Origin: an uncultured Porphyromonadaceae bacterium
GTDB lineage: Bacteria; Bacteroidota; Bacteroidia; Bacteroidales; Muribaculaceae
Assembly: GCA_900541555.1 (NCBI GenBank)
Contig: UQKE01000015.1
Coordinates: 1-39,587, forward strand
Direction: 5' to 3'
DNA length: 39,587 bases
Part shown: positions 1 through 39,587 of the stretch, one piece after another
How the letters are laid out: each line of letters opens with the position of its first letter
Numbering within the stretch: position 1 is the first letter of the stretch
Program-made: the position numbers and the translations under genes
Notes under the pieces: model-generated
What the model was told of the DNA's origin: nothing
The model's database searches: none
Seen by the model: the letters and a program-made list of their open reading frames with translations, nothing else

Positions 1-57
1 GACTCATAAATCTACCCTTAATCGTGTATTGGATGATAGTTGCGGATTTTAGGAATT

Positions 58-444
58 ATGAAAAATTCGGATTTCCAACAAGTTTACAGCGACACGCCCG
101 AAAGAACGCTTGACGTCGTAAGCAAAATAGCATTAACACTCGGCATTATTGCGTCTCTTTTGATATTCGTATTACGGGAGGATGACGATGATCCAATACT
201 TCCATATATTTTGCTTTCTTTCGGCTGCATTATTTCTACTTTGGCAACATATGGCTTGCTTCGGGCGATCGCAAATATTTTACGATGTTTGAAATATCAA
301 ACCGGCCTTTATGTTGATGAGAGTACCGAGGAAAATAAAGAAATAGAAGAGGACGACAGCAATCTCACAGGTACGCACCGACCCAGCATCGAGGAAAACG
401 AAGATATAAAAAAGACAAAGAACGGGGATTATTTTAATTCTTAA
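58..444 (+). CDS. Small two-helix membrane protein, unknown function
   Basis: I do not recognise a family. The ATG at 58 is preferred over an upstream in-frame TTG at 40 because it follows an AGGA-like stretch closely. The 128-residue product has a short polar N-terminus, a first hydrophobic helix (about residues 21-40), a short acidic loop rich in Asp, a second hydrophobic helix (about residues 48-75), and a highly charged, mostly acidic C-terminal tail of about 50 residues. This fits an inner-membrane protein with both ends in the cytoplasm, which is inference. A strong terminator lies about 80 bp downstream, so the gene is probably the last or only gene of its transcript. No partner gene is visible at the window edge. 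Confidence 0.6.
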   Translation: MKNSDFQQVYSDTPERTLDVVSKIALTLGIIASLLIFVLREDDDDPILPYILLSFGCIISTLATYGLLRAIANILRCLKYQTGLYVDESTEENKEIEEDDSNLTGTHRPSIEENEDIKKTKNGDYFNS

Positions 445-522
445 GCAACACATTGCATGCGGATAGGGAAACAAGTTGCTATTATCGTCCGCACCGCTTG
501 AACATCACGAAACAATTCAAAG

Positions 523-552
523 CTCCGAAAACATGTGTTTTCGGAGTTTTTT
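523..552 (+). terminator. Rho-independent terminator
   Basis: A perfect 11-bp inverted repeat (arms at 523-533 and 536-546) is followed by six T residues. It ends the transcript of the small membrane protein. The rest of 445-724 holds only this hairpin and the promoter of the next gene. Confidence 0.85.
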
Positions 553-685
553 ATATCTGCATGGCATTCGACTGTATTATCCGCCTCCGGCAGGCAAGCC
601 GCATAAGGCACAATCCAAATTAGAAGGGGGATTTTATTTACAGAATTGTTACATCAATTTCAAATCCTTTCCCACATCCAAGCAC

Positions 686-693
686 TAAATTTG
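686..693 (+). promoter_or_regulatory. Bacteroidota -7 element upstream of the PHP gene
   Basis: TAAATTTG matches the TAnnTTTG consensus and lies about 30 bp before the ATG at 725. No convincing -33 TTTG is seen at the right distance. Confidence 0.5.
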
Positions 694-724
694 CGATTGA
701 AATACAAACCTTTAAAGAAACAAC

Positions 725-1801
725 ATGAAAAAAATTCTATTCTCTGCCCTCGTGCTCGCCTTTGCTTGCCATACGGCACAATCCCAAGTGCGACATGAAA
801 TTGACATCCCCGACTTGAAAGGATATCAAACGTTGAAATGCGATTTTCATATTCATACCGTCTTTTCAGATGGGTTGGTTTGGCCTACCGTGCGCGTCGA
901 CGAAGCTTACCGAGAAGGCTTGGATGCCATCGCTTTGACCGAGCACATAGAATATCGCCCTCATCAAAAAGACATTATCGCTTCCCACAACCGTTCTTTC
1001 GAAATTGCCGAACAAGCAGCAAAAAACAAAAACATTTTATTGATCAAAGGCAGCGAAATCACCCGCTCCATGCCTCCCGGCCACTCCAATGCAATCTTTC
1101 TCTCCGATGCAGACTCGCTGGACCGAGAAAATTATCGGGATGCATTCCTCGCCGCCAAACGGCAAAATGCCTTTATTTTCTGGAACCATCCGGGTTGGGA
1201 CGCCCAGCAGCCGGACACGACCTTGTGGTGGGACGAACATACAGAATTATTGAAAAACGGGTGCATGCACGGAATCGAAGTTGTCAACGGCAAATACTTC
1301 CCCGAAGCGCACCAATGGTGCTTGGACAAAAAGCTGACAATGCTTGGCAATTCGGACATTCACCAACCATCCAATGCCGGCTTCGCCAAAGGAGACCATA
1401 GGGGCATGACATTGGTCTTTGCCAAAGAGAGATCCATAGAAGGCATCCGCGAAGCCCTCCTGAACAGAAGGACGGCTGTTTACTTCGGAGAAAACCTGAT
1501 CGGAGAAGAAATTTACTTGAAAGAGTTGTTTGAAAATGCGATAGAAATAAAACAAGTCAAAAAGACCGACAAAGCCGTCTCTGTCACACTGTACAACAAC
1601 TCCGACCTGCTTTTCAAATTAAAGAAAACAGCACACGACGCCCGCCTCGTCTATTTTAGGGATTATTCGATCAAGCCGCATTGCCAACACACGATAACTA
1701 TCCGGCTAAACGACGGGGTGAAATCCGGCAAAGTCAACTTTGAAGTGACCAATCTTTGGGTCGCCCCCGACAAAGGGCTGTCCTATTCTTACGACATCTG
1801 A
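725..1801 (+). CDS. Secreted PHP-domain metallo-phosphoesterase (Sb-PDE-like)
   Basis: A predicted exported phosphoesterase of 358 residues. The N-terminus is a signal peptide (MKK, hydrophobic core, cleavage near AQS-Q at about residue 20). A PHP (polymerase and histidinol phosphatase) metal-binding domain follows: DFHIHT (about residues 41-46), TEHIEY, GSEITR followed by PGHSNAIF, WNHPGW, and GNSDIH. These His, Asp and Glu residues are the expected ligands of a di- or trinuclear metal site. The last 100 residues form a beta-rich extension. PHP enzymes cleave phosphomono- or diesters; export suggests scavenging of periplasmic organophosphates, but the substrate is not visible from sequence. 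Bacteroidota homologues are often named Sb-PDE family phosphodiesterases (from memory). It stands alone and shares a terminator with the convergent ferredoxin-like gene. Confidence 0.85.
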   Translation: MKKILFSALVLAFACHTAQSQVRHEIDIPDLKGYQTLKCDFHIHTVFSDGLVWPTVRVDEAYREGLDAIALTEHIEYRPHQKDIIASHNRSFEIAEQAAKNKNILLIKGSEITRSMPPGHSNAIFLSDADSLDRENYRDAFLAAKRQNAFIFWNHPGWDAQQPDTTLWWDEHTELLKNGCMHGIEVVNGKYFPEAHQWCLDKKLTMLGNSDIHQPSNAGFAKGDHRGMTLVFAKERSIEGIREALLNRRTAVYFGENLIGEEIYLKELFENAIEIKQVKKTDKAVSVTLYNNSDLLFKLKKTAHDARLVYFRDYSIKPHCQHTITIRLNDGVKSGKVNFEVTNLWVAPDKGLSYSYDI

Positions 1802-1831
1802 CGAGACCCTCCCACAACCTTACAAAAAATG

Positions 1832-1868
1832 GCTGCCTGAACAACCCGATTCAGGCAGCTTTCTTTTT
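1832..1868. terminator. Bidirectional terminator between convergent genes
   Basis: A 10-bp perfect stem (1832-1841 with 1850-1859) has a T-rich tract on its right and an A-run on its left. It can therefore end both the PHP gene (plus) and the EFR1-type gene (minus). Confidence 0.8.
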
Positions 1869-1937
1869 CAAGCTAATCAATAAAAACGCCATAAACAACC
1901 ATTCAGAAAATTTTGTCTTGTTCTCCTATTTTGTCCG

Positions 1938-2720
1938 TCAGAGGAACAATTCGTTCTCCTTGCGGCCTGAACAAACTTTTTTCAGCATGCGATTTACGAA
2001 ATACCGTTTGACGAGACTGATGCGCCTTGCTCGTTTGGGGCATTTCGCCACACAGCGCATGCACGAAATGCACCGCTCGGCATCAACCTTCCGCACATCG
2101 TCGACATCGATTGCCTGAACCGGACAAATTCTCGCACACAAACCACATCCGGCACACTTACGTCCGGGCTTCGGCACAAGCCCCACTTTCCCGCTTTTCC
2201 TATACGGGCGACTGCCCGGCATGTCCGGCTTTGTTTCATCGCCGCATGAAAGTTTCTCCGCAATGGCATCGGCATATCCGTTTAGCGTCTTTATATCGTC
2301 CATATCCGGCCGGCCGAAACCATAGCGACGAACAATCGAATGCTCTGCCACAGCCGCCACCGCAGCTGTCACCCGAAAGCCTGCACTTTCTGCCACATCT
2401 TCCAATTCCACCAAAGTGTCCTCATAAGCCCGATTGCCATAAACGGATACCAACACCGCCTTTGCGCCATTTCCGCTTATAGCGGCAAGACGCTTCGCAG
2501 CAACGGCAGGAACACGCCCTGCATAGGACGGCACCGCTATAATTGCCAAAGTTTCCGCATCCAGCGCCACGGCAGCAAAATCAGCCATGGCATCGGTCAA
2601 ATCCACAAAGGAATTTTCCTCAATCTCGTCGCATTTGCCCAACAGTGCGCTCGCAAGCACACCGGCAACCTTTTCCGTTCCGCCCGTTGGGCTGAACGAC
2701 AATACCGTCAGTCGTCGCAT
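1938..2720 (-). CDS. EFR1-type flavodoxin/4Fe-4S ferredoxin fusion
   Basis: A 260-residue electron-transfer protein. The N-terminal part is flavodoxin-like, with the FMN phosphate-binding loop FSPTGGTEK at about residues 9-17 and a later AVPSYAGRVP segment. The C-terminal part has two CxxCxxCxxxCP clusters (CAGCGLCARICP and CISCMRCVAKCP), which bind two [4Fe-4S] centres. This is the EFR1 (EF-hand-less flavodoxin/ferredoxin) arrangement seen in anaerobes. It is probably cytoplasmic and shuttles electrons; the partner enzyme is unknown. The ATG at 2720 is chosen over one at 2744 because the motif order begins directly after it. The very basic tail after the second cluster is notable. It is transcribed alone, away from tmRNA. 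Confidence 0.85.
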   Translation of the reverse strand: MRRLTVLSFSPTGGTEKVAGVLASALLGKCDEIEENSFVDLTDAMADFAAVALDAETLAIIAVPSYAGRVPAVAAKRLAAISGNGAKAVLVSVYGNRAYEDTLVELEDVAESAGFRVTAAVAAVAEHSIVRRYGFGRPDMDDIKTLNGYADAIAEKLSCGDETKPDMPGSRPYRKSGKVGLVPKPGRKCAGCGLCARICPVQAIDVDDVRKVDAERCISCMRCVAKCPKRARRISLVKRYFVNRMLKKVCSGRKENELFL

Positions 2721-2770
2721 AATACCATTTTTTCTACAAACCAATCTGCATTTCGCTTATTTCTCAATTG

Positions 2771-2778
2771 CAAATGTA
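2771..2778 (-). promoter_or_regulatory. -7 element for the EFR1-type gene
   Basis: Read on the minus strand, TACATTTG matches TAnnTTTG and lies about 50 nt before the chosen start at 2720. Confidence 0.4.
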
Positions 2779-2810
2779 TGACTATTGAACACAAAAGAGA
2801 TCTTCAAAAA

Positions 2811-2858
2811 ATAAAAAAACACACTGAAAATTGCCATAAAGCTGCTTTTCAGTGTGTT
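2811..2858 (-). terminator. tmRNA terminator
   Basis: A 13-bp perfect inverted repeat (2818-2830 with 2846-2858) is followed on the minus strand by a run of Ts. It lies about 35 nt past the mature 3' end of tmRNA. Confidence 0.85.
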
Positions 2859-2891
2859 TAAGCGTCTTTGAAACTTTTGCGGTTTCTTTTC

Positions 2892-3289
2892 GGTGGAGAT
2901 GGAGAGATTCGAACTCTCGTCCAAACACGGAAACAATACGCTTTCTACATGCTTAGTTTTGACTTGGTTGTCGGAAGCAAGCAGGCTCAAAACCACCAAC
3001 TTGCAACTTATCTCCTAAAATTTCGCAACGCTTCCGGAGAACAAGCGCCACTATCTTCGATTTGATTAGCACCACCTTGTCGAAACGTCTCGAAGCAGGG
3101 CAATCGGGTGATGTCTCGTTTCCGCCACTGTGACGGAAATAAAGCTAACTTACTGTACTTCGGTTAGGCAGCGAGAGCGTAGTTATTTTCGCCAGTTAAA
3201 TTGTTGATGTCTGAGATTAAAGAGCATAGCCATCATCGCTCTGCATGCTTACATACCGCCTCTACGCGCTGTCAAAACCGGTCATCCCC
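2892..3289 (-). ncRNA. ssrA: tmRNA (SsrA)
   Basis: Transfer-messenger RNA of about 398 nt, which rescues stalled ribosomes. The mature 5' end begins GGGGATGACCGG at 3289. It pairs over 7 bp, with one G-U, with CATCTCC near 2895-2901, and a T-arm GTTCGAATC precedes that 3' strand. The discriminator A is followed by CC and then G, so the terminal CCA is not fully encoded. The mRNA-like part reads GENNYALAA followed by TAA at 3164-3193 on the minus strand, a tag sequence typical of Bacteroidales. A promoter lies just upstream and a terminator just downstream. I see no smpB in the window. Confidence 0.97.
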
Positions 3290-3310
3290 GTTTTGCATGA
3301 TATGCGTCGG

Positions 3311-3342
3311 CAAATATATTGCAAATTCCTCGCATACGCAAA
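3311..3342 (-). promoter_or_regulatory. Consensus promoter of tmRNA
   Basis: On the minus strand TTTG (3339-3342), a 20-bp spacer and TATATTTG (3311-3318) form an exact Bacteroidota -33/-7 promoter. It is about 22 nt from the mature tmRNA 5' end. Confidence 0.8.
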
Positions 3343-3374
3343 TCAAAGGAGGCCGTCTTGATAGCAATTGCGTG

Positions 3375-4748
3375 TCACATAAGCAGTTTGTCCAAATCTT
3401 TCGTGTTGGCTGCAACTTGCTCGTCGGTCACTTGATAGTCCGACAAGTCGCCCGAAAGGTATTGGTCGTAGGCTGCCATGTCGATCAACCCGTGTCCCGA
3501 AAGATTGAACAAAATCACCTTCCGCTCTCCGCTTTCCTTTGCCGCTTTCGCTTCGCGGATTGCAGCAGCTATCGCATGCGACGATTCCGGTGCAGGAATG
3601 ATGCCTTCCGTGCGAGCAAAAGTCAGCGCGGCAGCAAACGTTTCCAATTGAGGAATGTCGACAGCCTCGACATATCCGTCTTCTTTCAATTTGCTCACGA
3701 TGGAGCCCGCACCGTGATAGCGCAAGCCTCCGGCGTGAATATGGGCCGGCGCGAAATCATGTCCCAGCGTGCACATCGGGATCAACGGCGTATAGCCGGC
3801 TTCATCGCCATAATCATAGTGAAACACGCCTCGCGTCAGTTTCGGACACGATTGCGGCTCGGCTGCCACAAACCGCGTCTGCCGCCCGTCGAAAAAGTTG
3901 TGGCGCAAAAACGGGAAAGATATGCCCGAGAAATTGCTGCCGCCGCCAAAACAGCCGATCACCACGTCGGGATATTCCCCTGCCATTTCCATTTGCTTCT
4001 CAGACTCCAATCCGATTACCGTCTGGTGAAGAGCCACATGGTTCAGCACAGACCCTAAGGTGTATTTGCAATTGGGAGTGGACATCGCCAATTCGACTGC
4101 CTCGGAAATTGCCGTGCCGAGAGAACCCTGATAAGTCGGATTGTCCGTAATTATTTTCCGCCCTGCCTTTGTCGACATGCTCGGCGAAGCAATCACTTCC
4201 GCGCCGTAAGTTTGCATGATAGAGCGGCGATAAGGCTTCTGATTGTAAGACACTTTCACCATGTACACCGCCAACGACAGCCCGAAATGGCGCGCCGCCA
4301 ACGACAATGCTGCGCCCCATTGGCCGGCACCGGTTTCCGTCGTGATGTTTGTCACGCCTTGTTTTTTGCAATAATACGCTTGCGGTATCGCCGAATTCAA
4401 CTTATGCGAACCCACAGGGCTGACGCTTTCATTTTTAAAATAAATATGAGCCGGCGTGTCCAATTCTTTTTCCAACCCGCGGGCACGCACCAACGGCGTC
4501 GGGCGCCATATCTTGTACATGTCGCGCACCTCTTCCGGTATTTCTATCCATCGATCCGTATCGTTCATTTCCTGCCGCGACACTTCTTCAGAAAACAACG
4601 GAAACAAATCCTCGGCCTTCAACGGCTTCTTCGTGGCAGGATCAAGCAACGGAAGCGGCTTCGACGGCATGTCGGCCACCACGTTGTACCAAGCTTCGGG
4701 TATATCTTTTTCTTGCAAGAAAAATTTCTTTGATTCTTCGGTTTTCAT
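3375..4748 (-). CDS. trpB: TrpB2-type tryptophan synthase beta chain
   Basis: A 457-residue PLP enzyme that condenses indole with serine to give tryptophan. The PLP lysine sits in SPVGSHKLNSA (about residue 115), followed by TTETGAGQWG and the phosphate-binding loop CFGGGSNFSG. Length and motifs fit the TrpB2 subgroup rather than the TrpA-coupled TrpB1 (about 400 residues). The reading frame stays open far upstream, but the family N-terminus (MKTEESKKFF) starts at the ATG at 4748, close after a -7 element. No trpA or other trp gene is nearby, so it probably acts as a stand-alone indole-salvaging synthase, an inference from the family. It ends 85 bp before the tmRNA 5' end on the same strand. 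Confidence 0.93.
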   Translation of the reverse strand: MKTEESKKFFLQEKDIPEAWYNVVADMPSKPLPLLDPATKKPLKAEDLFPLFSEEVSRQEMNDTDRWIEIPEEVRDMYKIWRPTPLVRARGLEKELDTPAHIYFKNESVSPVGSHKLNSAIPQAYYCKKQGVTNITTETGAGQWGAALSLAARHFGLSLAVYMVKVSYNQKPYRRSIMQTYGAEVIASPSMSTKAGRKIITDNPTYQGSLGTAISEAVELAMSTPNCKYTLGSVLNHVALHQTVIGLESEKQMEMAGEYPDVVIGCFGGGSNFSGISFPFLRHNFFDGRQTRFVAAEPQSCPKLTRGVFHYDYGDEAGYTPLIPMCTLGHDFAPAHIHAGGLRYHGAGSIVSKLKEDGYVEAVDIPQLETFAAALTFARTEGIIPAPESSHAIAAAIREAKAAKESGERKVILFNLSGHGLIDMAAYDQYLSGDLSDYQVTDEQVAANTKDLDKLLM

Positions 4749-4787
4749 AATTACTGCATTTTTATTCGTTATAATTGTTTGTTTATG

Positions 4788-4795
4788 CAAATATA
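4788..4795 (-). promoter_or_regulatory. -7 element for trpB
   Basis: TATATTTG on the minus strand, about 40 nt before the ATG at 4748. It supports that start over the longer open frame. Confidence 0.55.
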
Positions 4796-4925
4796 TAGCA
4801 TTTTTATCTATAAACAAACATTTTCTCCTATTTTTTGCACTAAAATTCATTTTTCTCATCCATCCGCATTTTTGCGACCCCAAAAATCGGGCAAAAACGC
4901 AATCGCCCGACAAACATGCGCAACA

Positions 4926-4957
4926 TTTGTATTTTTTGAGAAAAATCGATATCTTTA
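4926..4957 (+). promoter_or_regulatory. Promoter of the nfeD-SPFH operon
   Basis: TTTG (4926-4929), a 20-bp spacer and TATCTTTA (4950-4957) give a near-consensus promoter about 30 nt before the nfeD start. Confidence 0.7.
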
Positions 4958-4986
4958 CAAAACAATTACCATTCAAACCTGACATT

Positions 4987-5433
4987 ATGGAAGAATTTGT
5001 TTCAAATTGGCTGTTTTGGCTCATTCTGGCAGCACTTATGACCGTAATCGAATTGCTGACCAATACTTTTGCATTCTTCTGCCTTGTGGGCGGCTGCCTC
5101 GTCGCGCTAATTGTCGAGATTCTGGGATTCGGGCTTGAAGCGCAACTTCTCGGCGCAGCCATAGGCACAGTCGTTGCGTTCATTGCATTCTTGCCACTCA
5201 TGCGAAAGCATCGGGCGGAACAGCAATCCGGCGCATCGCCGAGCAACATGGATGCACTGATCGGGCGCACGACAGTTGTTGTCCAACCCGTTGAAGCCGG
5301 CAAAATGGGACGTGCCAAAATCGATGGCGACAACTGGCAAATACGCTCGGCCGACAATTCGGCGATCAATGCCGGCGAACAAGTGCGCGTCGTCGGATAC
5401 GATAGCATTATCCTGACCGTGGAACGAATCTGA
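4987..5433 (+). CDS. NfeD-like membrane protein
   Basis: A 148-residue NfeD family protein. Two or three membrane segments occupy residues 8-75 (WLFWLILAALMTVIELL, then FAFFCLVGGCLVALIVEIL, then an Ala/Gly-rich helix). A soluble C-terminal OB-fold follows (about residues 92-148), with the characteristic start LIGRTTVVVQPVEAGKMGRAKIDG and a final beta strand ILTVERI. NfeD proteins pair with SPFH (stomatin/flotillin) proteins in membrane quality control or raft-like assemblies. The SPFH gene starts 32 bp downstream, so the two form an operon. The ATG at 4987 is the first after the promoter and starts with a short charged stretch before the first helix. It is the short NfeD form without a serine protease domain. 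Confidence 0.9.
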   Translation: MEEFVSNWLFWLILAALMTVIELLTNTFAFFCLVGGCLVALIVEILGFGLEAQLLGAAIGTVVAFIAFLPLMRKHRAEQQSGASPSNMDALIGRTTVVVQPVEAGKMGRAKIDGDNWQIRSADNSAINAGEQVRVVGYDSIILTVERI

Positions 5434-5465
5434 CATCAAATCTTTATAAACCTAAACTTACACAA

Positions 5466-6443
5466 ATGGAACCTCTCATTTTCTTAGGATTGGCGATTCT
5501 CATTGTAGTCATCCTCGTTTTTGCCGGCGTGAAAGTCGTGCCGCAATCGGAGACTCGCGTCATCGAACGCCTTGGCCGATTCCACAGCGTGCTTTCGCCG
5601 GGGCTGAACATCATTTGGCCATTCATCGACCGCCCGAAAACCATCTACACGCGCCATGTCGAGCCGGGGCCGCGCGGCCGCACCTATGTGAGAATGGTCA
5701 CGACAAGTGCGATTGATTTGCGCGAACAAGTCTACGACTTCCCGTCGCAACAAGTCATCACGAAAGACAATGTCACGACGGAAATCAATGCCTTGCTCTA
5801 TTTCCAAATCGTAGACCCCAAAAAATCGGTCTACGAAATCGACAATCTGCCGAACGCCATTGAAAAGTTGACGCAAACCTCCTTGCGAAACGTCATCGGC
5901 GAATTGGAACTGGACGAGACGTTGACTTCGCGCGACACCATCAACTCCCGACTGCAAGCGATTCTCGACGAAGCCACCAACAAATGGGGTGTGAAAGTGA
6001 ACCGCGTGGAATTGCAAGACATCACGCCACCGGAAAGCGTCCGCGAAGCCATGGAAAAGCAAATGCAGGCCGAACGAAACCGCCGTGCGGAAATCTTGAA
6101 CGCCGAAGGCGAAAAGAAATCACTCATCTTGCGTTCCGAAGGCGAGCGCCAGTCGCAAATCAACCAAGCGGAAGCCGTCAAAGAAGCTGAAATATTGAGG
6201 GCCGAAGGCGCGTCGCGGGCAAAAGTGTTGCAAGCAGAGGCAGAAGCGGAGGCCATCCGCCGCGTGGCAGAAGCCATACAATCCACAAAGACCGATCCGG
6301 CATCCTACATGCTTGCCGTGAAGTATATTGAAACATTAAACAAGATGGTCAGCGGGAAAGACAACAAAACTGTTTATATCCCATACGAAGCAACGGGCAT
6401 ACTCGGTTCTATCGGTTCAATCAAAGACATCTTTGTCAAATAA
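5466..6443 (+). CDS. SPFH/Band 7 membrane protein (paraslipin, QmcA-like)
   Basis: A 325-residue stomatin/paraslipin. An N-terminal membrane anchor (residues 3-22) is followed by the SPFH domain: VVPQSETRVIERLGRFHSVL, PGLNIIWPFID, then REQVYDFPSQQVITKDNV. A long Ala/Glu/Arg-rich coiled coil (about residues 190-275, with repeated AEGE/AEA motifs) comes next, then a Gly/Ile-rich tail. Such proteins form large cage-like oligomers on the membrane, often with NfeD, and affect membrane protein turnover. The paired upstream nfeD supports this. The coiled coil is strongly predicted from the heptad-like repetition of Ala and Glu. A terminator lies about 25 bp after the stop. Confidence 0.93.
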   Translation: MEPLIFLGLAILIVVILVFAGVKVVPQSETRVIERLGRFHSVLSPGLNIIWPFIDRPKTIYTRHVEPGPRGRTYVRMVTTSAIDLREQVYDFPSQQVITKDNVTTEINALLYFQIVDPKKSVYEIDNLPNAIEKLTQTSLRNVIGELELDETLTSRDTINSRLQAILDEATNKWGVKVNRVELQDITPPESVREAMEKQMQAERNRRAEILNAEGEKKSLILRSEGERQSQINQAEAVKEAEILRAEGASRAKVLQAEAEAEAIRRVAEAIQSTKTDPASYMLAVKYIETLNKMVSGKDNKTVYIPYEATGILGSIGSIKDIFVK

Positions 6444-6466
6444 GCGTCCCGACTGCCACGAAAAAG

Positions 6467-6501
6467 ATGAGGGTGTGTCAAAAAGGCGCACCTTCATTTT
6501 T
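6467..6501 (+). terminator. Terminator after the nfeD-SPFH operon
   Basis: An 11-bp stem with two G-U pairs (6467-6477 with 6487-6497), a 9-nt A-rich loop and a TTTTT tract. Confidence 0.65.
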
Positions 6502-6585
6502 ATGCACAATTAGGTGTGTTAGAATTGGCAACAACCCGTCGCGGCAAAACTTCGAAAATAAATGGAATGATTTATGGTTGCATTC

Positions 6586-7416
6586 TTACAGCAAACTCGT
6601 GACAGCCGATGCGGGTATGTCCAGCTTGGAGAATGCAAACATTTTCTTGCCCAAATCTTTCAGCGATGCTCCGATATGGTAGACTTTCGCGTCATCTATT
6701 ATCAGAAAACGGTCGTGGCACTTCTTATAAGTGTGTATTTTTATCGGGGCATATTGAGAATTGTGTTTCTGCAAATCCAATTTCAATTGGTTGCCGACGG
6801 CCTGCGTATGGATATCGGCTGTTACGCCGGCTTTCCGCTTGCTTAGCATCAGCAGCACGGATTCATCCACATAGTTGTCTATCAGCAGAATGGATTTCTC
6901 CGCGGAGCGTATCAGGTCGGCGGCGAATTTATAGGCGTCGAATATTTGCCCCTCGTAGAAAATGCCTTCCACCGGAGGCAGCAAGGTGCGCACGAAGAAA
7001 TCTATCTTCCGTGAATGCTCCGCTACGGTATGTTCTAGCTCTGTCAACCGGCGATTGACGGAATAACCTTTCAGCAGATATTCCTTCAGCACCTTATTTG
7101 CCCATTGGCGGAATTGTGTGCCTCGGATGGATTTTACACGGTAACCTATGGAAATGATGACATCGAGATTATAGTACTTAACCCTGTATTTTTTGCCGTC
7201 TGCGGCAGTTGTCAAGGATTCCTTGACAACTGAATCTGGGTTTAACTCCCTCTCTTTGAAGATATTGTTCGTATGCAGGCTTACGTTTTGTTTGGATGTC
7301 TGAAATAGCTCTGCCATTTGCGCCTGCGTTAGCCATACCGTCTCTTCCTCCAAACGCACTTCCAGTTTTACCTCATTGTCGGGCTGATATAATATGATTT
7401 CTCCGTGGCTTTCCAT
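6586..7416 (-). CDS. RhuM-family protein with degenerate PLD-like C-terminal domain
   Basis: The N-terminal half matches the RhuM (virulence protein RhuM) family: ILYQPDNEVKLEVRLEEETVWLTQ, then QMAELF, SKQNVSLH and NIFKERELN, a DNA-binding-like helical region. A later part reads YYNLDVIISIGYRVKS and RGTQFRQWA. The last 110 residues look like a phospholipase-D-like fold: IRSAEKSILLIDNYVD, then CHDRFLIID and YHIGASLKDLG, with HDR in place of the HxK of active enzymes. The ATG at 7416 is chosen, giving 276 residues, because a -7 element lies at 7439-7446 and would leave almost no leader for an ATG at 7434. RhuM genes often sit in accessory regions near restriction or defence genes; the biochemical role is unknown. 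It has no operon partner and is transcribed opposite to its neighbours. Confidence 0.85.
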   Translation of the reverse strand: MESHGEIILYQPDNEVKLEVRLEEETVWLTQAQMAELFQTSKQNVSLHTNNIFKERELNPDSVVKESLTTAADGKKYRVKYYNLDVIISIGYRVKSIRGTQFRQWANKVLKEYLLKGYSVNRRLTELEHTVAEHSRKIDFFVRTLLPPVEGIFYEGQIFDAYKFAADLIRSAEKSILLIDNYVDESVLLMLSKRKAGVTADIHTQAVGNQLKLDLQKHNSQYAPIKIHTYKKCHDRFLIIDDAKVYHIGASLKDLGKKMFAFSKLDIPASAVTSLL

Positions 7417-7438
7417 TTTTCCTATTTCTATCATCTCG

Positions 7439-7446
7439 CAAAGATA
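7439..7446 (-). promoter_or_regulatory. -7 element for the RhuM-family gene
   Basis: TATCTTTG on the minus strand, 22 nt before the ATG at 7416. It sets the likely start, because longer versions of the protein would begin upstream of or inside the promoter. Confidence 0.65.
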
Positions 7447-7668
7447 AAGTTTTTCTTCAATTATTTTTCCCGTCCCCTGCGTGTCTGGGCACTTCGTGCA
7501 ATGACCGAGAGCCATCAAGATTGATAAACATTGCTACGTTGCTGTGTTTTATCTTTGATAGGTGCATTCCTGCATGTAGCCGCAAAATAGCTTTGCAGTT
7601 GGTGGAGAAAACATTCCTTCAATCGCCTTTGCCAATTCCATTGTTTGCCGGACAACAATGAAAAAATA

Positions 7669-7752
7669 TTACCTTTGTATAAGATAAGCTGCATCTCGGC
7701 ATAACCGCTCAAGCAAGCTTGGCGCTTCTGCACTCGATTTGCGTTATCTTTG
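7669..7752 (+). repeat. Single 75-bp promoter repeat unit, flanked by two -7 elements
   Basis: One copy of the 75-bp repeat found as tandem arrays near 19.4 kb and 39.5 kb. It runs from TTACCTTTG (7669-7677) to TTATCTTTG (7744-7752), exactly 75 bp apart. Inside are a GCTGCATCTCGGCATAA segment, a short palindrome built on CAAGC/GCTTG, and a GCGCTTCTGC segment before the terminal -7 element. The right-hand element points at the epimerase gene, 21 nt from its ATG. The stretch 7417-7668 upstream holds no gene I can support. Confidence 0.85.
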
Positions 7753-7773
7753 TATAAAAGAAGCGATTTGGAT

Positions 7774-8790
7774 ATGGTGAAGAAAGTACTGGTGACCGGT
7801 GCCGGCGGATTTATCGGCGGATTTATCGTGGAGGAAGCATTGCGACGCGGATATGAAGTGTGGGCGGCAGTGCGAGCAACCACTTCGCGGGAATATCTTG
7901 CAGATTCGCGCATTCGTTTCATCACGCTCGATTTTTCGAATCGCAGCGAATTAGAATATACGCTTCGCAAAGCCGTAGAAGAAAATGGGCGCTGGGACTA
8001 TGTGGTGCACAATCTCGGAGCCACAAAATGCCGCCGTCCGGAAGATTTCGAACGAGTGAACGTCGGGTGCCTTCGCGCATTGACTGAATCGCTATTGCAC
8101 ATCGAAGCCGTTCCCGACGGATTCTTGATGATGAGCAGCATGAGCGTGCTTGGTTGTGGCGACGAGACGGGCTATCGCCCGTTCACGGCATCCAGCGCGA
8201 CAGCCCCCGTCACAGCCTACGGGCGTTCCAAATTGGCGGCAGAACGCTACCTGCAATCGCTTCCGGAATTTCCTTACGTGGCATTTCGCCCGACAGGTGT
8301 CTATGGTCCGCGCGAACGCGATTATTTCCTGATGATCAAAAGCATTGCTTGCGGCTTTGATTTTGGCGTCGGATATCGACGGCAACTGCTGACGTTTATT
8401 TACGTGAAAGATTTGGCGTGCGCCATTTTCGATGCCTTGGAGTCGGGCGTGCGCCGGAAATCCTACTTGTTGGCAGATGGAAAAACATACACGCAAAAGG
8501 ATTTTCGGGAAATCGTCAAACGCGAACTTGGAAAGCGGTTTGTCGTGCCAATTGTCGCACCGCTGTGGATTGTGAAAATTGTTTGCGCCGCATCGGAATG
8601 GCTGGCCGGCCTGCGCGGCAAAGTTTCCACGCTCAACCGTGACAAGTATCTCATCTTGAAGCAGCGCAATTGGGCTTGCGACACGTCGGAAGCCACGGCC
8701 GATTTCGGATTTCATGCAAATTACGATTTGCAAGCCGGTCTTCGGGAAGCAATTGCGTGGTATCGCAGCAATCACTGGCTGAAAAAATAA
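7774..8790 (+). CDS. NAD(P)-dependent epimerase/dehydratase (extended SDR)
   Basis: A 338-residue extended short-chain dehydrogenase. The Rossmann nucleotide-binding motif is TGAGGFIGGF (about residues 8-17). The Ser of MMSSMSVLG and the YGRSK motif (YxxxK) complete the catalytic set, and FRPTGVYGPRERDYF is the usual substrate-loop sequence. The ATG at 7774 lies 21 nt after the repeat-borne -7 element; an in-frame ATG at 7750 would overlap that element. Extended SDRs act on nucleotide sugars, sterols or dihydroflavonol-like substrates, and the substrate here cannot be assigned. The histidine phosphatase gene follows after about 50 bp and is probably co-transcribed. Confidence 0.88.
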   Translation: MVKKVLVTGAGGFIGGFIVEEALRRGYEVWAAVRATTSREYLADSRIRFITLDFSNRSELEYTLRKAVEENGRWDYVVHNLGATKCRRPEDFERVNVGCLRALTESLLHIEAVPDGFLMMSSMSVLGCGDETGYRPFTASSATAPVTAYGRSKLAAERYLQSLPEFPYVAFRPTGVYGPRERDYFLMIKSIACGFDFGVGYRRQLLTFIYVKDLACAIFDALESGVRRKSYLLADGKTYTQKDFREIVKRELGKRFVVPIVAPLWIVKIVCAASEWLAGLRGKVSTLNRDKYLILKQRNWACDTSEATADFGFHANYDLQAGLREAIAWYRSNHWLKK

Positions 8791-8842
8791 AATCGTTTCC
8801 TCCAACACGCACCGTTTTATGAATTTTACAAACAGACAGAAT

Positions 8843-10123
8843 ATGAAAACAAGAAGAAGTTCCGTAGTTTCCGCATGCCTTTTGTTGGCATTGGGAGCAA
8901 TCGCACAGACGACGAAAGAAGAAATGTTTGAAACGATAGAAAAAACAGCAGGCGTATATTACGCTTATCCTGTGGAAGAAGCTGTCGAATACACGCAAGC
9001 CCCCGACGGATATGAGCCATTCTACATCAGCCATTTCGGCCGTCACGGCTCGCGCTACCTCATCTTGGAAACCGATTATACCAATCCTATCCGGGAAATG
9101 GAACGCGCCGAAAAAGCAGGCGCACTTTCCGAATTGGGAAAAGATGCGCTGTCGCGCTTACGCGCAATCTACGACGAAGCGGAAGGCCGTGCCGAGGACT
9201 TGTCGCCTCTCGGAGCACGACAACACCGCGGAATTGCCGAGCGCATGACAGCCGCGTTTCCGGAAGTTTTCGGAGACGGCAAGAAAATATCGGCCCGCTC
9301 GTCTATAATATTACGTTGTGCCATGAGCATGGCTGCATTTTGCGACCGCTTGAAAGAACTGAACCCAACCTTGAAAATCACATACGAATCTTCTAAAAAA
9401 TACATGCCCTACCTGACAGGGCGTTCCGCCGAAGCCAATGCCTTCACGGGGGCAAACGGCGTGTGGCGAAACTCATACAACACATTCCGAGACGCCCACA
9501 CAAATCCCGATCGTTTCGTGTCCGCATTGTTTGCCGACTCGGCATACGTCAAGCAATATGTAGACCCGAAAGCATTGATGTGGCAGTTTTATTGGGTGGC
9601 TTCCGACGTGCAAAACATGGAAACCGAAGCGACGCTCTACGACTTGTTTACAAAGCAAGAACTTTTCGACCTCTGGCAATGCTTCAACTACCAATTTTAT
9701 TGCACGAACGCCAACCATGCAGATTCCAACGGGGCAGTCAAAGACAGTTACAAACCGCTTTTGCGCAACATCATTGAAAGCGCCGACGAAGCAATTGCCA
9801 AAGGCGACATAGCCGCGACTCTGCGTTTCGCCCACGACTCCAATATCACGCCGTTGGCCGCATTGATGGGCATCGAAAATTATGGTGTTGCTGTCAAGTC
9901 GCCCGAAACGCTCTATACGCATTGGACCGATTTCAAAGTTTCGCCAATGGCTGCCAATTTGCAAATCGTATTCTACAAGAAACAAGCGAAAACCGATGGC
10001 GACATCCTCGTCAAATTCTTGCTGAACGAGCAAGAAGTGCATGTGCCGGTAGAAACAGACAGCTTCCCTTACTACAAATGGGACGATGTCCGTGCCTACT
10101 ATGGGCAATTGGCAGGGATGTAG
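8843..10123 (+). CDS. Secreted histidine phosphatase (acid phosphatase/phytase-like)
   Basis: A 426-residue clade-2 histidine phosphatase. A signal peptide (MKTRRSSVVSACLLLALG, cleaved near AIAQ) makes the ATG at 8843 preferable to one at 8819. The phosphohistidine motif SHFGRHGSRY lies at about residues 63-72, and the proton-donor motif FAHDSNITPL (HD) is near residue 330. The spacing and size resemble the multiple inositol polyphosphate phosphatase (MINPP) and acid phosphatase group. A role in periplasmic or outer-membrane phosphate release, possibly from inositol phosphates, is inference. The last 25 bp overlap the end of the convergent GH3 gene, with no terminator between them. Confidence 0.88.
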   Translation: MKTRRSSVVSACLLLALGAIAQTTKEEMFETIEKTAGVYYAYPVEEAVEYTQAPDGYEPFYISHFGRHGSRYLILETDYTNPIREMERAEKAGALSELGKDALSRLRAIYDEAEGRAEDLSPLGARQHRGIAERMTAAFPEVFGDGKKISARSSIILRCAMSMAAFCDRLKELNPTLKITYESSKKYMPYLTGRSAEANAFTGANGVWRNSYNTFRDAHTNPDRFVSALFADSAYVKQYVDPKALMWQFYWVASDVQNMETEATLYDLFTKQELFDLWQCFNYQFYCTNANHADSNGAVKDSYKPLLRNIIESADEAIAKGDIAATLRFAHDSNITPLAALMGIENYGVAVKSPETLYTHWTDFKVSPMAANLQIVFYKKQAKTDGDILVKFLLNEQEVHVPVETDSFPYYKWDDVRAYYGQLAGM

Positions 10124-11241
10124 GCTTGCAATTTTTTCATCAGGTTGTCGATGCGCCGATTGGATTCCAGCAATCTTTCAATCGGTATTCGCCCGTCTTT
10201 GACGGCTTCGACAATCATGTCGACTAATTGAAACGGCCGTTCCGGCTCGTAGCCGGTCGAAATATTGTTGCCAGCCACAATCATGTCGGCTCCGGCGTTG
10301 ATTGCCAATACAATGGCATCTTCCACACTATAATTGTCGATGATGCCTTGCATGTACATGTCGTCGGTCAGGACAACCCCGTCGAAACCCAAGTCGCGGC
10401 GCAAGATGCCGTCTATAAAGATTTTCGACAAAGTTGCAGGATAGTCGGGATCGATTTTCCGATTAAATATATGCGCCGTCATGATCATATCAACTTCTCC
10501 GGAGCGAATCAGTTCCCGAAAGGGGGCCAATTCATACGGTTGCCACGTATCGGTCACGTCGGTCAAGCCGTAATGGGAATCCGACGCCGAGCTGCCATGC
10601 CCCGGAAAATGTTTCAAAGCGCAAAGGACGCCATGACGACGGTGCGCCTCTATGGTCCATGTTGCATTTTGCACAACCACAGCCGTATCGCCGGAGAAAC
10701 TCCTATGAAGCGCGCCGACGACAGGACATTCCGGATTGACATTGACATCCACCGACGGCGCGAGATTGACGTTCAGGCCCACTTCGTCCATTTCTGTGGC
10801 TATGCGTTCGGCATGGGCGAAAGTCGTGTCGCGGTTGTTGATTTTGCCAAGATATTCCGCGCTGACAGCCGGCAAGAAACCATATTCCGGCCGCAACCGT
10901 CGCACCGTGCCGCCTTCTTGGTCGATGGCAATCAGCAAATTCCGATGCGCTTCCCGACGCAAATCGGCAGTCAGCCGCGCCAACCGGCTTTTTTCCGTAA
11001 TATTGCGCGAGCCTATTTTCGCAGAGCCCGTCAAATCTATGTCGAACAGAATAATTCCGCCCACGCCTAAATCGCGCACATAGCGAGCCGCATCGCTTTC
11101 TTCCGTGATGCTGTCGCCACGAAATCCCACCATGAGCATTCTGGCGGCACAACGCCGCAACATGGAATCGGGCAATTCGGCAGAAACGGCATTGAGCACA
11201 ACCACCGCGCAAAGCGACAAAAGAATGTTTCGTATTTTCAT
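10099..11241 (-). CDS. nagZ: GH3 beta-N-acetylhexosaminidase, NagZ-like, exported
   Basis: A 380-residue single-domain glycoside hydrolase family 3 protein with a signal peptide (residues 1-21). Motifs are IAIDQEGG (about 104-111), KHFPGHGSSASDSHYGL with the Asp/His dyad (residues 210-226), and VVLTDDM with the Asp nucleophile (about 293). The KHFPGHG and D-x-H loop is diagnostic of NagZ-type N-acetylglucosaminidases, which remove GlcNAc from peptidoglycan fragments. Cytoplasmic NagZ lacks a signal peptide; here the enzyme is exported, as in Bacteroidota and Bacillus. Its ATG overlaps the stop of the WYL regulator (ATGA), and the operon begins with a namZ-like gene, which supports a role in cell-wall sugar salvage. 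The symbol reflects family, not proven function. Confidence 0.88.
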   Translation of the reverse strand: MKIRNILLSLCAVVVLNAVSAELPDSMLRRCAARMLMVGFRGDSITEESDAARYVRDLGVGGIILFDIDLTGSAKIGSRNITEKSRLARLTADLRREAHRNLLIAIDQEGGTVRRLRPEYGFLPAVSAEYLGKINNRDTTFAHAERIATEMDEVGLNVNLAPSVDVNVNPECPVVGALHRSFSGDTAVVVQNATWTIEAHRRHGVLCALKHFPGHGSSASDSHYGLTDVTDTWQPYELAPFRELIRSGEVDMIMTAHIFNRKIDPDYPATLSKIFIDGILRRDLGFDGVVLTDDMYMQGIIDNYSVEDAIVLAINAGADMIVAGNNISTGYEPERPFQLVDMIVEAVKDGRIPIERLLESNRRIDNLMKKLQAYIPANCP

Positions 11242-12146
11242 ACTTGACGTTTTTCAGATGCCTCCGTATAGTTTTCAAGCGATTTTTTCAATTCATCGAC
11301 TATGATGGCTTTCAATTCCGCAGGAGCAATAACCGTTGCCTTATGTCCGAAAGAAAGAATCTCTTGTACAAAATCGTAGGTGATGCAAAGCGTATAGTGA
11401 AACACAGAAAAACCGTCGCACACCTCTTCCCGTTGCGAAGCATGGAGCGGCAAGGCGCGAAGATATTTCGCTTGCTCGTTGTCGACGCGAATCACGACAC
11501 GCCGCGCTTCCGATTTGGAAGTCATGATGCCGAAAAAGTTTTTGAAAAAATCTTTTACGCCAATATCCGGCATGTCGAACGATTCTTCCGTCAACACGGC
11601 ATCGTCGACACGGTCGAGCGAATACGTCTTCACCATGCGGTCTTTTGCGTTGTAGCCTATCACATACCACCGCTGCTTGAATATGCGAAGAAAGTACGGT
11701 TCGATGACGACAACCGTCGCCCTCGTCCGATAAAATGGCGTATAGGCAAACTTCAACTTGCGCGATTTCTTGATAGCCTCGATGGCTGTGGCAAGATGAT
11801 TTCGCGCCGATGGAATCTCTTCGAGCATGACTCGCTCGGCAATGTCGCCGGCATCGCTAAGCATTCCGTTGATCGAAAGCGAATTGATGAGCCAGCTGCT
11901 TAGCTCCCCCATGTTTGAGCCGCCTTCGATGAAATATTCGAACGTGGAAGGACTGTAACCGATAGTTATGCCAAACAATTCTTCTATGCCGTTACGATAA
12001 TCGTAGAACGTGCGCCGCGGCAAGGGCATCCCGTCGGACACAGACGATTTCTGCCACAAATCGTTCAGTTCGCGGCGCGAAATGCGGCCGCGCCGTTCAA
12101 TCGTCTCAAGGATCCAAATATACTTGTTTAAAATCCTTTGCGACAT
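11238..12146 (-). CDS. WYL-domain transcriptional regulator
   Basis: A 302-residue regulator. A winged-helix-like N-terminus (about residues 1-75, with RRTFYDYRNGIEELFG) is followed by a WYL domain (about 125-200) containing FKQRWYVIGYN and KTYSLDRV, and a C-terminal WCX-like region with FSFGHKATV-type residues. WYL domains sense small ligands, often nucleic acids or metabolites, and switch transcription. It starts 9 bp after the symporter stop and its own stop overlaps the GH3 start by 4 bp, so it lies inside the amino-sugar operon. It is therefore a candidate local regulator of namZ, the symporter and nagZ, which is inference. Many Bacteroidales carry such WYL proteins as chromosomal regulators rather than defence switches. 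Confidence 0.85.
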   Translation of the reverse strand: MSQRILNKYIWILETIERRGRISRRELNDLWQKSSVSDGMPLPRRTFYDYRNGIEELFGITIGYSPSTFEYFIEGGSNMGELSSWLINSLSINGMLSDAGDIAERVMLEEIPSARNHLATAIEAIKKSRKLKFAYTPFYRTRATVVVIEPYFLRIFKQRWYVIGYNAKDRMVKTYSLDRVDDAVLTEESFDMPDIGVKDFFKNFFGIMTSKSEARRVVIRVDNEQAKYLRALPLHASQREEVCDGFSVFHYTLCITYDFVQEILSFGHKATVIAPAELKAIIVDELKKSLENYTEASEKRQV

Positions 12147-12155
12147 GCGTCCACG

Positions 12156-13604
12156 CTATTTCTTTTTAATTAGCAAGGCCAATCCGGCAGCCGTAATGAC
12201 AGCATTGATAATCAGCAATTCAAAACTTATCTGATAACCGCCAAACCATTGCTCGCTGTTTGTTTGGAGCACATAGCATATTGCCGGAGCAAGCACGCAT
12301 ACGACCGGCACCCAACGATCGCGCACGGGGCGCTTGACTGCCATTCCGAAAATAAACATGCCAAGAATCGGGCCGTAAGTGTATGATGCCAAGCTGTAAA
12401 CCGCGTTGATTGCACTGTCGTTGTTCAAATAGTAGAACACTACGATAACAACTATCATCATTGCCGACATGCCGACATGCACTAATTTGCGCATCCGAGT
12501 CAGTTTCTCTTCGTTGCCTTTTTTGTCGGCTTGCAGTATGTCGACGGTAAACGACGTGGTAAGCGCCGTCAATGCAGAGCCGGCTGCCGAGTAGGCCGCA
12601 GCGATCAAGCCAATGATGAAAAGAATGCCAATGGCTATGGGGAACCCGTCGCTCCATGCCACCGCCCCGAACAACGCGTCTTTCGTCTCCGCGATGCCAT
12701 GGCTGCCGGCATACATGTAGAGCAATGTGCCCAGCACGAGGAAAAGCCCAATCACAAATATCTGCACAAACGAACTGACAATCATATTCTTTTGCGACTC
12801 GCGGAAATTTTTGCAACTCATCGTGCGTTGCATCAAGTCCTGATCAAGCCCCGTAGTGGCTATCACCATAAACACGCCGGCAATAAATTGTTTCCAAAAA
12901 TAATGCCCGTCGTTAGGATCGTCGAAGAAAAACACCTTGCTCGTCGGATGGTCGGCAACTGCCGCCGGCAATTCTCCGATGCCAAAACCCATGCTTTGCG
13001 CGATAAACACGATACAACTGACAACCGACACGACAAGGCAAAACGTTTTAAGCGAATCCGTCCAAATGAGCGACTTCACCCCTCCTTGGAACGAATAAAG
13101 CCAAATGAGCGCGACCGTCAGTATGACGTTCAACGCAAACGGCATGTGAAGAGGTTCGAACACCAACGTTTGCAACACGACGCATACCACGAAAAACCGC
13201 ACCGACGCGCCAAGCATTTTCGACACGAAAAAGAACCAAGCTCCCGTGCGATACGAAGCCAAGCCAAATCGATTTTCCAAATAACCGTAAATGCTCACAA
13301 GGTTCATCCGATAGAACATCGGTATCAGGACAAGCGCCACGACAATCGATCCGACAAAAAAGCCGAGCACCATCTGCATATAAGAATATCCGCCATCCAT
13401 GACGGCTCCCGGAACGGAAATAAACGTCACGCCGGAAATGCTCGCTCCGGTCATGGCGATAGCCACCATATACCATGGCGACTTGCGATTTCCCGTAAAG
13501 AATCCGGCATTATCGGCTTTTCGCCCTGTTATCCATGAAATGACAAACAACAATACGAAATAAAAAGCGATTGTTGCAAGTACGATCCAAGCTGTATTGT
13601 TCAT
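12156..13604 (-). CDS. Sodium:solute symporter (SSS family)
   Basis: A 482-residue polytopic membrane protein with about 13 hydrophobic helices. The SSS signature regions are visible: GRKADNAGFFTGNRKSPWYMVAIAMTGASISG near the N-terminus (helices 1-2), the helix-6 region TTGLDQDLMQRTMSCKNF, and LIAAAYSAAGSALTALTTSFTVDI (sodium-site helix 8). The family couples sodium influx to uptake of sugars, sialic acid, amino acids or vitamins. Its place 34 bp after namZ and next to nagZ suggests import of MurNAc, GlcNAc or a related amino sugar or peptide; the substrate is inferred only from context. The ATG at 13604 directly precedes the first helix. Confidence 0.9.
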   Translation of the reverse strand: MNNTAWIVLATIAFYFVLLFVISWITGRKADNAGFFTGNRKSPWYMVAIAMTGASISGVTFISVPGAVMDGGYSYMQMVLGFFVGSIVVALVLIPMFYRMNLVSIYGYLENRFGLASYRTGAWFFFVSKMLGASVRFFVVCVVLQTLVFEPLHMPFALNVILTVALIWLYSFQGGVKSLIWTDSLKTFCLVVSVVSCIVFIAQSMGFGIGELPAAVADHPTSKVFFFDDPNDGHYFWKQFIAGVFMVIATTGLDQDLMQRTMSCKNFRESQKNMIVSSFVQIFVIGLFLVLGTLLYMYAGSHGIAETKDALFGAVAWSDGFPIAIGILFIIGLIAAAYSAAGSALTALTTSFTVDILQADKKGNEEKLTRMRKLVHVGMSAMMIVVIVVFYYLNNDSAINAVYSLASYTYGPILGMFIFGMAVKRPVRDRWVPVVCVLAPAICYVLQTNSEQWFGGYQISFELLIINAVITAAGLALLIKKK

Positions 13605-13638
13605 TTAATTTGGGGTTTGAAGTTTCTACGATTATTTC

Positions 13639-14805
13639 CTATTCCGCATAAAGCAAATAAGGCTTGCGCTGCTTTTTGAATTTCTCCACATCGGCTTTCC
13701 AAGTTGCCTTGATTTCATCTGCGCTTTTCCCTTGCTCGATCATTTTCCGGATGTCGCCGCGTCCTATGAGCAATTCAAAGAACGAACGGAAAAAATGATC
13801 GCCGAGATTAAGATTGCGGTAAGCATCTATCAAATATTCGAGATTAATGCCTTTTGCAATAATTTCATCGTCGGGCAAGTCGGAAAGGTCTACGCCATGA
13901 CACAGCTTGTTCAATTGCGGCGGATTTTTTGCACCGGGAACGCTGCGAGGAGTGAACGAAAAGTCGTAGCCCGTCATGTTAGGATGCCCATAGATTTGGA
14001 AGGGCTTTGTCGTGCCGCGTCCAAGGCTCACCGGCGTAGCTTCGAAATAACACATGGAAGGATAGAGGTAGATCGAATGCATGTTTGGAAGGTTGGGAGA
14101 TGGCGGAATCGGAAGCACATAGCGGCTTTGGTGCGTGTAGTTTTTGCATTTTATCACCGTCAAAGGCACCTTCTTGCCGTCTTTCAACCAGCCTTCGCCA
14201 TTGGCCATTTGCGCAAGTTCGCCCAATGTCATGCCATGCACCACGGGGATTGGCAACCGGCCTACGCCCGATGCGTATTTCATATCGAGAATCGGGCCGT
14301 CGACATACATTCCGTTGGGGTTCGGACGATCGAGCACCATGAAACTTTTGCCATATTTGGCAGCGGCATTCATCAAATCGACCATCGTGCAATAATACGT
14401 ATAGAACCGCAAGCCCACATCTTGAATGTCGACAACGATAATATCAATATTGTCCATCACCTCTTTTTTGGGCTCGCGTTTGCCGCCATCATAAAGCGAC
14501 GCGATTGGGATTCCCGTTTCCGGATCGACGCTGCTTTTCACGTGTTCCCCGGCATCGGCATTCCCGCGGAATCCATGCTCCGGCGAGAAAATTGTCGTGA
14601 CGTTCACGCCTTTTTCCAGCATGATGTCCACCACATGTTTGTCGCCGACCATGCCCGTATGGTTGCTCAGCAAGGCTACTTTTTTGCCTTTAAGAAGTGG
14701 AATATACTCGTCGGTCGATTCCGCTCCGACTTTAATCTGCGCATTTGTCGAGAAAATGCACATGGCTGCCATTGCCGCAAGCCATAAGGTTCTAAAATAT
14801 TTCAT
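13639..14805 (-). CDS. namZ: NamZ-like exo-beta-N-acetylmuramidase (GH171, DUF1343)
   Basis: A 388-residue exported protein of the DUF1343 family, now GH171. The signal peptide spans residues 1-22 (cleavage near TNA-Q). The motif FSPEHGFRGNADAGEHV (about residues 73-89) carries the conserved Glu and His residues. Others are SLYDGGKREPKKE, VDIQDVGLRFYTY, LDRPNPNGMYVDGP and PPSPNLPNM. Characterised NamZ enzymes (Bacillus subtilis, Tannerella forsythia) remove MurNAc from the non-reducing end of peptidoglycan fragments. The ATG at 14805 starts the signal peptide and lies 29 nt after a -7 element; the open frame further upstream crosses the promoter and is rejected. It is the first gene of the operon with the symporter, WYL regulator and NagZ-like GH3. 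Confidence 0.9.
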   Translation of the reverse strand: MKYFRTLWLAAMAAMCIFSTNAQIKVGAESTDEYIPLLKGKKVALLSNHTGMVGDKHVVDIMLEKGVNVTTIFSPEHGFRGNADAGEHVKSSVDPETGIPIASLYDGGKREPKKEVMDNIDIIVVDIQDVGLRFYTYYCTMVDLMNAAAKYGKSFMVLDRPNPNGMYVDGPILDMKYASGVGRLPIPVVHGMTLGELAQMANGEGWLKDGKKVPLTVIKCKNYTHQSRYVLPIPPSPNLPNMHSIYLYPSMCYFEATPVSLGRGTTKPFQIYGHPNMTGYDFSFTPRSVPGAKNPPQLNKLCHGVDLSDLPDDEIIAKGINLEYLIDAYRNLNLGDHFFRSFFELLIGRGDIRKMIEQGKSADEIKATWKADVEKFKKQRKPYLLYAE

Positions 14806-14834
14806 CCGAATGCTTTTTATGTTAGATATCTTTG

Positions 14835-14842
14835 CAAAGGTA
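14835..14842 (-). promoter_or_regulatory. -7 element of the namZ operon, resembling the 75-bp repeat end
   Basis: TACCTTTG on the minus strand. The 25 bp ending here (GCACTCGATTTG, two bases, then TTACCTTTGCA on the minus strand) match the end of the repeat unit at 7729-7753 almost exactly, although the rest of the repeat is absent. Confidence 0.65.
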
Positions 14843-14979
14843 ACACAAATCGAGTGCAATGCAATCAAGATGCTCGAATTTGTTGCCCCAAGACGCATTT
14901 GCCAATACACGAAACAACGCAATAATCGGCGGGGTTTTCCGTTTTTATTTACAGTAAGATATCTCTAATCCAATTTGTC

Positions 14980-16590
14980 ATGAAGTTGTTCGGTTCTTTT
15001 CATTTAAAGGCAAGGATTCTCGACCTTTTTAAATCCTTCCCAATGGAGTGCGTGACGGGATTGGTGCTTTTTGCAGTTTTTTGCATATCAGAAGTTCCGG
15101 AAACTGCCATCGAGTGGAATTACATATTGTATTTCACGCCTGTCATATTTGTTGCCGTATACAGCGCCAACCGCATCTTTTCCCATGCCAATGCCAAATG
15201 GATATACTATGCGGTTTTGCCTGCAATGGCAATCGGCTTTGGACTGACATTCCATCGCCTCGGCAAATTCATCGATTCTGCCGGCTATCCGGTACTGCTT
15301 ATTTTAGCGGCAATCGTATTTTTGACCCACCGGCAACCTGCCGACAATTCCGAATTTTCCCGCCGATTGTTGCAACGCGTGTTGAACGCCTTTTTCGCAA
15401 TGGGAATTGGATTGCTGACATTGCTGTTCGTTGTATTGATTGTTTTTTCAATCAATTATATATTTTCCTTGAAAATAGACAGCTTTTTGGACTATGTGGC
15501 AGCTTTCATATTCCTCTGCGAAATTCCATTGTTGTTGTGTTCGCTGCAAAAGGATTCGGAATCTAAAAATTGGAGCAACCCTGCAAACGTGTTGCGCATC
15601 GCCTGCAACTATGTCCTGCATCCGGCAATAGCAATCTACACAGTCATTTTATACTTGTACGCCATTTCGATCCTCGTCAATTGGGAATTGCCAAAAGGCG
15701 GCATTTCATACATGGTATTCGCTTTTTTCATGGTGGCTTTTGCCGGCATGACGATGCAAGTCATTGCCGCAAAACCGGTTTTCAAGGCATTCTATCGCTA
15801 TTTCACTTATATCGCCATTCCTCCGCTTTGCCTTTTTTGGATGGGTGCGCTTTGTCGGATACAAATGTACGGATTTACGGAAATGCGGGTCTACCTGATA
15901 GTTTGCGGCTTGATCGTAACGCTGTGTACGGCCTCCCTTTTGTGGAAGCGGGCTTCGTTCCGCTATATGCTTTCATTTGCAGGGATTGCAATCGCATTGT
16001 TCACCTACATTCCTAAAATATCGGCAAACGACATCGGCATCATGTCGCAGGCAAATCGCATGAAAGAAATAGCTGTTTCTCTCAATCTCTGCGACAAGCG
16101 CGACGGCAAGTTGGCTCACACCGCTGAGTTTGTTGCCACCGACAGCATCGCGGCCAGCCGCGCCAACGAACTTTCAGAAGCATACAAATACCTCGCTCGC
16201 GAATTGGGCGAGGCTGAAACGCGACAACGCTATGGGGAAAATGAATTGCCTGAAAAATACAAAAACCGCAACTATTCTCCCATAAATCATTTCTATCTTC
16301 GGTCTGTCACAAGCATTGACATTTCAGAGTATCAAACGTGCGTCAGGGGGGATTTTGTTACAAGCCCTAACGTCATTCGGATTGACAATAGGCAAATCTC
16401 ATGCGATTTCAAAAAGCATTTTGCTCCCTACCATAAACTATTCGACCAAACAGAAGACTATGGTGAACTCGGCACGACAAGCCCGTTTATCTTAAAAACA
16501 GATTCTTGCATGATCGTTTTCAGCAGCATCGACTACAACACTGAAACAGAAGAATGCAAATTCGACGTTTGGGCGGTGTTCTTCAAATGA
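14980..16590 (+). CDS. DUF4153 multi-pass membrane protein
   Basis: A 536-residue integral membrane protein. Roughly ten to eleven hydrophobic helices fill residues 20-345, including TGLVLFAVFCISEV, YILYFTPVIFVAVYSA and GIGLLTLLFVVLIVFSINYIF. A soluble domain of about 190 residues follows. The overall pattern matches the DUF4153 family, common in Bacteroidota and of unknown function. The ATG at 14980 follows an AT-rich leader containing TAAGATATCTC, a weak promoter candidate. The gene ends 2 bp before the convergent ruvB stop, with no terminator between them. It diverges from namZ, and no functional link between them is visible. Confidence 0.8.
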   Translation: MKLFGSFHLKARILDLFKSFPMECVTGLVLFAVFCISEVPETAIEWNYILYFTPVIFVAVYSANRIFSHANAKWIYYAVLPAMAIGFGLTFHRLGKFIDSAGYPVLLILAAIVFLTHRQPADNSEFSRRLLQRVLNAFFAMGIGLLTLLFVVLIVFSINYIFSLKIDSFLDYVAAFIFLCEIPLLLCSLQKDSESKNWSNPANVLRIACNYVLHPAIAIYTVILYLYAISILVNWELPKGGISYMVFAFFMVAFAGMTMQVIAAKPVFKAFYRYFTYIAIPPLCLFWMGALCRIQMYGFTEMRVYLIVCGLIVTLCTASLLWKRASFRYMLSFAGIAIALFTYIPKISANDIGIMSQANRMKEIAVSLNLCDKRDGKLAHTAEFVATDSIAASRANELSEAYKYLARELGEAETRQRYGENELPEKYKNRNYSPINHFYLRSVTSIDISEYQTCVRGDFVTSPNVIRIDNRQISCDFKKHFAPYHKLFDQTEDYGELGTTSPFILKTDSCMIVFSSIDYNTETEECKFDVWAVFFK

Positions 16591-16592
16591 CA

Positions 16593-17621
16593 TTATTCGG
16601 CTTGAAACAAGCCGCTTTGCATGGAGTGCGGATTTTTGTGCAAATGATTGTATGCCAACATGGTCACTTCGCGACCACGCGGCGTGCGCTTGATGAAGCC
16701 TTCCTTGATTAAAAATGGCTCATAAACTTCCTCCACCGTCTCTGCATCTTCGCCGAGCGCCGTGGCAATCGTCGAAAGCCCGACAGGCCCGCCTTTGAAT
16801 TTGTCGATGATTGTAAGCAGCAGCTTATTGTCGATTTCATCAAGCCCGTATCGATCGATATTGAGCGCTTCCAAAGAAAATTTCGCTATTTCCATGTCGA
16901 TTTTGCCGCTCCCTTTCACTTGCGCGAAGTCGCGCACGCGACGCAACAAAGCATTGGCCACACGTGGCGTTCCGCGGCTGCGCATGGCTATTTCCCCTGC
17001 GGCTTCCGTGGTGCATTCGACGTTGAGCAATCGCGCCGACCGTTGCACGATGCGTCGCAACACGGCATGATCGTAGTATTCGAGGTGGCAATTGATGCCG
17101 AATCGCGCACGCAAAGGCGGCGTCAGCAATCCGCTCCGCGTAGTGGCGCCGATAAGCGTGAACGGTGCCAAATTAAGTTGCACCGACCGCGCTCCGGGAC
17201 CTTTGTCGATCATGATGTCGATGCGATAATCCTCCATGGCTGAATACAAATATTCTTCCACGACGGGATTCAATCGGTGTATTTCGTCGATAAACAACAC
17301 ATCGTTTTCTTCGAGCGACGTCAGGATGCCGGCCAAATCCCCCGGCTTGTCGAGCACAGGACCGGAAGTCACCTTGAAGCCTACGCCCAATTCGTTGGCA
17401 ACAATATTGCTCAATGTGGTTTTTCCCAACCCCGGAGGGCCATAAAGGAGCGTGTGGTCGAGCGCTTCGCCGCGCATTTTCGCTGCTTGCACGAACACCC
17501 GCAAATTGTCGATAATTTTTTCCTGTCCGTTGAAATCATCGAAAATAAGCGGTCGCAAAGCCCGCTCAAACTCTTTGTCGCCATCGATGCGGCTGCTACG
17601 TATGTCAAATTTTTCGTCCAT
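16593..17621 (-). CDS. ruvB: Holliday junction branch migration helicase RuvB
   Basis: A 342-residue AAA+ motor that, with RuvA, drives branch migration of Holliday junctions. Walker A is GPPGLGKTT (about residues 63-71), Walker B DEIHR (about 113-117), sensor 1 lies in LIGATTRSG, and the arginine-finger region is RARFGI. The C-terminal winged helix includes [11 protein letters not shown]. Length matches the family. It overlaps the upstream glycosyltransferase gene by 17 bp on the same strand and so lies at the end of the DUF4254-GT9-ruvB operon. ruvA and ruvC are not in the window. Confidence 0.97.
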
Positions 17622-18702
17622 CTGCTTCTATTTTTTGCTTTTGCATGGAAAGCGCTTTATCCACATAGCCGACGATCGTGTCTGGGTCGATGCTGCGCAA
17701 GCATGCGTAATCATTGCGCAAGCATTGCTTGTTGCCGAACACCGAACACGGACGGCATGGCATGTCGGCCTGCACTTCCAAATCGTGCGATTGCCGCCAC
17801 CCGCAAAATCCGCAAAATGGATGCGTGGCTCCCCAAACAGAAACGACAGGCACCCCGACAAGCGAGGCCAAGTGCATGTTGGCAGAATCCATGGACACCA
17901 TCACATCGACATTGCTGAGCAACGACAATTCTTTTGGGAAACCGTATTTTTTCCCTGCCAAAGAAATCACGTTCGGATACGACACTGTCCAATGTTGCAA
18001 CACCTCTTGTTCGTGGCCGGCGCCACCAAAAAGGAAAATGCGCGTGTGTTGCCGCTTCGCAAGCCGTTCTATCACGAGGCTCATCAATCCGGGCGGATAT
18101 GTTTTTCCCTTATGTTTGGCAAACGGAGCTACGGCAATCCATGTTTCGCCGCTTTGCTTCGGTCGTGTGATTTGCGCATATTCCGCAGGGCCGACCGGTT
18201 TTTCAAACAACGAGCCGAACGTCATCGGGAAGTCAAATCCAAGCGCGGCGAATACGCGCCGGTAACGTTCGTGAGAAGAGGTCAAAGGCACGAGTTGTTT
18301 GTTCTTCGGCTGTGTCAATTGCCGCTTTTCCCGCCGGCCTTTGTCGATTTTCCCCACAGCGATGCCCCTAAGGCGGAAATACAAGCGCAACACATCCGTG
18401 CGCAACACGCCGTGGAGATCGGCAAAAGCGTCGAAATGGCTTTCTTTGTCCAATTCGCCGGCAAGCCGCCACAACCCGGCAAATCCCCGATACGCTGTTT
18501 TCACATCGACGCCTTTCACCGTCAAATTAGACGGCTGCTCGATGAAAAGCGTTGCAGCGGCAGGCTGCGTCGCCATAACAAAATGCACATCGGGATAGGC
18601 GCGACATAAAGAATAAACCACAGGGATGGTCATTGCCACGTCGCCAAGCGCGGAGAAACGAGCTATCAGCACATTTTTATATTTCGAACCGTCGTGTTTC
18701 AA
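17605..18702 (-). CDS. Glycosyltransferase family 9 (ADP-heptose:LPS heptosyltransferase-like)
   Basis: A 365-residue GT9 protein, a GT-B fold enzyme acting on the inner face of the membrane in lipopolysaccharide core synthesis. The N-terminal motif is [22 protein letters not shown] (about residues 10-31), typical of heptosyltransferases. The C-terminal half has [15 protein letters not shown] and [26 protein letters not shown], the nucleotide-sugar binding region. I find no ATG that keeps the N-terminal motif, so the TTG at 18702 is used. An AGGAAAGAG stretch lies about 14 bp upstream, just past the DUF4254 stop. The donor sugar is unproven. It overlaps ruvB by 17 bp. Confidence 0.88.
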
Positions 18703-18719
18703 ATCGAACAGTCTCTTTC

Positions 18720-19328
18720 CTATTTTTTACCGTAAAGCACGGGATTCGTGTCAGCGTCGTTGTACATTTTCATTTGACGATACACTTTCATGTATTTTCG
18801 TCCGGCGGCAATGTCGTCGAGCAACGTGGCGATAGCATCCGACAAGTCTTTCTTCTGTTCAAGAAGCACATTGAGCTTTGCGGCACATTTTGCCTTATGT
18901 TCGGGCGAAGCGTCGGTGCGTTCTGCTTCCTGCCTCATGTGATAAATCTTCAATGCCAAAATCGACAAGCGGTCGATGGCCCAAGCGGGACTTTCCGTGT
19001 TGATCGAAGCATCGGCTTTCGGAGTTACATCCTTGTACAAGTCGCGGAAATAAGAATCGATATCTTCCACGAGGTCTGTACGGTCTTGATTGGACTTGTC
19101 TATCCGCCGCTTCAACGCAAGCGCATCCACCGGATTGATTTCCGGATCGCGAATAATATCCTCCATGTGCCACTGCACCGCGTCAATCCAATTCTTACGA
19201 AACAACACGGCATCGATCGAGTCCGATCCGTGCGGATTTTCGACAACGGCATCTATATTGTCATACTCATGATAAAGGCGCGTCGCCTCATCAAATATCT
19301 GATTGCATTTTTCTACGAAAGTATTCAT
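18720..19328 (-). CDS. DUF4254 protein
   Basis: A 202-residue, mostly helical cytoplasmic protein without signal peptide or membrane segments. It has FVEKCNQIFDEATRLYHEYDNID near the N-terminus, then NWIDAVQWHMEDIIRDP and SPAWAIDRLSILALKIYHMR, which fit DUF4254. The function is unknown. In Bacteroidota it is usually next to a heptosyltransferase gene (from memory), as here where GT9 starts 17 bp after its stop, so a link to LPS core assembly is plausible. The ATG at 19328 lies 24 nt after a -7 element contributed by the repeat array. Confidence 0.82.
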   Translation of the reverse strand: MNTFVEKCNQIFDEATRLYHEYDNIDAVVENPHGSDSIDAVLFRKNWIDAVQWHMEDIIRDPEINPVDALALKRRIDKSNQDRTDLVEDIDSYFRDLYKDVTPKADASINTESPAWAIDRLSILALKIYHMRQEAERTDASPEHKAKCAAKLNVLLEQKKDLSDAIATLLDDIAAGRKYMKVYRQMKMYNDADTNPVLYGKK

Positions 19329-19352
19329 CTGTCTTATTTTTATGGTTTGTAG

Positions 19353-19520
19353 GCAAAAATAATGCAAATCGAAAGCAGAAGCGCCAAACTTGTTTGAGCG
19401 ATTATGCCGAGATGCAGCTTATCTTATGCAAAGATACCGCAAATCGAGAGCAGAAGCGCCAAACTCGTTTGGGCGATTATGCCGAGATGCAGCTTATCTT
19501 ATGCAAAGATACTATCTTTG
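19353..19520 (-). repeat. Tandem 75-bp promoter repeats (two units)
   Basis: Three -7-like elements on the minus strand begin at 19353, 19428 and 19503, exactly 75 bp apart, with two full units between them. Each unit has CGATTTGC next to the -7 element, a GCGCTTCTGC segment, a palindrome (CAAAC-TT-GTTTG in one unit, CCAAAC-TC-GTTTGG in the other) and GCTGCATCTCGGCATAA. The leftmost element drives the DUF4254 operon. At the right edge the element at 19503-19511 is mirrored by TATCTTTG at 19513-19520 on the plus strand, a 17-bp palindrome with back-to-back -7 elements. Small reading frames across the array (DYAEMQLILCKDT per period) are repeat translations, not genes. Confidence 0.9.
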
Positions 19521-19659
19521 TTTCAAAAGAAAAAGGTGTAGATTTGAATATTAAAAAGATAGATAGAAATTCCGCCTTTTCAGCGTGGCGATATGCAATC
19601 GTCGAAAGAATGATTGAAAGAAAAATCATCTTGACACCCTTAATAATCAAAAAAACGTG

Positions 19660-19667
19660 TATTTTTG
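19660..19667 (+). promoter_or_regulatory. -7 element upstream of the AAA/DUF4143 gene
   Basis: TATTTTTG followed by C, about 62 nt before the ATG at 19730. A 33-bp tandem duplication would lie in the leader. No good -33 is seen. Confidence 0.45.
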
Positions 19668-19673
19668 CAAGTA

Positions 19674-19730
19674 CAATAATCTTGAATACGTGAAATACAA
19701 GCAATGCAATAATCTTGAATACGTGAAATA
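19674..19730 (+). repeat. 33-bp-period direct repeat in the leader, reaching the start codon
   Basis: A 24-bp sequence (CAATAATCTTGAATACGTGA plus AATA) occurs at 19674-19697 and again at 19707-19730. The first base of the ATPase ATG is the last base of the second copy. Confidence 0.85.
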
Positions 19731-21100
19731 TGAAAAGAAAAATATACGATAAACTGCTGGATTGGAAGAAGAACCATAAGGGTGATACCGCTCTTTTAAT
19801 AGAAGGAGCCCGGCGCATAGGGAAAAGCTATATCGTGGAAGAATTTGCACGCAAGGAATACATGTCTTATATTTTGGTGGACTTTAGCAAGGTTAATCCT
19901 CAAGTGATGGAGTTTTTCAACCTTTATCTGGACGACCTTGACATGCTTTTCATGAATCTGGAACTTTATTTTAGGCGGAAACTTACTCCACGTCAGGCAA
20001 AAGACGAAGAAGCCCATTCTTTGATCATATTCGATGAAGTGCAATTTTGTCCTCGTGCTCGTGCTGCCATTAAGCACTTGGTGGCAGACCGGCGTTACGA
20101 TTACATTGAAACAGGTTCGCTCATTTCCATCAAGAAGAATGTCAAGGAAATCATGCTACCCTCAGAAGAACACGCAATCGAAATGTTTCCGATGGATTTT
20201 GAGGAATTTTTGTGGGCTATGGGAGACGAAATGTTGATGCCTTATATTCGGATGCGGTTTGAGAAGCGTCTTCCAATGGAAGCTTTTCATCGTCGGGCAA
20301 TGGATTATTTCCGACAATACCTAATTGTAGGAGGCATGCCGCAAGCTGTCGCCAAATATGTAGAAACGCGGGATTTTGAAAAGGTAGATGAGGTGAAGCG
20401 TGACATATTGGCCCTTTATCGCAATGACATCCATAAATATGCCGACAATCAAGAAACCAAAGTAGCCGCTATTTTTGAAGAAATTCCGGGACAATTGCAG
20501 AAGCACGAAAAGAAGTTTATTTTGTCTGCCTTGCAGAGTGAAGCTCGCATGCGTGATTATTCGCAGGCTTTTTTTTGGCTGAATGACGCTAAAATTATCA
20601 ATTGTTGTTATAATTCTACGGAACCAAGCATCGGATTGAAGCTGAATGAAGAGCGTACCACGCTGAAATGCTATATGGGCGATACCGGTTTGCTCATCAG
20701 CCATGCTTTCGATGAGAGGGGAATTGTTAATGCCGACCTTTACCGAAAACTGTTGTTTGACAAACTGGAAGTGAACGAAGGCATGTTGGTGGAGAACATT
20801 GTGGCGCAAATGCTTCGGGCGGCAGGACACAAACTTTATTTCTTCAGCAACAGTTCTCGGACATCGGCGGATGGCCGCATGGAAATTGATTTCTTAATTG
20901 CCAAATCTGTAACTACCAGCAGACATAATATTTCCCCCATAGAGGTGAAGTCAGGGCAACGTTACACGCTTAATTCATTAAAAAAGTGCATAGCCAAGTA
21001 TGGCTCCCAATTATCCACACCCTACGTGCTTCACGACAAGGACGTGAAGATAGAAAATGGCATTGTGTACCTGCCTTTATACATGACACCGTTGCTTTGA
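19730..21100 (+). CDS. AAA ATPase with DUF4143 and PD-(D/E)XK-like C-terminus
   Basis: A 456-residue ATPase of the AAA_14/DUF4143 type. Walker A is IEGARRIGKSYIVEEFA (about residues 23-39), Walker B SLIIFDEVQF (about 96-105), and GSLISI is a sensor-like segment. The middle region (about 180-370) is DUF4143. The end has EIDFLIAK and SPIEVKSG, the D...ExK pattern of a PD-(D/E)XK nuclease fold. The family is widespread in gut bacteria as single genes of unknown role; toxin, defence and mobile-element links have been suggested. Here the next gene starts 5 bp after the stop, which suggests co-transcription with the primase-helicase. The gene is AT-richer than its neighbours and follows a repeat array, signs of an accessory insertion. 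Confidence 0.88.
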   Translation: MKRKIYDKLLDWKKNHKGDTALLIEGARRIGKSYIVEEFARKEYMSYILVDFSKVNPQVMEFFNLYLDDLDMLFMNLELYFRRKLTPRQAKDEEAHSLIIFDEVQFCPRARAAIKHLVADRRYDYIETGSLISIKKNVKEIMLPSEEHAIEMFPMDFEEFLWAMGDEMLMPYIRMRFEKRLPMEAFHRRAMDYFRQYLIVGGMPQAVAKYVETRDFEKVDEVKRDILALYRNDIHKYADNQETKVAAIFEEIPGQLQKHEKKFILSALQSEARMRDYSQAFFWLNDAKIINCCYNSTEPSIGLKLNEERTTLKCYMGDTGLLISHAFDERGIVNADLYRKLLFDKLEVNEGMLVENIVAQMLRAAGHKLYFFSNSSRTSADGRMEIDFLIAKSVTTSRHNISPIEVKSGQRYTLNSLKKCIAKYGSQLSTPYVLHDKDVKIENGIVYLPLYMTPLL

Positions 21101-21105
21101 TCAAT

Positions 21106-23949
21106 ATGGGAAAGCAGCCTACATACCAAGAACTGTTGGCGGCATACAACAAACTTCTGATGGAAAATCAACATCTTCGTGAGAAGATAGGCGAGTTGCA
21201 GACCGTACTGGGCAGCAAGAACAATTCCACGACTCCGCTCGCTATAGAACGACATCTGTCTTTGGAAGAAAAAGTGGATGTGTTCCGCAACCTATTCAAA
21301 GGACGTGAGGATGTATTCGCGCGGAGATGGTACAGCCGGACAAGCGGAAAATCCGGCTACCAGCCTGTATGCAGGAACGAATGGGACAGGCAATTATGTG
21401 ACAAGAAAAAGTATAAGTGTACGGAATGTTCCAACAGGTCATTTAAACCGCTGGAGTATGAGGATATCTACCGGCATCTCGAAGGGAAAAACCCTGACGG
21501 TCAGGACGTAATCGGTGCATACGCTATCCTTGCCGACAATACTTGTAACTTCCTGTGCGCGGATTTTGATGATAAGTCATGCAAACATGGATACCGGAAA
21601 GATGTGTTGGCGTATGTCGGAGTCTGCAAGGATTGGAATGTTCCTTGCACCATTGAACGCTCCCGTTCCGGAAACGGCGCACATGTTTGGATATTCTTTG
21701 AACAGCCGTTGCCTGCATCCAAGGCACGAAGGCTCGGAAATACGATATTGACGGAAGCGACAGAAAGATACGGAAGGATGGACTTCAAATCATACGACCG
21801 TTTCTTCCCCAATCAAGACAGATTGCCGGATGGTGGATTCGGCAATTTAGTGGCATTGCCACTGCAAGGCAAAGCCCGCAAGGAAGGAAATAGTGTGTTT
21901 GTGGATGAAAACTTTGTGGCTTACGAAAACCAATGGAATTATTTGCTTGAAATAAAACGGATATCCGAAGTGACGGTTGACGCAATATTGGCAAAACATG
22001 CAACGGCTTCGGAATTGGGAGAGTTGTCCACTACCAGTGAATCGAAGCCATGGGAGGCACCTGCGCCTCAGAAGATTACTCATAATGATTTTCCTGCCGT
22101 CCCTGTCATCATACGCTCCAATATGCTGTACATTTCCTTGCATGGATTTTCTGCAAAGGCCGTGAATTATCTGAAACGAATCGCGTCATTCAAAAATCCG
22201 GAGTTTTATGCCAGACAAAGAATGCGGTTGTCCACTTACAACATTCCCCGTATCATTTCCTGCGCCGACATGGAAGAGGATTATATTGCCCTGCCCCGTG
22301 GGTGTGAGGATGCGGTAATTACTCTTTTGGAAAGCAACAAAGTCGCCTACCGCATGGAAGACAAGACCAATCACGGAGAAAATATAGTCGTAGCGTTTAA
22401 AGGGCAACTCCGTGAAGAACAGAGAGCGGCCATAGCCAGCCTGACAGCCCATGATAACGGAATATTGAATGCCACTACCGCATTTGGCAAAACGGTCACA
22501 GCTATCGGTTTGATTGCAGAACGGAAAGTAAATACGCTGATACTTGTACACACCAAAGCATTGTTGGACCAATGGAAATCCCGCTTGAAAGAATTCTTGC
22601 AAATAGATTTTACGGAAGATGACCTACCTAAGAAACGTGGTCATAAAAAAGACTTTTCGCCATTCGGCACATTTGACTCCAAGGGGAATTCACTGCATGA
22701 GAAAATAGATATAGCCTTGATGCAATCCTGCCTGGAGGATAGTGAGGTGAAACCTTTTGTCCGGAATTACGGAATGTTGATTGTAGACGAATGCCATCAT
22801 GTGTCAGCGGTAAATTTTGAACGGATATTGAAGTATGCCAACGCCTGCTATGTCTATGGGTTGACAGCCACTGCAATCCGAAAAGACGGACATCAGCCAA
22901 TTATTTTCATGCAATGCGGTCCTATCCGTTATTCAGCAGACGCGAAAATTCAAATGGCGTCCCAGTCGTTCACGCGTCTGCTTGTTCCCCGCTTCACTTC
23001 GTATAGAGAATTGGCAGATGAAAAATCCACTTATGTCCGGATGGCTCAGAAGATGGCTGAAGATGAAAACAGGAACAGTATTATAATGGACGATGTGTGC
23101 GACGCTTTAGAAGCGGGACGCTCTCCCATTGTGTTGACCAGCCTCACCGCCCATGTCGAAACATTGGCAAATGCCTTGACTCCTCACTGCAAACATGTCA
23201 TTACCCTTGTCGGTTCCGAATCAGCAAAAGAGAAACGTCAGAAAATGGAATATCTGCAAAATCTACCATCCTCTGAGCCACTCGTCATAGTTGCTACTGG
23301 AAAATATGTGGGTGAAGGTTTCGACTATCCACGCCTGGACACTTTATTTTTGGCTTTGCCTGTCTCTTGGAAAGGCATCGTCGCACAATATGCCGGTCGG
23401 CTGCATCGGGAATATCCGGGCAAGAAAGAAGTCCGGGTTTACGATTACATTGATATTCGCGTACCGATGTGCGACATCATGTACAAGCGCAGGCTGCATG
23501 GATATGCTTCTGTCGGTTATCAGATTAAGTCAAACGCTCCGATGGATTTATTTAGCGAAAGTCAAAGCGTGATTTTTAGCGGGCATACATACCAAAGCGA
23601 GTTTTTCAAGGATTTATCTTATGCAAAACATTCAGTTGTCATTTCCGCGACCAGACTTTGGTTTGCCAAACACTCCTCCGTACTTGAGATGCTAAAAGAC
23701 CTATCGGCGCGGGGTGTGGAAGTTGTCGCTTTTATCAAAAGTAATTTAGAAAAGGAAGAAAAGCTAAAGAGAACAGGAGCAAGTATCAGAGTTAATGCTT
23801 CATTGGTTATTGACGTTGCAATCATTGACAAATCTCTGATATGGTATGGCAGTATCAACTATCTTGGTTGCAACACAGTTGAAAACAATGCCATACGTAT
23901 TTATGATTCAGCTTTGGCAGAGAATGTTTTGGAAGTGCTTTATACTTGA
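21106..23949 (+). CDS. TOTE-type primase-SF2 helicase with PLD-like C-terminus
   Basis: A 947-residue multidomain protein. Order: N-terminal coiled coil (about residues 8-35); Cys cluster (CRNEW...C...CTEC, 85-115) that looks like a zinc ribbon; archaeo-eukaryotic primase-like domain with CADFDD (about 148), RSGNGAHVW (about 185) and PNQDRLPDGGFGNLVALPLQ (about 230); superfamily 2 helicase with TTAFGKT (about 458), DECHH (about 560), GLTAT and QYAGRLHR (about 762); and a C-terminal phospholipase-D-like domain (about 812-945). In that last domain the expected HxK is VID, although IIDKSLIWYGSIN is kept, so it is probably inactive. The primase part matches what Pfam calls the TOTE conflict-system AEP domain (from memory). 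The ATG at 21106 fits the family N-terminus and lies 5 bp after the ATPase stop; the open frame before it overlaps that gene. A role in conflict or defence is inference. Confidence 0.87.
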   Translation: MGKQPTYQELLAAYNKLLMENQHLREKIGELQTVLGSKNNSTTPLAIERHLSLEEKVDVFRNLFKGREDVFARRWYSRTSGKSGYQPVCRNEWDRQLCDKKKYKCTECSNRSFKPLEYEDIYRHLEGKNPDGQDVIGAYAILADNTCNFLCADFDDKSCKHGYRKDVLAYVGVCKDWNVPCTIERSRSGNGAHVWIFFEQPLPASKARRLGNTILTEATERYGRMDFKSYDRFFPNQDRLPDGGFGNLVALPLQGKARKEGNSVFVDENFVAYENQWNYLLEIKRISEVTVDAILAKHATASELGELSTTSESKPWEAPAPQKITHNDFPAVPVIIRSNMLYISLHGFSAKAVNYLKRIASFKNPEFYARQRMRLSTYNIPRIISCADMEEDYIALPRGCEDAVITLLESNKVAYRMEDKTNHGENIVVAFKGQLREEQRAAIASLTAHDNGILNATTAFGKTVTAIGLIAERKVNTLILVHTKALLDQWKSRLKEFLQIDFTEDDLPKKRGHKKDFSPFGTFDSKGNSLHEKIDIALMQSCLEDSEVKPFVRNYGMLIVDECHHVSAVNFERILKYANACYVYGLTATAIRKDGHQPIIFMQCGPIRYSADAKIQMASQSFTRLLVPRFTSYRELADEKSTYVRMAQKMAEDENRNSIIMDDVCDALEAGRSPIVLTSLTAHVETLANALTPHCKHVITLVGSESAKEKRQKMEYLQNLPSSEPLVIVATGKYVGEGFDYPRLDTLFLALPVSWKGIVAQYAGRLHREYPGKKEVRVYDYIDIRVPMCDIMYKRRLHGYASVGYQIKSNAPMDLFSESQSVIFSGHTYQSEFFKDLSYAKHSVVISATRLWFAKHSSVLEMLKDLSARGVEVVAFIKSNLEKEEKLKRTGASIRVNASLVIDVAIIDKSLIWYGSINYLGCNTVENNAIRIYDSALAENVLEVLYT

Positions 23950-24294
23950 TGCTAATTTATGACGCTAGTAGATGCTATTCTGTTAGAAAAGTGTTTTCCC
24001 TTTATCTTCATGGAAAAGTTTTGGCTATGAGGAAGGAAAGCGCTTCTTTTACAAATAGGAAAAGTATTCTTGGAACTTCTGAAAAAGCAACCATTTTTAC
24101 ATTGGCTTACTTCGTAACGCCACCGGATTTAGTGAGTTAGTAGATTTTTATGGGGATACGTATGTAAATTGTCAATGCAAAATATAGGAAGACTTGCGAC
24201 TGTGAGTAGTATTACCGGCAAAGGTTGAAACAACTGAGCAAAGCCACTCCTTAGTCCAACAAATTTATCCCCATCTTTTTCCCGACCCCAAAAA
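23950..24294. other. Gene-free stretch between the TOTE gene and tRNA-Asp
   Basis: About 345 bp without a supportable gene. A 64-codon open frame at 23946-24140 has no family likeness. A 9-bp inverted pair (ATGGGGATA near 24150, TATCCCCAT near 24265) is visible but no insertion sequence is recognised. Confidence 0.6.
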
Positions 24295-24328
24295 CAAAAA
24301 AGCACTAATTCCAATGAGAATTAGCACT
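24295..24328 (-). terminator. Terminator of tRNA-Asp
   Basis: On the minus strand an 11-bp stem with two G-U pairs and a 6-nt loop is followed by a T-run. The plus-strand version of the stem has mismatches, so it serves the tRNA. Confidence 0.75.
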
Positions 24329-24355
24329 TCTTCTAAATTTTGCTTTATGAGTTTG

Positions 24356-24429
24356 CGGTGCGGACGGGACTCGAACCCGCGACCCCATGCGTGACAGGCA
24401 TGTATTCTAACCAGCTGAACTACCGCACC
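24356..24429 (-). tRNA. tRNA-Asp (GTC)
   Basis: A 74-nt cloverleaf on the minus strand. The acceptor pairs GGTGCGG with CCGCACC, the D-arm contains AGCTGGTTAGAA, the anticodon loop CTGTCAC gives GTC, and the T-loop is TTCGAGT. Discriminator base G is the determinant expected for Asp. CCA is not encoded. The 3' end points toward the TOTE/ATPase unit. Confidence 0.96.
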
Positions 24430-24569
24430 TGATAGTTTTTCTTTTTCAGCGGTGCAAATTTAAGGCGGTTTCCTTTTTTGTGCAATACTTCAGAAAAATA
24501 AATTGCGCAACGTGAGTGAATTTATTTCGATTTTTTTGGGGCGACGAAGATATATTTGATTATAAATCG

Positions 24570-24577
24570 TACCTTTG
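24570..24577 (+). promoter_or_regulatory. -7 element for pgi
   Basis: TACCTTTG, about 90 nt before the pgi ATG. The spacer to the nearest TTTG is not canonical. Confidence 0.5.
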
Positions 24578-24666
24578 TAAGGACAAGCACAATTTGCGCT
24601 GCAAGTCTCCGTGGATGGAATCGAATGCTTGCATGAGACAAAATAGCTTGCCTAAACAGCTGATAT

Positions 24667-26001
24667 ATGGAGAATTTGAAATTAAGCATCAAACATGTGT
24701 TGGGCTTTGTCGACAAGGCCCGGATTGACGCGCTCGACCCAATTGCATCGGACGCTGTCGGAAAATTGGAAAACGGAACAGGCGAAGGCTGCGATTATTT
24801 GGGCTGGCTGCACCTTGCTGAAAACATGGAAGGGCAAGTTGCCGAAATTTGTCGCGTTGCGGAGGTGTTGCGGCGCGATTGCGAATACGTGGTGGCGATC
24901 GGCATCGGCGGCAGCTATCTTGGCGCGAAAGCCGTGATTTCCGCGTTGAGCGATTCATTTGCCGACATGAAACCTTCGTCGGGGGCGCGTGTTTTGTTTG
25001 CCGGACATAATATCGGAGAAGACTATATGGGCGAATTGATGGAATTGCTGAGCGGCAAGAAATTCGGCATTATCGTTGTTTCCAAATCAGGCACGACGAC
25101 AGAGCCGGCCATCGCGTTCCGCCTATTGAAAGAAATGTTGGAAAAGCAAGAAGGCAAGGCATTTGCCGCCAAACACATCGTGGCTGTGACCGACGCCCAA
25201 AAAGGCGCGCTCCGGAAACTTGCCAACGATGAAGGCTACGAGACGTTTACGATTGCCGGCAATGTCGGAGGACGTTTCTCGGTGCTTACGCCGGTGGGTT
25301 TGCTGCCGATAGCCGTGGCCGGATTCGACATCCGCCGTTTGCTCGACGGCGCAGCGGCAATGGAAAAAGCCACAGCCGCTGCCAACGATTCAAACCCCGC
25401 ATATCTTTACGCCAAAACGAGAAATGCGCTTTATCGCGAAGGAAAGAAAATAGAAATTCTTGTGAACTACAATCCCAAGTTGCATTATTTCGGCGAATGG
25501 TGGAAACAACTCTATGGCGAGAGCGAAGGCAAAGACCATAAGGGCATTTTCCCTGCGGCAGTCGACAATTCTACCGACTTGCACTCCATGGGACAATGGA
25601 TCCAGCAAGGGGAGCGCACGATATTCGAGACAGTCGTTTCGGTGTCGAAAACGTGCCGCGAGGTGGTTATTCCGTTCGACAGCGACAATCTTGACGGACT
25701 GAATTACATAGCCGGAAAACGGGTGGACGAAGTGAACAAAATGGCGGAACTCGGCACGCTGATGGCGCATGTCGACGGCGGAGTGCCCAATATCCACATC
25801 ACGATTCCCGAACTTTCGGAATATACCATCGGCGGATTGATTTACTTCTTTGAAAAGTCGTGCGGCATCAGCGGATATATCCTTGGCGTGAATCCGTTCA
25901 ACCAGCCGGGGGTTGAGGCCTACAAAAGAAACATGTTCGCGTTGCTCGACAAGCCGGGCTATGAAGAAGAAAGCAAGGCCATCCGCGAGAAATTGGGTTG
26001 A
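24667..26001 (+). CDS. pgi: Glucose-6-phosphate isomerase
   Basis: A 444-residue cytoplasmic enzyme that interconverts glucose-6-phosphate and fructose-6-phosphate. Motifs: [12 protein letters not shown] (about residues 78-89), [16 protein letters not shown] (phosphate site, about 138-153), [14 protein letters not shown] (PGI signature 1, about 200-213), a Glu in [14 protein letters not shown], and [14 protein letters not shown] near the end, with the catalytic Lys. The length is that of the short bacterial form found in Firmicutes and Bacteroidota, not the 550-residue enterobacterial form. The start follows a -7 element. It is probably monocistronic or read into the small secreted protein 26 bp downstream. 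Confidence 0.97.
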
Positions 26002-26027
26002 ACCTTAGTTATTTCAATATAAACATT

Positions 26028-26495
26028 ATGAGGAAACGATACGGATTGATTGCCGGAATTGTGCTCTTTTTGAGTGGCGCGGTTCTGGCAGAGAATGGAT
26101 TGATTGTGGAAAAAACGTCGGGCGGCTCGGAGTCGTTTGCTTTTCCGAAGATCGGCAAAATTGTGTTTACGGAAAATGCCATGGAGTTGCACGAAGCGGC
26201 TACGGGCACAGTCCGGACATTTAATTTCGTCGATATCGGGAAATTGTATTTTGGCGATGCCGATGCCGGCGTGACGACTGTCGCAGAAAGCGGGAATTTG
26301 GAATTTTACGCATCGGGCGGGACAATCGGCGTGAAAGGCTTGCCGGAGGCGAAGGATGCTTATGTGGTCGACATGGGCGGTCGCGTTTGCATGGCGCTGA
26401 AACAATGGGACGGCAGTCCTGTTTCGGTTTCTGCCCTTTCGGGCGGCGTTTATATCCTTGTTGTGGAAAACAATGCATTTAAGTTTGTCAAATAA
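26028..26495 (+). CDS. Small secreted protein with type IX-like C-terminal tail
   Basis: A 155-residue exported protein of unknown function. The ATG at 26028 gives a good signal peptide (MRKRYGLIAGIVLFLSGAVLA, cleaved near LAE). The first mature segment (EKTSGGSESFAFPKIGKIVFTE) resembles the short beta motif at the N-terminus of the next gene (MKIYLKDGSVVQYNTENIDSVKFEE), where Bacteroidota proteins often carry a repeated strand. The last 60 residues end VSALSGGVYILVVENNAFKFVK, the pattern of a type A T9SS sorting domain (GxYxxxV...K at the end). It lies 11 bp upstream of the larger secreted gene, so the two form an operon. It is essentially a signal peptide plus two short beta modules. Confidence 0.72.
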   Translation: MRKRYGLIAGIVLFLSGAVLAENGLIVEKTSGGSESFAFPKIGKIVFTENAMELHEAATGTVRTFNFVDIGKLYFGDADAGVTTVAESGNLEFYASGGTIGVKGLPEAKDAYVVDMGGRVCMALKQWDGSPVSVSALSGGVYILVVENNAFKFVK

Positions 26496-26506
26496 AAAAA
26501 TCAGAT

Positions 26507-28207
26507 ATGAAAAAAATACTATTACCGCTGTTGGGTTTCGTCGCGCTTGCGACAGTGTCTGCCTATCCGGAAATGATGAAAATTTATTTGAAAGATGGCA
26601 GCGTAGTGCAATATAACACGGAAAACATCGATTCCGTGAAATTCGAAGAACAGCGTCCGGCGGCTGTCATTACGGTATCGGACGTCACTTTGTCGTCGGC
26701 CAATTTTGTCATTGAGCCGGATGCCGCTGTTGGAACATATAATTTTGGTGTCGTAGAGAAAACCACATACGACGGTTATGCTTCGGTGGAAGCGCTGAAC
26801 GCGGCAGAACTGGAACGCCTTCAAGCGGAAGCCGACGAATGGTGGATGACGCTGCCCGAATATTTGGAATTTGCGCTTTACAACAGTTCGGAAGGAACAA
26901 AAGAATTTACACGCGACAATCTGAACGCTGGAACGGAATATGTGGCTTTCGTCTATGGCTTGTCGACAGACGGCAAAGTGACAACGCCGATTGTGACGGA
27001 AGAATTCCAAACCGGCGCTTTGCAAGCAGTCGAATTTAATTTGAACGTATCGTCGCTGACAGCCAAAGCGGGCATTGTAGGCGCAAATCCTGAAAGCGAC
27101 ATCTATTATTATCTTGGCTATACGTCGGTAGAGGCTTATGAAGAGTCGTTCCATGGCAGCGACGAAGAACTCCTCGACAATGCTTTGGCACAGGTGATCA
27201 ACAACATGATCATGGGCGGCTCGTTTGAATCGCTTGCAAAGAAAGGCGCGACGCGCCTCCAAATGTCTGGGCTCGTCCCGGGAACAGACTATTACGCCAT
27301 TGCTTTCGGCATGGAAAAACGAGGCGAAAATTCGGCGTATGCCACAACCACATTGGCAAAATATGCATTTTCGACTCCGGGATTCACGGTGACAGACGAT
27401 TGCACGTTCGATGTGTCTGTCGACAATGTTTCGGCCATGTTGATGGATTTGACGGTTACGCCTTCGAATGCCTCAACACGCTACTATGTGACGATCAAAG
27501 CCGATTCGGAAACGGCCGGAAAAACGCCGGAACAAGTTGCCGACGAGCAAATCGTGTTTGAAGACGGATTCCAAATCAATTGGGCTACATCTCCGCAAAT
27601 TTTCTCGGGCACGCAAACGCTTAATTCGCGCACGGATCTTGGCGTGACAAATATCAAGCCGGAAACCGATTATACGATTTATGTTTTCGGCGTGAACACG
27701 GATGGCTACCGGACAACCGCTGTCTCGACGAAAAAAGCGCGCACAGTGGCAGCAGAGCCGTCGGATATGACAATCACATTTGAAGGAGTGACCGTCGGCG
27801 AAGAAACAGACTCACAAGACTGGTTCAAGACCAACTATTACGTGTCGTTTACGCCCGTGCCGTCGGTCGACGATGAATACTACTACGTAGGACTTGTTTC
27901 TGTCGACGACTACGAATGGGCAACCGTTTTCGGCGGTTCGGATGAAGACTTCATGAACCAAGTGATAACGGCAGCCGGAGAATATATCACGATGAATTGC
28001 TTCATCGGGCGTCCGGACCAACCTTTGAAGGCTACAGTGGACTATGCCGGGCAGGATTTGAAGCCGGGAACGGATTACTATTTGATAGCCTTTGGCTACG
28101 AAGGAACGGCGACTACGCCGCTTTTCAAACAACAAGTGCGCACTTCCGGCGAATCTGACAGCGGATGGCCCGGCGACGATGGCGGATGGGCGGATTTCGG
28201 AGAGTGA
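26507..28207 (+). CDS. Secreted protein with four tandem FN3/Ig-like modules
   Basis: A 566-residue exported protein, signal peptide residues 1-19. A short beta motif (residues 23-48) is followed by four similar modules of about 120 residues (approximately 50-170, 172-295, 298-425 and 427-550). Each contains a phrase of the type L-x-P-x-T-D-Y (LNAGTEYVAFVYG, LVPGTDYYAIAFG, IKPETDYTIYVFG, LKPGTDYYLIAFG), the hallmark of fibronectin type III or related beta-sandwiches. Modules 2 and 4 share an insertion with YYLGYTSV/YYVGLVSV and GSDEE/GSDED, so they may be one half-repeat duplicated. The C-terminus is Gly/Trp/Asp-rich without a T9SS tail. A surface adhesin or glycan-binding role is only guessed. 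The gene ends before a strong terminator. Confidence 0.8.
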   Translation: MKKILLPLLGFVALATVSAYPEMMKIYLKDGSVVQYNTENIDSVKFEEQRPAAVITVSDVTLSSANFVIEPDAAVGTYNFGVVEKTTYDGYASVEALNAAELERLQAEADEWWMTLPEYLEFALYNSSEGTKEFTRDNLNAGTEYVAFVYGLSTDGKVTTPIVTEEFQTGALQAVEFNLNVSSLTAKAGIVGANPESDIYYYLGYTSVEAYEESFHGSDEELLDNALAQVINNMIMGGSFESLAKKGATRLQMSGLVPGTDYYAIAFGMEKRGENSAYATTTLAKYAFSTPGFTVTDDCTFDVSVDNVSAMLMDLTVTPSNASTRYYVTIKADSETAGKTPEQVADEQIVFEDGFQINWATSPQIFSGTQTLNSRTDLGVTNIKPETDYTIYVFGVNTDGYRTTAVSTKKARTVAAEPSDMTITFEGVTVGEETDSQDWFKTNYYVSFTPVPSVDDEYYYVGLVSVDDYEWATVFGGSDEDFMNQVITAAGEYITMNCFIGRPDQPLKATVDYAGQDLKPGTDYYLIAFGYEGTATTPLFKQQVRTSGESDSGWPGDDGGWADFGE

Positions 28208-28310
28208 TATCCTGTTGGATTGATATTGAAAATGGATTGCAACCGGCAAAAATAACCGGAACGCAAAACAAGAAAATTTACCAAGTCCGCAAAGTATAAA
28301 GTTGAATCGA

Positions 28311-28355
28311 TTGGGGGATGGGAGCGGAAAAAGCAACTCTCATCCCTCAATTTTT
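28311..28355 (+). terminator. Terminator after the secreted-protein pair
   Basis: A 14-bp stem with two G-U pairs (28311-28324 with 28337-28350), a 12-nt loop and TTTTT. Confidence 0.88.
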
Positions 28356-28422
28356 GTTTCTTCAAAACTGCTTTTTCAATCGAGAATTTGTAGTTGAAAG
28401 TGGGGAAAGCTGCCCTAAACTC

Positions 28423-28935
28423 TCAACCATTATTATGTTCCAAATCCAGCAAGAAACTTTTTGCTTCGATGCCGCCGGCGTATCCGCCGAACGAGCCGTT
28501 GCTTCCGACGACACGGTGGCATGGCGCAAAAATGGATAAGGCGTTTGCGCCATTGGCGTTTGCCACAGCGCGTACGGCTTTGGGGCGTCCGAGGCGCGCC
28601 GCCAAGTCGGCATAGGTTATGGTCGCGCCATAAGGTATTTTCAACAACTCTTGCCATACGTTTTTTTGAAAATCAGTGCCGACAAACAGCAATGGCATGT
28701 CGAATGTCCGTCTTTCCCCTTTAAAATATTCATCCAATTGCCGTGCGGCTTCTTGAACGACGGGAGCGGGCTCTTCCGTGAATTTGGCATTCAAAAGGGC
28801 TTGCAAGCGGTTTTCCACTCTTTTGGGATGTAGTTCCTCCGCCCAGTTGCAGAGGCAAAGCCGATTGCCGAAAGCACCGAGCAGCAGTTCCCCGCAAGGG
28901 GATTGGTAGCGTTGAATCGATATTTTACCTTTCAT
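28423..28935 (-). CDS. ogt: Methylated-DNA-[protein]-cysteine S-methyltransferase
   Basis: A 170-residue suicide repair protein that takes alkyl groups from O6-methylguanine. The acceptor cysteine lies in FAPCHRVVGSNG (about residue 139), and the helix-turn-helix-like segment is IPYGATITYADLAARLGRPKAVRAVANANGAN. The N-terminal domain includes SPCGELLLGAFGNRLC. The ATG at 28935 is preferred over an in-frame GTG at 28962 because it starts the conserved fold directly. It follows the MFS gene on the same strand by about 40 bp and may be part of the FadR-MFS-ogt transcript. No Ada-type regulatory domain is present. Confidence 0.95.
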   Translation of the reverse strand: MKGKISIQRYQSPCGELLLGAFGNRLCLCNWAEELHPKRVENRLQALLNAKFTEEPAPVVQEAARQLDEYFKGERRTFDMPLLFVGTDFQKNVWQELLKIPYGATITYADLAARLGRPKAVRAVANANGANALSIFAPCHRVVGSNGSFGGYAGGIEAKSFLLDLEHNNG

Positions 28936-28977
28936 AATGTCGTTGCGTATATTTAGAAACACTGCTTCGCCAATCGG

Positions 28978-30213
28978 TCAGCGGGCCGGCGCGGCTGTTT
29001 TTGCCGGTCGCACGTCGGGCAGCCATACCGCCACGATTCCCAGCAATGGCAGCCACGTGCTGACATGGAAAATGAATTCGATGCTTGTCAAGTCGGCAAT
29101 CCAACCAAAGAAAGCCGAGCCTATGCCGCCCAATCCGAACATCAGCCCGAAAAACACGCCGGCAATCATCCCGACTTTGTCGGGCATCAAGTCGGTGGCA
29201 TAAACAACAATGGCCGAAAACGCCGACGCGATGATCAATCCGGCGGCGATAGCGGCTGCAATCGTCCAAAACAAATTGAGATAGGGCATCGCCAACGCAA
29301 ACGGCGCAGCCCCGAGAATGGAAAAAAGAATGACATATTTGCGCCCGTAGCGGTCGCCCAAAAAGCCGCCGAGAAGCGTGCCGGCAGCAAAAGCGGCAAG
29401 ATACGCAAATAGGCAAAATTGCGATTGCTGCATCGTGACATTGAATTTTTCCATCAAATAAAATGTGAAATAGCTCGTCATGCATGCGTTGAAAAAATAT
29501 TTTGAAAATATCATCAACACCAAAATGGCAAGTGCTTTCCGGACTGCCGATTTTGGATAAGCGCGGGCAGCAAATGCGTCATGATGTTGCTTCTTCAAAT
29601 TGGACAGCATCCGGCGATACCAATTTCCGGCCTTTGCCAAAAGCGCCGAAGCGAGCAGTGCAGCCAAGGCAAACCATCCTACGGCATGTTGTCCAAAGGG
29701 AAGCACAATCAAGGCTGCCAACAGTGGCCCGATGGCGCTGCCGCCGTTGCCGCCCACTTGGAAAATAGATTGCGCCAAACTTTTTTTGCCGCCGGAAGCC
29801 AATTGCGCCACGCGCGACGCCTCCGGATGGAAAATAGACGACCCGCATCCGATCAGCGCAACAGACAGTAGCAAAAGGAGGAAATCCGAAGCGAATGCCA
29901 ACGCCAACAATCCGGCAAGCGTGAAGCACATGCCTGCCGGCAAAGAGTAGGGGCGAGGGTGGCGGTCGGCATATCGCCCGACGAATGGCTGCAATACGGA
30001 CGATGTGAGTTGGAACACCAATGTGATAACGCCGATTTGGGCGAAAGAAAAATCGTATTTATCCTTTAAAAGCGGATACAGCGCAGGAATGACCGATTGG
30101 ATCATGTCGTTGAGCAAGTGGCAAGTTCCCATGATAAACAAAATGGAGAATGCCGTATTTCCTGCCATGCCTGTCGGGAGTGCTTTGATTTTGTCAAATG
30201 CGCCGGTTGTCAT
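28978..30213 (-). CDS. MFS transporter, Fsr (fosmidomycin resistance)-like
   Basis: A 411-residue major facilitator with twelve predicted helices. The first loop after helix 1 has GTCHLLNDMIQSVIPALYPLLKDKYDFSFAQIG, typical of the Fsr-like branch, and the loop 2-3 motif is VGRYADRHPRPYSLP. A second-half copy is LGDRYGRKYVIL. Fsr-like proteins are drug/proton antiporters, though many Bacteroidota members have no known substrate. The start codon at 30213 overlaps the stop of a FadR-type regulator (ATGA), so regulator and transporter are translationally coupled; the regulator probably controls the transporter. Confidence 0.88.
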   Translation of the reverse strand: MTTGAFDKIKALPTGMAGNTAFSILFIMGTCHLLNDMIQSVIPALYPLLKDKYDFSFAQIGVITLVFQLTSSVLQPFVGRYADRHPRPYSLPAGMCFTLAGLLALAFASDFLLLLLSVALIGCGSSIFHPEASRVAQLASGGKKSLAQSIFQVGGNGGSAIGPLLAALIVLPFGQHAVGWFALAALLASALLAKAGNWYRRMLSNLKKQHHDAFAARAYPKSAVRKALAILVLMIFSKYFFNACMTSYFTFYLMEKFNVTMQQSQFCLFAYLAAFAAGTLLGGFLGDRYGRKYVILFSILGAAPFALAMPYLNLFWTIAAAIAAGLIIASAFSAIVVYATDLMPDKVGMIAGVFFGLMFGLGGIGSAFFGWIADLTSIEFIFHVSTWLPLLGIVAVWLPDVRPAKTAAPAR

Positions 30214-30893
30214 TTTTCATCTATTTTTGTGTCTTTCCACAACAGCTTTGCATCGCGCGCGGCTGCTTTTTCGTCGCCGGCTTCAATATGCCGCAGCAAT
30301 TGTTGATGCTCGGGTTGCGTTTCCATCAGGCGGGATGTGTCTTTGTAGATGTATTCATACCCCGCTGCCAAATGAGCCGTCATGTCGTGGTAGAGGCTTG
30401 CCATGATTTTGTTGTGGGTGGCGTTGGCTATTGCTTTGTGAAAATTGATGTCGGCCTCGATGCAAAGTGCTACATCGCCGGACAATGCCGCTTCTTTTCG
30501 GGCGCGAAGATGCTGTTCGATTTTAATCAGATCGTCGTCGGTCCGCCTTCGGGCTGCGATTCGCGCTATTGGCGCTTCCAAGATGTCGCGGATTTCTTGC
30601 AGTTCTTTGATGTCGGCTCGCTCCACTCGTTGCCGAAAAGTTTCGTCAGGGGTTTCAACTTTTTTTGCCACAAACGTGCCGCGTCCTTGTTGCACGCTCA
30701 ACAATCCCATGCTGGAAAGGATTTTGACAGCTTCGCGGATGGAAGAGCGCCCCACTCCAAACAATTTTGCCAACTCCGATTCTGTCGGAAGTTTCTCATT
30801 TTCTTTCAGCTTTCCTTCGTCGATTTGGCGTTTGATTAGCTCTGCGATTTCTTCGGCAAGCGATTTTTTGCGGATTGTTTCATTTACATCCAT
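30210..30893 (-). CDS. FadR/GntR-family transcriptional regulator
   Basis: A 227-residue GntR regulator. The N-terminal winged helix (about residues 10-75) has the signature LPTESELAKLFGVGRSSIREAVKILSSMGLLSVQQGRGTFV. The all-helical C-terminal FCD domain (about 95-215) carries the metal or ligand-binding pattern D-INFHKAIANATHN and a later H-x(n)-H near LLRHIEAGDEKAA. FCD regulators respond to small organic acids or sugars. The ATG at 30893 lies about 43 nt past a -7 element, and an open frame upstream to 31004 has no domain and crosses that promoter. It overlaps the MFS start by 4 bp. Confidence 0.92.
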   Translation of the reverse strand: MDVNETIRKKSLAEEIAELIKRQIDEGKLKENEKLPTESELAKLFGVGRSSIREAVKILSSMGLLSVQQGRGTFVAKKVETPDETFRQRVERADIKELQEIRDILEAPIARIAARRRTDDDLIKIEQHLRARKEAALSGDVALCIEADINFHKAIANATHNKIMASLYHDMTAHLAAGYEYIYKDTSRLMETQPEHQQLLRHIEAGDEKAAARDAKLLWKDTKIDEK

Positions 30894-30935
30894 GTGAAAT
30901 CTTATGATAATATCATCTGATGAATATTCGGCCAA

Positions 30936-30943
30936 CAAAAGTA
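30936..30943 (-). promoter_or_regulatory. -7 element of the fadR-type/MFS operon
   Basis: TACTTTTG on the minus strand, with TTGG 19 bp upstream at 30963-30966 as a weak -33. Its position fits a 43-nt leader. Confidence 0.55.
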
Positions 30944-31093
30944 ACATTATTCCTGCGCGCAGCCAAGAATAAAACCGAAAAGTTAGAGTTGTCAGAGTCA
31001 ACAAGCAAGTGCGACAGCGTTATGCGCAAAAGTTGCAGAAATCGTTTTTGGAAAAGCTCGTAAAAGGAAAAAAGTTTATATAGCCGGAATGGC

Positions 31094-31867
31094 TCATTTC
31101 CCGACAAGGAATGCCACTTCTTTAAATGCGAAACGAAAAACAATGCCATCCGAGGTGGAAAGCGAAAGCATGCCATCGGGGGCAACATCCGCAATTCGCG
31201 CTTCAAAGACAGTGCCTGCCGACAGGACGCGCCGACCGTCGACCGACATCACATCCGTTTCCGCCCGATACGAGTATATGCCGCCGGCGCGATACAACCG
31301 CGACAAATATTCTTCATGCAGCCCTTCCCTGCCTTCGGGCAGCAAGGCATACAATCCGGCAATTTCATCCGCAAGATCGTGCAAAACCGCATCAAGCGGA
31401 ATGTCGTTGCCCGTCAATTGCCTCAACGAAACCGGATTGGGCGCATCTGAGAAAAATTGCCGCTGGTTCACATTCAACCCGATGCCGGCAATCGTATGGC
31501 TTATTTTTCCACCGGAAAGTTTATGCTCGATCAAAATTCCACAAATCTTCTTGTCGCCGACGTAAATGTCGTTAGGCCATTTGACCGTCACGTCCTGCAC
31601 ATATCGCCCCACCACGCGGGCCACTGCAAGCGCAACAACTTCCGACAAGCAAAATTGCTCGTTGGGCGCAATGAGGCAAGGCCGCAACAACATCGACATC
31701 GTAATGTTTTTTCCATCGGCCGATTCCCACGAATTTCCCCGCTGCCCGCGACCCGCCGTTTGGCTGTCGGCATAAACGACCGTCCCCTCCGGAGAAGAAT
31801 CGGCAACAGCAGCCAAGTAGCTGTTGGTCGACACGACCGACGACAAATGCACGTAGTTTAATTTCAT
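31094..31867 (-). CDS. birA: Biotin-[acetyl-CoA-carboxylase] ligase
   Basis: A 257-residue biotin-protein ligase without the N-terminal DNA-binding domain (class I). The biotin/AMP loop is AGRGQRGNSW (about residues 39-48), followed by the conserved KWPNDIYVGDKKICGILIE. It attaches biotin to the carboxyl-carrier protein of acetyl-CoA or related carboxylases. The ATG at 31867 overlaps the upstream gene's stop by 4 bp (ATGA), so translation is coupled to the AAA/TOPRIM gene. Without the repressor domain it is not expected to regulate transcription. Confidence 0.93.
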   Translation of the reverse strand: MKLNYVHLSSVVSTNSYLAAVADSSPEGTVVYADSQTAGRGQRGNSWESADGKNITMSMLLRPCLIAPNEQFCLSEVVALAVARVVGRYVQDVTVKWPNDIYVGDKKICGILIEHKLSGGKISHTIAGIGLNVNQRQFFSDAPNPVSLRQLTGNDIPLDAVLHDLADEIAGLYALLPEGREGLHEEYLSRLYRAGGIYSYRAETDVMSVDGRRVLSAGTVFEARIADVAPDGMLSLSTSDGIVFRFAFKEVAFLVGK

Positions 31868-33489
31868 TCCATTTTTTCCTCCGGTTCTTCTATTTTCGGG
31901 AAAACGGCATCGGGAGAATCCAATCCGAAACATCCTTTTATGGCTTTGCGGATGGCATCTGCGTTTTTCCCGCCGCGTTTCAAGATATTGAACACCGCTT
32001 TGACATAGTCATCTTTTTTGGAGAATCCGCAAAGTTGCGCCACATTCGAATCAATCAACATCGATTTTTGATTGAACACGCGCAACACCGCCCTGTAATC
32101 GCCTTCCTGCACATAACGGTTGAAATTGCGGCAAAGCGCATCGTAGATGGCATGCGGCCTTATTTCCTCCGTCAATCCGGAAAGATGCGTTTCCAAAGCA
32201 TTGATATTGGCGAATTTGCGGTCGACAACCACTTCAATCGTCCGCTTCACCGTGTGCCGCGTATGGAGCAATGCTTGTTGTTTCAAATCGGCTTTGAACA
32301 ATTTCAGCATGTTTGACTTGACCTTCAAAAACACATCCACATCGTTCTTTCCCCGCAATCTTGCCACCGTGCGGATCACGCCTTCAAGCATCATCAAATT
32401 CTCGATTTCAGCCACATCGGGCACAAATATTTTCTTTTCCCGCAAATACTGCACTTCTTTTGCGTTGCGGCGATCGCGGTCGACAATCCCATAGGAATCC
32501 AAATGATGGAAGCTCTGAATGCCATTGAACGACCGCACGGTTTCTATCACTTTGTTGCAACTGCCCATTGCCTTCACCGTATATTCGGGAAAAATCAGCG
32601 AATACAATTTGAAGTCCAAGCTGTGCGTATCGTCGCCTTCGACAAACAGCACCGGCTTGCGCGAACCTATCAAATCGATTATCAATTGGTCCGACAACGT
32701 TTCGTGCGGGCGAATAATTTCATAGTCCCACGCATTCGCCCGAATGTCGCATCCACGAATCCACACCGTGATATTGTCCGTGCGCGAAGCCGGAAATTCA
32801 ATGTCGTGTGTCAGATAGACAAAGGTGCAATCGGGTCGATGCCCTTCAATGGCCGTCCATAGGCTCTGCGTGATTGTGCGATGAAGAAACAGCGTGGGCG
32901 AATCCACGAAAATCACACTGTTGGCCGGAGCATAAAGCGTTGCGCCAATATAAAAGAACACAGCTTTTTCGCCATGCGACAGCCGCATCGGATTAAAGGC
33001 ATCTTCTCCTGCGTCGGTTGTAAACTTGATATTCCCGCCGGCGCGACGCACGTCGTTTTTCGGGAACACCTCTTTCCACAGCTCCACGACAGTGTCGATT
33101 TTAGTGCGCGGCATCGAACCCGCCGGACCGTCATTGCCGGCAATGTTCATTTTATAAGCAAACATGTCGGACATTTCATCGTTCAGCAGCAGGAAAAGAA
33201 GCATCTCAAATTCCGTTTCCGCCACCGGTTTCACGAATTGCACCGACTGCAATGCCTGCGAATAGAGCGTCGCAATCGACATAGGCGCTCCGGCCGCCGG
33301 CAACTCTTTCACGGGAAACAGCGCGTTGAGCGCAGAAATGGCAAACGCTTCGCCCCCCAAATCGGAAATCATTTGATTGATGAAACGCGTTTTCCCTGTC
33401 CCGTTGGCTCCCACTACCGTAATTTGGCGCCGGCCGTTCAACGTCGGGGGGGCTTGTCCGTCGATTCGCTTTGGCAAGGTGATATTCAT
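31864..33489 (-). CDS. AAA ATPase with TOPRIM-like domain (DUF4435-like)
   Basis: A 541-residue protein. An ABC-like ATPase part has Walker A GANGTGKT (residues 27-34), signature RLSHGEKA (169-176), Walker B core VIFVDSP (192-198) and the H-loop LTHD (His 228). The catalytic Glu after the Walker B Asp is replaced by Ser 197. A TOPRIM-like domain follows with FVEGDD (Glu 284) and GIVDRDRR (Asp 337, Asp 339). The combination resembles OLD-family nucleases and the DUF4435 group. Role unknown; conserved Bacteroidota proteins of this type are often called simply ATP-binding proteins. It precedes birA with an ATGA overlap. The long helical C-terminus is uncharacterised. Confidence 0.8.
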   Translation of the reverse strand: MNITLPKRIDGQAPPTLNGRRQITVVGANGTGKTRFINQMISDLGGEAFAISALNALFPVKELPAAGAPMSIATLYSQALQSVQFVKPVAETEFEMLLFLLLNDEMSDMFAYKMNIAGNDGPAGSMPRTKIDTVVELWKEVFPKNDVRRAGGNIKFTTDAGEDAFNPMRLSHGEKAVFFYIGATLYAPANSVIFVDSPTLFLHRTITQSLWTAIEGHRPDCTFVYLTHDIEFPASRTDNITVWIRGCDIRANAWDYEIIRPHETLSDQLIIDLIGSRKPVLFVEGDDTHSLDFKLYSLIFPEYTVKAMGSCNKVIETVRSFNGIQSFHHLDSYGIVDRDRRNAKEVQYLREKKIFVPDVAEIENLMMLEGVIRTVARLRGKNDVDVFLKVKSNMLKLFKADLKQQALLHTRHTVKRTIEVVVDRKFANINALETHLSGLTEEIRPHAIYDALCRNFNRYVQEGDYRAVLRVFNQKSMLIDSNVAQLCGFSKKDDYVKAVFNILKRGGKNADAIRKAIKGCFGLDSPDAVFPKIEEPEEKME

Positions 33490-33789
33490 AGTGTCTTGTA
33501 TTTTCGTGTAAACTTATAAATTATCCGCCTATAAAACAAATTTTCCCACCCCGTCAAACATTAAATCTTCATAAACCGCGACAATAGGACAAAATATGTT
33601 CCTTTCAAACGATTTTGCCAACGCTTGGTTGATCGTCTCTCAACTTTTGCGTACCTTTGCCGCCGTATTAACAATGTGGAAAAATTTGGCTGCTTGCAAC
33701 CACATAAAAAAATGCTAAAACTGCAAAAACGAAATTTCCCATTTTCTTTTCGTCAGATTTAGCTTTTTCCACTAAAAAATAATGGAAAA
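33490..33789. other. Intergenic region with metK promoter and long leader
   Basis: 300 bp between divergent genes. The plus-strand promoter is at 33628-33659. On the minus strand TAAGTTTA near 33512 is a weak -7 candidate for the AAA/TOPRIM gene. The metK leader (about 33667-33789) contains a 6-bp ATGTGG/CCACAT inverted pair. No known riboswitch is recognised. Confidence 0.5.
33628..33659 (+). promoter_or_regulatory. metK promoter
   Basis: GTTG (33628-33631), a 20-bp spacer and TACCTTTG (33652-33659), a near-consensus Bacteroidota promoter. The start codon is about 130 nt downstream. Confidence 0.65.
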
Positions 33790-35085
33790 ATGAATTATCT
33801 GTTTACCTCTGAATCCGTATCGGAAGGCCATCCCGACAAAGTGGCCGATCAAATTTCCGATGCAATTGTCGACAAATTGCTTGCTTATGATCCCGAATCG
33901 AAAGTGGCTTGCGAAACGCTTGTCACGACAGGGCAAGTTGTCATCGCCGGCGAAGTCAAATCGAAAGTGTACATCGATTTGATGGAAACGGCGCGGCGCG
34001 TCATCAACGACATCGGCTACAACAAAAGCGAATACAAATTCGATGGCGAATCGTGCGGCGTGCTGTCGGCCATCCACGAGCAATCGCCCGACATCAATCG
34101 CGGCGTGGAGCGCGAATCGGCAGAAATGCAGGGCGCCGGCGACCAAGGCATGATGTTTGGATACGCTTGCAACGAAACCAAAAACTACATGCCGCTCACG
34201 CTCGACCTCGCCCACTTGATACTGCGCGAATTGTCGGCCATCCGTCGAGAAGGAAAAGCGATGACCTACCTGCGACCCGACTCGAAAAGCCAAGTGACAG
34301 CCGAATACGACGAGCACCATCGTCCGGTGCGCATCCACACGATTGTGGTCAGCACGCAACACGATGAATTCATCCGCCCGTCCGACAATTCGCAGGAAGC
34401 GCAAGATGCTGCCGACCGCGAAATGCTCGACACCATCAAAAACGACGTGAAAACAATCCTGTTGCCTCGCGTGATCGACAAATTGCCGGCAGAAATTCGC
34501 GCCATGTTCGACGACAAACTCATCCTCCACGTCAACCCCACAGGAAAATTCGTCATCGGAGGGCCTCATGGCGATACGGGACTGACCGGCAGGAAAATCA
34601 TCGTCGACACCTACGGAGGCCGTGGAGCGCACGGAGGCGGAGCATTCTCCGGAAAAGACCCTTCGAAAGTCGACCGCTCTGCTGCCTATGCCGCCCGCCA
34701 CATTGCAAAAAACATCGTTGCCGCAGGCATCGCAGACGAGGCGCTGGTGCAAGTGGCCTACGCCATTGGCGTGGCTGAACCTGTAAGCTTGTGTGTCAAC
34801 ACCTTCGGCACTGCAAAAATCGACCGCAGCGACGCTGAAATCTCTAATGTCGTAAGCCATTTGTTCGACATGCGCCCGGGCGAAATCGAGCGCCGGCTCA
34901 AACTCCGAAGCCCCATTTATCAAGAAACTGCCGCTTACGGCCACATGGGACGCGAACCGCAAATAGTGGAAAAAACATTCTATTCAAAATACAACGGCGA
35001 CAAGACAATGACCGTGGAACTATTCACATGGGAAAAACTCGACTATGTCGACCGCTTGCGGCAAGCATTCGGATTGGGAGCATAA
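33790..35085 (+). CDS. metK: S-adenosylmethionine synthase
   Basis: A 431-residue enzyme making S-adenosylmethionine from methionine and ATP. Motifs: [20 protein letters not shown] (about residues 7-26), [12 protein letters not shown] (about 115-126), [20 protein letters not shown] (about 257-276), [22 protein letters not shown] (about 281-302), with the expected metal and phosphate ligands. The length is slightly above the 385-residue E. coli form, as is usual in Bacteroidota. A near-consensus promoter and a long leader precede it, a strong terminator follows, so it is a single-gene transcript. Confidence 0.98.
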
Positions 35086-35107
35086 CCGCCCGCCGCAACT
35101 AAATCGA

Positions 35108-35142
35108 AGAAGCAAAGTTTGAACGACTTTGCTTCTTTTTTT
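35108..35142 (+). terminator. metK terminator
   Basis: An 11-bp perfect stem (35108-35118 with 35126-35136), a 7-nt loop and a run of seven Ts. Confidence 0.93.
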
Positions 35143-35243
35143 ATCCTGAAAATTGGCCATCACTGTCAACTTTCTAATTCTCACCCCTTTCGCTTCCGGC
35201 TTCATTTGCCGTCGCGGAATTATTGTAAAAAACCAATTATTTA

Positions 35244-35275
35244 TTTGCAAAATACAATATCACACCTTATCTTTG
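35244..35275 (+). promoter_or_regulatory. Consensus promoter of the phage-like cassette
   Basis: TTTG (35244-35247), a 20-bp spacer and TATCTTTG (35268-35275), an exact -33/-7 match. A 6-bp hairpin, CGGCAT-TGCC-ATGCCG, lies in the leader near 35288-35303. Confidence 0.75.
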
Positions 35276-35357
35276 CAACATGAGGCTCGGCATTGCCATG
35301 CCGCGCAAGCACATAGAAAAACACACAATTTTAGTTTAACTTTAATCGAAACACACC

Positions 35358-35768
35358 ATGTTTAAACACAAGAAAATGAGAAACCAAGAACTCATGCATG
35401 ATTTCAAGCAGCATCTTGCCCATGCGTTCGAACAAGGCGACTACCGGACACGGGAAGAACTCATCAACAAAACCTTGCAATCTTGCCGCCCGAAGTACGA
35501 CGTTTCTTTCGATTATGCCCTGCGCATGATGTACGTCATGATTCGCGACGGCAAGCCATGCCCTGCCCGCCGGAAAAACAAACAGGAAATGTGGAAAGAA
35601 ATTCGCGCACATGTCGTCCGCACGCAAAAACGGCGCAATTGCACGATAGCAGAAGCCGTCGCGTCGGTGCTTGCCGAGCAAAAAGCTTCGCGATATTTCC
35701 TTTCTTACAAACAAGCCTCGAAAATCATCTACCATGAAGCACATGTTCGCCGCAATCATCGCGCTTAG
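35358..35768 (+). CDS. Small basic protein, possibly of prophage origin
   Basis: A 136-residue, basic, mostly helical protein without signal or membrane segment. It contains SCRPKYDVSFDYALRMMYVM, then ARRKNKQEMWKEI and SRYFLSYKQASKIIYHEA. From memory this three-part pattern (P-x-Y-V-S-F-x-x-A, NK-x-x-M-W/Y-x-E-L, S-x-F/Y-x-S-x-x-x-A) occurs in small proteins of Bacteroidales prophages, so I label it possibly phage-derived; no function is known. A start at 35376 is also possible. Its last 35 bp overlap the start of the lipoprotein gene, so the genes are tightly packed, as in phage modules. Confidence 0.6.
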   Translation: MFKHKKMRNQELMHDFKQHLAHAFEQGDYRTREELINKTLQSCRPKYDVSFDYALRMMYVMIRDGKPCPARRKNKQEMWKEIRAHVVRTQKRRNCTIAEAVASVLAEQKASRYFLSYKQASKIIYHEAHVRRNHRA

Positions 35769-36165
35769 CCTGCTGAGCGGATGCCGAAGCAACAAAGAAG
35801 CTGCGGCGTGCGACCATATTGCCACAGCAACGCAAGCGGCATCGGCCGACAGCGTTGTCGCCGCCGTCCGCACAAATGCGACATCGCAATTGAGAGGACA
35901 GATTACGGAAGTGGCTTTTTATCCGCCCGACACGTCAGGACGAATAGCCGTGAAGCATATCCGCACCGTGACGGCTGCACGCGCCGACGCAAACTCGGCG
36001 CGTGCGGGCATCGCTGCCATGCGAAAGGATTCTGCCCGAAAAGTGGCATCTGCCGTTCGTTCGCAGCAAACAAAATCCGAACGAAGCAACAACAGCGGCT
36101 TCCGTTTTTGGAGTGTCATCGCCTTGCTGCTTTTAATTTTTATCCTTATCAAAAAGAAATCATGA
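35734..36165 (+). CDS. Lipoprotein with C-terminal membrane anchor, u-spanin-like topology
   Basis: A 143-residue protein. The N-terminus is a lipoprotein signal with lipobox LLSGC (Cys 17). The middle (about 25-120) is Ala, Arg and Ser-rich and probably helical, with a short FYPPDT segment. A hydrophobic helix at residues 124-139 (FRFWSVIALLLLIFILI) is followed by KKKS. A lipid anchor at one end and a transmembrane helix at the other is the layout of phage unimolecular spanins, which link and fuse outer and inner membranes at lysis. This is inferred from topology, not homology. The ATG at 35734 is the first that gives the lipoprotein signal. It overlaps the previous gene by 35 bp and the next by 4 bp. 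Confidence 0.65.
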   Translation: MKHMFAAIIALSLLSGCRSNKEAAACDHIATATQAASADSVVAAVRTNATSQLRGQITEVAFYPPDTSGRIAVKHIRTVTAARADANSARAGIAAMRKDSARKVASAVRSQQTKSERSNNSGFRFWSVIALLLLIFILIKKKS

Positions 36166-36623
36166 ACAACACAAGAGAAATCACCATCGCCCTCGATTCA
36201 ACCGCCATTCAGAAACACGTTTGCGCCGAAAGCGCTTGCATAGCCTTGATGAGCGATATAGACCACACGGAAATCCTGACGCCCGACCATCGGGCGTTGT
36301 TGCAACTCTACGCGCATGATGCCTTCTTGTCGCTCGCTGCCGGCATTGCTTCGGCAGTCGACGAATCGGCTTTCAGTGTTCCCTGCCCCGATGCTTCTTT
36401 ATTCCAACTGCCGCTGTCGGTTTCTGCCGATTCGCAATGCTCCGCAAAGCAACTGCTGGCATTGGCGGAAAAATACGTGGCATGTGCCGTGCTTGCCGAA
36501 TGCTACGCTGCACACACAAAACTGAAAGAACATTTCATCCGCAAGCGCGACAAAGCATTTTTCGGCATACGCACACAGCTTTCCCGACCACTGCTCTCCG
36601 ACCGAAAAGCATATCGCTACTGA
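36162..36623 (+). CDS. Helical protein of the phage-like cassette, unknown function
   Basis: A 153-residue protein starting in an ATGA overlap with the lipoprotein stop. It begins EITIALDSTAIQKHVCAESACIAL, then TPDHRALLQLYAHDAFLSLAAG, and ends KLKEHFIRKRDKAFFGIRTQLSRPLLSDRKAYRY, with a strongly basic tail. It is predicted mainly helical, with no signal or membrane segment. The cassette context makes a structural phage protein (connector or assembly role) conceivable, but I do not recognise the family. A terminator lies about 40 bp downstream, oriented for the convergent gene. Confidence 0.62.
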   Translation: MNNTREITIALDSTAIQKHVCAESACIALMSDIDHTEILTPDHRALLQLYAHDAFLSLAAGIASAVDESAFSVPCPDASLFQLPLSVSADSQCSAKQLLALAEKYVACAVLAECYAAHTKLKEHFIRKRDKAFFGIRTQLSRPLLSDRKAYRY

Positions 36624-36650
36624 CAGCATCCCATCGGTGAATCACATAAA

Positions 36651-36685
36651 CAAAAAAACAGAGGGCCTCGCATGAGGTCCTCTGT
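36651..36685 (-). terminator. Terminator of the choice-of-anchor J gene
   Basis: A 12-bp stem with one G-U (36658-36669 with 36674-36685), loop GCAT, and a T-run on the minus strand. Confidence 0.9.
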
Positions 36686-36711
36686 CTTATCGGATTATTT
36701 TGTTAAAACGA

Positions 36712-39315
36712 TTAATAAACAACCACTTTCGTAGTTTTTCCGGCTGCTTTCACGACATAAATGCCGGCCGGAACCGCGATTTGCTGCTCGGTGTCGACAT
36801 TGCTTGTCGCTACAAGCTGGCCGGCAAGATTGTAAACTTCGACAAGGCCGCAAGGCGCTGCAATCCGAATCACGCCCTTGCCACCCGCAATCGCGACATC
36901 GTCGCCGGAAATCGACGCCACGCCGCTGTGCGTGTTAAACTTGTATTCCGTCATTGCCGATTCTCCCGAAACATAGAAGGCTTTCACCCCGACTGTATGT
37001 TCGCCGGCAGAAATGCCCTCAAACGTATAGGACGATTCTTCCACCGTACCTTTCAGCACGCCATCGAGATACACTTCATATTTCAACACATCGCCGACAT
37101 CTTCCATAGCATCGTCGGAAGGACCGATGTACACGTTGTCGACTTGCGCGAAGAATGCGTCGGTCGACGTGTAGCGGAATCCAAGACGCACGGTTTCGCC
37201 CGCGTATGCCGACAAATCTATGCTGTACAGTCCCCAATATTCCGAAGGCAGCGTCACTTGGTCGATCAGCACGAAATCGGTCGGTTCTGCCCCGCCGTTG
37301 GAAATATGGAATTCCATGGTTTCCAAATAAAGCGATGCATAGGCCTTTGCATAGAACGTCCATATATAGCCGTCGCGCACCGTTATTTCAGGGGAAATCA
37401 GCCATTTGTCGGCGGTTGCCATTTGGGAAGAGTTGAAAATGACGCTTTTGTTTCCATCCGGCGCCATGACAGCCACATCGGCAGGCGCCATGGCCGGCGT
37501 AGTGGCAAACGGATTGAACACCATCGGAGCAATCGGCACTGCTTCAACTTGTCCGGAGGCATTCACCGTTGCCGAACCCGGATAGGTGATTAATTCTCCC
37601 GTTTGAAGCGCAATCGGATAAGTGGGAAGGCCGTCTTCGTCCAACGAAATCCAATCGCCAAACTCGCCGGTGGAAAAATCTTCATAGCTTTCAAAACTGT
37701 CGGAGAATCCGAGATCTTGATTCCATTTCACGACGGCATCGACCGAGCCATCGGCATTCTCCGTGCAATCAACCGTGATATTGTACGGATCGATGATACG
37801 TTCGACAAGCGAAATCGGAATTTCCATGTCGCCATCGACCTTCACAGTTTGGGAAAACGGCTCATAATTGTCGGCAACAACGCCTATCACGTATTCGCCT
37901 TTCGGGAGCGAAGGCACGATAGTTTCCTCTCCTGTCGCCGTCACGCTGTAAGCCTCGCCGGTTTCCGCCGCAGTCAAGCCGATGGTCATCCCTTCGGGCA
38001 ATGCGTTGTTGTTTGTCGAAATGCGGAATGTGGCTTTCACGTAATCGCCGTCGGATATTGCAAGTTGCGTTTCCGTCGTGTTGCTTTCCGCTTCGCGATA
38101 CAGCGCTTTCACGCCAAGCGTATAGTTGCCGGCCGGAAGATTTTCCAATACATAATAATAATCCTCCGTTTCGCCGACCTTTTCACCGTTTTTGTAAATC
38201 TCAAACCGCTCGTTCGGGTTTGCCGGCGACATTACCGGAGCCCGACGCGCTTTCGCGCGAGCCACCGTCTCTGCATAATAGTCGGGCTGTCCCACATAGA
38301 AATCGTCGACCATCAGCATAAACGCATTTGTTTGCCCATTCCCAACCACTGCTTGACTGATATAACGAATCGCAATTTTCACCGTCTCACCGGCATATTC
38401 GGAAAGATCGTAGGTTTTCGTTATCCAATCTTCTTCAGTGCTGCCAACCACCACACCGGGCGTTGTCTCGTAATTGCCCGACGATATGAAAACAAAGTCG
38501 TCGGCCGTAGGATTGAGTTCCGTAGTGATTCCCACTTGGAATCTTTCATCCCACTGGTCGGCCGATTTTGCCATGAACCGCAAAATATTGTCCGTCCCCA
38601 CTTCGATGGCGGGAGAAATCAGCCAATCGTCGTTGGCAACGCCTGTTTGCGTGCGGATAAAGCCCACATATTGATTGCCGCTGTAAGCGCGAAGCACCGG
38701 ATATTCGTAGTACCACGGCGGTGTCACGCCGGTAAGCGGGTTGATGATTTGCGCATATTGGAATTTGCCTTGGTTCTGGTAAGTTCCACTCAACACTGCT
38801 GTCTGCGCGCCGTCGTCGTCGATGCCTGTCCAATCGCCAAACTCTATTGCAAAAGCTTCGTAGGTTTCAAAATCATCGAAAAATGCCGGATCTTCGCGAT
38901 TCCACGAAAGAGTCACGTTGTTGCCTCCGGTCATGATGTCGTGCTTCACTTCCGTTTTCAACGAGAACGGATCGCTCACGGCTTCCTGCAACGTGATGTC
39001 GAGCGTCATGTCGGCAGTTACCGCGAAAGTTTTCTCATAAGTGACAAATCCGGCCCGCTCTATGCGAATGCAATGATTGCCGCCATACACATCCACCGTA
39101 CATTTGCCTTCGGCATCAAGCACGGTTTCGCTCGACGGATACGACATTCTATTGTCGTCGCTAATCACTTGTTCCAACACAAACCCTTGCCCTTCAAGCT
39201 TTTCTCCCGCAGGTGCCGTCACGGCTATATGCAGGTAATGTCCTCGCGACTGCCCCCAAGAGGGAAATGCGAGGATTGCCACAAGAGCAACCAAATAAAA
39301 TTTCAAATGCTTCAT
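36712..39315 (-). CDS. Secreted choice-of-anchor J (cleaved-adhesin) protein with T9SS tail
   Basis: An 867-residue exported protein. Signal peptide residues 1-21 (ATG at 39315, MKHLKFYLVALVAILAFPSWGQS). Order: carboxypeptidase-regulatory-like beta domain (about 25-110); first choice-of-anchor J/cleaved-adhesin module (about 135-345, from FFDDFETYEAF to FMLMVDDFYVG); linker FN3-like segment (FEIYKNGEKVGETEDYYYVLENLPAG); second regulatory-like domain (about 430-505); second J module (from FSDSFESYEDF to FAQVDNVYIG); another FN3-like segment; and a C-terminal type A T9SS sorting domain ending AGIYVVKAAGKTTKVVVY. The two halves are an internal duplication. Such proteins are surface adhesins or protease-associated modules. 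The open frame upstream of 39315 lacks a signal peptide and crosses the leader. Transcription likely starts at the repeat-borne promoter near 39411. Confidence 0.85.
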   Translation of the reverse strand: MKHLKFYLVALVAILAFPSWGQSRGHYLHIAVTAPAGEKLEGQGFVLEQVISDDNRMSYPSSETVLDAEGKCTVDVYGGNHCIRIERAGFVTYEKTFAVTADMTLDITLQEAVSDPFSLKTEVKHDIMTGGNNVTLSWNREDPAFFDDFETYEAFAIEFGDWTGIDDDGAQTAVLSGTYQNQGKFQYAQIINPLTGVTPPWYYEYPVLRAYSGNQYVGFIRTQTGVANDDWLISPAIEVGTDNILRFMAKSADQWDERFQVGITTELNPTADDFVFISSGNYETTPGVVVGSTEEDWITKTYDLSEYAGETVKIAIRYISQAVVGNGQTNAFMLMVDDFYVGQPDYYAETVARAKARRAPVMSPANPNERFEIYKNGEKVGETEDYYYVLENLPAGNYTLGVKALYREAESNTTETQLAISDGDYVKATFRISTNNNALPEGMTIGLTAAETGEAYSVTATGEETIVPSLPKGEYVIGVVADNYEPFSQTVKVDGDMEIPISLVERIIDPYNITVDCTENADGSVDAVVKWNQDLGFSDSFESYEDFSTGEFGDWISLDEDGLPTYPIALQTGELITYPGSATVNASGQVEAVPIAPMVFNPFATTPAMAPADVAVMAPDGNKSVIFNSSQMATADKWLISPEITVRDGYIWTFYAKAYASLYLETMEFHISNGGAEPTDFVLIDQVTLPSEYWGLYSIDLSAYAGETVRLGFRYTSTDAFFAQVDNVYIGPSDDAMEDVGDVLKYEVYLDGVLKGTVEESSYTFEGISAGEHTVGVKAFYVSGESAMTEYKFNTHSGVASISGDDVAIAGGKGVIRIAAPCGLVEVYNLAGQLVATSNVDTEQQIAVPAGIYVVKAAGKTTKVVVY

Positions 39316-39409
39316 TTTGATTATAATTATATTGATATTGAACTTTCCGCATTTAATATGCAAATCAAACATAAATACGCCGAACATGATCGGACGATTT
39401 GTTTGCGGT

Positions 39410-39587
39410 GCAAAGGTAATGCAAGCCGAGAGAAGAACAATCAAGCTTGCTTGAAATTGTTATTCCGAGGCGCAGCTTACCTTATGCAAAGGTACACAAG
39501 CCGAGAGAAGAACAATCAAGCTTGCTTGAAATTGTTATTCCGAGGCGCAGCTTACCTTATGCAAAGGTACACAAGCCGAGAGAAGAA
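39410..39587 (-). repeat. Tandem 75-bp promoter repeats, running off the window
   Basis: -7-like elements on the minus strand (CAAAGGTA on the plus strand) begin at 39411, 39487 and 39562, spaced 76 and 75 bp. The unit contains CAAGCCGAGAG, a palindrome TCAAGC-TT-GCTTGA, and CCGAGGCGCAGCTTACCTTA. Compared with the other arrays the flanks differ but period, palindrome core and -7 element persist. The innermost element lies about 95 nt before the choice-of-anchor J start and points at it. The window ends inside the third unit. Confidence 0.9.

Follow-up and report, generated by a model that had tools for sequence, protein, structure and literature searches.

Promoter sequences repeated before unrelated genes have reportedly been described by Matus-Garcia et al. 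and by Nijveen et al. (2012) as putative mobile promoters, defined by shared upstream sequence and discussed under the name of "promoter propagation"; we know of no element among them with a defined structure, a defined target and an empty site. In Bacteroides, insertion sequences also bring promoters: these are kilobase-size, transposase-coding elements whose upstream insertion supplies a -7 box. The repeat unit described here shares with the putative mobile promoters the repetition of a promoter sequence before unrelated genes, and with the promoter-bringing insertion sequences the supply of a -7 box, but it codes for nothing.

In form, the closest described systems are short palindromic and miniature elements. 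BrickBuilt and other MITEs of P. gingivalis, as characterised in the parts of PMC4596501 drawn on here, contain tandem repeats (in BrickBuilt a 23-bp minisatellite inside a longer MITE), lie 49-591 nt from genes, are bidirectional, and include segments with promoter activity in a reporter. To the extent covered by those parts, the present unit shares with them occurrence in Bacteroidales, intergenic position, lack of coding capacity and inverted repeats, whereas BrickBuilt belongs mainly to one species and the present unit is a single hairpin of about 75 bp found in many genera of the order. Unlike BrickBuilt as portrayed there (PMC4596501), the unit stands 3' of a -7 box and is co-oriented with the gene, and its identity with the 23-bp BrickBuilt repeat was rejected. 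REPs are presented in the sections of PMC3733652 used here as palindromes of 20-40 bp with GTAG or CGTC tags; like REP and REPIN sequences, the unit is short palindromic DNA in many copies, with a single-strand hairpin and tandem or clustered arrangement, but in comparison with that partial account it is untagged, longer, placed at promoters and not constantly associated with a Y1 transposase. Palindromic RNA candidates in Bacteroidetes are mentioned in PMC8040213. Finally, the sigma-ABfr -7/-33 motif, with the -7 box TAnnTTTG, precedes 81% of primary transcription start sites in B. thetaiotaomicron according to the portion of PMC7366714 consulted, and TAnnTTTG is therefore treated below as a promoter box; the sigma-ABfr promoter of that source is the target of the unit and the module it carries, not the element itself.

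The units are probably best described as a hairpin DNA element that stands mostly directly behind the -7 boxes of unrelated Bacteroidales genes, that was likely transposed there, and that usually carries a gene-side -7 box which would keep the gene transcribed.

Repeat units at gene starts in the window

The window, that is, the whole 39,587-nt stretch of contig UQKE01000015.1 analysed here, holds five full units of 75-76 bp at three loci, each upstream of a co-oriented gene start. The features are given below, with scores from an nhmmer profile of the unit and from R1, a covariance model built from 41 distinct units.

7669..7753, + strand: single unit before the epimerase gene (ATG 7774); R1 95.2 bits, nhmmer 70.3 bits
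7670-7677, + strand: left box of the epimerase unit, TACCTTTG
7681-7687, + strand: 5' arm of the epimerase unit, AAGATAA
7744-7750, + strand: 3' arm of the epimerase unit, TTATCTT
7745-7752, + strand: right box of the epimerase unit, TATCTTTG
14834..14897, - strand: decayed unit before the NamZ gene, its 3' half recognisable, TTGCACTCGATTTGTGTTACCTTTGC; nhmmer 24.2 bits, E 7e-7
19353..19437, - strand: gene-proximal unit of the array before the DUF4254 gene, terminal box TATTTTTG; R1 94.2 bits, nhmmer 64.7 bits
19428..19512, - strand: gene-distal unit of the same two-unit array; nhmmer 65.1 bits
39410..39495, - strand: gene-proximal unit of the array before the choice-of-anchor J gene; R1 94.8 bits
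39486..39570, - strand: second unit of the choice-of-anchor J array, its TACC box pairing with AAGGTA; nhmmer 51.5 bits
39561..39587, - strand: outermost (third) unit of the choice-of-anchor J array, truncated where the window ends; third box at 39569

The TAnnTTTG boxes start at 7670 and 7745 on the + strand (spacing 75 bp), at 19511, 19436 and 19361 on the - strand (75 and 75 bp), and at 39569, 39494 and 39418 on the - strand (75 and 76 bp). These coordinates bear out the initial annotation, which had reported a 75-bp periodicity with one interval of 76 bp at three loci and copy numbers of one, two and at least two; the last locus has two units and the truncated third. The shared internal layout that it had proposed holds as well: a unit runs from a -7 box through TAAGATAAGCTGCATCTCGGCATAA, a variable palindrome and TTCTGCTCTCGATTTGCAT to the next -7 box, and the five full units reach 51-70 bits with the nhmmer profile against at most 11.5 bits in 20 order-2 shuffles of the window. 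Its list of loci was right for these three and had missed both the hairpin that spans the unit and the decayed copy at 14834..14897, which lies 28 nt from the ATG (14805-14803) of a gene for a NamZ exo-beta-N-acetylmuramidase and which exceeds the best shuffled match of 11.5 bits.

The genes behind the full units encode an NAD-dependent epimerase, a DUF4254 protein and a choice-of-anchor J protein; on the same strand, the DUF4254 gene is followed by a family 9 glycosyltransferase gene and then by a RuvB gene. The distances from terminal box to start codon that had been noted, 21 nt for the epimerase and 24 nt for the DUF4254 gene, stand, while at the 39.4-kb array the 95 nt noted lead to a start that by eye resembles that of a signal peptide and an in-frame ATG lies further upstream, at 22 nt from the box. 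Two other features of the window were recorded in passing. A SAM-II riboswitch at 33670-33728 (+) directly precedes an S-adenosylmethionine synthetase gene, and a TrpB-like enzyme of 677 aa is encoded at 3375-5408 (-), where the match begins only at residue 226, so the true start may be well inside the longest ORF.

A hairpin with covarying arms

In single-sequence predictions, most units fold to one long imperfect hairpin. At its base the first letters, AAGATAA, pair with the last, TTATCTT, so that the -7 box forms the 3' arm; a few of the 41 units, e.g., L001:5645, L011 and L017, prefer another fold. Changes in the two free letters of the box are matched in the 5' arm: the unit at 39410..39495 has AAGGTAA..TTACCTT in place of AAGATAA..TTATCTT, with both arms altered, and elsewhere the pairs AATATAG/CTATATT, AAGTTAA/TTAACTT and AAGAAAA/TTTTCTT occur. 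The -33 region of the unit, inspected by eye, has no clear TTTG.

The pairing was quantified on two alignments. The seed alignment, A1, comprises the 41 distinct units aligned by MAFFT without structure (identical units kept once, 5 units without a recognised downstream box skipped); in it 92.8% of cells pair, and changes on both sides of a pair occur in 73 cells against 21.5 in shuffles. The second alignment, A2, draws its 113 distinct rows from the window and three genomes, and some loci occur in both alignments; its covariation score is 0.341 against 0.144 when shuffled and at most 0.071 with slid partners, a comparison that the slid controls flatter because A2 was fitted to the model.

Strong covariation, together with the mostly sense orientation of the units, is what a cis-acting structured RNA would offer: transcribed from a native promoter, the unit would put into the 5' leader a hairpin that controls or stabilises the mRNA, and it would be kept before genes by selection. 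Transcription likely begins a few nucleotides after TTTG, and if so the leader would start at the 5' arm of the hairpin. We nevertheless regard this explanation as distinctly unlikely. RNA kept on one strand should favour G-U over A-C, and the two are close to balance in the seed alignment (21 vs 19 cells in inner pairs, 37 vs 30 in all pairs) as in A2, which was fitted to the structure (78 vs 69 in inner pairs, 13 vs 26 in the base stem). With no excess of G-U, the pairing is taken to be a property of the DNA, a conclusion that may be given moderate weight, and a reading of the hairpin as RNA only was rejected, there being no strand bias in the 113 rows of A2 or the 41 seed rows. A known RNA family was likewise rejected: none of the three Rfam matches in the window at gathering threshold is a unit, and a search over 19300-19560 returned nothing at E<=1. 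The genes downstream share no common function, and at L198-L200, L248, L249 and L272 the 5' half of the unit has been lost and the half with the -7 box kept, which also speaks against a selected leader structure.

Placement behind promoter boxes

The surroundings of the units were examined in 80 stretches around part of the genome-wide matches: 40 from G001, an uncultured Muribaculaceae MAG, 20 from G010, Bacteroides timonensis, and 20 from G006, Xylanibacter rarus. Together with the window they contain 108 arrays, namely 67 single units, 27 doubles and 14 longer ones. After ten arrays below 30 bits had been dropped, 98 were counted, a gene start being defined by a simple ORF rule, not by annotation, as an ATG that opens at least 80 codons.

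A co-oriented start follows within 60 nt in 78/98 arrays, within 100 nt in 84/98 and within 400 nt in 95/98; in the opposite view, from the far end and on the complementary strand, the figures are 9/98, 22/98 and 58/98, and random positions have a start within 60 nt in 20% and within 100 nt in 29% of cases. The reading frame is open for 50 codons on both sides of the unit in only 3 of the 96 arrays that could be tested (the window supplies two of the 3), vs 54% of random stretches. Copies thus lie upstream of genes in the same orientation more often than by chance, and not equally inside genes, as the initial annotation would require; its statement that they sit "only at gene starts" is true of most, with 14/98 arrays having no ORF start within 100 nt. 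The genes concerned are mixed and include those for tRNA synthetases, DNA ligase, topoisomerase, IMP cyclohydrolase and restriction-modification enzymes. Among 84 downstream proteins (cut at 700 aa), the commonest Pfam family accounts for three, and a functional class of target genes was accordingly rejected.

A second regularity concerns the box on the far side of the unit. For 83 arrays the first unit is complete and the flank long enough; in 56 of them the last letter of TAnnTTT directly adjoins the unit's left edge, in 27 no exact TAnnTTT stands there, and any other single offset between -45 and +4 has it in 0-2 of the 83. Where no further unit is visible on the left, TAnnTTT lies within one base of the left-edge offset in 43/62 arrays. 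The right end is TAnnTTTG in 75/83.

Imperfect inverted repeats, no coding capacity and an intergenic position would also suit a MITE-like element without target preference, one that enters many sites and survives only where the insertion keeps a promoter. Selection of this kind is unlikely to have produced the observed pattern by itself: it does not account for a native TAnnTTT that ends exactly at the edge in so many arrays, and among the 14 arrays that lack a start within 100 nt, the left flank could be used in 13, with TAnnTTT at the edge or a single base away from it in 11, so that the box is present even where no gene demands one. Among the 98 arrays, which are no systematic count of copies at neutral places, only three lack a co-oriented ORF start in the next 400 nt.

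Empty and filled sites in relatives

Nine elements of B. timonensis, in five chosen stretches (L134, L136, L143, L145 and L147) that are not a random draw from its 39 matches, were compared within the genus with six relatives picked from search matches. An empty allele was found in at least one relative at 9/9 sites:

L134: empty in G485
L136A: empty in G492 and G496
L136B: empty in G522 and G496
L143.1: empty in G492, G496 and G485
L143.2: empty in G522, G506 and G492
L143.3: empty in G491
L145A: empty in G522 and G485
L145B: empty in G485
L147: empty in G492

Every empty allele listed has a TAnnTTTG box at the site. The 300-350 bp downstream are 97-98.7% identical between filled and empty alleles at three of the nine sites, and the spacing between the final TTTG and the downstream anchor agrees within 6 nt at 8/9 sites and within 3 nt at 7/9; at L136A the stretch between box and gene is too divergent for this comparison. 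The clearest case is L145A, where filled and empty genomes are 98.6% identical over the downstream anchor. There the empty allele reads TATATTTGCAGC and the filled one TATATTTGC-unit-TTATCTTTGCAGC; the two alleles can also be set out as GATATATTTGCAGCTTC (empty) and GATATATTTGC, unit, TTATCTTTGCAGCTTC (filled). The left box is therefore the native, old one, and the right box came with the unit. In general terms, the unit adjoins the native TTT(G) on its 3' side and terminates in a CTTTG that belongs to it; the spacing to the gene is usually almost unchanged.

TTT(G)(C) is found at both ends of the unit, and the left and right boxes differ where the native box differs (L145A, L143.2, L143.3), which assigns most of the right-hand copy to the unit itself; compared with the target-site duplication of a MITE, this end repeat is not a clean duplication of the target. 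The terminal boxes at L143.2 and L143.3, TTTCTTTG and GAACTTTG, are without TA, although they do pair with the start of the unit. The rebuilding of a promoter is hence usual, not obligatory, and the constants, as far as the compared alleles indicate, would be insertion 3' of TTT(G) and the CTTTG end, with a consensus -7 box as the usual case only. The earlier statement that there is a promoter element in every period should be softened to this extent. So should the proposal of mobile promoters: mobility, present or former, agrees with the nine empty sites, but the unit stands immediately behind a -7 box that already existed, so the promoter preceded it and the upstream box belongs to the host.

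For some sites the polarity of the change is doubtful. L143.3 is empty in the close relative G491 and filled in the more distant G492 and G496, which implies that loss or repeated gain also occurs; most of the presence/absence differences would nonetheless seem to be gains. In some genomes only the box-bearing half of the unit survives, its 5' half having been lost (L147, L145B and L136A).

Two of the stretches also contain a second repeat, of about 160-260 bp and distinct from the 75-bp unit, at L143:9564-9825 and L147:2198-2455, possibly one family at the two places. It has many copies in G492, G496 and others, and in relatives it matches both strands at the same places, hence it is palindromic.

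Growth of arrays and repeated use of sites

The units of L143.1 and L145A, two unrelated loci of B. timonensis, are identical over 74 bp. Within arrays, where units follow each other at spacings of about 73-88 bp across genomes, adjacent units are 0.87 alike (mean of 35 pairs, range 0.32-1.0) against 0.65 for 495 sampled non-adjacent pairs from the same genome, and arrays therefore mostly grow in place. Tandem arrays likely grow mostly by local duplication, for which slippage is a likely route, and sometimes by a second insertion of another subfamily.

The likeness of neighbours and the occurrence of two to five units in 41/108 arrays might invite the view that the whole family is a minisatellite, grown by slippage from a promoter that chanced to contain a palindrome. 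This is very improbable. Single units make up 67/108 arrays, the empty sites hold no unit from which slippage could start, and units of different subfamilies stand at one site (L145B; L187). As the origin of single units the minisatellite is refuted, and a plain local tandem repeat was rejected on account of the copies across genomes and the empty sites.

At L145B, two genomes have at the same site a unit of another subfamily, one of them without its 5' half, and at L134 one genome has a second, different unit. Different subfamilies at one promoter, in different genomes or in tandem, were seen at L134 and L187 and at L145B, L254 and L255; such cases are a natural record of repeated use of a site. 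Two further patterns were observed. In the Prevotella MAG SRR5976185_bin.5, three units (L015, L018, L025) lie in a repeated context: the left box is preceded by a similar "TAACGG.." and the right box is followed by sequence that is again similar, as though the unit had been copied as part of a larger segment. In X. rarus (L152-L165), a stretch resembling TTTATTTTGT.TTGCTCTCG..TTGC recurs ahead of the left box of many arrays; it is probably one more diverged type of unit, with a different apical hairpin.

Distribution and the search for a mobilising enzyme

An exact pattern of the conserved core, searched in genomes sampled one per species, matched 27 stretches. By record title these are Bacteroidales (Prevotella and relatives, Paraprevotella, Bacteroides, Mediterranea, Muribaculaceae, Limisoma), plus one MAG labelled Clostridium. 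The contig titled Clostridium sp. (L022) has a complete unit of the Bacteroidales type, and the MAG may be misnamed or mixed. Fourteen of the 27 loci were taken on to a genome-wide search, and because their genomes had been found by the exact pattern they are not a random sample. R1 has 6-74 copies per genome in 14/14 of these motif-bearing Bacteroidales genomes (E<=0.01), figures that are lower bounds, since up to 150 candidates per genome were scored. Among 295 sampled Bacteroidales genomes, 23 match under stricter filters (E<=1e-5, up to 15 candidates scored per genome).

The window's own DUF4254 locus can be followed into relatives. The best orthologues of the protein (82-83%) are in G234, G001 and G005, among 149 sampled genomes of the family of G001. 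The DUF4254 promoter has a diverged unit in G001 and the -7 box alone in G005, a Candidatus Limisoma, and in G274, at 38 and 28 nt before the ATG, respectively, compared with 25 nt in the window (counted by eye).

An origin as a phage or plasmid element was rejected at the sensitivity of the searches made. PLSDB plasmids gave no match to the unit, one scan of IMG/VR gave no exact match of a 20-base core, and only 3/50,697 phage records match, all of them unannotated faecal contigs of 5-13 kb. Among the matches listed in a search of open-licence papers, there was no description of the unit.

Palindromic structure, intergenic position, many copies and balanced pairing on the two strands would also be expected of a REP element moved by a Y1 transposase of the RAYT type, and insertion 3' of a short motif is a habit of IS200/IS605 elements. 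Such a system is improbable here, for the consensus of 41 units has neither a GTAG nor a CGTC end tag, the length is about 73-88 bp instead of 20-40, and the enzyme does not follow the element: in a search for PF01797 (Y1_Tnp) in genomes some of which are drafts, the family was absent from 3/8 element-bearing genomes, one of these three having 61-65 copies, and present in 10/12 genomes without unit matches under the strict filter. A Y1/RAYT system was rejected for want of this constant association. No transposase appears among the 25 families listed of the 177 matched by the 84 downstream proteins, and the search for PF01797 yielded no candidate for the mobilising enzyme.

Discussion

As in MITEs, there are terminal inverted repeats (the AAGATAA/TTATCTT base stem), no coding capacity and many copies; as expected of a mobile promoter, the same promoter sequence stands before unrelated genes and is present or absent in relatives. 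In its manner of working the unit resembles a MITE or REP as well as a mobile promoter. We read it as an unnamed, non-autonomous mobile hairpin element that would target -7 boxes and usually regenerate one, a reading drawn from sequence comparison.

The following course of events may be proposed. The hairpin element would land just 3' of the TTTG of a promoter, with its own CTTTG end facing the gene. The native box would remain intact upstream and transcribe through the hairpin, giving an mRNA with a hairpin leader, and the new box, placed about as far from the start codon as the old one was, would replace or supplement it as a site of initiation; on this account both the native and the new box would initiate transcription. 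The element may move as single-stranded DNA. The -7 region melts in the open complex, and a single-strand route is suggested by pairing without RNA-strand bias combined with a target that melts in the open promoter. It is tempting to go further and to see here a new minimal class of transposable hairpins that is directed at the single-stranded -7 region of sigma-ABfr promoters in their open state, enters 3' of the coding-strand TTTG, ends in its own CTTTG, rebuilds promoters, adds a structured leader and a second promoter, and so rewires expression genome-wide at little cost per insertion. This fuller version is put forward tentatively, its chances being slightly below even.

Part of the tandem -7 boxes seen in these genomes is explained by units of this kind, which also provide natural promoter pairs that differ in the presence of an added box and hairpin leader. 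If the proposed course is correct, the element would spread without silencing the genes before which it lands, and the promoters of an abundant group of gut bacteria would undergo steady remodelling by a unit of about 75 bp that codes for nothing. It would be a concrete case of a mobile element whose choice of target makes insertion nearly harmless, and, if single-strand targeting of open promoters is true, transcription initiation would be directly linked to transposon target choice.
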